The notes below the pieces were generated by a model, which worked only from the letters and a program-made list of their open reading frames with translations, was not told where the DNA came from and did no database searches. This document shows, in pieces, positions 1-63,151 of a stretch of DNA of 63,151 nucleotides (positions are counted from its first letter, which is position 1; each line of letters starts with the position of its first letter). The DNA lies in assembly GCA_028287465.1 (NCBI GenBank), contig JAQBPO010000081.1, positions 1 through 63,151 on the forward strand. The letters run 5' to 3'. Origin of the DNA: Fibrobacterota bacterium (GTDB lineage: Bacteria; Fibrobacterota; Fibrobacteria; UBA11236). Made by a program: the position numbers and the translations under genes.

Positions 1-869
1 TTGCAGTTGAATATATAATAATAGGTGCCGAACATGGACTGGCTGAAGTATTCAGGCATTTTCTTCGCGGATTCGAGCTTGCTGGGCGGCACATTGAAAA
101 TCCAGTCCACCTCCTTGCTCAGGAACATATTGAAGGCTGTCATCTGATCTTCAACCGGTTTGATGATGACGCTGGCCTGACGCACGTTGGCCGAGTCCCA
201 ATACCAGGGATTCTTGACCAGGTCGATTTCGACATTGTGCTTCCAGGTTCGCAGGGCGAAGGGGCCGTTCCCGACAAGGTGTCCGGGCAAGGTCCACATC
301 TCCTTGAATTTTACAATGGTATCCAACGGTACCGGAAAGAAGGGTTCAAAAGCGCATAGCTCGAGAAAGAAACCTACCGGGAACTCGAGGTTGACCACGA
401 AGGTCGAGTCATCGGGGGAGGCGACCCCGAGGGAGTCGGGAGGCAGCTTCTTTTCCCGGATCGGGTTTCCGTTCCGGACGACCTTCATCAGGGATGAATA
501 TTCGCTCGCGGTCAATGGATCGACAAATCGTCGCCAGGAACGTACGAAGTCGCGAGCGGTAAGTTGAGAACCGTCAGACCATCGGCAAGAACGGAGATGG
601 AAGGTGTAAGTCCTCCCGTCCGCCGAAAGATCCCAGGACTTCGCGACCCCCGGACGGACTTGGGGGTCCTTCAATCCACGGATGACGAGGCCTTCGAACA
701 GGGCGCCGACGATGCGCAGTTCGGGTTGTCCCGTCACAGCGTGGAGATCCAGGGACGCGGGCTCCGCGCTATTGGCTATGACCAGGGGTTTGGGACCGTC
801 AAATCCCTTATGACAAGCCAGAAGGGCCAAGGAGAGAAAAACCGGAATTGCACGAGCGAGGAGAGCCAT
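1..869 (-). CDS. Peptide ABC transporter substrate-binding lipoprotein (5' part)
   Basis: Reading leftward from the ATG at 869, an open frame runs off the window edge after about 289 codons. The N-terminus has a short hydrophobic signal ending in the lipobox LLAC (cysteine near residue 19), so it should be an outer-leaflet or periplasm-facing lipoprotein. The body matches the family 5 extracellular solute-binding proteins (OppA/DppA type): the opening NSAEPASLDLHAV, then LFEGL, then a stretch around WDLSADGRTYTFHLR and WSDGSQLTARDFV, and later GNGPF. Such proteins capture oligopeptides for an ABC importer. No permease or ATPase gene is visible because the gene is cut by the boundary. It diverges from the operon starting at 1238. 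The transported substrate cannot be told from sequence. Confidence 0.85.
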   Translation of the reverse strand, partial: MALLARAIPVFLSLALLACHKGFDGPKPLVIANSAEPASLDLHAVTGQPELRIVGALFEGLVIRGLKDPQVRPGVAKSWDLSADGRTYTFHLRSCRWSDGSQLTARDFVRSWRRFVDPLTASEYSSLMKVVRNGNPIREKKLPPDSLGVASPDDSTFVVNLEFPVGFFLELCAFEPFFPVPLDTIVKFKEMWTLPGHLVGNGPFALRTWKHNVEIDLVKNPWYWDSANVRQASVIIKPVEDQMTAFNMFLSKEVDWIFNVPPSKLESAKKMPEYFSQSMFGTYYYIFNC

Positions 870-1130
870 TTTTGCTTATCTTTTCGGAGTAGTGTGGAGC
901 GCGCGCCGGACAGCGCAGTGGCTCATCGCCAAAGAGGTGGATAAAACCTCCCAGCGCTTCGCACGCATGGACATTTTATGATTATCGGACATCGGACTTC
1001 TGTTCAGCATTTATAGTAAGAAGAGTGATAAATTAAGATCTTTTCATCCTGCTTTTACAGGGTCTTTACGATGAGGTTCGGGACGCGATTTTCGGCCGAA
1101 CCCCCTAAATTTAATATTTTTAAAAACCAA

Positions 1131-1159
1131 TTGACTTGTTTCGGTCTTGAGGATAACTT
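1131..1159 (+). promoter_or_regulatory. Possible sigma-70 promoter for the OmpA-TPR operon
   Basis: TTGACT at 1131-1136 is followed after 17 bases by TAACTT at 1154-1159, about 80 bases before the ATG at 1238. The -35 is good and the -10 weak. The divergent intergenic stretch 870-1237 (368 bases) is AT-richer than its surroundings around 1000-1135, and I see no gene in it. Confidence 0.3.
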
Positions 1160-1237
1160 GATGCAGGACGAAGAAGACCACCGGCAGGTTCCTGCGGTGC
1201 GTGTGCCACTTTAGGAAACAAATAGGGACAAATTCAT

Positions 1238-2716
1238 ATGCAAAGATATTTGTACGCGGCACTTATGTGCGGCAGTTTGCTGGGTCTTGGTTCCATTAAT
1301 GCCAAGACCATCCGAGTTCCCGGTGATTTCCCCAGCATTAATGGCGGTCTCACCAGCGCGGATTATGGCGACACGGTCCTCGTCTCTCCCGGCCACTATA
1401 ATGAAAACGTCACTCTCGTCCAGGGCGTTATCCTCAAGGGTGTCAATCAGCTTACCACCATCATCGACGGCATGCGCAAAGGTCCCACCGTCTACGCCGT
1501 CACCGGTTCCGAAATCAGCAACTTCACCATCACCAACGGCATCGATGGAATCCTCTGCGAAAATTCTTCTCCCTACATCCATCACAATTGGATTCTCGAC
1601 AATCAGGGCGCGGGTATCGGAGCCTTCATTTCGCTCCCCCAGATTTATAACAATGTGATTTACGGCAATCGTTGGTCCGGCATTCTCGCCTGGGGCGCCA
1701 AGTCCCTCGACACCCGTATCGAGAACAACGTCGTCATCCGCAATGGATACAGCGGCTTCACTCTCAAAGGTCCCTGCCGCATCGTGGTGCGCAACAACAT
1801 CGTGCAGGAGAATCGCGAATACGGAATCTATTCGGATCCCGCTTCCGGTCAGTCGCAGATCGTCTACAACAATATTTACAAGAACGTCATCCCCTTCAAT
1901 CGTTACACTAAAATCAATAAGACCAACATCTCGCATGACCCCTTGTTCCTCAGCCCCAGCCTCGGCGACCCGAATTATTTCGTGGCGGCGAAATCCCCGA
2001 TGGTGCGCCGCGGCTACGGCCAGGTCGATATCGGATTGCTCGCGAAGGACCAGATGGTCTCGGTCGACGGTGACCGCGACAATGATGGCATAGTAGATTC
2101 GAAGGACGTCTGCCCCGACCTCGCCGAGGACAATGACGGGTTCCAGGACGATGATGGCTGCCCCGACTTCGACAATGACAATGACGGCATTCAGGACGCC
2201 AAGGACAAATGCCCGAGCGAACCGGAAGACAAGGATGGCTTCGAGGACCAGGACGGCTGCCCTGACACCGACAACGATAAGGACGGCGTTCCCGATGCAC
2301 GGGATAACTGCCCTGACGTCGCCGGCGACCCGAACAAGAACGGCTGCCCCTTCAAGACGCCTGCCAAGATCGAAGACAACTTCATCCTGGAAGGCGTGTT
2401 TTTCCGCACCGGCAGCGCCGAGATAACGGAAGACTCCTATACCAAGCTCGACGAAGTGTATGAGCAGTTGGCCAAGTACTCCGACCGCAAATACGAAATC
2501 GCCGGCCACACGGATAACACCGCCAGCGACAAGATCAACATCAAGCTGTCCCTCGACCGCGCGAATGCGGTTCGGGAATACCTGATCAACCGCGGCGTCG
2601 AATCGAGCCGTCTGGTGGGCAAGGGCTACGGTTCTTCGAGACCGAAGGCGGATAACAAAACCGCTTCCGGCCGGGCCATCAATCGCCGCATCGAATTCTA
2701 CCGGATCAAGAAATGA
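1238..2716 (+). CDS. Outer-membrane protein: beta-helix + TSP type 3 repeats + OmpA domain
   Basis: 492 residues. A signal peptide covers about 1-22. Residues 25-270 look like a right-handed parallel beta-helix of the pectate-lyase/NosD kind (start FPSINGGL.SADYGDTVLV, then repeating short N-x-I/V turns such as IENNVVIRNG and VRNNIVQEN). Residues 279-370 carry about four Asp-rich thrombospondin type 3 calcium-binding repeats (DNDGI, DVCPD, DDDGCPD, DNCPD). Residues 383-490 are an OmpA domain with the peptidoglycan-binding signature around IAGHTDNT and LSLDRANAVREYL, ending NRRIEFYRIKK. The C-terminus should therefore sit in the periplasm bound to peptidoglycan. OmpA-TSP3 pairs are common; the beta-helix in place of the barrel is less usual. 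The stop overlaps the next start by four bases (ATGA), which argues for translational coupling. Confidence 0.85.
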   Translation: MQRYLYAALMCGSLLGLGSINAKTIRVPGDFPSINGGLTSADYGDTVLVSPGHYNENVTLVQGVILKGVNQLTTIIDGMRKGPTVYAVTGSEISNFTITNGIDGILCENSSPYIHHNWILDNQGAGIGAFISLPQIYNNVIYGNRWSGILAWGAKSLDTRIENNVVIRNGYSGFTLKGPCRIVVRNNIVQENREYGIYSDPASGQSQIVYNNIYKNVIPFNRYTKINKTNISHDPLFLSPSLGDPNYFVAAKSPMVRRGYGQVDIGLLAKDQMVSVDGDRDNDGIVDSKDVCPDLAEDNDGFQDDDGCPDFDNDNDGIQDAKDKCPSEPEDKDGFEDQDGCPDTDNDKDGVPDARDNCPDVAGDPNKNGCPFKTPAKIEDNFILEGVFFRTGSAEITEDSYTKLDEVYEQLAKYSDRKYEIAGHTDNTASDKINIKLSLDRANAVREYLINRGVESSRLVGKGYGSSRPKADNKTASGRAINRRIEFYRIKK

Positions 2717-4965
2717 AAAAGGGAGTGGCAGCTTTGAACTACAGATCCATATTCCTCACGACCCTCGCAGGTGCGGCACTCGCCTTCTCCGAGAGCCCTT
2801 ATAAGCCGCACGCCTACCAGCAGAACGACTGGTTCTCGGAATACGGTGAGAATACCGCTCTCTACGTCAATCCGGCGTCCATCGCCGAGAATGATCAGGT
2901 CGAAGTGGCGGTCGGCCTCTTCCAGACCATCTCCGGCAAAGCGGGGCAGGAATTCATCAGCGCGGTCCATCCGTTCGATTACAACCATTCGATCGGCCTT
3001 TCGGTCTTCGAAAACGGTTCGGCGATCGATGGAAGCAATGCCGTCTACCTGGAAAACGCGTATACCCTCGGCTATGCCGTTCGCGCGCCCTTTTTCATGC
3101 CCAATTGGCTCTCCAACAAGTTCGCCCTCGGCATCAACCTGACCTTAATTCAGTTCAATGCCTTCAACGTGGTCAAGAGCTTCGGCTTCGGATCCGATGT
3201 CGGCATCGGCTTCAATCCTTTCAGCACCTCGCGCTGGGGTCACCTGCAGTTGGGCGTAGCCTTGCAGAACGCCCTTCAGCCTGAAGTCAAGCTGCCTGAC
3301 GACGCCGCGATCGGCGCCAACGGGAAGTACAAGATCCCCCGCAACCTGAATACCTCCTTCTTCTGGCGCGGATTCAACCACCGCCTGGAATTGGCCGGTT
3401 CGGTCAGCGTCATCGACTTAACCCATGACGGAAATGAAGGCCCCGGCGGCAATGAAATCGTCCCCTCGATCCGCACCACCTACTACCTGAGCCCCTTGCT
3501 CGGTATCAAGGCCAAGTTCACCAAACTCGGCTATCCGGTCATTGGCGCCACGGTCAACGTGAAGCGCGTCAACCTGTTCCGCTACCTGCAGCTGGACCTC
3601 GACATGTCCCATGACAAACTCTCGGTCAAGGATGAAGGCCGTGGTTTCGTATGGAATTTCAAAGCCATCACCCGCGTCGGCCCCACCCGCGAAGAGCGCA
3701 TCGGTGAAGCCCGTTACCGCCGACTGAAGATCGAACCGGAGGATGCCTACCGCGAAGCCATGCGCCTTTACCTGGCCCGCAAGTTCCTCTTGGCCTCCTA
3801 TGCCTTCGGCAAGGTCATCACCAAGTATCCCTCCTTCCACCTGGTCGATCAGGCCGCCTTCTACAAGGGCAAGTCCTTCGAGAATCTCCGCATGCACCAG
3901 GCCGCGCGTGACGTTTACGCGGATGCCTTGAAGCGCTACACGGATTCGGATCAGCGTCCCAAGTACATGTTCCAGCAGATGAACATCGATTACAAGGAAG
4001 GCAAGTTCGACGAGGCCACCCGCCGCTATCAGCAAATCGTCAACCTGTACCCGGAATCGGACGTGAAATCCGACGCCGATTACGTCATGGGCCAAATGCG
4101 CTATATCCAGAAGGATTACCACGGGGCGATTTCCCTGCTGTCCCCCATCCTTCCCGGAAACGCCAACTACATCTACGCCCGGTTCACCCTGGGTATGTCC
4201 TATGTCAACCTGAAGAAGTACAAGGAAGCCGAAACCGCCTTCCAGGATATCATGGAAAGCAAGCCTTCCAACTCCTCAGAACAGGAAATGAAAGAAGTCA
4301 CCGCGGTCAAGCTCGGGCATCTCAATTTCGGCAAGGAACCGCCCCAGCTGGTCAAGGCCGCCGAATTCTACGGCTCGGTCTCGCCCTCCAGCTCCAAGTA
4401 CGACGAAGCCCTGCTTGGCCTGGCCTGGTCCTTCATCAAGGTCAGCCGTCCCAAGGAAGCGTCCGGTTATGCCAACGATATCGTAAGCAAAACCCCGAAC
4501 AGCTTGCTCGTTCCGGAAGCCCATCTGTTGCTCGGTTATTGCGCTTTCTTTGACAAGGACTATGACAAGTCCATCAAGGAATTCGACAACGCCATCTCCC
4601 TGGCCGAGAAGAAGGCCGTCGCGGTCGCTGATATCCAGAAGAAGAAGGAAGAGAACATGGCCAACAGCAGCGACTTCCAGGCTGTGCAGAAGGAAGCCCT
4701 GTTGCTCTCCAACCAATTGCCAACGCCGCGCGTCATGGAAAAGCGCGACCAGCTCCGCCCCAAGTTCGACGAGATCCATAAGAAGATCGAGAGCTATCTC
4801 GAGTTCCTCCGCGAAGTGGAGCAAATCGAGAAGTTCCTTCAGAACAAGGATCGTATCATCAAAGACGCGAAGTTCACCAAGGCCACCGTGATCAATATCC
4901 GCGGCGGGGCGGGTGAGAAGAGCGGACCTTCCAAGCAAGAGCTTGACAATCTGGATGTGAAGTAA
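2713..4965 (+). CDS. Barrel-like N-terminus fused to TPR repeats and coiled coil
   Basis: 750 residues. Signal peptide about 1-24. Residues 25-325 look like an outer-membrane barrel of PorV/PorQ style (ENTALYVNPASIAENDQ near the start, then alternating aromatic/glycine strands). Residues 345-620 are TPR-like helical repeats (for example YIYARFTLGMSYVNLKKYKEAETAF and HLLLGYCAFFDKDYDKSIKEF). Residues 640-735 are charged and predicted coiled coil. The likely topology is an outer-membrane anchor with a periplasmic TPR scaffold. The gene overlaps its upstream neighbour by four bases and is followed closely by another TPR gene, so the three proteins probably form one envelope complex. Myxobacterial gliding clusters also combine TPR and barrel proteins, but I cannot assign a specific orthologue. 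Confidence 0.75.
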   Translation: MKKGVAALNYRSIFLTTLAGAALAFSESPYKPHAYQQNDWFSEYGENTALYVNPASIAENDQVEVAVGLFQTISGKAGQEFISAVHPFDYNHSIGLSVFENGSAIDGSNAVYLENAYTLGYAVRAPFFMPNWLSNKFALGINLTLIQFNAFNVVKSFGFGSDVGIGFNPFSTSRWGHLQLGVALQNALQPEVKLPDDAAIGANGKYKIPRNLNTSFFWRGFNHRLELAGSVSVIDLTHDGNEGPGGNEIVPSIRTTYYLSPLLGIKAKFTKLGYPVIGATVNVKRVNLFRYLQLDLDMSHDKLSVKDEGRGFVWNFKAITRVGPTREERIGEARYRRLKIEPEDAYREAMRLYLARKFLLASYAFGKVITKYPSFHLVDQAAFYKGKSFENLRMHQAARDVYADALKRYTDSDQRPKYMFQQMNIDYKEGKFDEATRRYQQIVNLYPESDVKSDADYVMGQMRYIQKDYHGAISLLSPILPGNANYIYARFTLGMSYVNLKKYKEAETAFQDIMESKPSNSSEQEMKEVTAVKLGHLNFGKEPPQLVKAAEFYGSVSPSSSKYDEALLGLAWSFIKVSRPKEASGYANDIVSKTPNSLLVPEAHLLLGYCAFFDKDYDKSIKEFDNAISLAEKKAVAVADIQKKKEENMANSSDFQAVQKEALLLSNQLPTPRVMEKRDQLRPKFDEIHKKIESYLEFLREVEQIEKFLQNKDRIIKDAKFTKATVINIRGGAGEKSGPSKQELDNLDVK

Positions 4966-4994
4966 GGGCATTGGCCCGCTTCAAAAGGTTAACA

Positions 4995-7900
4995 ATGGAG
5001 ACAGTTGTGACGAAATCGAGCCTTTTCCTCCGATTGGCCCTTGCCGGGGCCTTCGGGCTTTTGTCCGCCACCTATTCGCATGCCGATGCCAAGCTTCAGG
5101 AACTGAAGAAGCGCAAGATGGAGCTCGACCAGGCGGCCGCCAAGTGCGACGCCATGGACGAATCCGAAAAGTCGGATTGCATGGCCAAGCGCCAGAAGAA
5201 GGTCGACAAATACCGGGAAGAACTGGATAACTACAAGAACGACCTGGCCAAGGAACAGTCCAAGGCGTCCCAGCGCGAGGCGAAGGAAAGCCCGGCCGAT
5301 TTCAACAGCAAGATCCAGAACCGCGAACAGAGCATCAAGGAATTCCAGGATTACGTGAATAGCTGCTCGGAGAAAACCGACCGTTGCGCGTCGGCCCTTT
5401 TCCAGGTAGCCAACCTGACCTACCAGAACGAGGAAGACGGCTTCCTGGTTAAGCAAAACAAGTACGAAGAGGAATTCCGGAAGTGGGAAGATCACGACAA
5501 GAAGGGTGGGGAGCCGAATCAGCCCCGTCGTGACCATAAGAATTCCATCCGTTATTTCGAGCGGTTCCTGAAGGAATACCCCAACCACAAGCAGGTTCCC
5601 GAAGCCCTGGTTCGCGCCGCCTTCATCTCCGACATGCTCGGAAATGAGGATCGCGCCTATGAATACCTTAATCTTCTTGTAACGCGGTTCCCCGAACATC
5701 CCTTGAACATCCAGGCCCATCTGCGCTTGGGTGAATATTGGCTGCTGAAGCGCAAATACGCCAAGGCGATCGAACAATACGAAAAAGTTCCGGTCGATTA
5801 TCCCGGAAATGAAGCGGGTCTGGCCCTGTACCATCGTGCCGAAGCCTATTACAACCTTGCTGATTTCGACAATGCCGCCCGTTGGTACTACGAATACGTG
5901 GTGCGCGCGGACGCCGGCAAGCTGAAGGCTGATCTCCGTGATGAAGCCATGGCATTCATGGCGGCAAGCTGGGCTGACATGGACAATGGGTTCGAAGCCG
6001 CCGAAAAATTCCTAAGCGCCCACGGAAATCCCAAGTGGGAAAAGGATGTTTACTACGAAATCGGTCTAAAGAACAAGGGCCATGACCGTCTTGATGAATC
6101 CGTCAAATCCTTCAAGTTCCTCCTGGAGAAGGACCCGGCCTACCCGAAGGCTCCGGTCGCTGATTTGAATATCGTCGAAATCCTGGTCCTCCAGAAGAAG
6201 GCCGAAGAAGCCCAACAGGCCCGTATGGACCTGGTCAAGCGTTATGAATCCAATTCCGAATGGTCCCGCCGCAACTCAGGCAATTCGGAAGCCATGGCGG
6301 AAGCCGCCAAGGCCATCAAGATCGCCATGTACCATATCCCCGTCTATTACCATCAGAAGGGGGACGAGGGCAAGGGCGACCCGGATATGTTGCGTAAGGC
6401 TGAAGAGCATTACCGTAATTACCTGAGCCGGTATAGCGGCGAGAATTCCTGGGATGTTTACCAGGTCCACCAGAACCTGGCCGTGCTTTACAATAAGTTG
6501 AAGGACTTCAAGCGTTCTGCCGACGAATGGCAATGGTGCGCGGCTGCGAACACGGATCGGTTCGGAAAGCTGCCCCCTGAGAAGAAGGACATCGTGACCA
6601 AGGGTGACGCTGCCTACAATTCCGTCCTCATGATGGATGAGAACCGGAAGGAAGCCCTCAAGCGCCTCAAGGACGACAAGACCGCCGCGTACAACTCCCA
6701 GGAGACCCGCGACTATTTCAAGTCTGTCGAGAAGTACATGTCCCAGTTCGGAAAATCCAATTCCGCTCCTGAACTGGCCTATAATGCCGCCTTCGTGGAC
6801 TATGAAGCCAAGCAGTATAAGGAAGCGATCCAGAGCCTTTCCCGGCTGGCCGACCAGTTCCCCAACCACGAACATAACGTCCTGATCCGCCGCGCTCTTG
6901 CCCAGAGCCTTCTCGAGGACGGCCAGTACGATTTGGCTGAAAAGCAGTTCACGGTTTTGAAGAACAAGCTCTGCCCTTCCGACAAGCAATGCGCTGAAAT
7001 CAAGAAAGCCCTGGCTTCGACCATCTTCAAACAGGCCGATACCAAGGCGAAATCCGGCGACCATGCCACTGCCGCCCAGAAATACATCCAGCTTGCCCGT
7101 GAATTCCGTGATGTCGATATCGCCGACAAGGCCTTGTTCGAAGCCGGCGTGAATTTCGACTCCGCCGGCCGCACGGAAGACGGCGTGCGCACCTTGCTTC
7201 GTATCCATGCCGAATACCCCAAGTCCGAACTGCGCATCAAGTCCATTCTCAAGGGCGCATCCATGTACATGGCCAAGAAGAAATTCCGCGACGCCGCGGA
7301 AACCTTCCTCCTGATCCAGAAGAACTACCCGGACGATTCGCTCGGCTTCCAGTCCATCGCATGGGCTGCCGATGCATATGAAAAGGTTCCCGATCCCCAT
7401 AAGGCCGGCCAGACCTATGAATCCGCCTTCCGCTTGTACCCGACGAATATGAAGACCCCTTCATACCTGTACAATGCCGGCCAGCTCTATGAGAACAACA
7501 AAGAGTTCGGCGATGCCATCGCGGTATACAAGCTCATCGGCGACAAGTTCCCGAAGAGCCAGTACGCCATCGAAGCGATCTTCTCGGTTCCCTTGCTTCT
7601 CGAAAAGCGCGGCGACTATGCCAAAGCCGCTACCGCCTACGAGGATTTCGTAAAGGACTTCGAGAACGACAAGAACAAGCTGATCCGCGCCCACCTCGGA
7701 GCCGGAAAGAACTATGAGAATCTCGGCAATGAAACCAAGGCCTTGGATCATTTCGGGAAGGCCATCGCCATCCAGAAAAAGGACGGCGAAAAAGCCATGA
7801 TTCCTCCTGCCATCGCCGCTGAAGCGGGATACCGGGCGGGCGAGATCTACTTCAAGAAGATCAAGAAGATCCGCTTGGACGGCAGCAAGGGCCAGAATGC

Positions 7901-8738
7901 CCAGCGCGTAGGGGAGATGCAGAAGGCCCTCGTGCCTTCCATTCAATACTACGCTAAGGCGGTGGAGATGGGCGAAGAGGAGTGGACCCTCCGTTCCACC
8001 CTCCGCATGGGTGATCTGTTCTATGCAATCGCTTCCATTTCGGATAACGAACGCGCTGCCGGCCTTTCCGGAGACGACCGTATCCGCGCCAAGATCGAGA
8101 GCAAGGCTGGGATTCCCGGTTACCTTGAAAAAGCCCAGGAGCTCTACAAGAAGAACCTGGAAATCGCGAATAACCAAGGGATCGAAAGCCCTTGGGTCGA
8201 CTCTTCCGGCCTCCGCCTGATGCAGGCTTATTCTTTCAAGGGTGATGCCTTGGAAGATCTGAGCAAGCTTTTCCTCCAGGTACCGCTCCCCAAAAAGGCG
8301 GGAGAAGAGGAAAAGGCCCAGCTGAAGCAGGCCTCTGAGGAAACGAAGGAAAAGGCCATCGCGAACTATAAGGAAGGCCTGCTCGCGGCCCAGACTTATC
8401 ATATCGACAACGATGCGCGTCAAAAAATCGTGGCCCGACTCCGCGACCTCGCTGCGGATTCTCCCGAGATTAACGCGCAGGTTACCCCCCGGCCCAAGAG
8501 CGCTCCTGAAGAATCCGCTCCCGGTCCCGGCAAGGCATCCGAGTCCGCCACGGCTAGCATCGATTTCAAGGATGCCAAGTACGAAGCGAACCTGAAGCGC
8601 ATCGCCAAGATCTACGAGAACTCATCCTTGAGCGAAGATCAGAAGATTGAATTGTTGTTGCAGATGGAGACTGAAGCCAAGCGTGAAATCGGCGAGATGA
8701 ACGCCGAAATGGCCAGCCCTTCCAGCAGCGACAGGTAA
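4995..8738 (+). CDS. Very large periplasmic TPR protein
   Basis: 1,247 residues from the ATG at 4995. A TTG at 4971 is in frame, but the ATG has AAAAGG six to seven bases upstream and directly opens a signal peptide (cleavage near SHA-DA, residue 30). Residues 34-105 are charged coiled coil (KKRKMELDQAAAKCD). The rest is built of many TPR/Sel1-like helix pairs of the YbgF/BamD style (ALVRAAFISDMLGNEDRAYEYL, ALYHRAEAYYNLADFDNAARWYYEYV, GAGKNYENLGNETKALDHFGKAI). It carries no enzyme motif, so a scaffold role is the reasonable inference. It closes the operon that starts at 1238 and is followed by a strong terminator. AglT/GltE-type TPR proteins of the Myxococcus gliding machine are the nearest described functional analogy. 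Confidence 0.75.
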   Translation: METVVTKSSLFLRLALAGAFGLLSATYSHADAKLQELKKRKMELDQAAAKCDAMDESEKSDCMAKRQKKVDKYREELDNYKNDLAKEQSKASQREAKESPADFNSKIQNREQSIKEFQDYVNSCSEKTDRCASALFQVANLTYQNEEDGFLVKQNKYEEEFRKWEDHDKKGGEPNQPRRDHKNSIRYFERFLKEYPNHKQVPEALVRAAFISDMLGNEDRAYEYLNLLVTRFPEHPLNIQAHLRLGEYWLLKRKYAKAIEQYEKVPVDYPGNEAGLALYHRAEAYYNLADFDNAARWYYEYVVRADAGKLKADLRDEAMAFMAASWADMDNGFEAAEKFLSAHGNPKWEKDVYYEIGLKNKGHDRLDESVKSFKFLLEKDPAYPKAPVADLNIVEILVLQKKAEEAQQARMDLVKRYESNSEWSRRNSGNSEAMAEAAKAIKIAMYHIPVYYHQKGDEGKGDPDMLRKAEEHYRNYLSRYSGENSWDVYQVHQNLAVLYNKLKDFKRSADEWQWCAAANTDRFGKLPPEKKDIVTKGDAAYNSVLMMDENRKEALKRLKDDKTAAYNSQETRDYFKSVEKYMSQFGKSNSAPELAYNAAFVDYEAKQYKEAIQSLSRLADQFPNHEHNVLIRRALAQSLLEDGQYDLAEKQFTVLKNKLCPSDKQCAEIKKALASTIFKQADTKAKSGDHATAAQKYIQLAREFRDVDIADKALFEAGVNFDSAGRTEDGVRTLLRIHAEYPKSELRIKSILKGASMYMAKKKFRDAAETFLLIQKNYPDDSLGFQSIAWAADAYEKVPDPHKAGQTYESAFRLYPTNMKTPSYLYNAGQLYENNKEFGDAIAVYKLIGDKFPKSQYAIEAIFSVPLLLEKRGDYAKAATAYEDFVKDFENDKNKLIRAHLGAGKNYENLGNETKALDHFGKAIAIQKKDGEKAMIPPAIAAEAGYRAGEIYFKKIKKIRLDGSKGQNAQRVGEMQKALVPSIQYYAKAVEMGEEEWTLRSTLRMGDLFYAIASISDNERAAGLSGDDRIRAKIESKAGIPGYLEKAQELYKKNLEIANNQGIESPWVDSSGLRLMQAYSFKGDALEDLSKLFLQVPLPKKAGEEEKAQLKQASEETKEKAIANYKEGLLAAQTYHIDNDARQKIVARLRDLAADSPEINAQVTPRPKSAPEESAPGPGKASESATASIDFKDAKYEANLKRIAKIYENSSLSEDQKIELLLQMETEAKREIGEMNAEMASPSSSDR

Positions 8739-8746
8739 TCGAGTCG

Positions 8747-8779
8747 ATAGCGCGGGCAGGACTCCCGCGCTATTCTTTT
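8747..8779 (+). terminator. Rho-independent terminator after the TPR operon
   Basis: A perfect 10-bp stem (ATAGCGCGGG at 8747-8756 with CCCGCGCTAT at 8764-8773), a 7-base loop, and the tail TCTTTT. It lies nine bases after the stop codon at 8738. Confidence 0.85.
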
Positions 8780-8978
8780 GAGGTGACCAGGCGAGTCGGA
8801 CGCTCGCCCCAACTTCCCAAAATCCGGGCAGTCATGCCTGTAATCGACCTTAGGTTTTCCAGAGGTCGAATGTCTTTGTACATTGCCATCCACTTGCCTT
8901 TTTTCGGGAAAAAACTGGAAATAAACCCTAAAAATGGCCAGCGCGAAGGAAAGGTCGAATATATCTTTATCTCGGACG

Positions 8979-9001
8979 CAAAAGACCACTCCGGTCTTTT
9001 G
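8979..9001 (+). repeat. Leader inverted repeat upstream of the proton-channel operon
   Basis: CAAAAGACC (8979-8987) pairs perfectly with GGTCTTTTG (8993-9001) around a 5-base loop. It sits about 95 bases before the start at 9097 and has no separate T-tract. Apart from this and the terminator, the gap 8780-9096 holds no gene and no convincing -35/-10 pair. The short open frames there look like chance. Confidence 0.4.
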
Positions 9002-9096
9002 AAACAAAATCCAGCAGACTCAGTCGACCCTGAACCGGCGGATACACCAAACAGGCTTAAAACCCCTAACCTATTTGTTATAGAGAGGACATTGAA

Positions 9097-9708
9097 ATGG
9101 AACTGATTTTAAAGGGCTTTCAAGGCGAAGGTAAATTCTACATGTCGGTCATCTTGTGCCTGGGAATCATCTCACTGGCCATTATTGCCGAGCGCTTCTA
9201 CTACATCTATGTGAAGTCCTCCGCCGGGCGCGCCAATTTCATGCGCAACATCGCCCAGCTGCTCCAGACCGGCCGAGTTGCTGAAGCCGGACACCTGGCC
9301 GCCAGCCAGAACTTTCCTCTCGCCAAGATCATCTCCGCCGTGTTGCAGAACAAGGCGAAGGGACAGGCCGCGATTGAAAAGGCCGTGGATGAGGTCTACT
9401 TGACCGAAGCTCCCCGCATCAACCGTTACCTGAACCTGTTGCCCGCCTTCGCGAATATCGCGATGCTTTGCGGCCTTCTGGGCACCATCTTCGGTCTGAT
9501 TCTCGCATTTGACGCGGTTGCCAATCTTCCGGCCGCACAGCGTCCCCAGGCTCTCGCCAACGGCATCTCGGTCGTTATGGTGAACACCTGGACCGGCTTG
9601 GCCACCGCCATTCCGATTCTGCTGCTCCATGGCCTGCTCTCGATGCAGTCCGAGCGCCTCCAGGAAGAGATGGAAGAAAAGGCCGTTAAGGTGATGAACC
9701 TCCTCTAA
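9097..9708 (+). CDS. MotA/TolQ/ExbB family proton-channel protein
   Basis: 203 residues, the usual length for ExbB/TolQ. TM1 is at about 17-36 (MSVILCLGIISLAIIAERFY). TM2 and TM3 carry the family signatures LCGLLGTIFGLILAF (about 125-140) and ISVVMVNTWTGLATAIPILLL (about 152-173). The cytoplasmic loop lies between TM1 and TM2. These proteins form a pentameric inner-membrane channel around an ExbD dimer and turn proton flow into mechanical work on envelope partners. GAGAGGA sits just upstream of the ATG. Two ExbD-like genes and a TonB-like gene follow in one operon, the same set as AglR-AglQ-AglS in Myxococcus xanthus; TolQR or ExbBD for iron uptake would be the alternative reading. Confidence 0.9.
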   Translation: MELILKGFQGEGKFYMSVILCLGIISLAIIAERFYYIYVKSSAGRANFMRNIAQLLQTGRVAEAGHLAASQNFPLAKIISAVLQNKAKGQAAIEKAVDEVYLTEAPRINRYLNLLPAFANIAMLCGLLGTIFGLILAFDAVANLPAAQRPQALANGISVVMVNTWTGLATAIPILLLHGLLSMQSERLQEEMEEKAVKVMNLL

Positions 9709-9767
9709 GAAGAGCGTAAGGGCATGGCGAACGCCATGCCCCACACTTTTTTTAAAAAGGTAAGGCA

Positions 9768-10580
9768 ATGAAAAAAGCACGATCAAAAAAACACCATGCC
9801 AAAGAACTGGATCTCATTCCAGTCATGAATCTGTTCTCGATTCTCGTGGTTTCGGTCATTTCCATGGCCCAGTTCGAAAAGCTGGGAGTATTGGAGCTTT
9901 GGTTGCCCGAACGCGGACAGCCTCAAGCAAATGACAAACCGCCAGATATCGACGAAGCCCTTCTCAATCTGACCGTGATCATCACCGATAAAGGCGTCAC
10001 CATCGGCGCCGGCGGCGGTTTCCAGCCCACGATTTATTACCAGGAAGAAGTTGAGTACCGTAGCCGCTCCGACCAGCATGTATTCCGCAAGGTGTACGTA
10101 ACGGGCGAAGAGGTCAAGTCCCCGACCGACGGCAAGGTAATGTCCCAGTACGAGCGTGAAACCATCATGTTGAACTCGGTCGTCAAGAAGGATTCCGCGG
10201 ATCCGGGAACTTATCAGTACGCGGCCATCGACCCCGAAGGCAATGCGTTGATGGACACGGCCGGGAATTGGTATGCCACCGTTCCTCCGAGCGGCGCCCT
10301 TTACCGGGTGGTAGGCGATGAGACCCTTAAGAAGATGGATCCCAGGACTTCGGCATTCTGCAAGGTGGAGAAACTCTCCGCTTATCAGGAAGTGGCCAAG
10401 ACCTTGGAAAAAATCCACTTGCTCTATAGCCAACGGGATCCTCTCCCGGCGGATGTGGATGATGTCGTGATTCTCGCCGATGAAAGCGTCATTTATGACA
10501 AGGTCATCCAGATGATGGATGCCTGCAAGTCCGCCGGTTTCGACCGAGTTGCCTTGTCCTTGATTGGAGGAGAGGTTTAA
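9768..10580 (+). CDS. ExbD-like protein, long form lacking the membrane aspartate
   Basis: 270 residues, almost twice the length of a typical ExbD/TolR. The single N-terminal TM (about 16-34) fits the family (ELDLIPVMNLFSILVVSVIS), but the position of the essential TM aspartate (Asp25 in E. coli ExbD, in TPFID) is Asn21 here, codon 9828-9830. Its neighbour at 10580 keeps Asp at the equivalent place (Asp21). A periplasmic domain with an ExbD-like ending (DVVILADESVIYDKVIQMMDACKSAGFDRVALSLI) follows, interrupted by roughly 100 extra residues. Likely a non-proton-carrying partner in a mixed ExbD dimer. The stop overlaps the next start by one base. Confidence 0.82.
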   Translation: MKKARSKKHHAKELDLIPVMNLFSILVVSVISMAQFEKLGVLELWLPERGQPQANDKPPDIDEALLNLTVIITDKGVTIGAGGGFQPTIYYQEEVEYRSRSDQHVFRKVYVTGEEVKSPTDGKVMSQYERETIMLNSVVKKDSADPGTYQYAAIDPEGNALMDTAGNWYATVPPSGALYRVVGDETLKKMDPRTSAFCKVEKLSAYQEVAKTLEKIHLLYSQRDPLPADVDDVVILADESVIYDKVIQMMDACKSAGFDRVALSLIGGEV

Positions 10581-11068
10581 TGGCCAAGCGTAAAATCAAA
10601 AGGCAGCCGGAAGCGGCTTTGATCATCACGTCGCTCGTGGACGTGTTCGTCATAGTGCTCGTTTACCTTATCCGGTCGATTTCGTCCGAAGGTAGCTTGA
10701 TGACTTCCGCCGATAACCTGGTACTTCCAATGTCCCAACGTTCCAAATCGCCTACCGAGATCTCCTTGACCATTATCGGCGACCAGAAGCACATCACGGT
10801 CGATGACCAGGTGCTGATGGAAACCGAGGTGGTGCGCAAGCAGGACAGCCTGTTGGTCAAGCCGGTTCTCGAGATACTCACTAAAAAGCGCGAAGAGGAA
10901 CGCAAGGCCGAAGTGCTGGGTCTCATCAAGGAAGCCACCGGCAAGGTGGTGGTGCAGTTCGATAAGAACACTCCGTATGATATCGTCACCAAGATCATGG
11001 CGACCTGCGGCTACGCGGGTTACAACAACATCAAGTTTGCCGTGAGCAAGAAGAACGAGGAGGGCTAA
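10580..11068 (+). CDS. ExbD/TolR family biopolymer transport protein
   Basis: 162 residues, normal family length. A basic N-tail (MAKRKIKRQ) is followed by one TM with the conserved aspartate in ITSLVDVFVIVLVYLI (Asp21), the presumed proton carrier. The periplasmic part ends with the ExbD fold signature (VVVQFDKNTPYDIVTKIMATCGYAGYNNIKFAV). Between them lies a charged segment (LTKKREEERKAEVLGLI). It should pair with the channel protein at 9097 and with the aspartate-less ExbD at 9768. GGAGGAGAGG just before the start gives a strong ribosome site inside the upstream gene. Confidence 0.9.
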   Translation: MAKRKIKRQPEAALIITSLVDVFVIVLVYLIRSISSEGSLMTSADNLVLPMSQRSKSPTEISLTIIGDQKHITVDDQVLMETEVVRKQDSLLVKPVLEILTKKREEERKAEVLGLIKEATGKVVVQFDKNTPYDIVTKIMATCGYAGYNNIKFAVSKKNEEG

Positions 11069-12028
11069 ATGGCGCAGGACTTTATGGCGCCCCAGGGCGC
11101 GGCTGTGGATCCCATCGTTGCCAAGATGGAGGTCGAATCGGACAAGCGTCTAGGTAAGTTCCTCGGCGTATTCGCGATCATCGGCGGAGCCTTCGTAGGC
11201 TACGCCCTGACCATCGAAGTGATGATTCCCGTCGCTCTGTACTCCACCACGAAGGAAGACACGACCCAGGTCGTGATGAAGCTCGCGGACGTGGAGAAGA
11301 AGAAGGATGAGGACAAGAAGAAGAAGAACATGCCTCCCAAGCCCCGGAAGAAATCCGGCGGCGGGGGTAAGCCGCGCGGCCGGGGCAACCCGAACGCTCC
11401 GGTTACCCAGGCGGCCTTGAAGCTAATCACTTCCAGGACCACTTCTTCCTCCCTGTCCAGCTATGACTTGATGAATCAGAAGTTCGCCAAGGACCTTGAT
11501 AAGGTCATCAACAACGTGTCGGGCTTGACCAAGACGGGGCAGACCCGCTTGGGCGGTCGCCGCGGAAAGGTCGACGGAGGCTGGAACGACGGGTTTGCCG
11601 TCGGCGGTTCCGGTGGCGTTGATGATTTGTTGGGCGGTCTTTGGGGCGGCGACGCCGGTCCACTCGGGGTGAAAGCCAAGGGCGGTCTGGGGTTGAAGGC
11701 TCCTTCGGCTTCGGATATCGACATGGGTCAGGAGAGCGGCCAGCGTTCAACGGAGTCCATTCTCCGCGTGATCCGGCAGCATACCCCGGGCCTCCGTCAT
11801 ACCTACAACAAGTACCTGAAAACCAATCCCGGATTCAAGGGCAAGATTACCCTGAAGTTCGCGATTGCGCCGAGCGGTTCCATCGTTGAGCTCACTATTG
11901 TGGGTACCACGACGGGCGTTGGCGAGTTTGATTCTGAAGTTCGTGATAAGGTCAGGACGTGGAGGTTCGAACCCGTCAAGGGCAAGTCGAACGACGTCGT
12001 GACGGTTCCTTTCACCTTCTCCGAATAA
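11069..12028 (+). CDS. TonB-like energy transducer with AgmX/PglI-type C-terminus
   Basis: 319 residues. The cytoplasmic N-tail leads to one TM at about 29-48 (FLGVFAIIGGAFVGYALTI), then a Lys/Pro-rich stretch (75-110: KKKDEDKKKK, MPPKPRKKS), a Gly-rich linker (150-205), and a C-terminal domain (about 228-318) of the TonB/AgmX/PglI type: a pattern of IRQHTPGLRHTYNKYL, then GKITLKFAIAPSGSIVELTIV, then VRTWRFEPV. The domain should reach across the periplasm and transmit motor work to outer-membrane partners. It is the last gene of the ExbB-ExbD-ExbD operon and is followed by a strong terminator. No TonB-dependent receptor is nearby, which favours an envelope motor over nutrient uptake. Confidence 0.85.
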   Translation: MAQDFMAPQGAAVDPIVAKMEVESDKRLGKFLGVFAIIGGAFVGYALTIEVMIPVALYSTTKEDTTQVVMKLADVEKKKDEDKKKKNMPPKPRKKSGGGGKPRGRGNPNAPVTQAALKLITSRTTSSSLSSYDLMNQKFAKDLDKVINNVSGLTKTGQTRLGGRRGKVDGGWNDGFAVGGSGGVDDLLGGLWGGDAGPLGVKAKGGLGLKAPSASDIDMGQESGQRSTESILRVIRQHTPGLRHTYNKYLKTNPGFKGKITLKFAIAPSGSIVELTIVGTTTGVGEFDSEVRDKVRTWRFEPVKGKSNDVVTVPFTFSE

Positions 12029-12051
12029 TCGAATCTTAAGTTCCTGCTGAA

Positions 12052-12086
12052 CCGGTGCCCTTCCCAGGGCACCGGTTTTTTATTTT
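12052..12086 (+). terminator. Rho-independent terminator of the proton-channel operon
   Basis: A perfect 9-bp stem CCGGTGCCC (12052-12060) / GGGCACCGG (12067-12075), a 6-base loop, then TTTTTTATTTT. Confidence 0.92.
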
Positions 12087-12099
12087 CCGGCCCCGCCGA

Positions 12100-12128
12100 T
12101 TGCAACCGGGGCCATTTTTATGTTAAAT
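12100..12128 (+). promoter_or_regulatory. Probable promoter for the 12153 gene
   Basis: TTGCAA (12100-12105), a 17-base spacer and TTAAAT (12123-12128), followed by AGGAGA seven bases before the ATG at 12153. Each box matches consensus at four of six positions, with ideal spacing. Confidence 0.45.
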
Positions 12129-12152
12129 TTTGCGGAAACAGGAGAGTAACCC

Positions 12153-13418
12153 ATGGTTCATAATCGGCTAAAGCTCACGGCGCTGGGATTCCTCGTTTTC
12201 GGAACCGTCCAGCCCTCTTGGGCTACCTATTCCCGCGTAGAATCCATGGGGAAACGGGCCGATTTTTTCATGGATGATATCAGTATCTTCGACAATCCGG
12301 CCAACATGAATATCTTCCCCAACTTCCTGATCGGGGAACTGGGTGTGTATCGTCAGGGTCCCGGGGATACCTCCGCCGAGGTCCGGCGCAATATCGACCC
12401 TGCCAATAGCTGGTTCGGAGGCATCTTCTCCTATTCGCTATCCAAGAACAAGGAGTCCGGAAACCTATATCCTCAGATCAGCCTTGGAGGTGCCTTCAAT
12501 CGCCGGGACGAAGAGCTTTTCGCCCTGCTTCCGGATAGTGCCGACGGCAATGCCGTTCCGGATCCCGCCACCAATTTCGACGGCTTCCTGGGCATGACCC
12601 TTTCCAACGGAGGCATGCTGGGCTCCCATATCTATGTCGCCATGCAGGAAGGCGCCAACCTCCAGAACGGCACCATTACCGGCGCCCCGGACCCGGATGT
12701 AAACCTATACGCCCTTCGTGGGGACATCGGTCTGAATTGGCCGATTGCACGCAACATCGATGGCGAACTTTCCATTGGCGGAGCCACTATCAGCTATGGG
12801 CCTCGGACGATCGATCCTGAGTTCTCCTATTTCGTCAAAGGACGGGCCTTCTCGACCTTGGAAATCATAAACGGCGAACTGGTTCCCATCTTCAATTACA
12901 GCGTATTGAAGGCTCCCGGACGGGAATACACCAAGCTCCATTTCGGGTTGGGCGTGAATGTATCGCTTGACCGCGGCTTCTTCTGGTTGGGTGCCCAGGG
13001 TCTCTTCGACGAAGATCAACAGAGTGGAAACAGGCTCAACGCGGACGGTACCGTTTCGTTCAACCACGTCAGTTCCACCAAGACCAGCCAGACCATTCGG
13101 GGCGGCTTGGTTTCCTTCGGCATTGAGCGCAACGTATGGTGGGATTGGTTGGTCCTGCGCGTGGGAGGCCAGAAGGAGATCTCCTATCGGGATCAAACCA
13201 GCACCCTTCCCGGCCAGAGCTTCAATTACATCTTCACCAATCCGACCAATGATGGTTCAATCAATGATGCGGTGGGCTTCGGAATCGGTATTAATATCGA
13301 GGAAAAACTCAAGGTCGACGCGACCTTGGCCGAAGACCTTCCCTATACCTTCGGTAATCTTTTTTCCGGACCCATGCATCACCTGATTTCGCGCATTTCC
13401 GCCACGTATTCGTTTTAG
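12153..13418 (+). CDS. Predicted outer-membrane beta-barrel protein
   Basis: 421 residues with a signal peptide (cleavage near SWA-TY, residue 25) and a C-terminal phenylalanine preceded by alternating residues (ISRISATYSF), the usual end of a barrel. The mature start (YSRVESMGKRADFFMDDISIFDNPANMNIFPN) resembles barrels of the FCB group that open with a metal-site-like D-x-x-N-PA segment. Aromatic/glycine-rich strands repeat throughout. It has its own promoter and ribosome site and lies between the motor operon and the mre cluster. I do not recognise a named family; transport or anchoring of the neighbouring motor is possible but unproven. Confidence 0.7.
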   Translation: MVHNRLKLTALGFLVFGTVQPSWATYSRVESMGKRADFFMDDISIFDNPANMNIFPNFLIGELGVYRQGPGDTSAEVRRNIDPANSWFGGIFSYSLSKNKESGNLYPQISLGGAFNRRDEELFALLPDSADGNAVPDPATNFDGFLGMTLSNGGMLGSHIYVAMQEGANLQNGTITGAPDPDVNLYALRGDIGLNWPIARNIDGELSIGGATISYGPRTIDPEFSYFVKGRAFSTLEIINGELVPIFNYSVLKAPGREYTKLHFGLGVNVSLDRGFFWLGAQGLFDEDQQSGNRLNADGTVSFNHVSSTKTSQTIRGGLVSFGIERNVWWDWLVLRVGGQKEISYRDQTSTLPGQSFNYIFTNPTNDGSINDAVGFGIGINIEEKLKVDATLAEDLPYTFGNLFSGPMHHLISRISATYSF

Positions 13419-13431
13419 TATCTTCCGGGCG

Positions 13432-13872
13432 ATGACCCGTCCAGATCACATCCTGCCCGCGCCCCCAGGGGGTGCGGTGCGAAGTACGGGCCTGACGGCC
13501 TTGATGACCGCCCTTTTCGCAGGGGCCGTTTTCCTCGCGGGATGCGGCTCCTCCACCGATACCATGCAGCGAAAGCTCGAGGTCATCTCGTCGGAAGATC
13601 TCCAGGACATCGTGAAGGAGATCCCGGATAAGGCCAGGGGTGCGGCCTTGGCCAAGCCATACTACAAGGTTGACGCGTACAAGGAGTTCCACGGGGACAC
13701 GGCCGTGGTCTTCCAGGCCATGGCAACCGTGGTGTTCTTCTACCTGGATCCCTCCCTGGACCTCTGCCAGGTCAGGAAGTACCGGTATAAGACAACTTCC
13801 GGCATCTGGGATCGTTACGAAGTGAAGCTAATGCATTTCCCCAAAAATTATTCTGGCGTTCCGGCCCAATAG
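13432..13872 (+). CDS. Small lipoprotein of unknown function
   Basis: 146 residues from the ATG at 13432; an in-frame ATG at 13504 would leave a more typical lipoprotein signal, and neither has a clear ribosome site. The lipobox is LAGC (cysteine near residue 38). The mature part (SSTDTMQRKLEVISSEDLQDIVKEI, later VVFFYLDPSLDLCQVRKYRYKTTSGIWDRYEVKL) matches nothing I know. It follows the barrel gene after 13 bases, so the two are likely cotranscribed. Confidence 0.6.
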   Translation: MTRPDHILPAPPGGAVRSTGLTALMTALFAGAVFLAGCGSSTDTMQRKLEVISSEDLQDIVKEIPDKARGAALAKPYYKVDAYKEFHGDTAVVFQAMATVVFFYLDPSLDLCQVRKYRYKTTSGIWDRYEVKLMHFPKNYSGVPAQ

Positions 13873-13894
13873 TTTTTAAAATACTGTGGAACAG

Positions 13895-13920
13895 AGAAAC
13901 ATTAGTTTCTAGATTTTTTT
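13895..13920 (+). terminator. Weak AT-rich terminator before mreB
   Basis: AGAAAC (13895-13900), loop ATTA, GTTTCT (13905-13910), then AGA and seven T residues. The stem is only six pairs, so readthrough into mreB is possible. Confidence 0.45.
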
Positions 13921-13952
13921 GAATCCCCTACGGTTAAGGAGGGATACCCCCT

Positions 13953-14975
13953 TTGTTCGGCTTCCTTTCCAGCGATATCGGTATTGATTTAGGCACGGCA
14001 AACACCCTGGTACATGTCAGCGGCCGTGGAATCGTCATCAATGAACCCTCGGTAGTGGCGGTAGAACGCCGCACCAACAAGGTCCTCGCCATCGGTTCCG
14101 AAGCCAAGCGCATGCTCGGACGGACCCCGGGCGAAATCATCGCCGTTCGTCCCATGAAGGACGGGGTGATCGCGGATTTCCAGATGGTGGAAAGCCTGCT
14201 GACCCGCCTCATCCAGATTGCCCAGAAATATCCGCTCTTCTTCCTCCGTCCGCGTATCGTCGTGGGCGTGCCTTCCGGCATCACCGAGGTGGAAAAGCGC
14301 GCGGTCCTGGAATCCGCCCAGAAAGCCGGAGCCAGGGAGGTCTACCTTGTCGCCGAACCGATGGCCGCGGCCATCGGAATGGGCATCCCGGTCGAGGATC
14401 CGAGCGGCAACATGATCATCGATATCGGCGGCGGTACCTCCGAGATCGCCGTCATCGCCCTTTACGGTATCGTTTGCGACGCCTCCGTGCGGGTCGGCGG
14501 GGACGAGATGGACGAAGCCATCATCAACTACCTGAAAAAGAACTACAACCTCCTGGTGGGCGAGGGGACGGCCGAAAAGATCAAGATGCAGATCGGTTCG
14601 GCATATCCCCTGGATCATGAGCTGGAAATGGAGGTTCGCGGGCGCGATTTGATGGCCGGCATACCCCATACCCTGAAAATCACTTCGGCGGAAATCCGCG
14701 AAGCCTTGGCGGAGCCCGTGAATGCCATCGTGGAAGCCGTTAAAAGGGCCCTGGAGCAGACGCCTCCCGAGCTTTCCGCGGACATCCTGGAAAAGGGCAT
14801 CGTGATGACCGGCGGCGGTTCGCAGCTGCGCGGTCTGGATGAACTCCTGCGCCAGGAGACCAATCTCCCCGTCAATGTGATTGACGACCCTCTCGTCTGC
14901 GTGTGCAAGGGCACGGCGCGGATCCTGGAGGACATGGACAAGTATTATAAGGTATTGATGGAGGCGAGCCGGTAG
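13953..14975 (+). CDS. mreB: Rod-shape-determining actin homologue MreB
   Basis: 340 residues, full family length. The start is TTG at 13953, chosen because AAGGAGG (13936-13942) lies ten bases upstream and the protein begins exactly at the family start ([19 protein letters not shown]). The actin-fold motifs are intact: phosphate 1 ([13 protein letters not shown], 8-20), [24 protein letters not shown], phosphate 2 ([14 protein letters not shown]) and the adenosine motif ([13 protein letters not shown]). MreB polymerises under the inner membrane and guides lateral wall synthesis. In Myxococcus it also couples to the Agl/Glt motor, which makes the upstream motor operon notable. mreC, mreD, mrdA and rodA follow. 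Confidence 0.97.
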
Positions 14976-14995
14976 TATGGCGCAGGTCCTTGCGA

Positions 14996-15143
14996 GCGCC
15001 GGAAGCGCTCGACGGACCCGCGCTTTTACGAGACCATATGGCTTCGGACCCTGCAAATGCCGGAAGGACTCGACGGACCGTCGAAATTAAAGTGATAATA
15101 CGTCGGCAGTCCTCCCGGGGCGCCGGAAGCTCCCTGCGGACCG
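14996..15143. repeat. Three imperfect repeats at 62-base spacing between mreB and mreC
   Basis: A 23-base core close to GCCGGAAG..CTCGACGGACC recurs at 14996, 15058 and 15120. The first two copies are near-identical; the third keeps CGCCGGAAGC and GCGGACCG. The 227-base gap 14976-15202 has no convincing gene. Confidence 0.45.
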
Positions 15144-15202
15144 CGGAGTCCAAAGAACTTGCCCCACCATCCAATCAACCTTAGCACCCCTCGGATCCAC
15201 CA

Positions 15203-16030
15203 GTGAGCATTATCGATTGGTTTTTGAGGCTCTTCACCTTGGGGAAGGGCATCCTCTCCCTTTTGCTGTCCATCGTCTTCTGCGCAGTCCTGATTTCGCT
15301 CAAACCCCCGGAACGGCAAACCTTCCACGACGTGATGATCAGCACCTTCCTTTATCCGGCGCAAGCTATACTTTCCCGCTTGAACCGGACCATTTTCGTG
15401 TTCAAGGAGAACGAGGACTTGAAGCGTCAGAATACCTCCCTGCGGCTCGAAAACGACTACCTGGTCCAGGCCATCAAGGAGTTGCCGCGCGTCCAGGAAA
15501 TGGAGGCTTTCGGGGAGCGAAGCGGTCTTCGACTCAAGATGGCCCAGATCAGCGCCGAGGATCCGGGACGCTACTCGAATAATTGGGTCATCAACCTGGG
15601 ACGCGAGGATTCGGTCGATATCAACATGCCCGTCCTGACGGCGATGGGGGTGGTGGGGAAGACGGCCAAATGCTATCGCAGCCATTGCCTGGTCCAGGGG
15701 CTCACCGATCCGAGCTGCAAGGTTTCCGTCCTGGTCAACCGCAGCCGGGTTAACGGGATGTTGGAGGCCTGGCCCGGAGGCCGCATGGTGGCCCGTTTCG
15801 CTGTGGACGCGGACGTGGGACCGGGGGATACCTTGGTGACTTCCGGAATGGGGGGCGTGTTCCCCAAAGGCCTCCTGTTGGGCGTGGTGGCCGGGGATCA
15901 TCAGGACGCTTCCGAGGGCGGGGATATCCTCAAGGGCCTTGTAATCAAACCGTTCCAGAACCCGCATCGCGTGGAAGAGGTTTTCGTACTCATCCGCCCG
16001 GATTCCTGGACCGTGGGGAAGGAACCATGA
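15203..16030 (+). CDS. mreC: Rod-shape-determining protein MreC
   Basis: 275 residues from GTG 15203. A short cytoplasmic N-tail precedes one TM (about 16-32, ILSLLLSIVFCAVLISL). A coiled coil (about 68-95, KENEDLKRQNTSLRLENDYL) and the beta-rich periplasmic MreC domain follow, with family marks WVINLGREDSVDINMPVLTAMGVVG, GMLEAWPGG and GDTLVTSGMGGVFPKGLLLG. MreC scaffolds the elongasome by contacting MreD, RodA and PBP2. Its end overlaps mreD by four bases (ATGA). Confidence 0.95.
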   Translation: MSIIDWFLRLFTLGKGILSLLLSIVFCAVLISLKPPERQTFHDVMISTFLYPAQAILSRLNRTIFVFKENEDLKRQNTSLRLENDYLVQAIKELPRVQEMEAFGERSGLRLKMAQISAEDPGRYSNNWVINLGREDSVDINMPVLTAMGVVGKTAKCYRSHCLVQGLTDPSCKVSVLVNRSRVNGMLEAWPGGRMVARFAVDADVGPGDTLVTSGMGGVFPKGLLLGVVAGDHQDASEGGDILKGLVIKPFQNPHRVEEVFVLIRPDSWTVGKEP

Positions 16031-16503
16031 ACTTCCTGAAAAGCATGAGCTTCCTGGTGCTGGGGCTAATCCTGCAGCAGACCCTGGTGCAGATCATCTC
16101 GATCGGTTCCATCAAGCCTGACCTGGTCATGGTGGTATTGGTGGCGGTTTCAATGCGTTACGGCTCCGTGGTGGGGCTTTTCAGCGGGGTGACCATCGGG
16201 CTGATCCAGGACGTATACGCGATCGAGGCCCTGGGAGCGAACGCCATGGCCAAGTGCCTGGTCGGGTATTTCACGGGACTCCTGGACGAAAAGGTGATCA
16301 AGGTCATGCCCGCCACCAAGGTGCTTTTCCTGGCAGTGGCTTTCCTTTTCCATGACATCATCTATGCCATGGCCGCCGGGTACCACGGAGAGGCTTTCTG
16401 GCAGGCGATGATGATGAAGACCCTTCCCTCGGGTATCTATACCCTTCTAGTGGGCGCCTTGGTATTCTATTTCCTCGTGGCGCCTTCGCGCTCCGAAGCC
16501 TGA
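16027..16503 (+). CDS. mreD: Rod-shape-determining membrane protein MreD
   Basis: 158 residues, the usual length, with about five hydrophobic segments. The MreD pattern KPDLVMVVLVAVSMRYGSVVGLFSGVTIGLIQDV (about 29-64) is clear. It starts at the ATG overlapping the mreC stop and ends two bases before mrdA, so mreCD-mrdA-rodA is a tightly coupled unit. Confidence 0.93.
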   Translation: MNFLKSMSFLVLGLILQQTLVQIISIGSIKPDLVMVVLVAVSMRYGSVVGLFSGVTIGLIQDVYAIEALGANAMAKCLVGYFTGLLDEKVIKVMPATKVLFLAVAFLFHDIIYAMAAGYHGEAFWQAMMMKTLPSGIYTLLVGALVFYFLVAPSRSEA

Positions 16504-16505
16504 CC

Positions 16506-18383
16506 ATGCAAGCCAACCCCTCCACCCGCCTGGACGATCCCTTCTACCGCGGGGCCATCGGGCGGAACATCCTCATCATTTTCGGTTGCCTCGTCCTCGG
16601 TCTCTGTTCGCGCCTGTTCTACCTTCAGATCATCAAGGGCTCCTACCACCAGAAGCTTTCCGAGCAGAACAGCATGCGCTTGCAGATCGTGCATGCGCCG
16701 CGTGGCCTCATCTACGATCGGAACGGCGCGCTCGTTGCGCGGAACCGCCCCTCCTATCAGGTCGCCATCCTCCCAACCCAGTTGAAGGATCCCAAGCGCG
16801 TAATGGCGAACCTGATGCGCTTCCAGGACAGCGCCGGCGTGCGGATTTTCGATTCGACCCTGGTTGCGTGGAGCCTGTTGCGGGGCAAATGGAAGAAGTT
16901 CCAGCCCCTGGTCATCCTGGAGGACGCCTCGACGCAAATCGTAGCCATGGTGGAAGAGCACCAACTGGACCTCCCCGGCGTGGTGACCGTAATGGATTCC
17001 AGGCGGTCCTATCCGTTCGGATACAGCGCTGGCCATGTATTGGGATATATGGACGAGATCAAGGAAGAGGAGCTTGAGGATTCCGCCAATTACAAGGAGC
17101 AGACCGGCGACAGCCTGCCGTACATGAAGGGCGATCGGATCGGCCGGAAAGGCCTGGAGAAGACCTATGAACCAATTTTCCGGGGGCGGGACGGGGTGCG
17201 GTACATCAAGGTGAATGCCTTCGGCAAGGAGATGGAGGTCATCAAGGAGATGCCCCAGATCAAGCCTGTCCCCGGCAGCAACCTTGTGACCACCATCGAT
17301 ATGGGGCTCCAGGTCCTGGCGGATTCCCTGTTGGGCGATACCGTCAAGGGCGCCGTGGTCGCCATCGACCCCAGGAATGGGGAGGTCCTGGTAATGGCTT
17401 CGAGCCCGCGCATGGATGCCAATATCTTCTCCCTCTCCAAGGAACGCAGGTCCAAGGAATGGGCCAAGCTCGCCCTGGACCCGTCCATGCCATTGAACAA
17501 CCGGGCCACGGTGGGCGGCTATGAGCCGGGATCGACGTGGAAAGGCGTCATGAACGTGGCCGCGCTCCAATCCGGGAAAGTCGACCCTGGAGAGCGCATG
17601 GCCAGGGGTTGCACCGGCGGCTACCGGTTCGGAAACCGCGTTTGGCATTGCTGGGACCCCAAGGGCCACGGTTCCATGAGCATGGTCGACGCCTTCACGG
17701 AATCCTGCGACGTGTACTACTATCAAGTGGGCCTGATCATCGGGATGGACATCATGAACAAGGTGGCCAAGGATTTCGGATTCGGGGATAGGACCGGAAT
17801 CGATCTCGACGAGGAACGTTCCGGTATGTTGGTGGACTCGGCGAGTTACACCAGGAAATTCAAACGCCGCGGCTGGACCTGGACCCGGGGCCTGGTCCTC
17901 AATCTTTCCATCGGCCAAGGGCAGATCGTGACGCCCCTGCAGTTGGCCAACTACGCGGCCGGCCTGGGCAACGGCAAATACCTTTTCCGTCCGCATTTCA
18001 TCAAGGAAGTCCGGGACCGCGCCGGCAACGTGGTGCAAAAATACCAGCCCGAAGTGCTGCATGAGCTGAACATGACCCCGGAGCAGCAGCAGGTCATGCT
18101 CAAGGCCATGGAGGCCGTGGTCAATTCCCCTCATGGGACCGGGGGCCGCGCGCGCATGACGGACGTTATCGTGGGGGGGAAGACCGGATCCGCCGAGAAT
18201 CCCCACGGCGGCAAGACTCACGCCTTATTCATCGGGGTGGCGCCCCTCTACCAACCCGAATTGGCCATCGCGGTGGTTTTGGAAAACGTAGGCCATGGAG
18301 GTTCCCTTGCGGCACCTATTGCAGGGGCGATTTTCCGCGAGTACTTCAAGCGGAAAGTGGCCGGAGCGAAGCAAGTCCTTTGA
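16506..18383 (+). CDS. mrdA: Penicillin-binding protein 2, elongasome transpeptidase
   Basis: 625 residues. A TM at about 19-39 is followed by the PBP dimerisation domain (RGLIYDRNGALVARN) and a transpeptidase domain with all three motifs: STWK (Ser343-Lys346) in EPGSTWKGV, SCD (400-402; the SxD form is normal for PBP2), and KTG starting at Lys559. It cross-links new peptidoglycan along the cell side together with RodA. It begins two bases after mreD and ends inside rodA. Confidence 0.96.
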   Translation: MQANPSTRLDDPFYRGAIGRNILIIFGCLVLGLCSRLFYLQIIKGSYHQKLSEQNSMRLQIVHAPRGLIYDRNGALVARNRPSYQVAILPTQLKDPKRVMANLMRFQDSAGVRIFDSTLVAWSLLRGKWKKFQPLVILEDASTQIVAMVEEHQLDLPGVVTVMDSRRSYPFGYSAGHVLGYMDEIKEEELEDSANYKEQTGDSLPYMKGDRIGRKGLEKTYEPIFRGRDGVRYIKVNAFGKEMEVIKEMPQIKPVPGSNLVTTIDMGLQVLADSLLGDTVKGAVVAIDPRNGEVLVMASSPRMDANIFSLSKERRSKEWAKLALDPSMPLNNRATVGGYEPGSTWKGVMNVAALQSGKVDPGERMARGCTGGYRFGNRVWHCWDPKGHGSMSMVDAFTESCDVYYYQVGLIIGMDIMNKVAKDFGFGDRTGIDLDEERSGMLVDSASYTRKFKRRGWTWTRGLVLNLSIGQGQIVTPLQLANYAAGLGNGKYLFRPHFIKEVRDRAGNVVQKYQPEVLHELNMTPEQQQVMLKAMEAVVNSPHGTGGRARMTDVIVGGKTGSAENPHGGKTHALFIGVAPLYQPELAIAVVLENVGHGGSLAAPIAGAIFREYFKRKVAGAKQVL

Positions 18384-19566
18384 CGTGCCGATGCTCATCA
18401 CCCTCTGCCTGATCATTCTGATCGGGTTGATGACGGTATATTCGGCCACCTGGGACGAGCCGGGGAAGCATTGGCTGAAACAGACCGCCTACGTGGTCAT
18501 GGGATTCATCGGCATGGGCGCGATCTACCTGATCCCGCCCAAAATCTTCTATGCCATGGCGTATCCGGCCTGGGTCATTTCCCTTTTCCCGCTTCTGTAC
18601 ATCATCGTGCTGAAGGCCAATTCGGTGGAACGCTGGATCGCTCTGCCGGGGGGGTTCAATCTCCAGCCATCGGAATTGACCAAGGTGGCCTTGCTGTTGG
18701 CCATGGCCAGGCTATTGTCCTTCCAGCCCATCACCTTGTCGCGCCCGAAGACCGTGATAGCCCCAGCCCTGCTCTTCATCTTCCCCTTCATCCTGGTCCT
18801 CAACCAGCCGAACCTGAGCACGGCTCTTTCCTTCGTGGCCATGACGACGGTGATGGCGTACTGGTCCGGCCTGACCATCAAGGAGATCTTCCTTCTAGCC
18901 TCCCCGGTGATATCCGTGGCCTTGACCTTCCACCAGGTGGCTTGGGCCTTGATGTTCATCGTTCTCATCGCCATCATCGTGGTAAGCCGGATCAACCTCA
19001 AGATCGCGGCATTGCTGCTTCTGGCGAACATCGTGGCCGGTTACGGCGCCATCTTCGTCTGGAACAAGGTCCTGTACGAGCATCAGCGGGGACGCATCAT
19101 GACTTTCGTGGATCCGCAGCGGGATCCGCTGGGGGCAGGCTACCAGGTGCTCCAATCCAAGGTGGCCATCGGGTCGGGAGGCATGATGGGGAAGGGGTTC
19201 CTGAACGGGACCCAGACCAACCTCAGCTTCCTTCCGGAAGAGCATACGGATTTCATCTTTTCGGTATTCGCCGAACAGTTCGGGTTCCTGGGCTGCGTCG
19301 CGGTGCTGGGACTCTACCTGTTCTTCCTGCATCGGATCCTGAGGATCGGGGCGGATATCCGCAACCGCTTCGTGAGCCTGGTGGCGGTCGGAGTGGCCGC
19401 CATCCTGGGCTTCCATATCATCGTCAACGTTTCCATGACCATCGGCCTGATGCCCGTTACGGGACTGCCGTTGCCGTTCATGTCCTACGGCGGATCCTTC
19501 CTCATTTCATGCATGATCATGGTGGGCCTTCTTATCAACCTGCGGGCCCATGGCCACAACCTCTGA
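18295..19566 (+). CDS. rodA: SEDS peptidoglycan glycosyltransferase RodA
   Basis: SEDS family, with about ten membrane segments and the conserved marks NLQPSELTKVALLLAMARLL, LNQPNLSTAL, GYQVLQSKVAIGSGGMMGKGFLNGTQ, LPEEHTDFIFSVFAEQFGFLG and LPLPFMSYGGS. Start choice: ATG 18295 overlaps mrdA by 89 bases, while GTG 18385 or ATG 18391 would follow its stop. I keep 18295 because the family normally has a short tail with an aromatic-Asp pair (SFD) just before TM1, which the later starts remove; the first 20 residues are atypical, so the true start is uncertain. It polymerises glycan strands for PBP2. Confidence 0.93.
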   Translation: MEVPLRHLLQGRFSASTSSGKWPERSKSFDVPMLITLCLIILIGLMTVYSATWDEPGKHWLKQTAYVVMGFIGMGAIYLIPPKIFYAMAYPAWVISLFPLLYIIVLKANSVERWIALPGGFNLQPSELTKVALLLAMARLLSFQPITLSRPKTVIAPALLFIFPFILVLNQPNLSTALSFVAMTTVMAYWSGLTIKEIFLLASPVISVALTFHQVAWALMFIVLIAIIVVSRINLKIAALLLLANIVAGYGAIFVWNKVLYEHQRGRIMTFVDPQRDPLGAGYQVLQSKVAIGSGGMMGKGFLNGTQTNLSFLPEEHTDFIFSVFAEQFGFLGCVAVLGLYLFFLHRILRIGADIRNRFVSLVAVGVAAILGFHIIVNVSMTIGLMPVTGLPLPFMSYGGSFLISCMIMVGLLINLRAHGHNL

Positions 19567-20410
19567 CCCAAGCGCCTTGGATTCCGTCGGGACCCGCAGG
19601 CCCGGGGCGCCCGTTTCCGGGAAGGAATGCGGCCCATGGACGCGTTTCAGGAAACGCGTTGAGCCCGTCTTGAACGTTCTCTCGGGCCTCTTCATGCCCG
19701 CCTTGTGCGCGCATTGCCGCGCGGACCGCTGGGCGGGAACGCCGCTTTGCCTGGGTTGCCTGCGGAAAGCCGGACCCTTGCGCCCTCCCGTTTGCGGAAC
19801 CTGCGGCCTTCCCGATTGCGGCCAGGAGCACGGCGGGACGGATGCGGCGGGCTTGCCGATGCGGTTCCTGTTCCGGATGGGACCGCAGCTCTCGACCCTG
19901 ATCCATGGTTTCAAATACCGGCACATGCGACGGAACATCCGCTTCCTTTGCTCCTACTTGCGTTATCGAAGGGACCTGGCCGAATGGGCCGGGGAGTTCG
20001 ATGCCCTGGTCCCCATTCCCATCCATGCGGTTCGCAGGCGGGAGCGCGGTTACAACCAGGCTGAGGAAATCGCCCGAGCGGCTTCCCCTTATCTTGGCCT
20101 TCCCGTATTCGCCCATGCCTTGGGACGTACCCGGGCGACCGTATCCCAGACGAAATTGAACCGCGAGGATCGCCGGAGCAACCTGGAAAAGGCCTTCGCC
20201 TGCCGGGACCCGGAGGGAATCCGGGGCAAGCGCCTGCTCTTGGTGGATGATGTCTACACCACTGGAGCGACCGTTGGCCGCTGCGCTGAACTGCTCATGG
20301 AGGCCGGAGCGGCCTCGGTAGGCGTTCTGGCCCTGGCCCGCGTGGAGACGATGCGCGACGCGGACGATTTCGCCCTTGAGATGGAAGCGGTTTCCAGCTT
20401 CGCCGGCTGA
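19550..20410 (+). CDS. ComF family phosphoribosyltransferase-like protein
   Basis: 286 residues. The N-terminal third carries a zinc-ribbon-like set of cysteines (C53/C56, C67/C70, C82/C85, C90). The C-terminal part has the ComF signature RRRERGYNQAEEIA (about 164-177) and the PRPP-binding loop LLLVDDVYTTGAT (about 225-237). ComF/GntX proteins are linked to DNA uptake in competent bacteria, but the biochemical activity of most members is not established. The first 40 residues are low-complexity and overlap rodA by 17 bases, so translation could begin later (for example Met49). Confidence 0.85.
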   Translation: MATTSDPSALDSVGTRRPGAPVSGKECGPWTRFRKRVEPVLNVLSGLFMPALCAHCRADRWAGTPLCLGCLRKAGPLRPPVCGTCGLPDCGQEHGGTDAAGLPMRFLFRMGPQLSTLIHGFKYRHMRRNIRFLCSYLRYRRDLAEWAGEFDALVPIPIHAVRRRERGYNQAEEIARAASPYLGLPVFAHALGRTRATVSQTKLNREDRRSNLEKAFACRDPEGIRGKRLLLVDDVYTTGATVGRCAELLMEAGAASVGVLALARVETMRDADDFALEMEAVSSFAG

Positions 20411-20414
20411 AAGT

Positions 20415-20499
20415 TGGCGGAGGGTGAGGGACTCGAACCCCCAAGCCTTTTGGGCGGCGGTTTTCAAGACCGCTGACTTACCAGTTAGCCTAACCCTCC
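20415..20499 (-). tRNA. tRNA-Ser(UGA)
   Basis: On the minus strand the acceptor arms GGAGGGT and ACCCTCC pair perfectly, with discriminator G and encoded CCA. The anticodon arm GCGGT-CTTGAAA-ACCGC gives anticodon UGA at 20464-20466 (+ strand TCA). The variable arm is long (CGCCCAAAAGGCTTGG region), as expected for serine, and the T-arm is GGGGGTTCGAGTCCC. It reads codon UCA. Confidence 0.96.
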
Positions 20500-20704
20500 G
20501 TGTCCCATGAAAGTTAACATTTTTCGCGAGTGGCCAAAGCTTTACCGCTGAAACGCACCTCCGGCGGCTTGACCCGATCCTGACCCGGGGGAAACCGCAT
20601 CCCCATCGCCGGCTTTGGATTGTTGCGCCTTCCTTTGCGGATCAAGCGCAATGCCGGAACCAAACTCCCAAAATTATTTAAGGAAACGCTCCTGGCGATT
20701 GGGC

Positions 20705-20710
20705 TATAAT
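20705..20710 (+). promoter_or_regulatory. -10 box of a probable promoter for the Ig-like gene
   Basis: A perfect TATAAT, 49 bases before the ATG at 20759, with no recognisable -35 at the right distance. The stretch 20500-20700 contains no gene. Confidence 0.35.
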
Positions 20711-20758
20711 GGCACTTGTTGACCGGACTGCCGGCCCTGGCCCTTAAAGGAGAGCGTG

Positions 20759-23572
20759 ATGCTTCAATTCACCCGTAAGCGGAATCCAATCGTATTGCCC
20801 TCGGTCATGCTGATGGCGTTGGCCCTCATGTTCTGCGAACCCGGCAAATCATTGGATCCGGCCCCGGCCGTCGTGACTCCCGGAACCGATACGGGCAAGG
20901 TGGCCTTAATCACCGTGGTGACCTCGCCCGGTACGGTGCTGCCCGGCGATACCGCCACCATCGAAATCGCCATTACGGACACCTCCACCGGCCTTGCCCT
21001 CAAGGGCGCCAAGCTGGCGATCACCAGCACGCAATTCACCGTGATGTCGGCTTCCTCGGCGAAGGTATTCAACCTGGACTCGGTACCGGACGACGGCAAG
21101 GTCAGCTTCCGGGTCACCTCCTCCACGCCCGGCAACGGTTCCGTGAATGTCCGGGTCACCTCGGGATCGAAAATCCGCACCAAGTCGATCGCCGTCATCA
21201 TCACGGAAAAGCCGGTCGCCCCCAAGATCCTGGAAACCCTGCCCAAGAACGTGGCCCCCAAGGAGACCACCATGGTCTCGTTCGCCATCGTCGATTCCGC
21301 CCAGTCGAAGCCCCTGGCGAACGCGGCCGTTACGGTGTCCAGCGCCTTGTATACGATATTCGATCCAAAGACCAAGGATACCCTCTCGACGGATACGACC
21401 GGCCCGGACGGCATCGTGAAGTTCCGCGTCTATTCCGCCACCGCAGGGGGCGCGGGAACCTTGCAGGTAAAGGTCAAGACCGCGGCCGGCCTCACGAGGA
21501 CCGTGACCTACACCCTCGCCGTATCCGAGGATACCGCCCAGGAGCGCCCCCGTAAAATGGTCTTTACCGCTTTGCGTTCCAGCCTGCGCGCGGACGGCAC
21601 CGATTCGACGGAACTGCGCGTGCTCATCAAGGACGACAACAATAATCCGCTCCCCGGCGAGAAGCTCCGGTTCACCTCAACGGGCGGCGTGGTCAAGGCC
21701 GAAGCCACCACCGATGCCTGGGGAATCGCGAATACCGTCCTCAAATCCGAACGCGTGAACAAGACCGTGGTCGTGACCGCCACCCTGGAAAAGACCGGGG
21801 CCACGGCCCAGCAGACCGTCTCCTTCGACGGCGTGACCATTTTCATCAGCCCGGCCAAGCGCATCCTCATGAAGGACAGCATCAACCCGATCCTGTTCGA
21901 GCTCAAGGACGGCGGTAACGTCGCGATGTCCGGCGATTCCCTGGAAATCGTTGCGAAGGGCGCCTACAAGGGATTCGACCGCCTGGGTAAGGATTCCATG
22001 GTGGTGGTCACCGACACCAAGGGCCAATTCCGCACCTCCATCACCAGCCAGGATGCCCGGAGCATCATCGTGTTCGCGAGGGCCCTGGGCGCCAAGTCCC
22101 AGGATACCGTCACCTATACCAACAATGTCCTGACGCTTTCCAAGTCCAAGTCGAGCATCGACGGCAACGGCAAGGACCTGGTCACCATCACCGCGACCTT
22201 GAAGGACGGATCCAACAATGCGATCGCGAACGCCGAGCTCCGGTGGACCACCACCTTCGGGGATTTCACGACCACGCCGTTCACGGCGACGAACGGCGCC
22301 GGGCAGACCAATATCGTATTGCGCAGCCCCAACGGTTCCGGCATGGCGATCATCAACGTGGAGGCCTACACCAAGGATGGATCGGGCAATCGCACCCTCC
22401 TGGCCAGCGGCGTTGAAAACGTACCGGTCAAGGCCTTGAGGGTGGCCCGCCTGGTCCTTAAGGTGACTCCGGACAATATCCCGGTGAAGACCGGCGAAAC
22501 CCGCCTCATCGCCGTGGCCTATGACAGCTCGAACAATTACATGGCAGGCGTGCTGGTGGGCTTCAAGATGGTCAAGGGGGCGGGCGGAGGCGATGAAATC
22601 ATCAGCCCTCCCGTGGACTACACCAAGGCTGGCCAGGCGGAAGCGACCTTCAAGGCCGGCGGGGTCATCAGCCTCTACCGGGGCGTGAAACTGGCCGCCG
22701 TGGCCCTGGACATATCCGGGACCGACACCATGATCATCGCGTCCTCGGATACCATCGGCCTGACCGTATCGGGACCGCCCCACCGCATCAGCGTCGGCGT
22801 GAACATCCTCAAGGGCGAGAATCCCAATGACGGCACCTTCTCCCTGCCCGTGGCCGCCGTGGTCACCGACGTGAACGGGAACCTGGTGGCGGACGGCACC
22901 CCGGTCAACTTCAGCACCACGCCCATCGCCGCGCACTATTGGGGAGAAAGCTGGTCTCCCATCAATGACTGGCCGTATTACGCCTTGGGGGACACCGTCT
23001 GGTACACCCTGCCTTGGAGCGATTACAACGATAACGGCAAGCTGGATCCCGGCGAGGAGGTCAGTGCCTACGATGCCACCCGGAACCGTCCTTACCGAGG
23101 CGAAGATCGCGATGGAAACGGCGTGATCAACTTCCCGCCGGAATCCTTCATCGACATCAACCATAACGGCGTCTGGGATTCCACCAATGCCGAGCCCAAT
23201 ATCCAGGCCCCGCCGACGGATACCTCGGGAGTCAAGCTCTTCGTGGATTTCAACAAGAACGGGATCCGGGATACGGTCGAGCCCTTTTTCGATTATAACA
23301 ACGACGGCAAATGCCAATGCACGGGCCAAAAGGACGCTTCCGGGGCAATCTACGAGCAGACCTTTTTCGGAAGCACATCGAACCACGCTTTCCCGGGCGA
23401 GGTTTCCGTAGGCATACCCAGGCAGATCGCCTCGGAAGGCGGCAAGTCCACCACCAAGATTACCTACGTGCAATCCATGGCCCGTTACGTATCCGTCCGG
23501 GTCACGGCCGAATCGAACGGCATCCAGTCCTTCGTGGACGTCCAGCTGCCCATCGTCAAGGATGACAAATGA
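20759..23572 (+). CDS. Large exported Ig-like (invasin/Big_1-type) protein with Asp-rich C-terminal repeats
   Basis: 937 residues from ATG 20759 (GTG 20756 is adjacent; AAAGGAGA fits the ATG). A signal sequence of about 25 residues ends near a cysteine (ALMFC), which could be a non-standard lipobox. Several Ig-like domains follow. Two are clear members of the bacterial Ig-like/invasin class: about 265-345 (LRADGTDSTELRVLIKDDNNNPLPGEKLRF) and about 460-560 (IDGNGKDLVTITATLKDGSNNAIANAELRW). Around 755-855 the domain is interrupted by EF-hand/dockerin-like Asp-Asn repeats (DYNDNGKLDPGEE, DRDGNGVINF, DINHNGVWD, DFNKNGIRD, DYNNDGK). It is probably a surface adhesin or structural protein. The stop overlaps an in-frame ATG of the next gene, so the two are a pair. 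Confidence 0.75.
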   Translation: MLQFTRKRNPIVLPSVMLMALALMFCEPGKSLDPAPAVVTPGTDTGKVALITVVTSPGTVLPGDTATIEIAITDTSTGLALKGAKLAITSTQFTVMSASSAKVFNLDSVPDDGKVSFRVTSSTPGNGSVNVRVTSGSKIRTKSIAVIITEKPVAPKILETLPKNVAPKETTMVSFAIVDSAQSKPLANAAVTVSSALYTIFDPKTKDTLSTDTTGPDGIVKFRVYSATAGGAGTLQVKVKTAAGLTRTVTYTLAVSEDTAQERPRKMVFTALRSSLRADGTDSTELRVLIKDDNNNPLPGEKLRFTSTGGVVKAEATTDAWGIANTVLKSERVNKTVVVTATLEKTGATAQQTVSFDGVTIFISPAKRILMKDSINPILFELKDGGNVAMSGDSLEIVAKGAYKGFDRLGKDSMVVVTDTKGQFRTSITSQDARSIIVFARALGAKSQDTVTYTNNVLTLSKSKSSIDGNGKDLVTITATLKDGSNNAIANAELRWTTTFGDFTTTPFTATNGAGQTNIVLRSPNGSGMAIINVEAYTKDGSGNRTLLASGVENVPVKALRVARLVLKVTPDNIPVKTGETRLIAVAYDSSNNYMAGVLVGFKMVKGAGGGDEIISPPVDYTKAGQAEATFKAGGVISLYRGVKLAAVALDISGTDTMIIASSDTIGLTVSGPPHRISVGVNILKGENPNDGTFSLPVAAVVTDVNGNLVADGTPVNFSTTPIAAHYWGESWSPINDWPYYALGDTVWYTLPWSDYNDNGKLDPGEEVSAYDATRNRPYRGEDRDGNGVINFPPESFIDINHNGVWDSTNAEPNIQAPPTDTSGVKLFVDFNKNGIRDTVEPFFDYNNDGKCQCTGQKDASGAIYEQTFFGSTSNHAFPGEVSVGIPRQIASEGGKSTTKITYVQSMARYVSVRVTAESNGIQSFVDVQLPIVKDDK

Positions 23573-23580
23573 GGAACGGC

Positions 23581-24387
23581 ATGAAAATCCGCACGGCGAT
23601 GACCGCGCTCCTGTTGCCGGGGTTGGGACTCTGCTTCCCCCCGGGCGCGCCCATGTCCGAGTTCGGGCCATCCCAGGTCTCCCTGGCTGCCTATTTCGAT
23701 CATAGCGGGCAGGAGCTTTACGAAGATGCGTCCCCGTCCGTATTGAATTCGACCGGATTCAGCCTGGATTACGGGCCTTGGGCCTTGCTCCAGTTCGGCC
23801 TCTTCGGGGGCGTCACCGAATTCGACGTGGGGCTGCCGGATACGCGACTCAAGGATACTACGGCCTTCGCGTACAATACGGATTACTCCTTTTCGGCGGG
23901 CGGTTCCCTAAAGGCCGCCACTCCCCGTTTCGCTTCGGGGACCACGCGCGCGGTGGCATTCGGATCCCTGACCTATCTGGACAACAAGGACGTGCCGGGC
24001 AATGCCAAGACCGGCTTGATCTACAATGCCGGGGCTACCATCCAATACATGTTCCGCGACCGGATCAACTTCGTTCTGGGCGGTGAATACTATGCCGTAT
24101 ACGGGGATCAGACCTCGGCCGCGGGCGGCGCGACGGTTCCGTTCGGCATGACGGAGGCCTCGGGCATCATCGATCATGGGCGCGGCATAGTGGGGGTGGA
24201 ATACTACTTCAAAGGGCGTAACCGGCCTTTCCTGAGCGTAGCCTTCCGTCCTACGGGCAATATGGGCTGGCACGATGAATTGGGGCTCCGCAATGCCTCG
24301 ATTTCCGTTTCCCTCGGGGCGATGGCGACCTTGGGCAAGGAAAAGCCCGATGCCGGGGAAGAGGATCCCGGCCTGATCGATCAATAG
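23581..24387 (+). CDS. Predicted outer-membrane barrel protein
   Basis: 268 residues from ATG 23581, chosen because GAGGAA (23571-23576) lies five bases upstream; ATG 23569 overlaps the previous stop. Signal peptide near residues 1-25. The mature protein has alternating strands with terminal aromatics (SLDYGPWALLQFGLFGGV, IQYMFRDRINFVLGGEYYAVYG, IVGVEYYFKGRNRPFLSVAFRP). I do not recognise the family. It is coupled to the upstream Ig-like gene and may be its membrane anchor or export partner. Confidence 0.65.
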   Translation: MKIRTAMTALLLPGLGLCFPPGAPMSEFGPSQVSLAAYFDHSGQELYEDASPSVLNSTGFSLDYGPWALLQFGLFGGVTEFDVGLPDTRLKDTTAFAYNTDYSFSAGGSLKAATPRFASGTTRAVAFGSLTYLDNKDVPGNAKTGLIYNAGATIQYMFRDRINFVLGGEYYAVYGDQTSAAGGATVPFGMTEASGIIDHGRGIVGVEYYFKGRNRPFLSVAFRPTGNMGWHDELGLRNASISVSLGAMATLGKEKPDAGEEDPGLIDQ

Positions 24388-24468
24388 GTCCTTGGGGGCG
24401 GATTCCGGGCCGCAATTCACGAGGCGCCCGAGCCACCCCGCCTTTTCCAGTCGCTGATCAGCCCGTAA

Positions 24469-25572
24469 TCAACCGTTATTGAGCAGCCATTCCTCGACCA
24501 CGTCGAGGAACAATTCGCCGTCCCGCTTCCCGCATTCAATCAGCTCCTTGGCGTATTCGCCGTCGAAGAGCAGATAGCTCAGGAGCTCGGAGGAGATCCA
24601 ACCGCCGAAAAGGTAGCGCAGGGTCTTGGGAAAGCGCTTACGGTACTTGTGCGCGATCAGGCTGAAATCCAGCATGGGCCCTACGCGGCACAGGTCGATG
24701 ACGCGTACGTCGCGATCGGCCTCGTTGACCTTGGTCGCCAGCAGGTTGATCCGGTTCATGAACTGGGAGTCGATGTCCACGGCGTCCAGGAACATGGAAT
24801 CGAGCATTGTGGCGGCGATCCGGCCCAGGGTGGGGGCGACGTTGTTCTTCTGTTGGTAGGAATCCCCGCGCAGGCTGATATTGATGATGCGCTCAGCGCC
24901 CAGGCGGATGGCGGCGTTCAAGGGCGTCATGTTCCGAAGGGAGCCGTCCCCGTAGAAATGCCCGTCCATGACGACGGGAGGGAAGATGAGCGGTACCGCG
25001 CAGGAAGCCATGATATGTTCGGTGGTGAGCGAGGTGCGCACGCCGCGGACGGTGGGCCTTTCCCAGGAGGGGCAGATTTCCCGGGTCTGGAAGAAGGTCA
25101 CGTTCTTCATGTCCGTATAATCGAAACAGCTCAACGCCAAGGCATGATCGGGCAAGGTGCGGAGGCGTTGCTGCACCTGCCCCATATCCGTATTGCGCCT
25201 CAGGTAATCGTGCAAGGGCGCCGTATTCAGCATGGCATTGACGAGGGAGGTATCCGAGCCATGGTTGCGCTGATGGCGCGATGAGCGCAACAGCCGGACG
25301 AGGTTCTTTACCACGGCCTTCAGGTCGGATTCGAAAATCTGGTCCGGCGTCAGGGTGGACCAGAGATGGGTGATGGCGTCCACGCCGCTGGCGTAGTTGG
25401 GCGCGGACTGCATCAGGCGCACGGCATTGATGGCGCCGGCGGAAACGCCCACGATGATCTCGATCTGGCCGTTCTTCCGGAAGATGTCCTTCCATGCGCT
25501 GAGGATGCCGGCCTGGTAGGCGCCGCGGGCTCCGCCTCCGCTGAGGATTAATGCGACCTTTTTCCTGGCCAT
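24469..25572 (-). CDS. Patatin-like phospholipase
   Basis: 367 residues with the complete patatin dyad: oxyanion hole SGGGARGAYQ (11-20), nucleophile elbow GVSAG with Ser44, and the aspartate in GDGS (Asp209). There is no signal peptide, so it acts in the cytosol or at the inner membrane. These enzymes hydrolyse acyl esters of membrane lipids; the substrate here is unknown. The C-terminal 140 residues (IDSQFMNRINLLATKVNE onward) form a helical extension common in bacterial patatins. It lies 19 bases downstream of a PBP-type gene and is probably cotranscribed with it. Confidence 0.9.
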   Translation of the reverse strand: MARKKVALILSGGGARGAYQAGILSAWKDIFRKNGQIEIIVGVSAGAINAVRLMQSAPNYASGVDAITHLWSTLTPDQIFESDLKAVVKNLVRLLRSSRHQRNHGSDTSLVNAMLNTAPLHDYLRRNTDMGQVQQRLRTLPDHALALSCFDYTDMKNVTFFQTREICPSWERPTVRGVRTSLTTEHIMASCAVPLIFPPVVMDGHFYGDGSLRNMTPLNAAIRLGAERIINISLRGDSYQQKNNVAPTLGRIAATMLDSMFLDAVDIDSQFMNRINLLATKVNEADRDVRVIDLCRVGPMLDFSLIAHKYRKRFPKTLRYLFGGWISSELLSYLLFDGEYAKELIECGKRDGELFLDVVEEWLLNNG

Positions 25573-25591
25573 CTGACTTTACCGTCCCGCC

Positions 25592-26992
25592 TCAGGCTGC
25601 CTTGTAGGCAAGTTCCGCTTTGCGGGCCTTCTCCTCGGCCTTCCGCGCCTTCTCGTAGGCGGTGAGCCAATCCCGGATCAACAAGGCCGCCAATTGGCTG
25701 GCATGGATGCTCGCGTATTCGCGGTGCACGAGCATGATGGAGAAGGCCAGGCCGCGGGTCGGGTCGTCCTTCAGCTTGACGTAGCCGATGAACCAATCGA
25801 ACCGGCCGGGCGTCTCTTCCCCGTCCAGGGAACCGGTCTTACCGCCTGCTTCGATCTTCTCCAATTGGTTGGCCTTGAGGATGGAATGGAAGCCCTTGCG
25901 CGCCGTTCCCACGCGGACCGTGGCCTGCATGAACCCTTGCAACTTCGGAAGGTTGTAGAGGGAGACGAAGGAGCAACCGGTATCCCTTCTGATGGGCGTT
26001 TCCGTTCCGGTGGCCAGATTGATGATGCTCCGGGGAAAGGAGCAGACGCGCAGGCGGCCATCGTCCCCGGCTCCGCGCGCGATTTGCAAGGCATGCCAAG
26101 GCGAGATGGTGGTCTTGGCCGTGAACCCGCAGGAGGCTTCGGCCAGGGAAAAGCCGGAGTCGGGGAAATCGATGCGGCTGGTGGCGACGCACGACGGCAA
26201 GGTAGGCTGATTGAATCCCATACGGATGGCGGTGTTGCGCAAGGTGGAGGGCCCCATGGAGAGCCCCAACATACCGAAGGCCGGGTTCACGGATTTGGAG
26301 AAGGCCTCTTCCAAGGTGATCCGGGGCAGGTGGCGCTGACCTTCCGTCATGAGCTGACGTTTGTACAGGGTATGGTATCCGCCCAGCTGGGGGATGCTGT
26401 CCACCAATTCCCTGGCATTCGATTCGAGCGCCGCCGTGGCCGTCAGGATTTTGATCAGGGATGCGGCCGGGAACCCGCCGCCATAAGCCAGTTTGGGCGT
26501 GGCCGACAGCAGGGAGTCTTCACGCTCGCCCAAGGCCAGGATATGGCCGGATTTGAGATCGGCGATCAGGATGACTCCGGTTTCCGGGCGATAGCGCTGC
26601 AGGTATACATTGACCCTGCTGTTGAGGAGGGAATCCGGCGCATAGTCCGCCACCATGGCATTGCCCTGGTAGCTGAAGGTATCCGGCCGGGGATAGTTGC
26701 GCATGGGCGCCTGCCATTCCACGGCCGCCGTCGTTGCGGGGGCGGTGGTGGATTGGCCGGGAGTCCCGGGATTGGCGCTGGACAGAAAGGAAGCTACGGC
26801 GGATTTGCCTTTGCCGGAGGAAGGGGTCGGGGAACCGAAACCGCCGTATTTCTTGAAGCCGATCAAGGCCAGGATGACGCCCAAAACGGCGAGGCCGCGA
26901 AAGATGAATTGGCGAAGGCCGGAGGGCCTCGGCCCGCGCCGGGAGGAAACGCGTCTATAGGGTCCCCCGAAATCATAACGTTGCAGTTTCAG
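25592..26992 (-). CDS. Membrane-anchored penicillin-binding transpeptidase, probable CTG start
   Basis: The penicilloyl-serine transpeptidase domain has all motifs. Numbered from the CTG at 26992, they are SLIK (178-181), SVN (234-236) and KTG (385-387, in GGKTGS). The first ATG/GTG/TTG-type start in frame is a TTG at 26884, inside the TM segment (FIFRGLAVLGVILALIGF). Upstream the frame stays open and encodes a basic tail, LKLQRYDFGGPYRRVSSRR, beginning with a CTG placed seven bases after GGAGGA. The membrane anchor therefore becomes complete only with the CTG start. A Pro/Ser/Thr-rich linker (about 55-95) joins TM and domain. There is no clear PBP dimerisation domain, so it is a small class B-like enzyme or a wall-modifying or sensor protein. 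The domain call is firm, the start less so. Confidence 0.8.
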   Translation of the reverse strand: MKLQRYDFGGPYRRVSSRRGPRPSGLRQFIFRGLAVLGVILALIGFKKYGGFGSPTPSSGKGKSAVASFLSSANPGTPGQSTTAPATTAAVEWQAPMRNYPRPDTFSYQGNAMVADYAPDSLLNSRVNVYLQRYRPETGVILIADLKSGHILALGEREDSLLSATPKLAYGGGFPAASLIKILTATAALESNARELVDSIPQLGGYHTLYKRQLMTEGQRHLPRITLEEAFSKSVNPAFGMLGLSMGPSTLRNTAIRMGFNQPTLPSCVATSRIDFPDSGFSLAEASCGFTAKTTISPWHALQIARGAGDDGRLRVCSFPRSIINLATGTETPIRRDTGCSFVSLYNLPKLQGFMQATVRVGTARKGFHSILKANQLEKIEAGGKTGSLDGEETPGRFDWFIGYVKLKDDPTRGLAFSIMLVHREYASIHASQLAALLIRDWLTAYEKARKAEEKARKAELAYKAA

Positions 26993-27119
26993 GGCACTAT
27001 CCTCCGGTATTCCTGGGTTCGGGCGCGGCTCGGAAAATCCGATCGCGACCCAAACAGTTTATGATTTTTCCTGCCGGAAAAATAGGAATAAATGGCGAGG
27101 GACCCGCCCGAAGAGCCGC

Positions 27120-27674
27120 TTAAGGCGTCGGCAATACCGCGGCGGGTTGGAAAAAGGATCGACGATAGTAACGGAGCTCCTCGACCGACTCGCGGATGTC
27201 CGCCAAGGCGAGGTGGGTTTCCTTTTTCTTGATGGGGGGAAGCTGGGGATACCATCGCAACGCGAGTTCCTTGATCGAGCTTACGTCGATGATCCGGTAA
27301 TGGAAGAAACCATTGAGGGCGGGCATGAGCCGATCCAGGAAGCGCCGATCCTGCCATACCGAATTGCCGCATAGGGGAGAGGATTTGGGCTTGCAGAACC
27401 CGGCCACGAAGGCGAGGGTCTTCTGCTCCGCGGTCGCGAGAGTTTCGGTCGAAGACCGCACCCGGTCCAGGAGCCCGGATTGCCCATGATGGGACTGGTT
27501 CCAATCATCCATCCCCTTGAGGATTTCCTCGGGCTGGAAGATGGCCAGATTGGGGCCTTCGGCGATGATATTGAGTTCCGTATCGGTAACCAAGGTGGCG
27601 ATTTCCAGGATTTGGTCCCGGCCGGAATCCAGGCCCGTCATTTCCATATCCACCCAGATGAGGTTGTTTTCCAC
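27120..27674 (-). CDS. orn: Oligoribonuclease
   Basis: 184 residues, the normal length, with the complete DEDDh exonuclease set: Asp9 and Glu11 ([10 protein letters not shown]), Asp109 ([10 protein letters not shown]), and His154 and Asp159 ([16 protein letters not shown]). It degrades di- and short oligoribonucleotides, the end products of RNA and cyclic-dinucleotide turnover, to mononucleotides. It diverges from fabF. An 8-bp AT-rich inverted repeat (27064-27083) lies just past its stop but lacks a T-tract. Confidence 0.95.
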
Positions 27675-27762
27675 TTTCCGCCCCTTTTCCTATCTTTTTG
27701 AGCCGCTCACGGTCCTTCGGGACCATCGGGCGGTAAACATAGCAAGGCCTCCAAGGGACAAA

Positions 27763-29007
27763 ATGGACAAGCATAGAGAAGTCGTCATTACCGGTATGGG
27801 ATTGGCCAGCCCCCTGGGGCACACTCCCGAAACCTTCTTCGCCAATCTCCTGGAAGGCCGTTCCGGTGTTTCGAACATAACCCGTTTCGATACCTCCGCT
27901 TATGCCGTCCACTTCGCCGGCGAGATCAAGGAATTCGACGCCTCGCCGTATTTCGACGCCAAGGAAATCGGCCGCACAAGCCGGTATATCCAATATGTCG
28001 TCCACGCCGCCATGAGCGCGGTGGAACGCGCCGGATTCCAACCGGGCAAGCTGGACGTGACCCGCGCCGGAATCATCCTGGGCTCGGGCATGGGCGGCAT
28101 CGAGGTCTTCACCGAGAACGCGGGCTTGCTCGAAACCAAAGGACCGAAGCGCGTATCGCCCTTCTTCATCCCCATGTCGATCACCAATATGGGAAGCGGC
28201 ATGGCCGCAATGCGCCTGGGCTGGCGCGGCCCCAACTGGTCCGTATCCTCGGCCTGCGCCACCGGAAACCATGCCTTCGCCACAGCCGCCGACCAAATCC
28301 GCCTCGGACGCGCGGACGTGATGCTGGCGGGCGGCGCCGAGGAATCGGTCTGCGCCGCCTCCCTTTCCGGTTTCTCGAACATGCGGGCCTTGTCCCGCCG
28401 CAATGACGATCCCGCCACCGCTTCCCGTCCCTTCGACGCGGACCGGGATGGTTTCGTCCTCGGCGAAGGCGCGGGCGTGCTCGTCCTGGAGGCCCGCGAA
28501 CATGCGGAACGCCGCGGCGCCAAGATCCTGGGCGTGCTCAGGGGCTACGGGAATAGCTGCGATGCCTACCACATGTCCGCGCCCCTGGAAACCGGGGAAG
28601 GCGTGTGCCAGGCCATCGAGATGGCCCTGAAGGAGGCCGGCGTCCCCAAATCGGAAATCGGCGTGGTCAATGCGCATGCGACCTCCACGCCTCTCGGGGA
28701 CGTGGCCGAAGTGAAGGCCCTGGGCCTGGTATTCGGCGATCACCTCAAGAACATGAAGGTGCATTCGACCAAGTCCATGACCGGGCATCTGCTGGGCGGG
28801 GCTTCGGCGATCGAGGCCATCGCCCTGGTCATGACCCTGAATACCGGGGAAGTGCATCCGACCCTCAACGTGATCAACCAGGATCCGGAAATCGCGATCG
28901 ATTGCGTGCCCAACGTGAAGTCGCGGACTTCGGCACGGTTCGGGATCAGCAACAGCTTCGGGTTCGGCGGGCATAATTCCTGCATCGTGATCGAGAAGGG
29001 CTCTTAA
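27763..29007 (+). CDS. fabF: Beta-ketoacyl-ACP synthase II
   Basis: 414 residues from ATG 27763 (AAGGGA upstream). The frame is open for another 246 bases upstream, but the family starts here (REVVITGMGLASPLG). The Cys-His-His triad is complete: Cys165 (SSACATGNHA), His305 (VNAHATSTPLGD) and His342 (KSMTGHLLGG), plus the C-terminal FGISNSFGFGGHN. It condenses malonyl-ACP with a growing acyl-ACP in fatty acid synthesis. No acpP or other fab genes are adjacent. The last four codons and stop lie in a 15-base tandem repeat. Confidence 0.95.
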   Translation: MDKHREVVITGMGLASPLGHTPETFFANLLEGRSGVSNITRFDTSAYAVHFAGEIKEFDASPYFDAKEIGRTSRYIQYVVHAAMSAVERAGFQPGKLDVTRAGIILGSGMGGIEVFTENAGLLETKGPKRVSPFFIPMSITNMGSGMAAMRLGWRGPNWSVSSACATGNHAFATAADQIRLGRADVMLAGGAEESVCAASLSGFSNMRALSRRNDDPATASRPFDADRDGFVLGEGAGVLVLEAREHAERRGAKILGVLRGYGNSCDAYHMSAPLETGEGVCQAIEMALKEAGVPKSEIGVVNAHATSTPLGDVAEVKALGLVFGDHLKNMKVHSTKSMTGHLLGGASAIEAIALVMTLNTGEVHPTLNVINQDPEIAIDCVPNVKSRTSARFGISNSFGFGGHNSCIVIEKGS

Positions 29008-29038
29008 GCCCCGGGCTCTTAAGCCCCGGGCTCTTAAG
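28999..29038. repeat. 15-base tandem repeat spanning the fabF stop codon
   Basis: GGCTCTTAAGCCCCG occurs at 28999-29013 and 29014-29028, followed by a partial third copy (29029-29038) and a degenerate copy ending near 29062. The TAA stop of fabF is inside the first unit. Confidence 0.85.
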
Positions 29039-29094
29039 AGCCACGGTCTCCTAAGCCCCGGGCGCGTGGGTGCAGGTTCGGATTGGACGGTCGG

Positions 29095-29120
29095 GGCGGA
29101 GGGTGAGGGATTGGAACCCC
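29095..29120 (-). pseudogene. 3' fragment of a tRNA-Ser
   Basis: These 26 bases match the 3' acceptor strand and T-arm of the intact tRNA-Ser (20416-20441) at 24 positions and in the same orientation. The rest of a tRNA cannot be found on either side, and the T-loop is altered (TTCCAAT). It is a relic or recombination footprint, not a working tRNA. Confidence 0.7.
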
Positions 29121-29125
29121 GGAAA

Positions 29126-29159
29126 ATGAAAAAGGCCCCGGGAGCGATCCCGGGGCCTT
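29126..29159 (-). terminator. Terminator of the aldolase gene
   Basis: A perfect 12-bp stem, AAGGCCCCGGGA at 29132-29143 with its complement at 29148-29159, around a 4-base loop. On the minus strand it is followed by TTTCATTTT. It may also stop transcription arriving from fabF. Confidence 0.85.
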
Positions 29160-29180
29160 CGTATTCCGATCCTTTTCGGC

Positions 29181-30209
29181 TTAGGCGCTGAAGAGGGTCT
29201 TGCCGGTCGAGTTCAAATCGTCGCAGGCTTCCTTGATGCGCTTGGCCATGCCCTTTTCACCGGCCTTGAGGTAGGCGCGGGGGTCATAGGCCTTCTTGTT
29301 GCCCACTTCGCCGTCGATCTTGAGCACGCCGTCGTAGTTCTTGAAGAAGTGTTCGGCGATGGGGCGGGTGAAGGCGTACTGGGTGTCCGTGTCCACGTTC
29401 ATCTTGACGACGCCGTATTCCAAGGTCTCCGCGATCTCTTCCTTGGTGGAGCCGGAACCGCCGTGGAAGACCAGGTCGAACCGGGCGTTGAACTTGTTCT
29501 TGAGCGCGTCCTGGCCGTCCTTGAGGATGCTGGGCTTGAGCTTGACGTTGCCGGGCTTGTACACGCCATGGACGTTGCCGAAGGTGGCGGCGAACATGTA
29601 GCGGGCGTTGGGCACGGTGGAGAGGGCCTTGTACACCTCGAGCATGTCCTCGGGGGTGGTGTAGAGCTTGTCTGCGGCTACGCCGGAGGTGTCGTGCCCG
29701 TCCTCTTCGCCGCCGACCACGCCGGCTTCGACTTCGAGGATGATTTCGTTCTTGGCGCAAAGGACCATGAGCTCCTTGGCGATCTTCATGTTCTGGTCGA
29801 GGGGCAGTTCGGAGCCGTCGAACATGTGGCTGTTGAAGAGATTCTTCTCGCCCTTGGCGCGGCGGCGTTCCGTCTCGGCGATGAGGGGCTTGAGGAAGGT
29901 ATCGACCTTCTTGGGCTGGCAATGGTCGGTATGGAGGGCGATGTAGACGTTGTACTTCGCGGCCATCAGGTGGACGTGGTTGGCCAGGGAGATGGCGCCG
30001 AGCACCATGTCCTTGACGCCGGTGCCGGAAGCATGCTCGCCGCCGCCGGTGGAAACCTGGATGATGCCATCGGACTTCGCCTCGGCGAAACCGGCCAGCG
30101 CCGCATTGGCGGTCTCGATGCTCGAGACGTTGATGGCGGGATACGCGTATTTGTTCTTGTTGGCGGTATCCAACATCTTGTTATAGGTTTTGAAATCCAC
30201 AATGGGCAT
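29181..30209 (-). CDS. fba: Class II fructose-bisphosphate aldolase
   Basis: 342 residues from ATG 30209 (AAGGAG seven bases upstream; the frame extends 66 bases further without a ribosome site). This is the long class IIA type. Asp95 and His96 in LHTDHCQPKK are the catalytic base and a zinc ligand; LEVEAGVVGGEEDGHD, ATFGNVHGVYKPG, LVFHGGSGS and VKMNVDTDTQYAFT are further family marks. It splits fructose 1,6-bisphosphate in glycolysis and acts in reverse in gluconeogenesis. It is a single gene with its own terminator, divergent from xseA. Confidence 0.96.
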   Translation of the reverse strand: MPIVDFKTYNKMLDTANKNKYAYPAINVSSIETANAALAGFAEAKSDGIIQVSTGGGEHASGTGVKDMVLGAISLANHVHLMAAKYNVYIALHTDHCQPKKVDTFLKPLIAETERRRAKGEKNLFNSHMFDGSELPLDQNMKIAKELMVLCAKNEIILEVEAGVVGGEEDGHDTSGVAADKLYTTPEDMLEVYKALSTVPNARYMFAATFGNVHGVYKPGNVKLKPSILKDGQDALKNKFNARFDLVFHGGSGSTKEEIAETLEYGVVKMNVDTDTQYAFTRPIAEHFFKNYDGVLKIDGEVGNKKAYDPRAYLKAGEKGMAKRIKEACDDLNSTGKTLFSA

Positions 30210-30370
30210 GAACGACTCCTTCTCGGCGATTTGCGCTGAATAGCGGAAGAAATTTACATCCGGCCGGGGTTTCATGCAAGCTCCGGACCCCGCCGTTCCT
30301 GGTTCGGGGCCCCTTTACCGCGGGCTCCTGAGCGGTTTTCCGGCCCGTATCGACGGGGACGGAGGAGGCG

Positions 30371-32038
30371 GTGAACGGTTTAATTTTTAGTTTTGCCTGG
30401 ATGGGGCCCGACCTGCCAAAACATGACACGGGAGCCGCGTCCCGCGAGGCCGGGGCCGGCGGCGTTTTACATGGGGAAAAGCGGGATCCGGTCAAAACGG
30501 GGTCAGGCAATGGGGTCGGGGCCGGGAGCCCGGAACCCAAGGTTTTTTCGATCACCCAATACAGCCGCAGCGTTGAGCGCCTGCTCAAGACCCAAGTGCC
30601 GAAAATTTGGGTCAAGGGCGTCATCACCCAATTGAACCAACGGGGTCGGATCGCCTACCTCACCCTTGGGGAGTTCGAGGAAGGGGATGCCCGTCCCCGG
30701 GCCGTCCTGGAAGTGACTTTGTGGACCTCCGAGCTCGAGGTCTTCAACCTCCGGTTCTCTCGCCTGCCCATTCCGTTGGCCCTCCGGGTCGATCTCAAGG
30801 TGGCCCTCCTTTTGGAGGCGAACTTCTACGTTCCCTCCGGCCGCTTCCAGCCCCGCGTCCTGGACATCGACGAGAAGTTCACGATCGGGGAGCTCACCCT
30901 CACGCGCCAGAGAATCCTCGAGCGCCTGCACAAGGAAGGGCTCATCCGCCGTAACAAGGAGCGGGAGCTGGCAGCCTTGCCGCTAAGGGTCGGCCTCATC
31001 ACCGCGCCCGGATCCGCCGCTTACCAGGACTTCACTACCGTACTGCTGAACTCGGGATTCTCCTTCCGGATCGCCTTCGCCGGGGCCAAGATGCAGGGGG
31101 AGGCGACGGAAGCCACCGTGCTCCATGCCTTGAAGGTCCTGCAGCGGCTTCCCCTCGACGTGATCTGCCTGGTCCGCGGAGGGGGCGCCAAGACCGATCT
31201 GGTCTACTTCGATTCCGAAAGCATCTGCCGCGCCATCGCCGCCTGCAAGGTTCCCGTGCTCACGGGCATAGGCCACGAGATAGACAACTCCCTGGCGGAT
31301 CTGGTCGCGTACGACAATAAGATCACGCCGACGGATTGCGCCAAGTTCCTGGAGTCCATGGCGGGGCAATGCTACGGCCGGCTCGCGGAGATCCATCAGG
31401 AGCTGACCGAAGCCTGGCGCATGGAATGCCAGGAAGGGTGGCACGGCCTGGCGCAAAGGGCTGCCGCTTTCAAGCACCATTGGGAAGGCCGCAGGGCCAC
31501 GGAGGAATTGCGCTTCCGGGAGCACGCGCGTTCCCTGGGGGCGCTTGTCCGCCAGACCTTGCGCGCGGAGGGCCGGCGCCTTGCGGTCGATAGGATCGGA
31601 TTGTCCCGCGGCCCAAGGAAGATCCTCAACCTGCAGCGGCTCCGCTTCGCCAATCGCACCCAGGCCATGGACCATGCCTGGCGCCGCCTGAAGGCGGGCA
31701 GCGAACATGCCCTGCGGGAGCGCTACCTGCGCCTGGCCGCGGAATCCGGCCGTCTTCTCGAAGGGGAAGGGGAGAGGCGATCCCAGGCGCGGCGCCTGGT
31801 GAAAGCCTGGTGGACCCAAGGGGTGCGGGCGGGCAAGGAGGCCTTGGCTCTGAAGGACCGGCTGATCCATGCCGCGGATCCCGCGCGCATGCTGGCCTTG
31901 GGCTTCAGCCTGATGCGGACCAGGGACGGCAAACCGATACGCAGCATCTCCCAGGTTTCCCCCGACGAGGTGGTGGTGAACCAGCTGAAGGACGGGACGG
32001 TGGAGAGCCGCATCATTTCTAAAAAGGAGCCTGGATGA
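30371..32038 (+). CDS. xseA: Exodeoxyribonuclease VII large subunit
   Basis: 555 residues, about 100 more than usual, through a 57-residue Gly/Pro-rich N-tail and a long helical middle. GTG 30371 has GGAGG five bases upstream; ATG 30401 is the only other in-frame choice. The OB-fold begins at FSITQYSRSVERLL. The catalytic region shows RVGLITAPGSAAYQDF, LVRGGGAKTDLVYFDSE and PVLTGIGHEIDNSLADLVA. The helical region (about 320-490) is typical. It degrades single-stranded DNA with XseB, whose gene overlaps by four bases. Confidence 0.94.
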   Translation: MNGLIFSFAWMGPDLPKHDTGAASREAGAGGVLHGEKRDPVKTGSGNGVGAGSPEPKVFSITQYSRSVERLLKTQVPKIWVKGVITQLNQRGRIAYLTLGEFEEGDARPRAVLEVTLWTSELEVFNLRFSRLPIPLALRVDLKVALLLEANFYVPSGRFQPRVLDIDEKFTIGELTLTRQRILERLHKEGLIRRNKERELAALPLRVGLITAPGSAAYQDFTTVLLNSGFSFRIAFAGAKMQGEATEATVLHALKVLQRLPLDVICLVRGGGAKTDLVYFDSESICRAIAACKVPVLTGIGHEIDNSLADLVAYDNKITPTDCAKFLESMAGQCYGRLAEIHQELTEAWRMECQEGWHGLAQRAAAFKHHWEGRRATEELRFREHARSLGALVRQTLRAEGRRLAVDRIGLSRGPRKILNLQRLRFANRTQAMDHAWRRLKAGSEHALRERYLRLAAESGRLLEGEGERRSQARRLVKAWWTQGVRAGKEALALKDRLIHAADPARMLALGFSLMRTRDGKPIRSISQVSPDEVVVNQLKDGTVESRIISKKEPG

Positions 32039-32280
32039 AGGAAGACAAGAAGAGCTACAGCGAGGCCATCGCGCGCCTGGACGCGATCCTGGAGGACATC
32101 GACCAGAGCAAGGTGCCCATCGACGTGCTTGCCGAGAGGGTGGTGGAGGCCGCCGGCCTGCTCAAGCGTTGCAAGAGCGTCCTGACCGAAACCGAAGCCA
32201 AGGTCAAGGACGTGCTCCAGGACCTGGACAAGGAGTTCGGGGACGCGGACGCGGATGGCGACGCCGACGAGGAGGAATAG
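32035..32280 (+). CDS. xseB: Exodeoxyribonuclease VII small subunit
   Basis: 81 residues with the helical-hairpin XseB pattern (SYSEAIARLDAILEDID, then LLKRCKSVLTETEAKV). It ends in an acidic tail (FGDADADGDADEEE). It binds the long helices of XseA. Confidence 0.92.
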   Translation: MKEDKKSYSEAIARLDAILEDIDQSKVPIDVLAERVVEAAGLLKRCKSVLTETEAKVKDVLQDLDKEFGDADADGDADEEE

Positions 32281-32294
32281 GCCTGGACCCGGCG

Positions 32295-32813
32295 ATGAAA
32301 GAGTCCCCGGTTCCCCTGGCGGATCGCCTGGCCGCGGACGTATTCCGGAAATCCTACCGACAGTACCTGGCGCTGAAGCCGACGCATTACCGCTGGAGCC
32401 ATCTCGCGCCCCAGAGCATCAGGCATCTCCAGGAGTCGGTGGACAAGAACTGGTCCGTTGAAAAGCTCGCGGACTACCTGTACTGCGAACCGGACGAGGC
32501 GGAAGCCTGCCTGAGGAGGTTCAACATGTCCAAGAAGGTGAACGCGAAGGATACCACCGCGGGCCGGTTGCGGGAGGCTGTATTCGAGTGGATCGGCGAA
32601 GTGGCCGACCTGGACGAGAAGACCCGGCGGAAATTATCGGACGATTTGTCCAAAATGGTGGGCAACCAGCTTTTCATCGCCGCGCAGGCGAAAGAGGACC
32701 TCCTGAAGCTGTCCATGGAGTTGGAAGGCAAGGAAGCGGTCGATTCCCCGACCCCGAAGGAAAAGCCCCCGGCGGCGGAGCCGCCCAAATGGGGCCCGCA
32801 ATGGAAGGATTGA
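32295..32813 (+). CDS. Conserved-looking small protein of unknown function next to xseB
   Basis: 172 residues from ATG 32295, 14 bases after xseB, so probably in the same transcript. No signal peptide. Predicted all-helical; residues about 48-76 (SVDKNWSVEKLADYLYCEPDEAEACLRRF) have the spacing of a helix-turn-helix, which would suit a DNA-contacting protein. The C-terminus (PTPKEKPPAAEPPKWGPQW) is disordered. I do not recognise a family, and a DNA-repair role is only suggested by position. Confidence 0.6.
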   Translation: MKESPVPLADRLAADVFRKSYRQYLALKPTHYRWSHLAPQSIRHLQESVDKNWSVEKLADYLYCEPDEAEACLRRFNMSKKVNAKDTTAGRLREAVFEWIGEVADLDEKTRRKLSDDLSKMVGNQLFIAAQAKEDLLKLSMELEGKEAVDSPTPKEKPPAAEPPKWGPQWKD

Positions 32814-32987
32814 GCGCGGAAGGGGCTTGACCCGACCGGTCCCGGTTCCGTCCGTTCCCCACTAGTCGCATTTCGATACTCCATCATTGATCCGCACGGA
32901 TCGAAACCCCCGTCCAGTCCTTCCCATGCCGCTTCCGCCCGAGCCCATCGCTTTCGCGTAAAGCGGGCCCGTACCGGGTGTTGGCGA

Positions 32988-33017
32988 TTGACTTCGCAAA
33001 AATCGGCGTGCTAGAAT
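32988..33017 (+). promoter_or_regulatory. Sigma-70-like promoter of the surface-protein operon
   Basis: TTGACT (32988-32993), an 18-base spacer and TAGAAT (33012-33017). The -10 box overlaps an ATG at 33016, so that codon cannot be the start for transcripts from this promoter. Confidence 0.55.
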
Positions 33018-33027
33018 GGACACCAGA

Positions 33028-34662
33028 ATGCCATTCAATCCCCCGGCGGTGAGTTTGAAATCCCGTGCCTGCCTGGCTTTGTGCATCGCCTCTCTCCTGG
33101 CTTGCCAAAAGAAGAACGATCCGGTTCCTCCCGCGAATGCGGGTGGACCCGCCTTGGAACGGCCGCCTTCGATCCCGACGGCGGATTCCGGGGAGGGAGC
33201 GGACCTTTCCGGAACGGATTCCGCGAACGGATCGGTATCGACTGAGCCCGCCACCGGTCCGGAGAAGGCGGAATTCGCGAGCCGACCCGTCATCAAGGCC
33301 TATCCCGGCCGGGCCTGGCAATACCGTCCGGTCCTGTCGAGGCCCGGTCCGTTCACCTTGCGCATCGTCCAAGCCGCGGATTCCGCCATGCGGACGGACC
33401 GCGGGGCGGTGACCTGGACCCCCTCGAAGGAAGGGGCCTACCCGATCGATCTGGAGGCGGTCATCCATGGATCCCGCGGCGAAGCCAGCCTCATCCGCCT
33501 CAGGCAGAAATTCACGCTTACGGTAGGCAAGGTCCTGGCCCTGGCGCTCAAGCCCCTGCCGGCACAGGTGAACAAGGGCGATACCGTGCTCTTCGATCTG
33601 GGAGGCAGTTCCTTTCCCGCTTGGGCCGCGCCATCGTTGACGGTGCGATTCGATTACCAGGGCGATGGGACGTGGGACACCGATGCCCTTCCCCTCGCAT
33701 CCAATCTCCATCACCGCCATGCGTTTGATGGGGTCGGCCGATTCGCGCCGAAAGTGGAGGCCCGGTACGGGGATTCGGAAACGCGGACCGCGGAAGGGAA
33801 GGTCGCCGTGGTCAGCGCGGTCATTGCGGTCCTGAGGATCAGCCCGGATACGGTGGAGCCGGGGGGGATGGTAAGCATCGACGCCTCGGAATCCAAGGCG
33901 GATGGAGGCTTGGCTTTTTCCCTGGACCTGGACGGGGACGGCAAGCCTGAATGGCGGGATTCATCGTCCATGAAGGCGGTCCTCAAGGCCCCGGCCTCCG
34001 GCGTATACCAGGCGTCCCTGACCGCGCGCAATCCCATGGGGCAGACGGGCAAGGCCACCGCGGTTCTCCGCGTGAACTCCAGGCCCAGGCTGGATATCAA
34101 GGTGAAGAATCCCAAGGAGAACATGACGGCCGCGGTGGAATTCAAGGCCCGGGCGAAGGATGCGGACGATTCCCTGGCCAAGGTCCGTTGCAACTTCACC
34201 GGTGAATCGAATGCCTGGGAAACGCGCTCGATCCCGGCGGACAGCGTGGCGGGCCCCGGTGAATGGTGGTTGCGCATGAAGCACGTCTACGGAAAACCCG
34301 GCAAATACACGGCCGCCGTCTGCGTAGCCTCGATGGACGGCCGGGAAGCCTGCCAGCAAGCCAAGATCGAGATATTCAATGCGCCTCCGGTCTGCCAACC
34401 CGGCCCGGATCTCAAGGCGACCCTGGGCAAGCCGTTGGTGATCGAAGGCACCGGCGTCGACCCGGACGGCAGGATCGTGAAATGGGAATGGGACCTCGAC
34501 GGCGACGGTAAATTCGATCTGGTATCGGCCGAGAACGGGAGGTTCCAGTACACCTTCAGCAAGGAAGGCGTTTTCCCCATGCAACTGCGCGTGACAACGG
34601 CCGATGGGGTCAGCGCCATGGGGACCCGGAAGGTCGAAGTGAGGAAGAAGTGGAAAGGCTGA
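33028..34662 (+). CDS. PKD/Ig-like domain lipoprotein
   Basis: About 544 residues. I use ATG 33028 because the promoter rules out 33016; GTG 33049 is another option and would leave a compact signal. The lipobox is LLAC followed by QKKNDP. After a Pro/Ser/Thr-rich linker come several beta-sandwich domains with PKD-like features: FDYQGDGTWDTDALP, SLDLDGDGKPEWRD, WEWDLDGDGKFDLVS and HVYGKPGKYTAAVCVAS. The Asp-rich loops resemble calcium sites. It is probably an outer-leaflet structural or adhesive protein. It is the first gene of a run continuing to 46650. Confidence 0.75.
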   Translation: MPFNPPAVSLKSRACLALCIASLLACQKKNDPVPPANAGGPALERPPSIPTADSGEGADLSGTDSANGSVSTEPATGPEKAEFASRPVIKAYPGRAWQYRPVLSRPGPFTLRIVQAADSAMRTDRGAVTWTPSKEGAYPIDLEAVIHGSRGEASLIRLRQKFTLTVGKVLALALKPLPAQVNKGDTVLFDLGGSSFPAWAAPSLTVRFDYQGDGTWDTDALPLASNLHHRHAFDGVGRFAPKVEARYGDSETRTAEGKVAVVSAVIAVLRISPDTVEPGGMVSIDASESKADGGLAFSLDLDGDGKPEWRDSSSMKAVLKAPASGVYQASLTARNPMGQTGKATAVLRVNSRPRLDIKVKNPKENMTAAVEFKARAKDADDSLAKVRCNFTGESNAWETRSIPADSVAGPGEWWLRMKHVYGKPGKYTAAVCVASMDGREACQQAKIEIFNAPPVCQPGPDLKATLGKPLVIEGTGVDPDGRIVKWEWDLDGDGKFDLVSAENGRFQYTFSKEGVFPMQLRVTTADGVSAMGTRKVEVRKKWKG

Positions 34663-34670
34663 GGCGGGCC

Positions 34671-35561
34671 ATGCGAATGGGCGGCGGCGGCCTAGCCTGC
34701 CTGGCCATGCTGTCGGGTTTCGCTGCGCGGCCTGCGCTCGCGGACAAGCTCATCCTGAAGAACCGCGAAGTCGTTTTCGGATCCATCACCGACGAACGCG
34801 ATTCCGTCATCCGGTATTTCGACCGCTTCGAGCGGCCGCGCAGGATAGCCGCTTCATCCGTCGATACCATCCATTACGACTCGAAGGACGTGCGCGGCCT
34901 GGTCAAGGTGGCGTTCCGCAAGGGCCAGCCGAAGGACCGCAGCGGGTATTTCCGGATCCGGCATTCCGACGAATTGGACCTCGAGGTCGAATACAAGACC
35001 GATTCCGCGGCCGAGCTGGATCTTTTCTTCCGCAACAACGTGCATATCCGGGTGCTTCCCAACTCCCAATTCCGGGTCCTCAAGGCTCCCAAATCCGCCA
35101 AGGATCCGTTGGTCCTGGAGCTGACTTCCGGCCGCGTGATGGCGACCTCCCAGCAGGAGGAAGCCCTGGTACGCGTCGTGACGCCTTGGGGAATCGCGGT
35201 GGGGCGGGGCGGGTTCCAATCGGGGGTTTCGTCTTCACCCAAGGACTCATCGCTGCAGGTGGTATGCCTGCGGGGCTTGAACGGGGTCCAGGAGACCGCG
35301 GAGAGTCCGGGCGAACTCGTCGTGGAAGAAGGGAAATCCGTCGGCCTATCCAGGAAGGAAGGGGTATTCAACCGGATGGTTCCCGACGCGGAAGAGGAAA
35401 GGATGTTCCTGAACCTTTCGGCGAACATGGGCCATTACCGCTTCTCCGGAATCGAGTACCCCGGGATCGGTTACTTGCCGAAGGCCATAACGGGCCTGGG
35501 TTTCATGGTATTCTTCTACGGCACCGCCATCGGGATCCTGGATTATGTCAACCACATCTGA
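34671..35561 (+). CDS. Exported FecR-like domain protein
   Basis: 296 residues from ATG 34671 (GAGG six bases upstream); GTG 34650 with GAGGA is an alternative overlapping the previous gene. Signal peptide to about AARPALA. Residues about 105-220 resemble the FecR beta-domain: FFRNNVHIRVLPNSQFRVLK, LELTSGRVMATS, VVTPWGIAVGRGG, then VCLRGLNGV and LVVEEGKSVGLSRK. A hydrophobic stretch near the C-terminus (AITGLGFMVFFYGTAIGIL) may be a TM. No FecI-type sigma factor is nearby, so it is probably a structural periplasmic domain and not a sigma regulator. It overlaps the next gene by 17 bases. Confidence 0.7.
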   Translation: MRMGGGGLACLAMLSGFAARPALADKLILKNREVVFGSITDERDSVIRYFDRFERPRRIAASSVDTIHYDSKDVRGLVKVAFRKGQPKDRSGYFRIRHSDELDLEVEYKTDSAAELDLFFRNNVHIRVLPNSQFRVLKAPKSAKDPLVLELTSGRVMATSQQEEALVRVVTPWGIAVGRGGFQSGVSSSPKDSSLQVVCLRGLNGVQETAESPGELVVEEGKSVGLSRKEGVFNRMVPDAEEERMFLNLSANMGHYRFSGIEYPGIGYLPKAITGLGFMVFFYGTAIGILDYVNHI

Positions 35562-37134
35562 GTCCGGGAAGAACGCCTTTCGGCGCTTCCGCGCCGCTTC
35601 GGGCATGCTCCCGGCTTGGGCCTGGATCCCGGCGTTCGCGATCATCACGGCGGTCCCGGCCGGCGCCCAGTTCACCGACTTCCAGGGCGGGAAGCTCTAC
35701 CTGAACATGGAAGGGAACATGTCCCCGTTCGCCATCGGGAGCAATACCGGCGCGCGGGGGGCGATGAACAACGTAACATCCCTGTATCCTTCGGCCAGTT
35801 CCCTGTTCGGAAATCCGGCTTCGCTTTCCCGGTTGCACGGCATGTCCGTGCAGACCGATTTCTTCCTTCCCGGCCTGGGATTGGGGGTAAGCAGCGAACG
35901 GACCAAATTGCTCCGCAACAATATGCGCGTGCCCATCCAGGATTTCCTGGAAGGGGAGAACAACAATGTGGAACGGCCGGTCTATCCGGATGTGAGCCTC
36001 GGATTGTACCAGTCCACCAACCTGGGAGGGTTTTCGGTGGCTTTCGGCGGCGCCTCCGCAACCCTGGGGGCGGGAGTGCAGCAGCCATTCCGGGGCCAGC
36101 TGGATTTCGCCCTGGGAGGCATGCGCATCGGCCTGGGGCTTCCCGAAGATGAGAACGATCCCGAGGCGGACAGCATCAAGGTCCTGATTTCCGGCGACGC
36201 CTTCGCGCGGGTTTCGGCCGAACTCAACGATTTCTCCCTGGGAGTGGCGGGAGAACCCTGGAAGGGTGTCCATCTCGGGTTGGCGTATCAGCGGTACACC
36301 CTGGATCTTTTACTGGAGGCGGGCGCACGCGTGGACGGCATCCTGCAACGGGCGGGCCAGGAATCCTATTTCCACGGGACCGGGGTGAACTACCACGACG
36401 ATTTGGACGCCAAGGGCCTGGGGAAGGTGAGCGGATCCGCCCATGGCGTACGCATGGGGGCGGCCTGGCAGTTTTCCCGGCACTTCGGCGCGGACGCGAT
36501 GGTCAGCTTGGCCGAGACCATGTTCCTGAAAGGAACGGTGGCCTGGGAATACAATGTGCTTCCTTCCCTGGATTTCAGCGGCGAAAAGATCATGGACCCG
36601 GCCAAGATGAATCCGACCAAGCTGACTTTGACGACCCGCAGCAAGACCCAGCTCCAGGACATGCGCGTGAACCTTCCATGGGAGGGGGCGGTTTCCCTGC
36701 ATACCAATTGGGAGAATTTCCGGATGAACCTGGACTACTCCTATTTCATGCGGGGCATGACCGTGCACTACACCATGATCGACAGCGTGGATGCGTTCGA
36801 TTCCACGACCAAGGACGTCTACAAGGATGCCTTCGGGGAGGATTCCGTGACCGTTTCCCGGAGCGAAAACAGCTTCCGGCTGGGCCTGGAACAGCAGTTC
36901 GCCGTCGGGTTCCAGATCTACCAGGTCTTCTTCCAGCTAGGGGGAATCTTCTATACGGTAACCGAGGGCGACGTGCTCTCGGAGGCAGCGGCCTATCGTC
37001 CCGAAGCCCTTCCCTTCCTTCCCACCATGAACATGGGTTATTACTTCCCGTTGGGACCGAATTTCACGGCCACGGTCTCCCTGGTCGCCTTTCCCGTTTC
37101 CCTTTTCAAGACTAGCGTGGAGTACCGATACTGA
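35545..37134 (+). CDS. Predicted outer-membrane barrel protein (PorV/FadL-like style)
   Basis: 529 residues. Signal peptide after a basic N-tail (cleavage near AGAQ). The mature start has GARGAMNNVTSLYPSASSLFGNPASLSRLHG, the motif with which many PorV/FadL-like barrels of FCB bacteria open. Long alternating strands follow, and the last residues are TSVEYRY, an aromatic barrel end. It is embedded in the 33028-46650 operon just before the giant repeat protein, so it may anchor or export it. Substrate unknown. Confidence 0.7.
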   Translation: MSTTSESGKNAFRRFRAASGMLPAWAWIPAFAIITAVPAGAQFTDFQGGKLYLNMEGNMSPFAIGSNTGARGAMNNVTSLYPSASSLFGNPASLSRLHGMSVQTDFFLPGLGLGVSSERTKLLRNNMRVPIQDFLEGENNNVERPVYPDVSLGLYQSTNLGGFSVAFGGASATLGAGVQQPFRGQLDFALGGMRIGLGLPEDENDPEADSIKVLISGDAFARVSAELNDFSLGVAGEPWKGVHLGLAYQRYTLDLLLEAGARVDGILQRAGQESYFHGTGVNYHDDLDAKGLGKVSGSAHGVRMGAAWQFSRHFGADAMVSLAETMFLKGTVAWEYNVLPSLDFSGEKIMDPAKMNPTKLTLTTRSKTQLQDMRVNLPWEGAVSLHTNWENFRMNLDYSYFMRGMTVHYTMIDSVDAFDSTTKDVYKDAFGEDSVTVSRSENSFRLGLEQQFAVGFQIYQVFFQLGGIFYTVTEGDVLSEAAAYRPEALPFLPTMNMGYYFPLGPNFTATVSLVAFPVSLFKTSVEYRY

Positions 37135-37135
37135 A

Positions 37136-40100
37136 ATGCCAATCCGGTTCCCTTTCCAGGCGGCGCGCGCCATGGCGATAATCGCGAACGCGATATCCTT
37201 ACGCAGGCGTTTGCCCGCCTTCCTGGCGATCTTCCTTTTGGCCGTGGGCGCTTCCCGGGCCGCCATCGTGCTGACCCAGGTACCTGCCGGCATGCGCAAG
37301 CAGACCGCCGATATCTCCCTGGCCTGGACGGGCGGGAACGGCCGGGTCCATGTGCGCGCTTCCACCGTGCCGGGGGGTAGCGGCGGCGCCATTTCCCATT
37401 ACGACTCCCTGCATCTCCCCAGCCAACTCGACGCCGGCTCGTTCACCTTCAAGATCAACCCGGATATCCCGGTCACCTACCGTAACACCGACCTCCGCCT
37501 CGGCATCAACTACTGCATCCTGACCGACGGGACCCAAGCCTCGCAGGAATTCATCATCATCGTCGAGTCGGGCAATGCGCCCGCGCTTCTATCGCCCGCG
37601 AACGCGGCATCCATAAAGGATCTCACTCCGGTTTTCTCGTGGTCCGGGAGCGCCCCGTTCTACGCGGTGCTGGTTTCCGACGAGCCGTTCAGGATTACCG
37701 AGGACGGCACCGTAAGCGGCGTAAGCGCCATCTGGCAGATCATCACGCCCTATTCCACCGTCCGTTACGGCGATCCGGATCCTTCCGGATTCAATACCGT
37801 ATCGGCTCCGCCCCTGATTTCGGGCAAGACCTACAACTGGCTGGTCCTCAACAACTACGGCAACAACAGCGCTTCGACCTCCAAGGTAGCGCCCGTCCCG
37901 TCCTCTTTCGTATACGCTCCCGCGCCACCCTTGCCTTCCGCCCAGCTCCTGGAACCCGAGGATAAGGACACCATTCCCGGGATCGATCAGATCCTTTTGC
38001 GGTGGACCCTGGTCGATGGAGCGGTGAGCTACAAGGTGGAGTTGCTGGAGGAGAATCTCGTGGACGGCAGCCAGGCCGACATCGCGTTGTGGAAGGCCAG
38101 TTCCACGGGAGGCCAGATCGTGCTGGACAACGCCACGGGTCTGTTGCGGCGCTACAATTACAAATGGCGCGTTTACGCGATCGGGAACAACGGCTCGGCT
38201 TCGCTTTCGGCGAAGCGCAGCTTTTTCTACGCCGTCGACGTGGGCGATATCACCGTTACCGTCAGGAATCAGGCGGGCCAAAAGCTGGCCTATGCGCCCG
38301 TGAAGCTCAATCGGCTCGGAGGCGCCTCTTCGGCCGTCTTCCAGGGCGGCTCCACGGACAACGAGGGAGTGCTTTCCATCAAAAGCGCGCCCTTGGGGAG
38401 TTACGAGGTCCGGATCGAGAACCTGGACGGTTACCAATCCAAGGCGGACACCCTGGTCCATGCCGGCAAAACCGGAACCGGAGTTACCATGACCCTGAGC
38501 CCCGCGCTTGGGAAGGTCGTAGGGAAGGTCGCCTCCGCCGGCTCCGGGACCGGCATCCTGAACGCGAAGGTGACCGTCGCGGGCGCGGACGGATCCGAAT
38601 GGACCACGGTCACGAATTCCCAAGGGACTTATTCCCTAGGCATACCCTACGGCAACTGGCAGGTCAAGGCGCAGGCGGCCGGGTTCGCCACCTCCTTTCC
38701 GGCGAGCGCGTCCCTGAACTCCACTACGCCTTCGAGGACCGTCGACTTTTCCATGGTGGTCGACAAATACACCCTTTCCGGAACCATCCAGAACTCCTTC
38801 ACCCGGCAGGGGATTTACGGGGCTTCGGTCTTCCTGACCCAAGGAGGGGAGACCCGGTCGGCCAATACGGACGGCAATGGAGGCTTCTCCTTCCCGGTTT
38901 CCGCCGGGACCGTGAGCCTCCGCGTTTCCAGCGCCGGATTCGCTTCGCCTGAACCGCAGACCATCAGCCTGGACGGCGACAAATCCCTGAACCTGACCTT
39001 GGATCCGAATGCTTCCATCCTCGCGGGCAGAACGCGGGACGCTTCCGGTACGGGTCTGGGCGGCGTCATCGTGCAAGCCACTCCAAAGGCGGGCCCGATC
39101 CGCAGCATCGTCAGCGACAACCTCGGCAATTATGAACTCAGCCTTCCGGCCGGGGATTGGATACTCGACGGTTTGGCGAAAGGCTATTCTTCGCGCGGGC
39201 CGAGGAAATTCCTGCTGGACGTTTCCAAAACCGTCCAGGGAGTCGATTTCCCCTTCGATGCGAACAAGTCCGGTATCAAGGGGCGGGTAACGTCCAACGG
39301 CGCCGGCCTCGGCGGCGCCCGGGTCTCGGCCGGCGGAGCGTCCTCCCTTTCCGACAATTCAGGGTATTACCTCCTGTCGGTCAGCGGCGGCAACCAGATC
39401 GTCGCGGCCGCCAAGGATGGCTACCTGATCTCCAGGACTTATGCCGTGCCGGTAAATCCCGGCGATACCGTCTCCGGCATCGATTTCCAGGCCTCGGGAA
39501 ACGCCGGTACCATCAAGGGCCGGGCCCTATCGGGTGGAGCCGGCGTAGCGGGCGCTTTGGTCATGGCCACCAACAAAGCGAATCTCGAATCATTCCAGAC
39601 CAATACGGACGGTCTAGGCGCATTCACCATTTCCCTGCCGGGCGCGGATTACCTGATGACGGCATCGAAGGAGGGTCTCGCTCTGGATCAGGCCCTTTCC
39701 TTCTCCCTGCCCTCCGGCGGCACGATCCAGGATGCCGACCTGCGCCTGGTCCCGGATCAAGGCACCGTCTCGGGAATGGTCTCGAGCGGCAATGCCGCCG
39801 TGGGCGGATGCGAGGTTTCCTATCGTCAACCGGCCAACGCGGCGCTCGCGGGAAAGACCGTTACGGATCCGCAGGGCCGTTTCTCGCTTTCCCTGCAGGC
39901 CGGATCGGTTTATGCCATGACCGCATCCTGCCAAGGGTACCAGGTCGCGTCCATAATCACGGATTCCTTGCCCAGGGCCGGAACCCTGGTCCAGGATTTC
40001 AACCTGGCGAAGGCCGGCGCCTCGTATAAGGGAAGGGTGGTTGATGGTCGCGGGAGCCTCCAACCGGGCGTCAAACTGACCGCCGAAAAGAACGGCGAGG

Positions 40101-43100
40101 TGGTCTCGACGGTCACGGATTTCTCCGGGCAGTACTCCCTGTTCCTGGGCGCGGGAACCTATTCTCTGGCCTTTTCCAAATCCGGGTATCGCACCGTTTC
40201 GCGTTCCGTGCAATTGGCTTTGGGGGAAAACCAGGCTTACGGGCCGGATACCTTGAGCGCCTCCCTGGGGAGGCTTTCCGGCCGCGTGGTTTCGGAAGGG
40301 TCCGGCGTCGCAGGCGCCTTGATCACCTTGACCGGGCTCTCCCCGGAAGCCGGCGGCGGGGCCCTTACGACCGATGGGGACGGCCGTTTTGCGCGGGACG
40401 ATCTGCCCGCCGGCACTTACACCCTTTTGGCGGGCGCCGAAGGGTATGCCGAAGCCAAAATCACATCGCTCTCGTTGCTCCCCGGGGAACAGACCAGCGT
40501 GGAGGTGACCCTTGAAGCGAACCGCGGAGAACTCGCCGGAAAGGTATTGAAGGATGGTGCGGCCGCGGCGGGCGTTCCCGTTTCCGCCAATGCCTACGGT
40601 GTCTCCCGATCCACGGTCACCGCGACGGACGGATCCTACAAAATCGGCAGACTGCCGTCCGGCATCTATTCGGTTTCGGCCTCCCTTCCCGGGTTCGCAA
40701 CGGACCAAGCGTACGAGGGGAAATCCCTGGCTGCGGGGGGGGCCCTTTCCGGCCTCGATTTCAGCCTGACCAGGAATGCCGGGAGCCTATCGGGAACCGT
40801 TACCGGCGCGGCATCCGCTTTCGGCATCCGCATTTCCCTCCTGGGGAAAAAGGGAACGCGCGCCTACGCTTCTTGCGACGGTTCGGGCAAATACTCCATT
40901 ACCTCCCTCCCCGCCGATGCCTACGCCCTTTCAGTCACCGCCCCGGGCTACAAATTGTCCGGCTCCACCCAGTCACCCGAAATCACCGTCGTCGCCGCGA
41001 CCGGATACAATCCGGCCCTGGTGCCCGCCGTGTTCCGGCTTACCGGCTCGGTAATGGACCAATCCGATGCGGGCATCGCGGGTCTGCCGGTGGAATTGCG
41101 CGCCGGACAGGCAATCCTGAAATCCACCAGCGCCGTGAACGGCGCCTATGCTTTCGATGATGTTCCCGCGGGCCAGGATTACCTTTTGTCCGTCAAGCCT
41201 CCCACCGCGGACTTTGACGCCCGCGATACCACCTTCGCGCTTGGCCTGGATGCGCCCGCGCAAGCGACGGCCAACCTCCGCACCCTATCGAGGCTTTCCG
41301 CATTGTCGGGAACCATCTATCTGGATGATGTCCCCGTGGAAGGCGCGTCCGTAAACGTCTCCGGCAACGGAAACAATATAGCGACCCAGAGCCAGCCCGC
41401 GGGCATCTTCAAGGTGATGGGCGTGGCCGGGGCGTCCACGGCCTTGCGGCTGACCATCGCCAAGCCGGGTGCGAATACCCTGGACACGAATCTCGTGGTA
41501 AAGCCCGGGGAATTGAAGACCGGCATGTCCATACGGTTGAAAACACTTAAGCTGGCGCTTTCGGTTTCCCTCGCGAATTCCGAGGGCAAGGCCATCAATG
41601 GCGGCAGGCTGGTCGTAGCCTATGCGAAACGGCTCGATACGCTCACGGCGGGCGCGGACGGGAAGCTTTCCGTCCCGGGAATTCCAGGAAACCAATCGCT
41701 TACCCTCGCCACCCTGCTCGACAATTCCGCCTATGACAACGTGGAATACCCGGTCTTCCTTAAGGAAAAGGATACCTCGGTGGCCATCGAAGCCAAGGTG
41801 CATGCCGCGATCGTTACCGTCCAGGTGCGGGATCAGAACGGGGATGCCGTGGACGGCGCCGATGTATTGGTGAACGGCAAAGCCTTCGGAAGGACGATCC
41901 AGGGCAAGGTGACCGTCCGGAACCTGGCCAGGGGCGAGTACCGTTTCGCTTCCGGCAAATCGGGATTCAAGAGCGGGGCCTCACAGGCGCTGTCCCTGCC
42001 GGGCGATACCGCCGCCGCCCTGGCCATGACCTTGGCCAAGATCGACGGCGGCGTCTTCGGAACGGTAAGCGATTCGGGCCTGGACAAATCCGCCGGCGGT
42101 CCGGTGAGCCGGACCTTGCCCGGTGCGGTGGTGCAGGTGGCCGCAGGGGCGGACACTTTGCGCGATACCGTCAACTCCCTCGGCCAATATTCCGTGAATG
42201 GCCTCGAAGACGGGCGGAAATACGCCGTCACCTTGTCGCTTCCGGGTTACCCCCCTTTTTCCGATTCCCTCATCGGGAATCCCGCCGCGCAAAACCTGGA
42301 TATCCGCCTCCGTCCCTTTCCGGGAACGGTGCTCGGGCGGGTCGAAAGCGGCGCGGCCGGCGTCGCCGTAATGCTGTCCCATGCGGCCAGCGGACAGGTA
42401 TCCTCCGCAAGGACGCGCCCCGGGGGTTATTACGCCTTCACCGGCCTCCAGAACCGCAGCGATTATGCCTTGCAGGCCTTTTCAGGGAGCCTGGCTTCGC
42501 AATCCGCGTCCTTCCAGGCGAACGGCGGCTCGGCGAAACGCATCGATCCGGTCCTCGACGCTTGGGGCGGGATGAAAGGCGCGGTTTCCGGAGGCGCGGC
42601 CGCTTCTCCCGTCGCCGGCGCCCTGGTATCGGTTCGCAACGCCCTCACCGGGGTCGCGACCTGGAGCCTCACCGATTCCGCGGGCAGGTATGCCTTAACC
42701 GGCTTGGCTTCCGGGGCCCATGAGGTCTCCGTGGAACGCAAGGGCTACCGTTCTTCCGGCAAAGCCGGGCTTTCGATCACGAAAGGCTCCACCCTCACGG
42801 CGGATTTCCGCCTGGACGAAACCCAAGCCGGCATTTCCGGTTCGGTCGAGGACGGAACCGGGATCGGGCTTTCCGCCCTGGTGACCCTCATCCGGGGATC
42901 GGATACCGCCAGGACCCTGACGGATGGGGGAGGCCAATTCGTATTCGGAGGCATCATAGCGGGAACCTACCGTCTGTCGGCCGCGAAAGCCGGATTCACA
43001 TCCCCGCCCGCCGCCACTCTCGCCTTTGACGGCAAAGGCATCGTAACCCGCACTCTGATCCTGAACAGGCGGGCCAACCTCATCCAAGGGCTCGTGCGGG

Positions 43101-45643
43101 ATGCCTTGACCAATACCCCGGTCGCGGGCGCCGTCGTTTCCCTCCAGGGAGGCGCTACGGCAACGTCCGATAGCGGGGGGCGTTATGAGTTGGATGCCTC
43201 CGGATCCCCTTCTCCAGCCTTCCTGAACGCGTCCATGGACGGTTACCTCCCACGGACGGGCGTTCCCGTCTTCCGGGAGGCGGATGGATCCGCGGTCCAG
43301 GATATCGTGCTCGCGGCGGACTACAGGTTCGACGGCGAAATCGACGTATCCGTGCTCGAAGGCCTGGAACCGGTGGAAGGCCTTTTCGTTACCGTGCAAT
43401 CCTTCCATCCGGACGACAGCCTGAAATTCTCCTTAACGGGCAAGGCCCCCAATTCGTTCCGGAACCTGCGCCGACCCGCGCCCTATACCATCAAGGTCAA
43501 ACGCAATGGGTTCAAGGACATCAGCCGGGTTGTTTCCCTGACGGCCAGGGAAGCGGTCCAGAAGGATACCTTAACCTACCCGACCAGCCGAATCCGCGTA
43601 TTCGTCACTTCGGACGGAAGGAACGGGAAAGGGGTCAAGGTGACCCTGAACGGATCGGAACTTCCTGAAAGCGCCGATACCGCGGGACTCTATGCCAGCG
43701 GCGCCAAGGTTAAGCCCGGCCGGTATGAAGTAAGCCTCGGGGATCCGGAATCCAACCTCATCCCGCTCGGGCAATATTTCATCGACCTGGGGGAAGACAG
43801 CGTTCGGACGGATACCCTTCCCCAGGTTTTCTACGGGGTGAAAATCCAGGATTCCATCATCGGCTCGGCCTTCCAGGCCAAGGTCCGTAGGGTCGACTCC
43901 CTGAAGGCCGCGCCCGCCGTAGTCTGCACCCTGTATTATCGGCCCCAAGGCGATCCCGTATGGAAGTACGTGACTCTCGACTCCGTCGCGGGCGGGTTCG
44001 CGGGAACGGTGCCGGAGCAGTCCCGGGCCGGCGTATACGAGTATTACCATGCGCTCAGCTCGCCTTCGGGATCCCGCATCGGGACCGTCACGCGGACCGC
44101 GTCCTCGACTTCCGCCGCGGCCCTGGCCTATTCGGACATCCAATCCCCCGCGCGTTTCAGCCTCCGGGATCCGTTCCTGTTGCAGTCCGTCGCCCTGGGC
44201 CCTCAGCGCCTGGAGGCCGATACCTCCCTCTATTCCCTCGGCGCACGCGATCTGTTCCAGGTCCACCTGCGCGGCGAGAACGGGCGGGACCTCGATGGTC
44301 GCTTCGACGAAAAGGCGGCATCCGGGGATACGGCCTTTTCGGTTTCCTGGGATTTCTCGGACCCGCCTCGGGCCGCCGCTTTCGGACTCACCTTGAGCGT
44401 AGACCCTTCCGCGCCCAGGAATTGCCGCTTCAAAGGCGGCTCGGTATCGTTCGACTCGCCCTTCGGGGTCGAATGCACCGCCCGCATGGGAACCGTGCGC
44501 CTGAAAAAGATCTTCTTCGTTAAAATCCAGGACCTGACCCCGGTTTCCATCGGCGTCAAGTTCGTGAAGGAGAACAAGAACCTGGAAGAGGACGGCGCGT
44601 CCCTCCCGCTTTCCAACCGGACCGAATCGGGATACCGGTTTTCCGCCTATGCGAAGACCGCGGAAGGCCGGATGTTCAATATCGCCCCCAGGTGGGCCTT
44701 CGAAGCGGATTCCGCAATCGGCGAACTCGATCAACTCGGCGTCTTCACCCCGGATCCGGCCGTCGCCCGCGGAGCGGCCATGCACATCTACGATACCCTC
44801 CAGATCGGGACCACCAATTCCGGCGCGCCGGTCCTGAAGGCCTTTTCCTTCGCGACCAACATCGCCACCTATGCCCAGGTGGTGCCCGCCGGCGCGGGGC
44901 GCACCCTTGTCACGAACGGAGAAGGCGCCGTCCTCGACTTCAACCTCGCCGGCCTGACCAAGGCCTTCACGGTCAGCGTCCGGAAGCCCAAGGTCAGCGG
45001 CCTGCTGCGGTCCTCCCCCCGGGAAGAGGTGGTGGGCGACATCCTGGACATCGAACTCAGCGAAAGCCAGCCCTTCAAGGCGGACAGCGGCGCCGTCATG
45101 CGCCTGCCCGTGACCCAGGGGATCGCGCAAAAGCGGAAGGTATACCTGGGGCATTGGAACTCCTCGCGCCTTTCCTGGGAAAAGGTGGACAGCGCCAACG
45201 GCGAAAAGGAGGTCGACGGCAAGGTATACAGCTTCTCGAAGTACGCCGTCATCATGGGCAGCCTGCCCTTGGGGGCCTACGATTTCATCGCCACGCCCAA
45301 TCCCTTCACCTCCGAGGATCCATGGGGATTGCAACTCGGGTACAAGGTGTCCTCGGACGTTTCCAGCCAGGTGGGGGTGCGCATCGAGGTTTACAACATG
45401 ATGGGCGACAAGGTATACGAGAGCCAGGAACAGCAACTGAGCAAGGGCGAGAACGTGCAGCCCGGAACCAAGAAGGCCGGCGTGGCTTCGCCGGAGCGCC
45501 GCGCCGCCCTGGGTCCCTTCGTATGGGACGGGCATGACAGTCATGGGGCGGCCTGCCGCAACGGGCGCTACATGCTGAAACTGATCGTGAGGGACGGCCA
45601 GGGCAAGAAGGAATACCTCAAGAAAGTGGTGATGCTGAAATGA
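37136..45643 (+). CDS. Giant exported protein with about 21 carboxypeptidase-regulatory-like Ig repeats
   Basis: 2,835 residues. Signal peptide near 20-42 (LPAFLAIFLLAVGASRA). Residues about 45-370 are beta domains including a fibronectin-like region (FVYAPAPPLPSAQLLEPEDKDTIPG). From about 371 to 2145 an 80-90-residue unit repeats some 21 times. Each begins like GxLSGxVxxxGxGVAGAxVxL and continues with TDxxGxYxLxxLPAGxYxLxxxxxGY, the pattern of the carboxypeptidase regulatory-like Ig fold. Units are strongly diverged. The last 120 residues (PNPFTSEDPW onward to FVWDGHDSHGAACRNGRYMLKL) resemble the FlgD-Ig/sorting-type terminal domain of secreted FCB proteins. It is probably a cell-surface stalk or fibre protein, possibly secreted by a T9SS-like route; that route is inferred. 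It starts one base after the barrel gene and overlaps the next gene by four. Confidence 0.8.
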   Translation: MPIRFPFQAARAMAIIANAISLRRRLPAFLAIFLLAVGASRAAIVLTQVPAGMRKQTADISLAWTGGNGRVHVRASTVPGGSGGAISHYDSLHLPSQLDAGSFTFKINPDIPVTYRNTDLRLGINYCILTDGTQASQEFIIIVESGNAPALLSPANAASIKDLTPVFSWSGSAPFYAVLVSDEPFRITEDGTVSGVSAIWQIITPYSTVRYGDPDPSGFNTVSAPPLISGKTYNWLVLNNYGNNSASTSKVAPVPSSFVYAPAPPLPSAQLLEPEDKDTIPGIDQILLRWTLVDGAVSYKVELLEENLVDGSQADIALWKASSTGGQIVLDNATGLLRRYNYKWRVYAIGNNGSASLSAKRSFFYAVDVGDITVTVRNQAGQKLAYAPVKLNRLGGASSAVFQGGSTDNEGVLSIKSAPLGSYEVRIENLDGYQSKADTLVHAGKTGTGVTMTLSPALGKVVGKVASAGSGTGILNAKVTVAGADGSEWTTVTNSQGTYSLGIPYGNWQVKAQAAGFATSFPASASLNSTTPSRTVDFSMVVDKYTLSGTIQNSFTRQGIYGASVFLTQGGETRSANTDGNGGFSFPVSAGTVSLRVSSAGFASPEPQTISLDGDKSLNLTLDPNASILAGRTRDASGTGLGGVIVQATPKAGPIRSIVSDNLGNYELSLPAGDWILDGLAKGYSSRGPRKFLLDVSKTVQGVDFPFDANKSGIKGRVTSNGAGLGGARVSAGGASSLSDNSGYYLLSVSGGNQIVAAAKDGYLISRTYAVPVNPGDTVSGIDFQASGNAGTIKGRALSGGAGVAGALVMATNKANLESFQTNTDGLGAFTISLPGADYLMTASKEGLALDQALSFSLPSGGTIQDADLRLVPDQGTVSGMVSSGNAAVGGCEVSYRQPANAALAGKTVTDPQGRFSLSLQAGSVYAMTASCQGYQVASIITDSLPRAGTLVQDFNLAKAGASYKGRVVDGRGSLQPGVKLTAEKNGEVVSTVTDFSGQYSLFLGAGTYSLAFSKSGYRTVSRSVQLALGENQAYGPDTLSASLGRLSGRVVSEGSGVAGALITLTGLSPEAGGGALTTDGDGRFARDDLPAGTYTLLAGAEGYAEAKITSLSLLPGEQTSVEVTLEANRGELAGKVLKDGAAAAGVPVSANAYGVSRSTVTATDGSYKIGRLPSGIYSVSASLPGFATDQAYEGKSLAAGGALSGLDFSLTRNAGSLSGTVTGAASAFGIRISLLGKKGTRAYASCDGSGKYSITSLPADAYALSVTAPGYKLSGSTQSPEITVVAATGYNPALVPAVFRLTGSVMDQSDAGIAGLPVELRAGQAILKSTSAVNGAYAFDDVPAGQDYLLSVKPPTADFDARDTTFALGLDAPAQATANLRTLSRLSALSGTIYLDDVPVEGASVNVSGNGNNIATQSQPAGIFKVMGVAGASTALRLTIAKPGANTLDTNLVVKPGELKTGMSIRLKTLKLALSVSLANSEGKAINGGRLVVAYAKRLDTLTAGADGKLSVPGIPGNQSLTLATLLDNSAYDNVEYPVFLKEKDTSVAIEAKVHAAIVTVQVRDQNGDAVDGADVLVNGKAFGRTIQGKVTVRNLARGEYRFASGKSGFKSGASQALSLPGDTAAALAMTLAKIDGGVFGTVSDSGLDKSAGGPVSRTLPGAVVQVAAGADTLRDTVNSLGQYSVNGLEDGRKYAVTLSLPGYPPFSDSLIGNPAAQNLDIRLRPFPGTVLGRVESGAAGVAVMLSHAASGQVSSARTRPGGYYAFTGLQNRSDYALQAFSGSLASQSASFQANGGSAKRIDPVLDAWGGMKGAVSGGAAASPVAGALVSVRNALTGVATWSLTDSAGRYALTGLASGAHEVSVERKGYRSSGKAGLSITKGSTLTADFRLDETQAGISGSVEDGTGIGLSALVTLIRGSDTARTLTDGGGQFVFGGIIAGTYRLSAAKAGFTSPPAATLAFDGKGIVTRTLILNRRANLIQGLVRDALTNTPVAGAVVSLQGGATATSDSGGRYELDASGSPSPAFLNASMDGYLPRTGVPVFREADGSAVQDIVLAADYRFDGEIDVSVLEGLEPVEGLFVTVQSFHPDDSLKFSLTGKAPNSFRNLRRPAPYTIKVKRNGFKDISRVVSLTAREAVQKDTLTYPTSRIRVFVTSDGRNGKGVKVTLNGSELPESADTAGLYASGAKVKPGRYEVSLGDPESNLIPLGQYFIDLGEDSVRTDTLPQVFYGVKIQDSIIGSAFQAKVRRVDSLKAAPAVVCTLYYRPQGDPVWKYVTLDSVAGGFAGTVPEQSRAGVYEYYHALSSPSGSRIGTVTRTASSTSAAALAYSDIQSPARFSLRDPFLLQSVALGPQRLEADTSLYSLGARDLFQVHLRGENGRDLDGRFDEKAASGDTAFSVSWDFSDPPRAAAFGLTLSVDPSAPRNCRFKGGSVSFDSPFGVECTARMGTVRLKKIFFVKIQDLTPVSIGVKFVKENKNLEEDGASLPLSNRTESGYRFSAYAKTAEGRMFNIAPRWAFEADSAIGELDQLGVFTPDPAVARGAAMHIYDTLQIGTTNSGAPVLKAFSFATNIATYAQVVPAGAGRTLVTNGEGAVLDFNLAGLTKAFTVSVRKPKVSGLLRSSPREEVVGDILDIELSESQPFKADSGAVMRLPVTQGIAQKRKVYLGHWNSSRLSWEKVDSANGEKEVDGKVYSFSKYAVIMGSLPLGAYDFIATPNPFTSEDPWGLQLGYKVSSDVSSQVGVRIEVYNMMGDKVYESQEQQLSKGENVQPGTKKAGVASPERRAALGPFVWDGHDSHGAACRNGRYMLKLIVRDGQGKKEYLKKVVMLK

Positions 45644-46650
45644 ACCATGCCATGCGGACCCTCCTGGGCGCGGCGGCGATCGCTTCGGCCCTTTCGCCCT
45701 GCCGGGCCATCGATGTTTCGGGCAGTCCCGGGGCCTTCGCGCCCATCGCCATCGGGGGCCGCGGTACCGCCCTGGCCGGCGCCCAGACCGCGGCCCCGGT
45801 CGGGGTGGAGGCCATCCTCTACAATCCCGCCGCCATGGCCGAAACCAAGGATTGGACCGGCGGATACTACTACTCGAACATGTACGCCCTGGTGCCCTAT
45901 CATTTCACCTCCGGCACCTATCGCATCAAGGGCAAACCCTATGTCGTGGGCGCCGCCTGGCTGCAGAACGGCGACGATGTCTATTCCGAGAACGAAGTCC
46001 TTCTGGGCGGTGCGTTCGAGCGCGGCTGGGTCCATCTGGGAGGCACGTACAAGCTCCGCTTCGCCGGTACCGGCGGCGGGGGCGAGGAATTCCATGACCC
46101 GGAAACCGGGCTGGGACACCAGGTCCAGGGAAGCGCCTTGGGACTGTTGGGATTCGATGTGGGCGCGACCGTGCGACCTTTCGGCCCCAAATATACCGTG
46201 GGCGTTACCATGAAGGATCTCCTATCCCGCATTTCCTGGGATACCCGCAACGAGGCCGGAACGGCCATGGGGGAATACGCCGAATACGTACCGGTGACCC
46301 TACGCTACGGATTCCTCTTCGACCCGGACCCGTTCCTCGACCTGGTGGTGGATTACGAACCGTCGCTCTACCATGACGGCCTCACCAGGCTCGCCACCGG
46401 CATCGAAGTCGTTCCCTTGGAGCTTCTCCCGGATTCCTGGGTCAAGCCCTACCTGCACGACCTGGTGGCCGGGCGCATCGGGTACGCGCGCAATATGTTC
46501 ACCAATGAGGCCTCCCATCGGCTCTCGGTGGGGGCGGGCCTTGGTTACCGCACCCTGGGCATGCGCCTGGCCGTGGATGCGGCCTATGAGTGGGTCTACA
46601 ATTTCGAGCACCACAATAACCTGAGGCTCGGTTTCAACCTCAGCAGATAA
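45640..46650 (+). CDS. PorV/PorQ-like outer-membrane barrel protein
   Basis: 336 residues; signal peptide to about PCRA. The PorV-type opening is clear: GAFAPIAIGGRGTALAGAQTAAPVGVEAILYNPAAMAET. Strands with end motifs such as LSVGAGLGYRTLGMRLAVDAAYEWVYN follow. PorV of Bacteroidota is a shuttle protein for T9SS cargo; here it lies directly after a giant protein with a FlgD-like end domain, which would suit a similar partnership, but the T9SS core genes are not in this window. Starts with ATGA overlap. Confidence 0.75.
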   Translation: MNHAMRTLLGAAAIASALSPCRAIDVSGSPGAFAPIAIGGRGTALAGAQTAAPVGVEAILYNPAAMAETKDWTGGYYYSNMYALVPYHFTSGTYRIKGKPYVVGAAWLQNGDDVYSENEVLLGGAFERGWVHLGGTYKLRFAGTGGGGEEFHDPETGLGHQVQGSALGLLGFDVGATVRPFGPKYTVGVTMKDLLSRISWDTRNEAGTAMGEYAEYVPVTLRYGFLFDPDPFLDLVVDYEPSLYHDGLTRLATGIEVVPLELLPDSWVKPYLHDLVAGRIGYARNMFTNEASHRLSVGAGLGYRTLGMRLAVDAAYEWVYNFEHHNNLRLGFNLSR

Positions 46651-46715
46651 GGATGCGGTCGCGTACTTGAGGTGGAAAGGGGCGGCTCGGTGGACAGACG
46701 GAGCATCCGCTGCCG

Positions 46716-46735
46716 CCTCGCCGGTTTCGGCGAGG
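46716..46735. repeat. Inverted repeat in the convergent gap
   Basis: CCTCGCCG (46716-46723) pairs perfectly with CGGCGAGG (46728-46735) around GTTT. It lies between two converging operons and could slow transcription from both sides, but no T-tract is present. Confidence 0.4.
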
Positions 46736-46772
46736 TGCGCTTCCAAGCGGTCTTCAGCGATTCACTCCGGGG

Positions 46773-47891
46773 TCAGATACCCATCCGGAAACCCAGCAGA
46801 TAGTGGCGGTCTTCGAGCTGGCCCACGTACAGGCCGGCTTCCTCCGCCCAGGAGGTGAATTCCATCTGCATGAAGTAGAGGTTCGCGAGCAGGCCGTAGC
46901 ACGGGTATCCGCCCTTGAAGCCGCCGCGTATTTGCGCCAGGGACAGGTTCATTTCCGCGCCCATGTTCAACTTGCCAAGGAAGGATTTGTCCGCCATCAC
47001 GTCTTCGATGTCCAGGGCGAAATTGACGTATCTGAGCATGCCCTGCTTGCGGAGGACGGCGGGTAGGTAGGCGAGACCCAGGCTGTAGGTAGCCGGGACC
47101 CGGTCATTGTGCATGGACAGGAACAAATTGTAGATGACCGCGCCTACGCGCAGTTCCGTGGGAATGATATCGTAAAGCGCCCCGGCGCTCACGCCGAATC
47201 CGAATCCCGGACGGTAGATCCTGCGCTTCTCTTCCGCCAGCCGCGCCTCCAGGGTGTCCGAGGCCGTCGCGTATTGCTGGATGGACAGGGACTGCTCGAA
47301 GTTGTTGTAGGTGGCGATGGTAGGGGAGAGGCCGATGCTCAGGCCCGGATACACCTGGACGGCGCCCGCCACCTTGGCCACGAAATCCGTGCGCACCCGC
47401 GCCGAAGCGGATGGGATGTAGATGCCTTTGTCGAGCATGAATCGGCCCTGGGAGCCCAGGAACCAGGCCGCGCCGATGCCGATGGGGAAGTCCGGATCCG
47501 TGCTGCGCGCCGCGAAATGCATTTCGGGAAGGGTCCCCAGACCAATCTGCCGGCGATCGAAGACCATGATATCGTCAACCAGGGTATTGTCGGCGGCCAT
47601 GCTGTCCACGCTGGTGAAGCTGTTGGTGTGCTCACCCGCCACGTTGAGGGCGTCCCCGGCCACGCCGAACAGATCGCCCACGTCGAATTTCAGGGACATG
47701 CCGGCGTCAAGCGGCGTATTCAGCCGCGCAAGGCCGGCGGGATTGTAATAGATGCCGCTATAGTCGTCCGAAAGGGCAACGAAGGCGTCGCCCATGCCCA
47801 GGGCCCGGCCGCTCAGGTACTGGGGCCCCCGGACGCACCAGGCGGACTCGGCGGCCAAAAGCAGGAAGGGAAGTAGGTGCCCGGTCTTCAC
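46773..47891 (-). CDS. PorV-like outer-membrane protein
   Basis: 372 residues from GTG 47891 (AAGGGGAA upstream). Signal peptide to about SAWC. The opening motif GRALGMGDAFVALSDDYSGIYYNPAGLARL is the classic start of PorV/UPF0164-like barrels. Alternating strands run to the end (RHYLLGFRMGI). It is the last gene of the long minus-strand run and follows the lipoprotein gene by one base, suggesting that the two form an outer-membrane pair. Confidence 0.75.
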   Translation of the reverse strand: MKTGHLLPFLLLAAESAWCVRGPQYLSGRALGMGDAFVALSDDYSGIYYNPAGLARLNTPLDAGMSLKFDVGDLFGVAGDALNVAGEHTNSFTSVDSMAADNTLVDDIMVFDRRQIGLGTLPEMHFAARSTDPDFPIGIGAAWFLGSQGRFMLDKGIYIPSASARVRTDFVAKVAGAVQVYPGLSIGLSPTIATYNNFEQSLSIQQYATASDTLEARLAEEKRRIYRPGFGFGVSAGALYDIIPTELRVGAVIYNLFLSMHNDRVPATYSLGLAYLPAVLRKQGMLRYVNFALDIEDVMADKSFLGKLNMGAEMNLSLAQIRGGFKGGYPCYGLLANLYFMQMEFTSWAEEAGLYVGQLEDRHYLLGFRMGI

Positions 47892-47892
47892 T

Positions 47893-49227
47893 TCATTTCC
47901 CCTTCTTGAAGCCCTTCACGGGGCCCTTGCAAAGATCAAAAGTGGAAACCGTGTCCATGGTCTTCGGCGTCGCCGTCGAATCGAGGACGAGAAGCACCTT
48001 ATGACGGGTATCCGAGATGCCGGAGCCGGAGTCGCCCCAGAAGATCTCCGCTTTGCGTTCTGGATGCAGGAGCAGCTGCAGGGGTTGGAAGGAGGCTTGG
48101 TAGCGCAGGTGGAATGCGGCCTCGCCGGACTCATCGATCTTCCCGTCCAGGTTGTTGTCCGCATTGTCCTTATCGGCATGGTAGTTGACGTTCCCTGCGG
48201 TATCGGGAGCGCCGCGGGAATCCTCATCGGTCCTTCCGTCCCCGTCATTGTCTATCCCGTCGAGAAGCTCCTCATCGATGCAGCCGTCGCCGTCGTTGTC
48301 GACCTTGTCGAACACCTTGTAGATGACGACGGTGGATCCGGCGTCCTGGATGAACTTCTTGACCTGGGTGATGGCGGAATCGCCGACCTGTTCCTTGCCT
48401 GTGCCCCCGAGTTGGGCCTTAAGACGCTGGCAGGCGGTATCGGCGGCGGCGCAATTGCTGCCGGAGATGGAATCCTGCTTGTTCAACGCCCCGTTGAGGA
48501 ACAGGTCGAGGGCCTTGTCGCTATTGGCCAGCAGCTCCTGGGATTTCTCGAGCAGACCGTTCAAGGCCGATATCTTCGCCGTATCGTTCTTCAGGTCGGC
48601 GATATTGGCCATGATGCTGTCGGGATTGAGCTTGGAGGGGTCGCTGAAATCGATGATGCCGTTCAGGATATTGTCCTTGGAGTTGATCCGGCCGTCCCCG
48701 TTGAAATCCGCCAGGGAGAGCACCGCCTCGATCGCGGAGGCCAAGGCGTAGTCGGCCGAGAAATGGTTCAATGGCACCTTCCCGTCGCTCTTGCCCACGC
48801 GGTCCTTCTCGGCCAGGATGCTCAGGTACCGGTTGATGCCCCGGTTCGCCACGTAAATCTTGTCCTTCACGGTATCGGGCTCGCTCAGGAAGGGGATGCT
48901 TTTGCCATCGTTGTTCTGGAAGGACTGCAGAAGCTGGAACATATTGATGTGCTGATCCAGGAGGACGCATTTGGCCGCGCCGTAATAGGCTTCGGACTTG
49001 GAGGAGTCCTTGCCGATAGCGGCCCTGAATTCGGCCTCCGCCGCGCCGTATTCGGCTTTCCGCAGGAGGATCTGGCCTTCCAGGATATGCTCTTCGGCCG
49101 TTTCCGGTTCGATGCCGATCGCTTGCTTGAAAATGTTGCAGCCGGCCAATAGCGTGGCCAGGCCCGCCAGACCCATCGCCAAGGGAAGGGTCGGGAGGGC
49201 CCTGAGGCCGATCCGGAATCGTGTCAT
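47893..49227 (-). CDS. TPR-like lipoprotein with EF-hand-type Asp repeats
   Basis: 444 residues from ATG 49227, where a standard lipoprotein signal begins (lipobox LAGC, cysteine near residue 30); a TTG at 49263 only adds an unlikely tail. Residues about 40-90 form a TPR pair (HILEGQILLRKAEYGAAEAEFRAAIG). DFNGDGRINSKDNIL (about 180) has the spacing of an EF-hand or dockerin calcium loop, and DKVDNDGDGCIDEELLDGIDNDGDGRTDED (about 310-340) is a second Asp-rich pair. Likely an outer-membrane-associated scaffold. It lies 45 bases after the methyltransferase gene. Confidence 0.7.
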   Translation of the reverse strand: MTRFRIGLRALPTLPLAMGLAGLATLLAGCNIFKQAIGIEPETAEEHILEGQILLRKAEYGAAEAEFRAAIGKDSSKSEAYYGAAKCVLLDQHINMFQLLQSFQNNDGKSIPFLSEPDTVKDKIYVANRGINRYLSILAEKDRVGKSDGKVPLNHFSADYALASAIEAVLSLADFNGDGRINSKDNILNGIIDFSDPSKLNPDSIMANIADLKNDTAKISALNGLLEKSQELLANSDKALDLFLNGALNKQDSISGSNCAAADTACQRLKAQLGGTGKEQVGDSAITQVKKFIQDAGSTVVIYKVFDKVDNDGDGCIDEELLDGIDNDGDGRTDEDSRGAPDTAGNVNYHADKDNADNNLDGKIDESGEAAFHLRYQASFQPLQLLLHPERKAEIFWGDSGSGISDTRHKVLLVLDSTATPKTMDTVSTFDLCKGPVKGFKKGK

Positions 49228-49272
49228 ACCGGATATTTTATCACCCCGGGGAGAAGGGGGCAATGGAGATTA

Positions 49273-50430
49273 TCAGCCGGCTTTTACCATCCGATGGACG
49301 ATATAACCCGCGTCCCGGGCCAGGATGGAGGTTTCCCCGAACTGCTTTCTCGCCTGGGCGGGATAGTCCAGGAACTGGTTGGCCACCAGATAGGCTTCTC
49401 CGCCCGGTTTGAGGTGGCGCCAAAGGGAATCCAGGATGCGCGCGGGCAGGCCGTAGTCCGTCTCGCCATCCTTATGGAAGGGGGGATTGGAGAAGACCAG
49501 ATCGAACTCCCCTTCCGCTCCTTCCGCCAGTTCGGTGCACAGGGTCCGTCCCGGCTTGGCGTGCAAGGCGAAATTCCTCTCGGCGCAGGCGATGGCGATG
49601 GCGCTATTGTCCGTGGCGAGCACCTCCTTCGCTCCCAAGGCGAAGGCCGCCAGGGACAGGGCGCCGCTGCCGCATCCGAGGTCCAGGACCGATTTCCCGG
49701 CGCAGGAGGGAAGGTGCAGGGCCAATAAAGCGGTTCCGGGATCGGTGGCCCGATAGGCGAAGATGCCCGGTTTGGTCAGGTATTCCAGACTTCCTCCGCC
49801 GGTATACGCCAATCGAAGGCGTACCGGGTCGAAATACCTCGGGTCTTCCACCGGTTCCACGGGCGCGGCCGATTCCTTGGTGAACCGGAGCAGGCGGCAG
49901 CTGGATTTGATGCCCAGCAGGTACATGTTCCCGAAATGGGCTTCGGCGCGTTTGGCGAAGCTCTTGATGCCCTCCTGGTTATGCCCGGCCACGAGGAGCC
50001 TGCCTTCCGGCTTCAGGAGACGGAAGGCTTCGGCCAGGACGGCATTGACCTGGGCGGTGCCGCGGCCCAGGCGGAACGCGATGCAGTCGAAGGAGTCCTC
50101 AGGGTAGCGGATACCGGGGAGGAAGGTCTCATCCCCGTTACCCATGCCCGCGGAAGCGTCTTTCGGCGGCGCGCCGATCCGTTCAGAACAGGGCAGATCG
50201 CCCAAGAGGCATTCGACATTGGAGATTCCCAGCCGCGATACCAGGGAGGCCGCGGCCATATGCTGGGGAAGGTAGGCGTTATGGCAGACGATCCTCGAGA
50301 ACCGTGGCGCGAAGGCTTCCGCCAGGGTCCCGTCGCCCGCCAGGATGAGCAGGGCCTTATCGCCGGTCTCGTCCGAGGCGGTGGTCAGCAGACGCAGGGC
50401 GGGGTCGGCATTACGGTCGGCGGCGCTCAT
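49273..50430 (-). CDS. Two-domain 16S/23S rRNA guanine-N2 methyltransferase, RsmC/RlmG-like
   Basis: 385 residues from ATG 50430, which overlaps the upstream stop by four bases. The N-terminal half is a degenerate methyltransferase fold (LLILAGDGTLAEAF, LLKPEGRLLVAGHNQEGIKS). The C-terminal half is active-looking, with SAM motif VLDLGCGSGALSL (248-260) and catalytic NPPF (315-318) in DLVFSNPPFH. This duplicated architecture is that of RsmC (16S G1207) and RlmG (23S G1835); the sequence alone does not separate them. It is in one run with rsmG and a pseudouridine synthase, a ribosome-modification block. Confidence 0.85.
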   Translation of the reverse strand: MSAADRNADPALRLLTTASDETGDKALLILAGDGTLAEAFAPRFSRIVCHNAYLPQHMAAASLVSRLGISNVECLLGDLPCSERIGAPPKDASAGMGNGDETFLPGIRYPEDSFDCIAFRLGRGTAQVNAVLAEAFRLLKPEGRLLVAGHNQEGIKSFAKRAEAHFGNMYLLGIKSSCRLLRFTKESAAPVEPVEDPRYFDPVRLRLAYTGGGSLEYLTKPGIFAYRATDPGTALLALHLPSCAGKSVLDLGCGSGALSLAAFALGAKEVLATDNSAIAIACAERNFALHAKPGRTLCTELAEGAEGEFDLVFSNPPFHKDGETDYGLPARILDSLWRHLKPGGEAYLVANQFLDYPAQARKQFGETSILARDAGYIVHRMVKAG

Positions 50431-51176
50431 GGTTCCTGATATCCCAAAGCGGAGAGTTCCGCCTCCGAAAGCCAGCGCCATTTCCCGGAAGGAAGGTCCT
50501 CGCCGAGAAGGATGGGTCCCACCGCGATCCGGTGGATCGATTCGACCCGGTTGCCCACGGCCGCGAACATCCTCTTTACCTGATGGTATTTGCCTTCTTC
50601 CACGGTCAGATCACACTCCCTTTCGCCCCGCATTTCCGCCTTCGCGGGCAGGGTGGTTCCGTCCTCGCCGCGCAGCTCCACGCCCACGGCCAACTTCGCG
50701 ATCTGATCCTCCGAAACGGGATGCTTGGTCCCCACCCGGTAGGTCTTGGGCACGTGCTTGCGGGGGGAGGTCATGAAATGATTGAACGTCCCGGAATCGG
50801 TCAGGAGCAGCAGGCCGGTGGTGTCGGCGTCGAGGCGGCCGACCGCTTCCAGCCCGCGCCGCAGGAACGGCGCGGGGAAAAAGGAGAAGACGCTCTGGTG
50901 GTGGGAGGGCGTATGGCTGCATTCCGTATTCGCGGGCTTGTGGAAGGCCAGGTAGAGATGTTCATGGCACGGGAATTCGAAACCCGCCGCGCGTACATGG
51001 AGTCCCTCGCAGGAGGCCGCCTCATGGGGATCCGAAGCCATCCGCCAAGACATGCCATCCGGACCGACGGTGCCCAGCTCGACCGAGCCCCCGCGGATCA
51101 TCCGTTCGCAATCCTTGTGGTTCCCGAAACCCTGGGAGGCGAGAAGTCCGGCCAGGGAACCTTTGCGCTTACCCAT
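50427..51176 (-). CDS. RsuA-family pseudouridine synthase
   Basis: 249 residues. An S4-like N-terminus (LAGLLASQGFGNHKDCERMIRGGSVELG, about 8-35) precedes the RsuA/RluB/E/F catalytic domain with Asp116 in the signature GRLDADTTGLLLLTDSG. Later marks are KTYRV and VEEGKYHQVKRMFAAVGNRV, as in RsuA (16S U516). Member choice within the family is uncertain. It overlaps both neighbours by a few bases. Confidence 0.9.
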   Translation of the reverse strand: MGKRKGSLAGLLASQGFGNHKDCERMIRGGSVELGTVGPDGMSWRMASDPHEAASCEGLHVRAAGFEFPCHEHLYLAFHKPANTECSHTPSHHQSVFSFFPAPFLRRGLEAVGRLDADTTGLLLLTDSGTFNHFMTSPRKHVPKTYRVGTKHPVSEDQIAKLAVGVELRGEDGTTLPAKAEMRGERECDLTVEEGKYHQVKRMFAAVGNRVESIHRIAVGPILLGEDLPSGKWRWLSEAELSALGYQEP

Positions 51177-52287
51177 CTTCGGGATCCCGGGATTGGATTT
51201 CCGCGTCCTCGTCCGGATCGGCCGGGCGGGAGAGATCGATCACCGGCGCCTTGATGCGCTCGAGGATGAGCAATACCCGATCCTGGGTGGTATTGGGAAT
51301 GCGGTAGGCATGATTGCGCAGCACCTTGTATTCATCGCTCTGGAACACCGCCATTTCTTCCGCGGCCTTGGGGCCCTTCATGAAGATGGCCTTGCCGCCC
51401 ACCGGGAGGCAGCTGCCGAAGCGGGGAAGGGTATGCTCGACGGTCTCGAAGGCGCGGGTGATGGCGGCCGCGAAGGGTTGGGTGAGGCTCCTCGATGTGA
51501 CCTTATGGCCGAAAACGGATATGTCCTTCAGGCCCAGCTCCCGGATCACCATCTCCAGGAATTGCACCCGGCGCGGGCGCGGTTCGGCCAGCACGATTTG
51601 CGTGGACGGGGACATCAATTTGATCATGATGCCCGGGAAACCCGCTCCCGTCCCTACGTCCACCATGGGGGAGGGCCATTTGCCTTTCATCAGGCCGTGC
51701 AGGATCATGCAATCGGCGTAATGCCTTTGCGCGATGGTATCGAATCCGATCAGGCGCGTCAGGTCCTGGTCGTGGTTGTGCTCCCGCAGCAGTTGGTGAT
51801 ACGCCCAGAGTTGATCCAGGGTTTGCGGCTGCAGGTGCACGCCGTACCGGGCCATGAGCTGGCCCAGGGCCGGCTTCGAAGGCCGGATGGATTCGGCCTG
51901 GCCCTGACCCGGCGTCGTGAAACGTTTGCCGCGGATCGGCTTGCCCGCGAAGCCTCCGGGGCCTTTCCCCCGCGCTCCGGGCCCGCCGGGTCCTTTACCG
52001 GCCGATCCCTGGCCGCCGGAGTTCCGCGTGTCCGAACCCCATCCGTCCGGGGCTCTCGCGCGCTGATTGTCGGAACCGCCTCGTGCCTTATTGACTTGAC
52101 CTTTGGATCCGGGAGTCCGCGCGCCCTGATTCGCCGAACCTTGCCCGCCCGGTCCTCGACCGGCCTGTCCCCGACCGGCCGGTCCCTGACCGCCTTGTCC
52201 CTTATCCGCCGGACCTTGCCCCCCCGGACGCTGCCCTCCGGGTCCTTTCCCGGGTTCACCGCTTCCGGCCGGTTTGCGAGGTCTCAT
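51169..52287 (-). CDS. rsmG: 16S rRNA m7G527 methyltransferase with a long Gly-rich N-terminal tail
   Basis: 372 residues against about 210-240 for normal RsmG. Residues about 140-345 are the enzyme, with TRLIGFDTIAQRHYADCM and the SAM motif MVDVGTGAGFPGIMI (208-222). Residues 1-138 are a low-complexity tail rich in Gly, Pro, Gln, Lys and Arg (repeated GGQGP, GKGPGG, GRGQAGRG), resembling RGG-type RNA-binding tails. The DNA there is repetitive, so the length may vary between strains. There is no alternative start that removes the tail and keeps the ATGA coupling with glnE. It methylates N7 of G527 in 16S rRNA. Confidence 0.9.
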   Translation of the reverse strand: MRPRKPAGSGEPGKGPGGQRPGGQGPADKGQGGQGPAGRGQAGRGPGGQGSANQGARTPGSKGQVNKARGGSDNQRARAPDGWGSDTRNSGGQGSAGKGPGGPGARGKGPGGFAGKPIRGKRFTTPGQGQAESIRPSKPALGQLMARYGVHLQPQTLDQLWAYHQLLREHNHDQDLTRLIGFDTIAQRHYADCMILHGLMKGKWPSPMVDVGTGAGFPGIMIKLMSPSTQIVLAEPRPRRVQFLEMVIRELGLKDISVFGHKVTSRSLTQPFAAAITRAFETVEHTLPRFGSCLPVGGKAIFMKGPKAAEEMAVFQSDEYKVLRNHAYRIPNTTQDRVLLILERIKAPVIDLSRPADPDEDAEIQSRDPEDG

Positions 52288-55200
52288 TGATTCTCCCGGG
52301 ATGCATCCGCTGGCAGATTGGTTTCATATCCGAAAAGGGTGCCGGACAGCTCCAGCAGGGTGAGCATATGCTGGCGGTAACGCGCGCGGAACTGGGCGGA
52401 AGCGCTTTGCCCGAGGCGTTCCTCGAAGCCCATCCGTTTGGCCAGCTTTTCAAGTTCCTCCGAGGAGGCGGGCAATTCGTGCCTTTGTTGCAGGCCCTGC
52501 AATTGCAGGACGTGCTCGATGCGGCGAAGGAACACGTAACTCTTGGAGAGCAGGTCGTGGTAATTGGGGCTGAGCAGGCGGTACCGGTAGAGGCGGCCCA
52601 GGACGGTCAAGGTATTGCCCGAGATCAATTCCGGAATCGCCCGGCCATGGAGGACTTGCAGGTACTGGACGTAGAATTCGATGGTCCGGATGCCGCCGGG
52701 CCCGAGTTTCACTTCCGTGGAAAGCCGGTTCTCCTGCTTAAGCTTGTCCAGGCCCAGTTGCCGCACCTTGCGCATGCTGGTTTCGATCTTTTCCCGGTTG
52801 GCCGGATCCAGGGTGACGGCCTGGACCCGGCGTACCACGTCCCGTCCCATGTCCAGGTTGCCCGCCACCGGCCGCGCCTTGAGCCAGGCCTGCAACTCCC
52901 AGCCTGAGGCTTCGCCGCGGAAATACGCGTCGTAGTGGCCGAGCGAGCCTATCAATTGCCCCTGACCGCCGTAAGGGCGGAGCTGGGTGTCCACGCGGAA
53001 CATCTTGCCGTGGGATCCGGCGGCGCTCAAGGCCGAAATGAAAAGCCTGGCCCATCCCTCCAGGGAAGGGATTCCGGCCTGGGATACCTTTTCGGGATCG
53101 TATACGAAAACGATATCGATGTCGGAGCTGTAGTTGAGTTCATTGCCGCCTAGCTTCCCCAAGGCGATCACCGTGATCGCATCGCGCATGTGGATCGTTT
53201 CCGCCGCTGCCATGGAATGGCCGAAGGCGGATTCGATCAAGGCGTTGGATAGATGGCTGATTTCCGCGGTGATCCGGTGCAGGTGCTCGCCCAGCCAGAT
53301 ATCGCGCAGGCCGATGCGCAGGTATTCCCGGTTGCGGTAGCGCCTCAGGCTGTCCATCGCCTCTTCGAAGCCGTCCATGAAGGGCGTCATCTCCAGGATT
53401 TCCTGATGGAACTCCGCAGGAAGTTTCGGCTTTTCCAGCGTCGACGCATCGCCCAGGGTCATCAGGTATTCCGGCTGGCGGATCAGGATGTTGGCCAGGT
53501 AATCGCTATGTCCGAATGCCTTGATCAGGATTTCGTTCAGGTACGGATGGTTGAGCAGCTGACGGACGAAGTAATCCGGATCGGGAAGGGCTTCCAGGTA
53601 CTGTCCGAGATGGCGGAGCACCGATTCCGCGTCGGGACTCGCGCGCAATTTGGGCGCGGCCACCACCAGGGCGGCGCAAAGGATCCCTTTCTCACGCACC
53701 GGCTCAAGCATGCCCTTGACCAGGTCCGGGCCCGAAGCCGGGTGGAAGACGCCGAGACGGCGCAAGGCCTTTTCCAACCGCCTGGGAGGGCCGTCCGCCT
53801 CGAGGAATGCGGCCGTGATGGAGACTTCCGCCTCCTCGTCATTCCCGTCCCGGGATGCGTGGGCAGCTTCATCCGGCGAGAAGGCGTTTTCCAGGAAGCG
53901 CAGCGCGAATATGCCATGGACGTCCTTGAGGACATGCTGCAGATCCCAATCCAGCTGGGCGTCGGGCTCGAAGCGCGCGGTAGGGAGATAACCCATGCGT
54001 TTGGCCAAGTACAGGAATTCGTCCGATCCGCGCGGCGGCACCATCAAATCGCGGGAATGCCCGCGGACCATGCGCAATGCGTTGATGAGCCGGCGAAGGA
54101 AGACGTAACCCTGGTAGAGCTTTTCGAATTCCGCGGGGTCGAGTATCCCCTCCTCGAGCAGGGCTTCCAGGGCCGCTTCCGTATTGGGTTCGCGCAGGTC
54201 GGGGAACTTCCTCCCGTGGCGGAGCTGCAGGAACTGGACCGTGTACTCCACTTCCACCAGGCCCCCGGGGGAGAACTTGGCATTCACTCCTTTGGCGCCC
54301 TTCAGTTCCACCTGCTTCGCCCGCAAGGTCAGGGTATGGGCGATGTCCACCGCTCCTGCGCCGAAGACCAGGGAGTCCCGGGCCGCCATCACCTTGTCCG
54401 CGAATTCGCGGCTGCCCGAGATGGGCCGTAATTTGAGCAAGGCCTGCCGCTCGTAATCCAGGGCGCCGCCGTCCTCGCCGTAGTATTCGTTCCAACGGTC
54501 CATCTGCGAGGCGAGGGGACCGCTGTCGCCATGGGGACGCAAGCGCAGATCGAGCTCGAAAATCCCCTCGTTCCGGGTCACGATGATTTCCCGCATGCCG
54601 GAGACCACCCGGGAGAAGAATTCCCCATGGCTGATCGGGTCCGGTCCACCTTGGGTCTCCCCGGAGGCGGCGTAGATCAATTGCACTTCCAGATCGGAGG
54701 CGTATCCGAGTTCGCGCCCGCCCAGCTTCCCTTGGGCGAAGAGTCCGAAAGGGCAGGGGCCCTCTCCCAGCCGCGGCTCGCCGTGCTCCCGGACCAGGCG
54801 CCCGTAGGCCAATCCCATGGCCGTGGTCAGGGTCACCTCGGCGAGGTTGCTGATCTCGGCGGAGAATTCCTGCAGGGTCTTGAGCGGAAAGATGAGGTGG
54901 ACCGCTTCCAGCCGGAAAAGCTGGAAGTCCTTGAAGCGGTTCAAGGCGGCAGCCTTGGCCGGTACGGCGGATTCCCTGTCCACCGATTCCCGCAGCATCT
55001 GTTCCAGTTCCCTGCGCGTGGAGGGTTTCTTTTCGTCGTCCAGGCGATGCAGCAATCCCGTGACCTCGCCCAGGGGGAGCTTGGTCATTTCCTCCCACAG
55101 GTAGGGGCCTGCCCCCAGGATTTTCGCCAGGGAGGACAGGAAGGTGAAGTCCTCGACGGCGGGCAGGTCGGGACGGCCACCGGATTGATCCATCAGGGCA

Positions 55201-56165
55201 TCGATGAAGTCGTTGAAGGCCTGGATGGCCGCGGGATAATCCGAGGCCTGGGGCAAGGTGGACATGAAGCGTTCCATCAGGATGATGGCCACCTTGAGCC
55301 GTTCAAGGGTATGGGGATTGGTGATGGAGTGGCCGAGGGTATCCGTTATGAAAATGCGGTCTTCGAAGCTGTGGCCCTCGGATCGCGTCAGGAGCTTCTG
55401 GATGGAGACGCCTTGGAGGGCCAAAGCATTGCTCAGGGAGAAAAGCAGGGCCTTGCGATCCGTGCCGCGCACCGTCAGGATGGCATGCCTTTCGTCCGCG
55501 TCGATATGGATTTCCAGGGGCAGGCGGGCGTCCTGCGGCATTTCGTTCTCGCTACCGCCCATGGTCGCGTACGAACCTTCCGTCCCATTCGCCCGCGCGG
55601 GGGCGGAACCCGCCTTGCCGCTGATATAGGCCCCGATCCGGCGATATAGGTCCACCCGCAGTTCCTGGGTCTGGCGCGCCTGCAACAGGCCTATCAATCG
55701 CTCCAAATCGGCGAGCAGGCCGGCCTGGAATTCCGGCGTCAATACTCCGGGAACCCGGTGCCCCAGCACCAGGTAATCGATGATCTTGCCGCGGGCCGGA
55801 AGGTCGTCCCGGGAAACCGTCCCGATCTCGAGTCCGGAGCCGTAGCTGAAGACCTTGCCCAGGCGGATATCGAAATCGTAACTCGCCAGCACCCCGGACA
55901 AGGCCGCGAAGAAGCCGGGAAGGTCTTCGCCGATGACGGTGAGGCCCCAGGCATTTTCATCCAGGCGATCGAATTCGAAGGAAAAGGGCCGGGAACGGGT
56001 CAGGGCGGCGATGCGGCGGAGATGGCCCTCTATCTCGGCGATGCTGAATTCATTGAAGTAATCGGCATCCAAGCGGCGGGCGTGATCCGCCACCAGCCCA
56101 GGGGGGAATCCCGCGGCATTTTCGAGGATGCGTGTCTTCTTTTCGGAGGGAGTCAATGGCTCCAT
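52284..56165 (-). CDS. glnE: Glutamine synthetase adenylyltransferase fused to two N-terminal ACT-like domains
   Basis: 1,293 residues from ATG 56165; normal GlnE is about 950. The extra N-terminal 300 residues contain two ACT-like units. Unit one is at about 72-115 (WGLTVIGEDLPGFFAALSGVLASYDFDI). Unit two is at about 216-292 (HAILTVRGTDRKALLFSLSNALALQGVSI, then EDRIFITDTLG). Both follow the pattern of the GlnD C-terminal ACT domains. The first nucleotidyltransferase domain (deadenylylation half in the E. coli enzyme) has GYASDLEV, with Asp491 and Glu493 where D-x-D is usual; LRLRPHGDSGPL follows. The second (adenylylation half) is canonical: NYSSDIDIVFVYD with Asp1015 and Asp1017. It controls GlnA, whose gene lies immediately upstream. 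It overlaps rsmG by four bases. PII-type GlnB and GlnD are not in the window. Confidence 0.92.
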   Translation of the reverse strand: MEPLTPSEKKTRILENAAGFPPGLVADHARRLDADYFNEFSIAEIEGHLRRIAALTRSRPFSFEFDRLDENAWGLTVIGEDLPGFFAALSGVLASYDFDIRLGKVFSYGSGLEIGTVSRDDLPARGKIIDYLVLGHRVPGVLTPEFQAGLLADLERLIGLLQARQTQELRVDLYRRIGAYISGKAGSAPARANGTEGSYATMGGSENEMPQDARLPLEIHIDADERHAILTVRGTDRKALLFSLSNALALQGVSIQKLLTRSEGHSFEDRIFITDTLGHSITNPHTLERLKVAIILMERFMSTLPQASDYPAAIQAFNDFIDALMDQSGGRPDLPAVEDFTFLSSLAKILGAGPYLWEEMTKLPLGEVTGLLHRLDDEKKPSTRRELEQMLRESVDRESAVPAKAAALNRFKDFQLFRLEAVHLIFPLKTLQEFSAEISNLAEVTLTTAMGLAYGRLVREHGEPRLGEGPCPFGLFAQGKLGGRELGYASDLEVQLIYAASGETQGGPDPISHGEFFSRVVSGMREIIVTRNEGIFELDLRLRPHGDSGPLASQMDRWNEYYGEDGGALDYERQALLKLRPISGSREFADKVMAARDSLVFGAGAVDIAHTLTLRAKQVELKGAKGVNAKFSPGGLVEVEYTVQFLQLRHGRKFPDLREPNTEAALEALLEEGILDPAEFEKLYQGYVFLRRLINALRMVRGHSRDLMVPPRGSDEFLYLAKRMGYLPTARFEPDAQLDWDLQHVLKDVHGIFALRFLENAFSPDEAAHASRDGNDEEAEVSITAAFLEADGPPRRLEKALRRLGVFHPASGPDLVKGMLEPVREKGILCAALVVAAPKLRASPDAESVLRHLGQYLEALPDPDYFVRQLLNHPYLNEILIKAFGHSDYLANILIRQPEYLMTLGDASTLEKPKLPAEFHQEILEMTPFMDGFEEAMDSLRRYRNREYLRIGLRDIWLGEHLHRITAEISHLSNALIESAFGHSMAAAETIHMRDAITVIALGKLGGNELNYSSDIDIVFVYDPEKVSQAGIPSLEGWARLFISALSAAGSHGKMFRVDTQLRPYGGQGQLIGSLGHYDAYFRGEASGWELQAWLKARPVAGNLDMGRDVVRRVQAVTLDPANREKIETSMRKVRQLGLDKLKQENRLSTEVKLGPGGIRTIEFYVQYLQVLHGRAIPELISGNTLTVLGRLYRYRLLSPNYHDLLSKSYVFLRRIEHVLQLQGLQQRHELPASSEELEKLAKRMGFEERLGQSASAQFRARYRQHMLTLLELSGTLFGYETNLPADASRENQ

Positions 56166-56184
56166 TTCCCGTCTAAAATAGAAA

Positions 56185-56214
56185 CAAAAAAAGACTCCCG
56201 TTTCCGGGAGTCTT
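56185..56214 (-). terminator. Terminator between glnA and glnE
   Basis: On the minus strand a perfect 10-bp stem (56191-56200 with 56205-56214) closes a GAAA loop and is followed by a run of seven T residues counting the stem end. It ends only about 20 bases before the glnE start codon, so it can also act as an attenuator for glnE. Confidence 0.88.
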
Positions 56215-56270
56215 CCTGGCCCCCGTTGCCGGGGGGACTCTAACGGAAACGGATAGGAACACTGTAAACG

Positions 56271-56299
56271 AAAAAGGGCCCTCCTCGCGGAGAACCCTT
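56271..56299 (-). terminator. First, imperfect terminator after glnA
   Basis: CCCTT/AAGGG and CTCC/GGAG pair around a 2x2 internal loop (stem 56274-56299, loop 56285-56288), with a T-rich tail TTTTTCGTTT on the minus strand. It lies 50 bases past the glnA stop. Confidence 0.6.
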
Positions 56300-56350
56300 G
56301 GAATGCGAGAAGCGTGGAGTTCGCGAGGCGAACTCCAGAGCGACGAGCCT

Positions 56351-57751
56351 CTATCCGTGGTAGTAGAGCTCGAACTCGTACGGGTTCGGACGCAGCTTCA
56401 ACGGTTCGATCTCGGCGGCCTTCTTGTAGCTGAGGTAGGCCTCGACCATGTCCGGGTCGAAGACGTCGCCGGCCAACGCCCATTCCTTGTCCGCCTCGAA
56501 AGCGGCATGGGCCTCTTCGAGGTTCTTGGACGTGGAAGGGATGTTCTTCAGCTCTTCCGGGGGCAGCTCATAGATGTTCTTGTTCATCGGGGCGCCGGGG
56601 TCGATCTGCTTCTTGATGCCGTCGACCATGGCCATCAGCATGGCAGCGAAGGTCAGATAGGCGGATCCGGAGCTGTCCGGGCAGCGGAACTCGAAACGGC
56701 GGGCCTTGTCGCCCTGCACGTGCGGGATGCGCACGGACGCGGAGCGGTTGGTGGCCGAGTAGGCTAGGTTCACGGGCGCTTCGTAACCGGGCACGAGACG
56801 GCGATAGCTGTTCACGCTGGAGTTGGAGAACACCTGGATGGACCTGCCGTGCTTGATGATGCCGCCGATGGCGTACATGGCCGTCTTGCTGAGGTTGGCA
56901 TAGCTGTCGCCGGCGAAAAGGTTCTTGCCTTCCTTCCAGATCGAGGTATGGACGTGCATGCCGGAACCGTTGTCGCCCCACATGGGCTTGGGCATGAAGG
57001 TGGCCGTCTTGCCGTACTTGGCGGCCGTGTTCTTCACGCAATACTTCAGCTTATGCACCTGGTCGCCCGCGAGGACGGCGGTGTTGAACTTCACGCCGAT
57101 CTCGCACTGGCCCGTGGCCACCTCGTGATGGTGGATTTCCGGGGTCAGGCCCATCTTGATGAGATTGGTGACCATCTCATTGCGGACGTCCATCAGGGTG
57201 TCCTGGGGAGCGGCGGGAGCGTAGCCGCCCTTGAAGCCGATCTTATGTCCCAGGCTGCCTTCGGCGTTCGAGGTCCAGGGACCTTCGCCGGTATCGATGG
57301 TGTAAGTGCCCTGGCGCGGATCGCTATTGAAGCGGATGCCGTCGAACACGAAGAACTCGGGTTCCGGACCCATGAAGGCGAGGTCGCCGATGCCGGTGGA
57401 CTTCAGGTATTCCAGGGCCTTCTTGGCGATGGAGCGGGCATCGCGATTGTAGGGCTGGCCCGTGCGGGGTTCGATGATGTCGCAATACATGCCCAAGGTG
57501 GGGGCTACGACGAACGGATCGATATAGGCGGAAGCGGGGTCCGGCCGCATGATCATGTCCGAAGCTTCGATGCCTTTCCATCCGCGGATGGAGGAGCCGT
57601 CGAAGGCCATTCCGACCTTGAACATTTCATCGTCGAGGCGGCTCACCGGAAAGGTGAAGTGATGCAGTTGACCGAACATATCTCCGAACAACAGGTCTAC
57701 GAATTGGACTCCGTTGTCCTTGGCAAGTTTCATGACTTCGGCGGGGGTCAT
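56351..57751 (-). CDS. glnA: Type I glutamine synthetase, adenylylatable form
   Basis: 466 residues. It carries the GS signatures FDGSSIRGWKGIEASDM (50-66), MGPEPEFFVFD, MPKPMWGDNGSGMHVH (ATP/glutamate site) and NRSASVRIP. Tyr394 in NIYELPPEEL is the equivalent of the adenylylated Tyr397 in E. coli GlnA, so this is the GSI-beta type under GlnE control. It makes glutamine from glutamate, ammonia and ATP as a dodecamer in the cytosol. AGGAG lies rather far (about 13 bases) upstream of the ATG. It is followed by two terminators and then by glnE. Confidence 0.97.
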   Translation of the reverse strand: MTPAEVMKLAKDNGVQFVDLLFGDMFGQLHHFTFPVSRLDDEMFKVGMAFDGSSIRGWKGIEASDMIMRPDPASAYIDPFVVAPTLGMYCDIIEPRTGQPYNRDARSIAKKALEYLKSTGIGDLAFMGPEPEFFVFDGIRFNSDPRQGTYTIDTGEGPWTSNAEGSLGHKIGFKGGYAPAAPQDTLMDVRNEMVTNLIKMGLTPEIHHHEVATGQCEIGVKFNTAVLAGDQVHKLKYCVKNTAAKYGKTATFMPKPMWGDNGSGMHVHTSIWKEGKNLFAGDSYANLSKTAMYAIGGIIKHGRSIQVFSNSSVNSYRRLVPGYEAPVNLAYSATNRSASVRIPHVQGDKARRFEFRCPDSSGSAYLTFAAMLMAMVDGIKKQIDPGAPMNKNIYELPPEELKNIPSTSKNLEEAHAAFEADKEWALAGDVFDPDMVEAYLSYKKAAEIEPLKLRPNPYEFELYYHG

Positions 57752-57853
57752 AGCGTCTTTTCTTCTCCTGACAAAGGTGAATCGGGTCCTGAAAGGCCCG
57801 ATGTTTTAAAAAATGACTTCGGGAAATTAGAAAAAAGTTGGCCGGACCTAAGG

Positions 57854-57902
57854 TTGACAATCCCTGACAAAAGCCGCCTATTATTAACAATCGGCGAATA
57901 AT
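57854..57902 (+). promoter_or_regulatory. Promoter-like boxes and AT-rich dyad upstream of glnA
   Basis: On the plus strand TTGACA (57854-57859) and TATTAT (57879-57884) are 19 bases apart, pointing away from glnA. Overlapping them is a dyad ATTATT-N11-AATAAT (57880-57902), about 130 bases upstream of the glnA start, which could be an operator. The whole gap 57752-58251 (500 bases) has no credible gene. Confidence 0.35.
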
Positions 57903-58149
57903 GTCTTCTTTTGTCTTCCTTCCCCCCGGGTTCAACCCAGCTTGATCCGGAAGTGTTAACTCCCGAATTCATGCTGAATTGGCCTCCATCCCCTTTTCCC
58001 ATTCGATTTTTCCAATCATGGCTGGGTGAACGGTTTCCCGGACTCCCCGTTTCCCCGTATCGAATCGGGGTCTGGTATCCATCAAAGCTAATCATGTGCC
58101 AAGACGACGTGACGCTAAGTCGATCCCAGGTTCGATGCGTCACATCGTT

Positions 58150-58184
58150 CCCCCAGGCGAGCCACTTTGTGGCTCGCCTGGGGG
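58150..58184. repeat. Perfect 16-bp hairpin between the glnA promoter region and dcd
   Basis: CCCCCAGGCGAGCCAC (58150-58165) and its exact complement (58169-58184) surround TTT. Neither strand has a T-tract after it. It could be the 3' end of a small RNA started at the boxes near 57854, or a transcript end for dcd. Confidence 0.65.
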
Positions 58185-58251
58185 GGTCGTTGGATCTTTC
58201 CGTTGGACGGGTCCCCCTGCATGCGCTTTGCCGGAAGGAGAAAGGAATTAA

Positions 58252-58827
58252 TCAGGTGCTGGGCTTGAAGTCTTGGAAAAGTCGGCTTGCCTGGGGCTCG
58301 CGTTGCTGGGTGTACTTGCCTTTATAGTAGGTGATTTCCCCTTCGGGCATCATGAAATAGACCTGGCCGATGCGCACGTTCGGGTAGACCCGGATGGGGT
58401 GGACGACTTCGATTTCCAGGGTCCAAGTGGGGAACTGGCAGATCAGGTTCCCCTTCTCGTCCGGCAGGTAGCCCCAGCCCACGTCGCCGAAACCGGCGGT
58501 GATATGGGTATTGATGCCGAGACGGCCGATGGAACTCCGTCCCTCGAACATGGGCACGAAGCGATTGCTCGTGGCGGTTTCATTGCTGCAACCCAGGTAT
58601 AGGGTCCCCGGCTCCAGGATAAGTCCCTCTTCGGGGATGACTATGGCCCGGGTGGGATTCTCCTTCTTCATGTCCAGGGTCGTGCCTTGGGGAAGATCGT
58701 AGACGAGCAGTTTCGGATTGAGGGAGACATCGTAGGAGTTGGGACCCAGGTTGGCCGGCGTGAATGGCGCGATGTGGATGCTTTCCATCTCCATCTGCCT
58801 GACTATTTCCTTGCCCGTAAGTACCAT
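58252..58827 (-). CDS. dcd: dCTP deaminase
   Basis: 191 residues, the normal length. The trimeric dUTPase-fold marks are present: NLGPNSYDVSLNPKL (26-40), EGRSSIGRLGINTHITAGFGDVGW (about 93-117) and WTLEIEVVHPIRVYPNVRIGQVYF. It turns dCTP into dUTP on the route to dTTP; the bifunctional deaminase/dUTPase form cannot be excluded. GAGAGG precedes the ATG. It stands alone, with a strong hairpin beyond its 3' end. Confidence 0.94.
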   Translation of the reverse strand: MVLTGKEIVRQMEMESIHIAPFTPANLGPNSYDVSLNPKLLVYDLPQGTTLDMKKENPTRAIVIPEEGLILEPGTLYLGCSNETATSNRFVPMFEGRSSIGRLGINTHITAGFGDVGWGYLPDEKGNLICQFPTWTLEIEVVHPIRVYPNVRIGQVYFMMPEGEITYYKGKYTQQREPQASRLFQDFKPST

Positions 58828-58952
58828 CTGGACGCCTCTCGTTGGGGCTAAAGGTATAAATTTGGTTCCGGCGGATGCGTACGTCGAGGCCCGGAGCCAT
58901 CAATCGGAGCCCAGGGCTTTGCCCGCGCTGCGTTTGCTTTTACCTTAATGCG

Positions 58953-60251
58953 ATGAAACTGGCTGCATGCGCGCTGCTCGGCGCGGTGGCGTACGCGGCC
59001 TCAAGCGGATGCCTCTACCTTGAATTGCGGGCTCCCGGGGAATCCCGAGGCGGCGAGATCCGCGAACTCCCGCTCTACCTGGCCTACCCGGATACCCTGG
59101 GTCCAATCGCGGTCCGTTCCTTCCTGGAAGCCTCCCCGCAACAGGCCGTCGATCTTCTCAAGCGTTCCGATTGGCAACTCAAATCCCTCAGCATTCCGGA
59201 ACGGCAGGCCCTCAAGGCCCTTCGGGACCTGGTGGACGGCCGGGTCCGGGAGGCGGGGGAGGGAATGGCCGCCATCTCCGCCAAGGCCCCGGCGCGATTA
59301 CGTTGCGTTCTCCGCATCGATCGGGCCCTGATCCTGTTCCTGGCCAGGTTCCCCGCGGACGCGGAAAAGGAATGGGCCGCCCAGGCGGTGCGGGTCGATC
59401 CCTGCCATGAGGCCGCCCGACGTAACCTGTATTCCCTGTACCTGGGCCGCCAGGATGTCAAAAAGGCGATGGCCCTGGTCGATGGGATCCTGGCTTCGGA
59501 ACCCAAGGACAAATGGGCGAACGAGGCGAAGGGATACCTGGCCCGCATCGCTTTGTCCGACGACGATTGGGAAGGGTTCCTCAAGGAAAAATCGGAAGGC
59601 CGCGACTCGCTCTTCGATATCCAGATCGCCTACGGGAAATACCTGAAGGACCATGGGCGTTACGAGGAGGCCAAGCAATACTATACCCGGGGACTGGAAG
59701 GGGCCCCCCGGAACGGGCCCGCATGGCTGGACCTGGCCGACGTGTATTACCGCCTCGACCTGCTGTTCCTCGCGAACGCGTCCCTGGAGAAGGCTTTCGA
59801 AACGGGAATCTCCGATCCTTACGTCTATGAATTGCTGGGTCGCGTCCTGGTGGGGATAAGCGCCTATGCGGCCCAGAGCAAGTCCAAGCAGGACTGGGAG
59901 TTCGGGGTGCTCGACATGCGCGACCTGCATTGGAATTTCGATCCGGAATGGGCGGACCGGCTTTGGCGTCTCGCGGAGAAGAATCTCGAAAGCGGTTTCT
60001 CCCATGACCTGAACCGCAGGAGCATGGCGCAATTGCTTTACCACGTCTATTGCCATAACCGGAAAACGGACGCGGCCAAGAACCTCCGCTCCGGTTTCTG
60101 GTTCCATTTCACCGGCCCGGCCTTGCCCGGCAGGGTGCCCCTGCGCGCCCCGGCGCAAGCGCCGGAACTCCGCTTGGATATCCGCTTGGGATACGTAAGC
60201 GGCCCCCTCCTCCTGGCGGCGTACCACACCGATTTTTTCGAGCCCTTTTAA
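58953..60251 (+). CDS. Exported TPR protein, possible lipoprotein
   Basis: 432 residues from ATG 58953; an upstream in-frame start adds a Cys-rich tail before the signal sequence and is unlikely. Signal MKLAACALLGAVAYAASSGC; the final cysteine could be lipidated, although SSGC is a weak lipobox. TPR units are visible at about 165-235 and 260-330 (DIQIAYGKYLKDHGRYEEAKQYYTRGLEGAP, AWLDLADVYYRLDLLFLANASLEKAF). The C-terminal 100 residues have no recognisable fold. It is divergent from dcd. Function unknown; a periplasmic scaffold is likely. Confidence 0.7.
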   Translation: MKLAACALLGAVAYAASSGCLYLELRAPGESRGGEIRELPLYLAYPDTLGPIAVRSFLEASPQQAVDLLKRSDWQLKSLSIPERQALKALRDLVDGRVREAGEGMAAISAKAPARLRCVLRIDRALILFLARFPADAEKEWAAQAVRVDPCHEAARRNLYSLYLGRQDVKKAMALVDGILASEPKDKWANEAKGYLARIALSDDDWEGFLKEKSEGRDSLFDIQIAYGKYLKDHGRYEEAKQYYTRGLEGAPRNGPAWLDLADVYYRLDLLFLANASLEKAFETGISDPYVYELLGRVLVGISAYAAQSKSKQDWEFGVLDMRDLHWNFDPEWADRLWRLAEKNLESGFSHDLNRRSMAQLLYHVYCHNRKTDAAKNLRSGFWFHFTGPALPGRVPLRAPAQAPELRLDIRLGYVSGPLLLAAYHTDFFEPF

Positions 60252-60311
60252 TCCCTTTCCGCCCCTTTTGAGTACCTTTGCCCCCGAGGCCCCCGCCTTC
60301 CGTTCCCATTA

Positions 60312-60327
60312 GTGTGATCCCGCACAC
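60312..60327. promoter_or_regulatory. Operator-like dyad GTGTG-N6-CACAC
   Basis: A perfect 5-6-5 dyad about 60 bases before the 60382 gene, with the half-site spacing of CRP/FNR-type sites. A small hairpin (AAGGCA-TTTT-TGCCTT, 60346-60361) follows just before the ribosome site. Confidence 0.3.
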
Positions 60328-60381
60328 GGACCGGTACGCGGAGAAAAGGCATTTTTGCCTTGGGGTCAAGGAGGCATGATT

Positions 60382-61650
60382 TTGGGCACCGCTAATCGAA
60401 TTCCGTTCTTATCCTTTCTCATGGCGGCCCTCATAGGCATCACGGGCGGGGCGCATGCCCGGGCGATGGAAAACTCTTGCCTAGACAAGGAGGCGTCCGT
60501 TAACCCTGGCGGTTTGACGGTTCAAACTCCGGCCCTCAAATACACTGTCACCAATTTCGACCCGAGCTGGTTCGATACGGACCATCCGGAAAAAGCGCCG
60601 ACCCTCTTCTTCCTGAACATTTCCCCGACACTGAAGTCCGATGCTGCCAAGGGCGTATTGCGTCTCAGGGTGCAGGTCGTCGCGGACACGTCCCTGGGCC
60701 GGGACCCCGGTTCCGCCTTGATCGCCTTCGATCGCATTTCCGCCCCCCTGGACGAGGGAAAGGTCGGCATCAGCCTGCGTTCGAACGACGTGTTCGAGCT
60801 CTCGTGGGAGAGCGGCGGAACCAATTTCCAGAACAGCCGCCTTTACGACCTGATCCTGGAAAAGCGCGTGGCCCCGGAAATGAACCTCATCTTCAAATTC
60901 AACCTGTCCTGCGAGACCAACCGCGCCGAGTTCCTGAGCGCGGCCACGGCGCCCATCCGCATCGGCGACGAAAGCATAGGCCGTCTCCGGTTCGTCAAGA
61001 TGATCCAGGCCTTGTATCCCGGGACCAAGATTACCAATCCCACTCCTGTCCCCATCTACACCATCACGCCGATTTTCCAGGTGGCCTCCGAACTGTTCAA
61101 CACCAAGGTGTATGACTATCCGCCCGACCAGCCCAAGATCGAGATATTCCTCTATGAACTGCGCCCGGGTACCAATCCCAAGGATGCCCTGGATGGATTG
61201 GAGTTCGCGAAATTCGGCATCTTCGGGGAATCGCCGATTGCATACCCGGCGAACCTGCCGCAATTGCAACCCGGGATGACCTATGTCTGGCGCGCACGGG
61301 CCTTGTTGCGCGGCCCCACCTCGGATTTCCTCTATTCGGACCCGTTGTATTTCAAGGTTGATGAAAGGCTGGAGGGCGGATCCTCCATCCCGCCCTCGGA
61401 GTTGAGCGAGATTACCACCCTGGAACAGCAAATCAAGTACGGGGACGATTACTCCAAGCGCGTCATGGCGGCGTTGAAAATCATCCTGGGGGACAACTTC
61501 GAAGTCTTCGACCTTTCCCGCGCAGGGAAGATCCCGGCCAAGGGCCAGATACGCCTGAACGGGCACCCCTATTCACTGGAGGAATTGGAGCGGCTGGCCA
61601 GGGAATTCCACCAGAGCCGGCATAGCGTAACGCGGTTGAGGTTCCAATGA
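60382..61650 (+). CDS. Exported beta-domain protein of unknown function
   Basis: 422 residues from TTG 60382. An ATG at 60376 is only one base from the ribosome site AAGGAGG (60368-60374), while the TTG is seven bases away, so the TTG is the better start. Signal peptide to about GGAHARA. The mature protein has fibronectin/Ig-like stretches (FFLNISPTLKSDAAKGVLRLRVQVVAD; PGMTYVWRARALLRG, typical of the end of an FN3-like domain) and a helical C-terminus (LEELERLAREFHQ). Together with the next two genes it forms an operon of exported proteins. I do not recognise the family. Confidence 0.65.
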   Translation: MGTANRIPFLSFLMAALIGITGGAHARAMENSCLDKEASVNPGGLTVQTPALKYTVTNFDPSWFDTDHPEKAPTLFFLNISPTLKSDAAKGVLRLRVQVVADTSLGRDPGSALIAFDRISAPLDEGKVGISLRSNDVFELSWESGGTNFQNSRLYDLILEKRVAPEMNLIFKFNLSCETNRAEFLSAATAPIRIGDESIGRLRFVKMIQALYPGTKITNPTPVPIYTITPIFQVASELFNTKVYDYPPDQPKIEIFLYELRPGTNPKDALDGLEFAKFGIFGESPIAYPANLPQLQPGMTYVWRARALLRGPTSDFLYSDPLYFKVDERLEGGSSIPPSELSEITTLEQQIKYGDDYSKRVMAALKIILGDNFEVFDLSRAGKIPAKGQIRLNGHPYSLEELERLAREFHQSRHSVTRLRFQ

Positions 61651-62378
61651 GCGCTGGAACGGATGCGGAGATGAGGTCAAGGGTAATGAAACGGTATTGG
61701 TCGGCGATGGTGCCGGTTCTGGTCCTGCTGTCGGGGTTCTCGGCCGCCACGGCCGCCTGGGGGGCGCCTGCCGCCTTGGGCGTGGTCAAGTACGCCAAAG
61801 GAAACCTGCAGGTTACAGCGGGGAATCCTCCCGTGCGGAAGGCCTTGCAGGCTTCCGAGCTGGTGGCCCCCGGCGCTAGGATCGAAGCCGGCAATGACGG
61901 AAAGGCCGTCATCAGGCTATTGCCCGATCAAGCATTCCTGGAGATACGGCCGAAAACGGTTTTCACCATCAAACGCGTGAAGTCCAAGGACAAGCGCGTC
62001 CGCCGCCTCACCATGGAGGCGGGGGAAGCGGTGTTCGGCCTCAAGAAGAAGAGCGAACCGATCCAATGCGAAAACGCCCAGACCCAGGCCACCGCGACGG
62101 CGGGCAGATTCTCCTGCAAGTCCGATGAGAAGGGCGTCGCCACCTTCCTGGTGCAGGACGGCGAGATTTCGGTCTACAACCGGCCCAAGGACCTGACGGC
62201 CATGGTCCGCAGCGGACAGAAAGCGGTTTCGGATTTGAACGGCATCAAGGTCACGGACGCTACCGATTCGGAATTGGAGGAAGTGGGATTCCGGCAGAAT
62301 ACCATCGAAGTGGATTTCGTGAATCCCCAGACCGAGGACTTCACGACCCTGGAAGTGGAATATGAAACCAACTTTTGA
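61647..62378 (+). CDS. Exported FecR-like domain protein
   Basis: 243 residues from the ATG that overlaps the previous stop; ATG 61686 would begin directly at the signal peptide and is also possible. The signal ends near AAWGA. The FecR-like beta-domain is clear: LGVVKYAKGNLQV, LVAPGARIEAGNDGKAVIRLLPDQAFLEIRPKTVFTI, RRLTMEAGEAVFGLKKK, TATATAGRFSCKSDEKGVATFLVQDGEISVYN, MVRSGQKAVSD. As with the protein at 34671 no sigma factor is near, so this is probably a structural use of the fold. Confidence 0.75.
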   Translation: MSAGTDAEMRSRVMKRYWSAMVPVLVLLSGFSAATAAWGAPAALGVVKYAKGNLQVTAGNPPVRKALQASELVAPGARIEAGNDGKAVIRLLPDQAFLEIRPKTVFTIKRVKSKDKRVRRLTMEAGEAVFGLKKKSEPIQCENAQTQATATAGRFSCKSDEKGVATFLVQDGEISVYNRPKDLTAMVRSGQKAVSDLNGIKVTDATDSELEEVGFRQNTIEVDFVNPQTEDFTTLEVEYETNF

Positions 62379-62394
62379 AGGGCGGACGGGAACC

Positions 62395-63151
62395 ATGCCG
62401 GTTCGGACCATGAACATTTCGGGCGCATTCCGTATCCTGGGCATCCTCGGGATCGCCCTACCGCTTTGCGTAGGATCGATTTCCGCCCAGGCCCAGACCT
62501 CCCCGGCGGACGCCGGAGGCGATACCTTGGACACCTCCAATCCTCCTCCCAAGGGCCTGGAATCCGGAGCGGCCGCTACCGGGATCTCCGCCGCGCCTGC
62601 CGCCGAAGAATCCGCGGAGGTCCTCGCGCCGGACCCTTCCGAAGGCGGGTTCATCATCCCCATCGACGGTGATGTCTTCTACGAACCTGAATTGCGGGTC
62701 CTGTCCTCCCTGCCCGGCACGCCCCCCGCGAGCATGGTCCTGCTGGTGGATGGCTATCCCGAAACCAGCCCCTTGTCCGTCACCGATGGCCTGCTTACCG
62801 CCCGCCTGACGGGGCTCAAGACGGGCGTACACCAATTGTCCCTGTTGCTTTTCAACGAGCGCACCGAGATCATCCAGAAACAGGAGGCCCGGTTCTTCAT
62901 CCGCCTCCCCGAGCCCGTCCGCAGGCCCAAAGGCGGCAATTACCGCCAGTTCGGCCGCGTGGTCGCCAAGGTGGACTGGAAGAACGGCGAAGCCAAAGGC
63001 CGCATCCTGTCCCAAAGCGAACTGAAGCTTAAACCGGGCTCGGACTCCCTCCTCCAGGCCGGTGAGGCCGAAACACCGGTCTCCCAGGAGCTCGAAGGCG
63101 TCACGGAGGTCGCCTACAACGTCAAGTACAAACAGGTGGAAGCCTACGGAA
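62395..63151 (+). CDS. Exported protein of unknown function, 3' end outside the window
   Basis: The frame opens at ATG 62395 (or 62410) and stays open to the last base, 252 codons. A signal peptide (LGILGIALPLCVGSISAQA) leads to a Pro/Ala/Ser/Glu-rich linker (residues about 35-85). An Ig-like beta-domain follows (VLLVDGYPETSPL, LTGLKTGVHQLSLLLFNERTEII), then a charged segment. It starts 16 bases after the FecR-like gene, so it belongs to the same operon. The family is not recognisable from this part. Confidence 0.7.
   Translation, partial: MPVRTMNISGAFRILGILGIALPLCVGSISAQAQTSPADAGGDTLDTSNPPPKGLESGAAATGISAAPAAEESAEVLAPDPSEGGFIIPIDGDVFYEPELRVLSSLPGTPPASMVLLVDGYPETSPLSVTDGLLTARLTGLKTGVHQLSLLLFNERTEIIQKQEARFFIRLPEPVRRPKGGNYRQFGRVVAKVDWKNGEAKGRILSQSELKLKPGSDSLLQAGEAETPVSQELEGVTEVAYNVKYKQVEAYG

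Follow-up and report, generated by a model that had tools for sequence, protein, structure and literature searches.

How does a glutamine synthetase adenylyltransferase (GlnE) receive its signals when the enzyme itself carries domains that resemble a sensor? The question is raised by a glnE gene in a 63,151-nucleotide stretch of DNA (hereafter the window) from a bacterium of the phylum Fibrobacterota. A first-pass annotation of the sequence had reported two N-terminal ACT domains in this protein, and had suggested that a built-in glutamine sensor makes GlnD and PII dispensable. The explanation that we consider fairly probable is that a regulatory module of GlnD was fused once to GlnE, that glutamine acting through this module biases GlnE, and that the module adds to the input from PII and replaces that from PII-UMP where there is no GlnD.

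The extended GlnE and its GlnD-type module

At 1293 aa, the GlnE of the window exceeds the 946-aa GlnE of E. coli by 347 residues, close to the surplus of about 340 first reported. The extra length is N-terminal: essentially no residues of E. coli GlnE align with positions 61–306, and the extension of ~308 residues consists of a helical segment and two ACT domains. The interval originally highlighted, 55290–55952, corresponds exactly to residues 72–292. We place the start codon at the ATG at 56165 because close relatives carry a stop codon just upstream of the equivalent ATG. A start at 56483, which gives a mechanically derived ORF of 1399 aa, was rejected because that frame would share sequence with glnA and is closed by stop codons at this place in close relatives.

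Table 1. Features of the glnE-glnA locus, and activator genes near glnE/glnA in relatives in which GlnD was not detected.
Feature	Position	Strand	Basis or remark
ACT-GlnE CDS	52284..56165	minus	1293 aa + stop; ATG at 56165
C-terminal nucleotidyltransferase half	52326..53768	minus	PF03710 880–1107, PF08335 1144–1278; adenylylation domain in E. coli GlnE
D1015-I-D1017 (SSDIDI)	53115..53123	minus	intact DxD of adenylylation domain; alignment with E. coli GlnE
N-terminal nucleotidyltransferase half with GlnD_UR_UTase helical domain	53886..55238	minus	PF03710/PF08335; deadenylylation domain in E. coli GlnE
D491-L-E493	54687..54695	minus	second metal-site acidic residue is Glu; D-I-D in E. coli
ACT2, residues about 216–306	55248..55520	minus	TDRKALL at 235, FEDRIF at 267; Pfam ACT above gathering score
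Linker, residues 166–215	55521..55670	minus	predicted helix to about 185, disordered beyond
ACT1, residues about 61–165	55671..55985	minus	GEDLPGFF at 79, GKIIDYL at 126; low-confidence insert 111–123
Pre-ACT helical segment, residues 1–60 (RRLDADYFNEFSIAEIEGHLRRI)	55986..56165	minus	hhalign; matches GlnD segment before ACT1
glnA, type I glutamine synthetase	56351..57751	minus	TIGR00653, 605.8 bits (cut-off 429); immediately upstream of glnE
glnA Y394 codon (KNIYELP)	56570..56572	minus	adenylylated tyrosine position; alignment
NifA-like GAF-sigma54 activators	L118 15105–16676, L120 12687–14288, L122 1099–2667		one over NifA cut-off (548 bits vs 529)

Judged from its sequence, the protein is probably a bifunctional glutamine synthetase adenylyltransferase/deadenylylase. 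PF03710 matches two stretches (9.5e-84), as does PF08335 (2.5e-41), the fold of the N-terminal half matches 1v4a (Foldseek, TMt 0.79), and the protein does not reach the cut-offs set for GlnE equivalogs in NCBIfam. Like E. coli GlnE, the protein has two nucleotidyltransferase halves, each with PF08335, the DxD of the C-terminal half, and a glnA target tyrosine; it differs in carrying the 308-residue ACT module, which E. coli GlnE lacks, and in having D-x-E rather than D-x-D in the N-terminal half. In an alignment with E. coli GlnE, SD-[LIM]-E replaces SDID in the deadenylylation half of all 18 ACT-GlnEs (16 from Fibrobacterota and two from genomes of one outside group). Since the nucleotidyltransferase motif generally tolerates Dh[DE]h, we read D-x-E in this half as a family signature that may be compatible with activity.

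As first annotated, glnA adjoins glnE and keeps its target tyrosine (Y394), and its product is presumed to be the target of this GlnE. Between the two genes lies an element (56175–56217, minus strand) in which a strong hairpin bearing a T tract (56188–56217) is followed by TTTGTTTCTATTTT and which ends ~10 nt before the start of glnE. In five relatives from the genus (L004, L005, L006, L009, L017), hairpins with a T-rich tail and a TATTTT stretch recur at the corresponding location. The element could either terminate glnA, with only a very short gap to glnE, or act as a glnE attenuator. Between glnA and glnE, no Rfam family, riboswitches included, reached its gathering score.

Several lines of evidence relate the extension to GlnD. 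Pfam ACT matches residues 229–291 (with the extension alone, E 1.2e-7 and 31.8 bits; with full-length GlnE, 27.4 bits; cut-off 27), and ACT_6 matches residues 76–100, in ACT1, just below threshold (22.1 bits vs 23). NCBIfam models for GlnD match residues 219–294 and, weakly, 52–282, and positions of about 605–845 of the GlnD model TIGR01693 match the N-termini of GlnE proteins from relatives. A profile of eight GlnE extensions aligned by hhalign with a profile of 11 GlnD C-termini over 228 columns (probability 99.35, E 6.4e-21), and this alignment spans the pre-ACT helices, ACT1, linker and ACT2. No HD domain match was found in GlnE; hence, the layout of a whole GlnD (nucleotidyltransferase, HD, ACTs) is not present.

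The AlphaFold2 model of the extension, for which eight sequences were used as input, has a pLDDT of 80.8 and a pTM of 0.79. Four helices are predicted before ACT1 (H6–15 H22–31 H34–39 H42–54). The elements of ACT1 (E72–80 H85–95 E99–108 E127–135 H144–162) follow the ACT order, ACT2 is modelled as E228–235 H240–250 E254–263 E266–274 H284–306, and pLDDT falls below 50 in the linker at 185–213. Foldseek matched the predicted module to GL3 ACT-like 9c7n (TM 0.72–0.79, prob 1.0) and to the ACT region of the large glutamate dehydrogenase of Mycobacterium smegmatis (prob 0.99–1.0). A search of PDB sequences with the extension gave one chance match, and the solved relatives were reached by fold alone. 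A two-domain model of the module with the deadenylylase half has a pTM of 0.65, which is too low to place their contact or orientation.

Because the Pfam and NCBIfam matches, the hhalign alignment and the ACT folds retrieved by Foldseek agree, we conclude that the extension is, by sequence and by model, the C-terminal regulatory module of GlnD placed at the front of GlnE. Thus, the two N-terminal ACT domains originally described are borne out, including by the structure prediction that had been recommended as a check, and the proposed kinship with the GlnD sensor is stronger than claimed, since it extends beyond two ACT folds to the whole module. The limits first given, 72–115 and 216–292, do mark real ACT domains; ACT1 is larger, at about 61–165, and includes a disordered insert. 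The order of parts (pre-ACT helical motif, ACT1, linker, ACT2) is that of the GlnD C-terminal region. The ACT-GlnE module differs in being N-terminal and without an HD domain, in having mostly Ala at the glycine of the ACT2 loop, in its ACT1 insert, and in the long branch that separates it from GlnD.

Distribution and ancestry of the module

The search covered 168 genomes from the phylum, a plasmid collection, and a small outside group represented by two genomes. GlnE is present in 16 of the 168 Fibrobacterota genomes, and every one of the 16 has the extension; a seventeenth match (G165) is the GlnD of that genome and was not counted. The extension is also found in a PVC-group bacterium (L010/G168) and in the only other genome searched from its phylum (G170). 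The plasmid collection yielded matches in 30 records, all of which covered less than 80% of the query; the 15 matches listed begin no earlier than query residue 293. The pairing of an ACT domain with GlnE was not found in the open-access papers searched; the architecture may have been noticed elsewhere, for instance in preprints or protein databases.

When 18 GlnE modules were placed in a tree with 12 GlnD tails (root not fixed), the GlnE modules lay on one side of a single branch (support 100/100), with a long branch to GlnD. Because the GlnE modules group together, apart from the GlnD tails, one fusion is favoured over repeated ones, and the sequences suggest a single, old fusion of a GlnD-type module onto GlnE. 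With distance, identity to the GlnE of the window declines at roughly the same pace in the module and in the catalytic halves, and far faster in the disordered linker, which is the least conserved part of the module. It is conceivable that the module descends from a tailed ancestor, given that GlnE and GlnD have nucleotidyltransferase and PF08335 domains in common, and is an inert relic of that GlnD-like protein, kept by chance. We consider this highly improbable: no GlnE without the module was found in the phylum, and the module is still conserved in the outside group, at 25% identity, where its inner linker is not.

The pattern of conservation also bears on whether the module still binds a small ligand. 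ACT domains often pair, the disordered insert in ACT1 varies among ACT-GlnEs, and the small residue of the ACT2 loop, which is Gly in GlnD and Ala in most GlnEs, is Phe in G040 and G168. These features would suit a module that is mainly structural, oligomerising GlnE or docking PII or glutamine synthetase, with ligand binding gone. Retention in sequence of both ACT domains and the pre-ACT segment across very distant members, and of the ACT2 loop Asp in nearly all ACT-GlnEs, argues against such a role, which we regard as improbable. Nonetheless, the substitutions at the ACT2 loop glycine leave room for a different ligand, or for loss of the site, in some GlnEs.

GlnD and PII in genomes with ACT-GlnE

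Can an organism with ACT-GlnE do without GlnD and PII? The window's genome encodes an intact GlnD, a 952-aa frame on contig C60 that runs from the nucleotidyltransferase domain through two ACTs and that exceeds the NCBIfam cut-off once its pieces are joined (615 vs 519 bits). It also encodes two PII proteins, both with Tyr51, one of them beside amtB. Absence of GlnD and PII from this genome is ruled out by these genes, and the proposal that a built-in sensor lets this organism dispense with them is wrong. The same proposal fits seven relatives with ACT-GlnE (G036–G040, G168 and G170), in which GlnD was not detected. The genome search for glnD and glnB that had been called for finds the pair intact in the window's genome, which is the first part of what had been named as refuting the proposal, and no GlnD in these seven relatives.

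Five of the seven genomes (G036–G040) are Fibrobacterota from families f11 and f12, with a completeness of 77–98%. PF08335 domains occur in them nowhere but in GlnE, which has two, and no TIGR01693 match in them spans a GlnD; the matches correspond to the GlnE N-terminus and to scattered HD or ACT proteins. The best match to the GlnD model is the GlnE N-terminus in G168 and the GlnE catalytic domain in G170. All seven are draft assemblies, two of them with no completeness stated; an assembly gap is unlikely to account for the missing GlnD in f11 and f12, given five separate absences.

Position 51 of PII, numbered by E. coli GlnB, has lost its Tyr in nine of the ten PII copies of these seven genomes, with F, I, N or E instead. 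The remaining copy, in G170 (L133, G170:C59:3376-3690), has Tyr at 51 in a non-canonical, GQQ-type T-loop, though no GlnD was found there. Where a genome has GlnD as well as GlnE, every correctly aligned PII has Tyr51; L143 of G162 failed to align (score 50) and was left uncounted. PII proteins without Tyr51 also occur in members of the phylum that have neither enzyme; hence, loss of Tyr51 tracks loss of GlnD and not the fusion. There are two exceptions: G023, which has GlnD and no GlnE, has one PII without Tyr51, and G032, which has neither enzyme, has Tyr51.

Two further arrangements were observed. G160 (L008/G169), rated 100% complete, has ACT-GlnE (C38:8908-12588) and GlnD (C76), and PII was not detected in it, reflecting either an assembly gap or a PII-free cascade. 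In G019, G023 and G031, which lack GlnE, genes for GlnD-like proteins of 838–882 aa (L128, L127 and L132, respectively) adjoin PII genes.

In G040 and G170, as in the window, glnA adjoins glnE; in G036 it is ~10 kb away. All four glnA genes keep the target tyrosine. The clusters of G036 and G040 also include PII, amtB or a frame of amtB size, and an activator of the GAF-sigma54 type that resembles NifA. The NifA-like activators score 509 and 510 bits in G036 and G040, and 548 bits in G170, against a cut-off of 529. In these GlnD-less relatives, the glnE clusters look like nitrogen-control islands. G036 additionally has a GAF-PEP-utilising protein (PtsP/EI-Ntr-like; L118 10321–12609, minus strand) between two amt-PII pairs.

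Proposed ligand and function of the module

What might the module contribute to GlnE? The ACT domains of GlnD are considered glutamine sensors (PMC3173338), and to that extent the premise from which the built-in sensor was deduced holds. It is incomplete, in that glutamine also acts directly at an allosteric site of E. coli GlnE, which has no ACT domains (PMC5448240). Because E. coli GlnE already has this site, the module would add or replace an input rather than create glutamine sensing from nothing. Both this site and the full GlnD/PII pathway in the window's genome count against the explanation that we favour.

We propose that the pre-ACT helices, ACT1 and ACT2 of GlnD were fused, once and long ago, onto the N-terminus of GlnE. 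The ligand of the tandem ACT module would be an amino acid and, by analogy with the proposal for GlnD, most likely glutamine. Bound ligand would push GlnE towards adenylylating, and thus inactivating, glutamine synthetase, and low ligand would push it towards deadenylylation. In the window's genome, the ACT input would act together with the ordinary route from GlnD through PII/PII-UMP to GlnE. In relatives without GlnD, where PII is mostly not uridylylatable at Tyr51, the module would assume the role of the PII-UMP signal, and replacement of the GlnD/PII-UMP signal by ACT-GlnE is possible wherever GlnD is missing. We infer that the module could act independently of PII; PII can still signal without uridylylation in the GlnD-less lineages, and GlnE may use both inputs. 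More tentatively, some lineages may have a GlnE that reads the amino acid itself, GlnD having been lost and PII being purely non-covalent, such that the bicyclic cascade, which takes two enzymes in E. coli, has collapsed into one enzyme.

An alternative function for the module is to sense another amino acid, such as glutamate or a nitrogen-rich end product, as a second and different input to GlnE. The long branch between the GlnE and GlnD modules, the different β1-α1 loops (DRKALL and DTPAFL in GlnE vs DRIGLL in GlnD), and the sensing of glutamine elsewhere in E. coli GlnE (PMC5448240) are consistent with this idea. So are the best-scoring solved folds, which are ACT regions of glutamate dehydrogenase: by Foldseek E-value, the closest is the large, 180-kDa NAD-glutamate dehydrogenase (7jsr, 9hv0), likewise a nitrogen enzyme with ACTs, which differs in being another enzyme and in having only 12–16% identity to the module. 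However, no sequence relative closer than GlnD, itself considered a glutamine sensor, was found, glnA and glnE are adjacent, and ACT-GlnE stays where GlnD is lost. We therefore regard a different ligand as unlikely, and retain glutamine as the preferred one. The plant ACT-repeat proteins ACR11 and ACR12, for which a connection to glutamine synthetase has been proposed, also have two GlnD-like ACTs in tandem (PMC3173338); they differ in being stand-alone proteins without a catalytic domain.

The GlnD-PII-GlnE-glutamine synthetase cascade is a textbook regulatory system. Lineages that keep ACT-GlnE without GlnD and without the uridylylation site of PII offer a natural experiment on each tier of this cascade, and the presence of glnE does not imply a cascade that depends on GlnD. 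ACT-GlnE would also allow amino-acid sensing and modification of glutamine synthetase to be assayed together in one self-contained protein.
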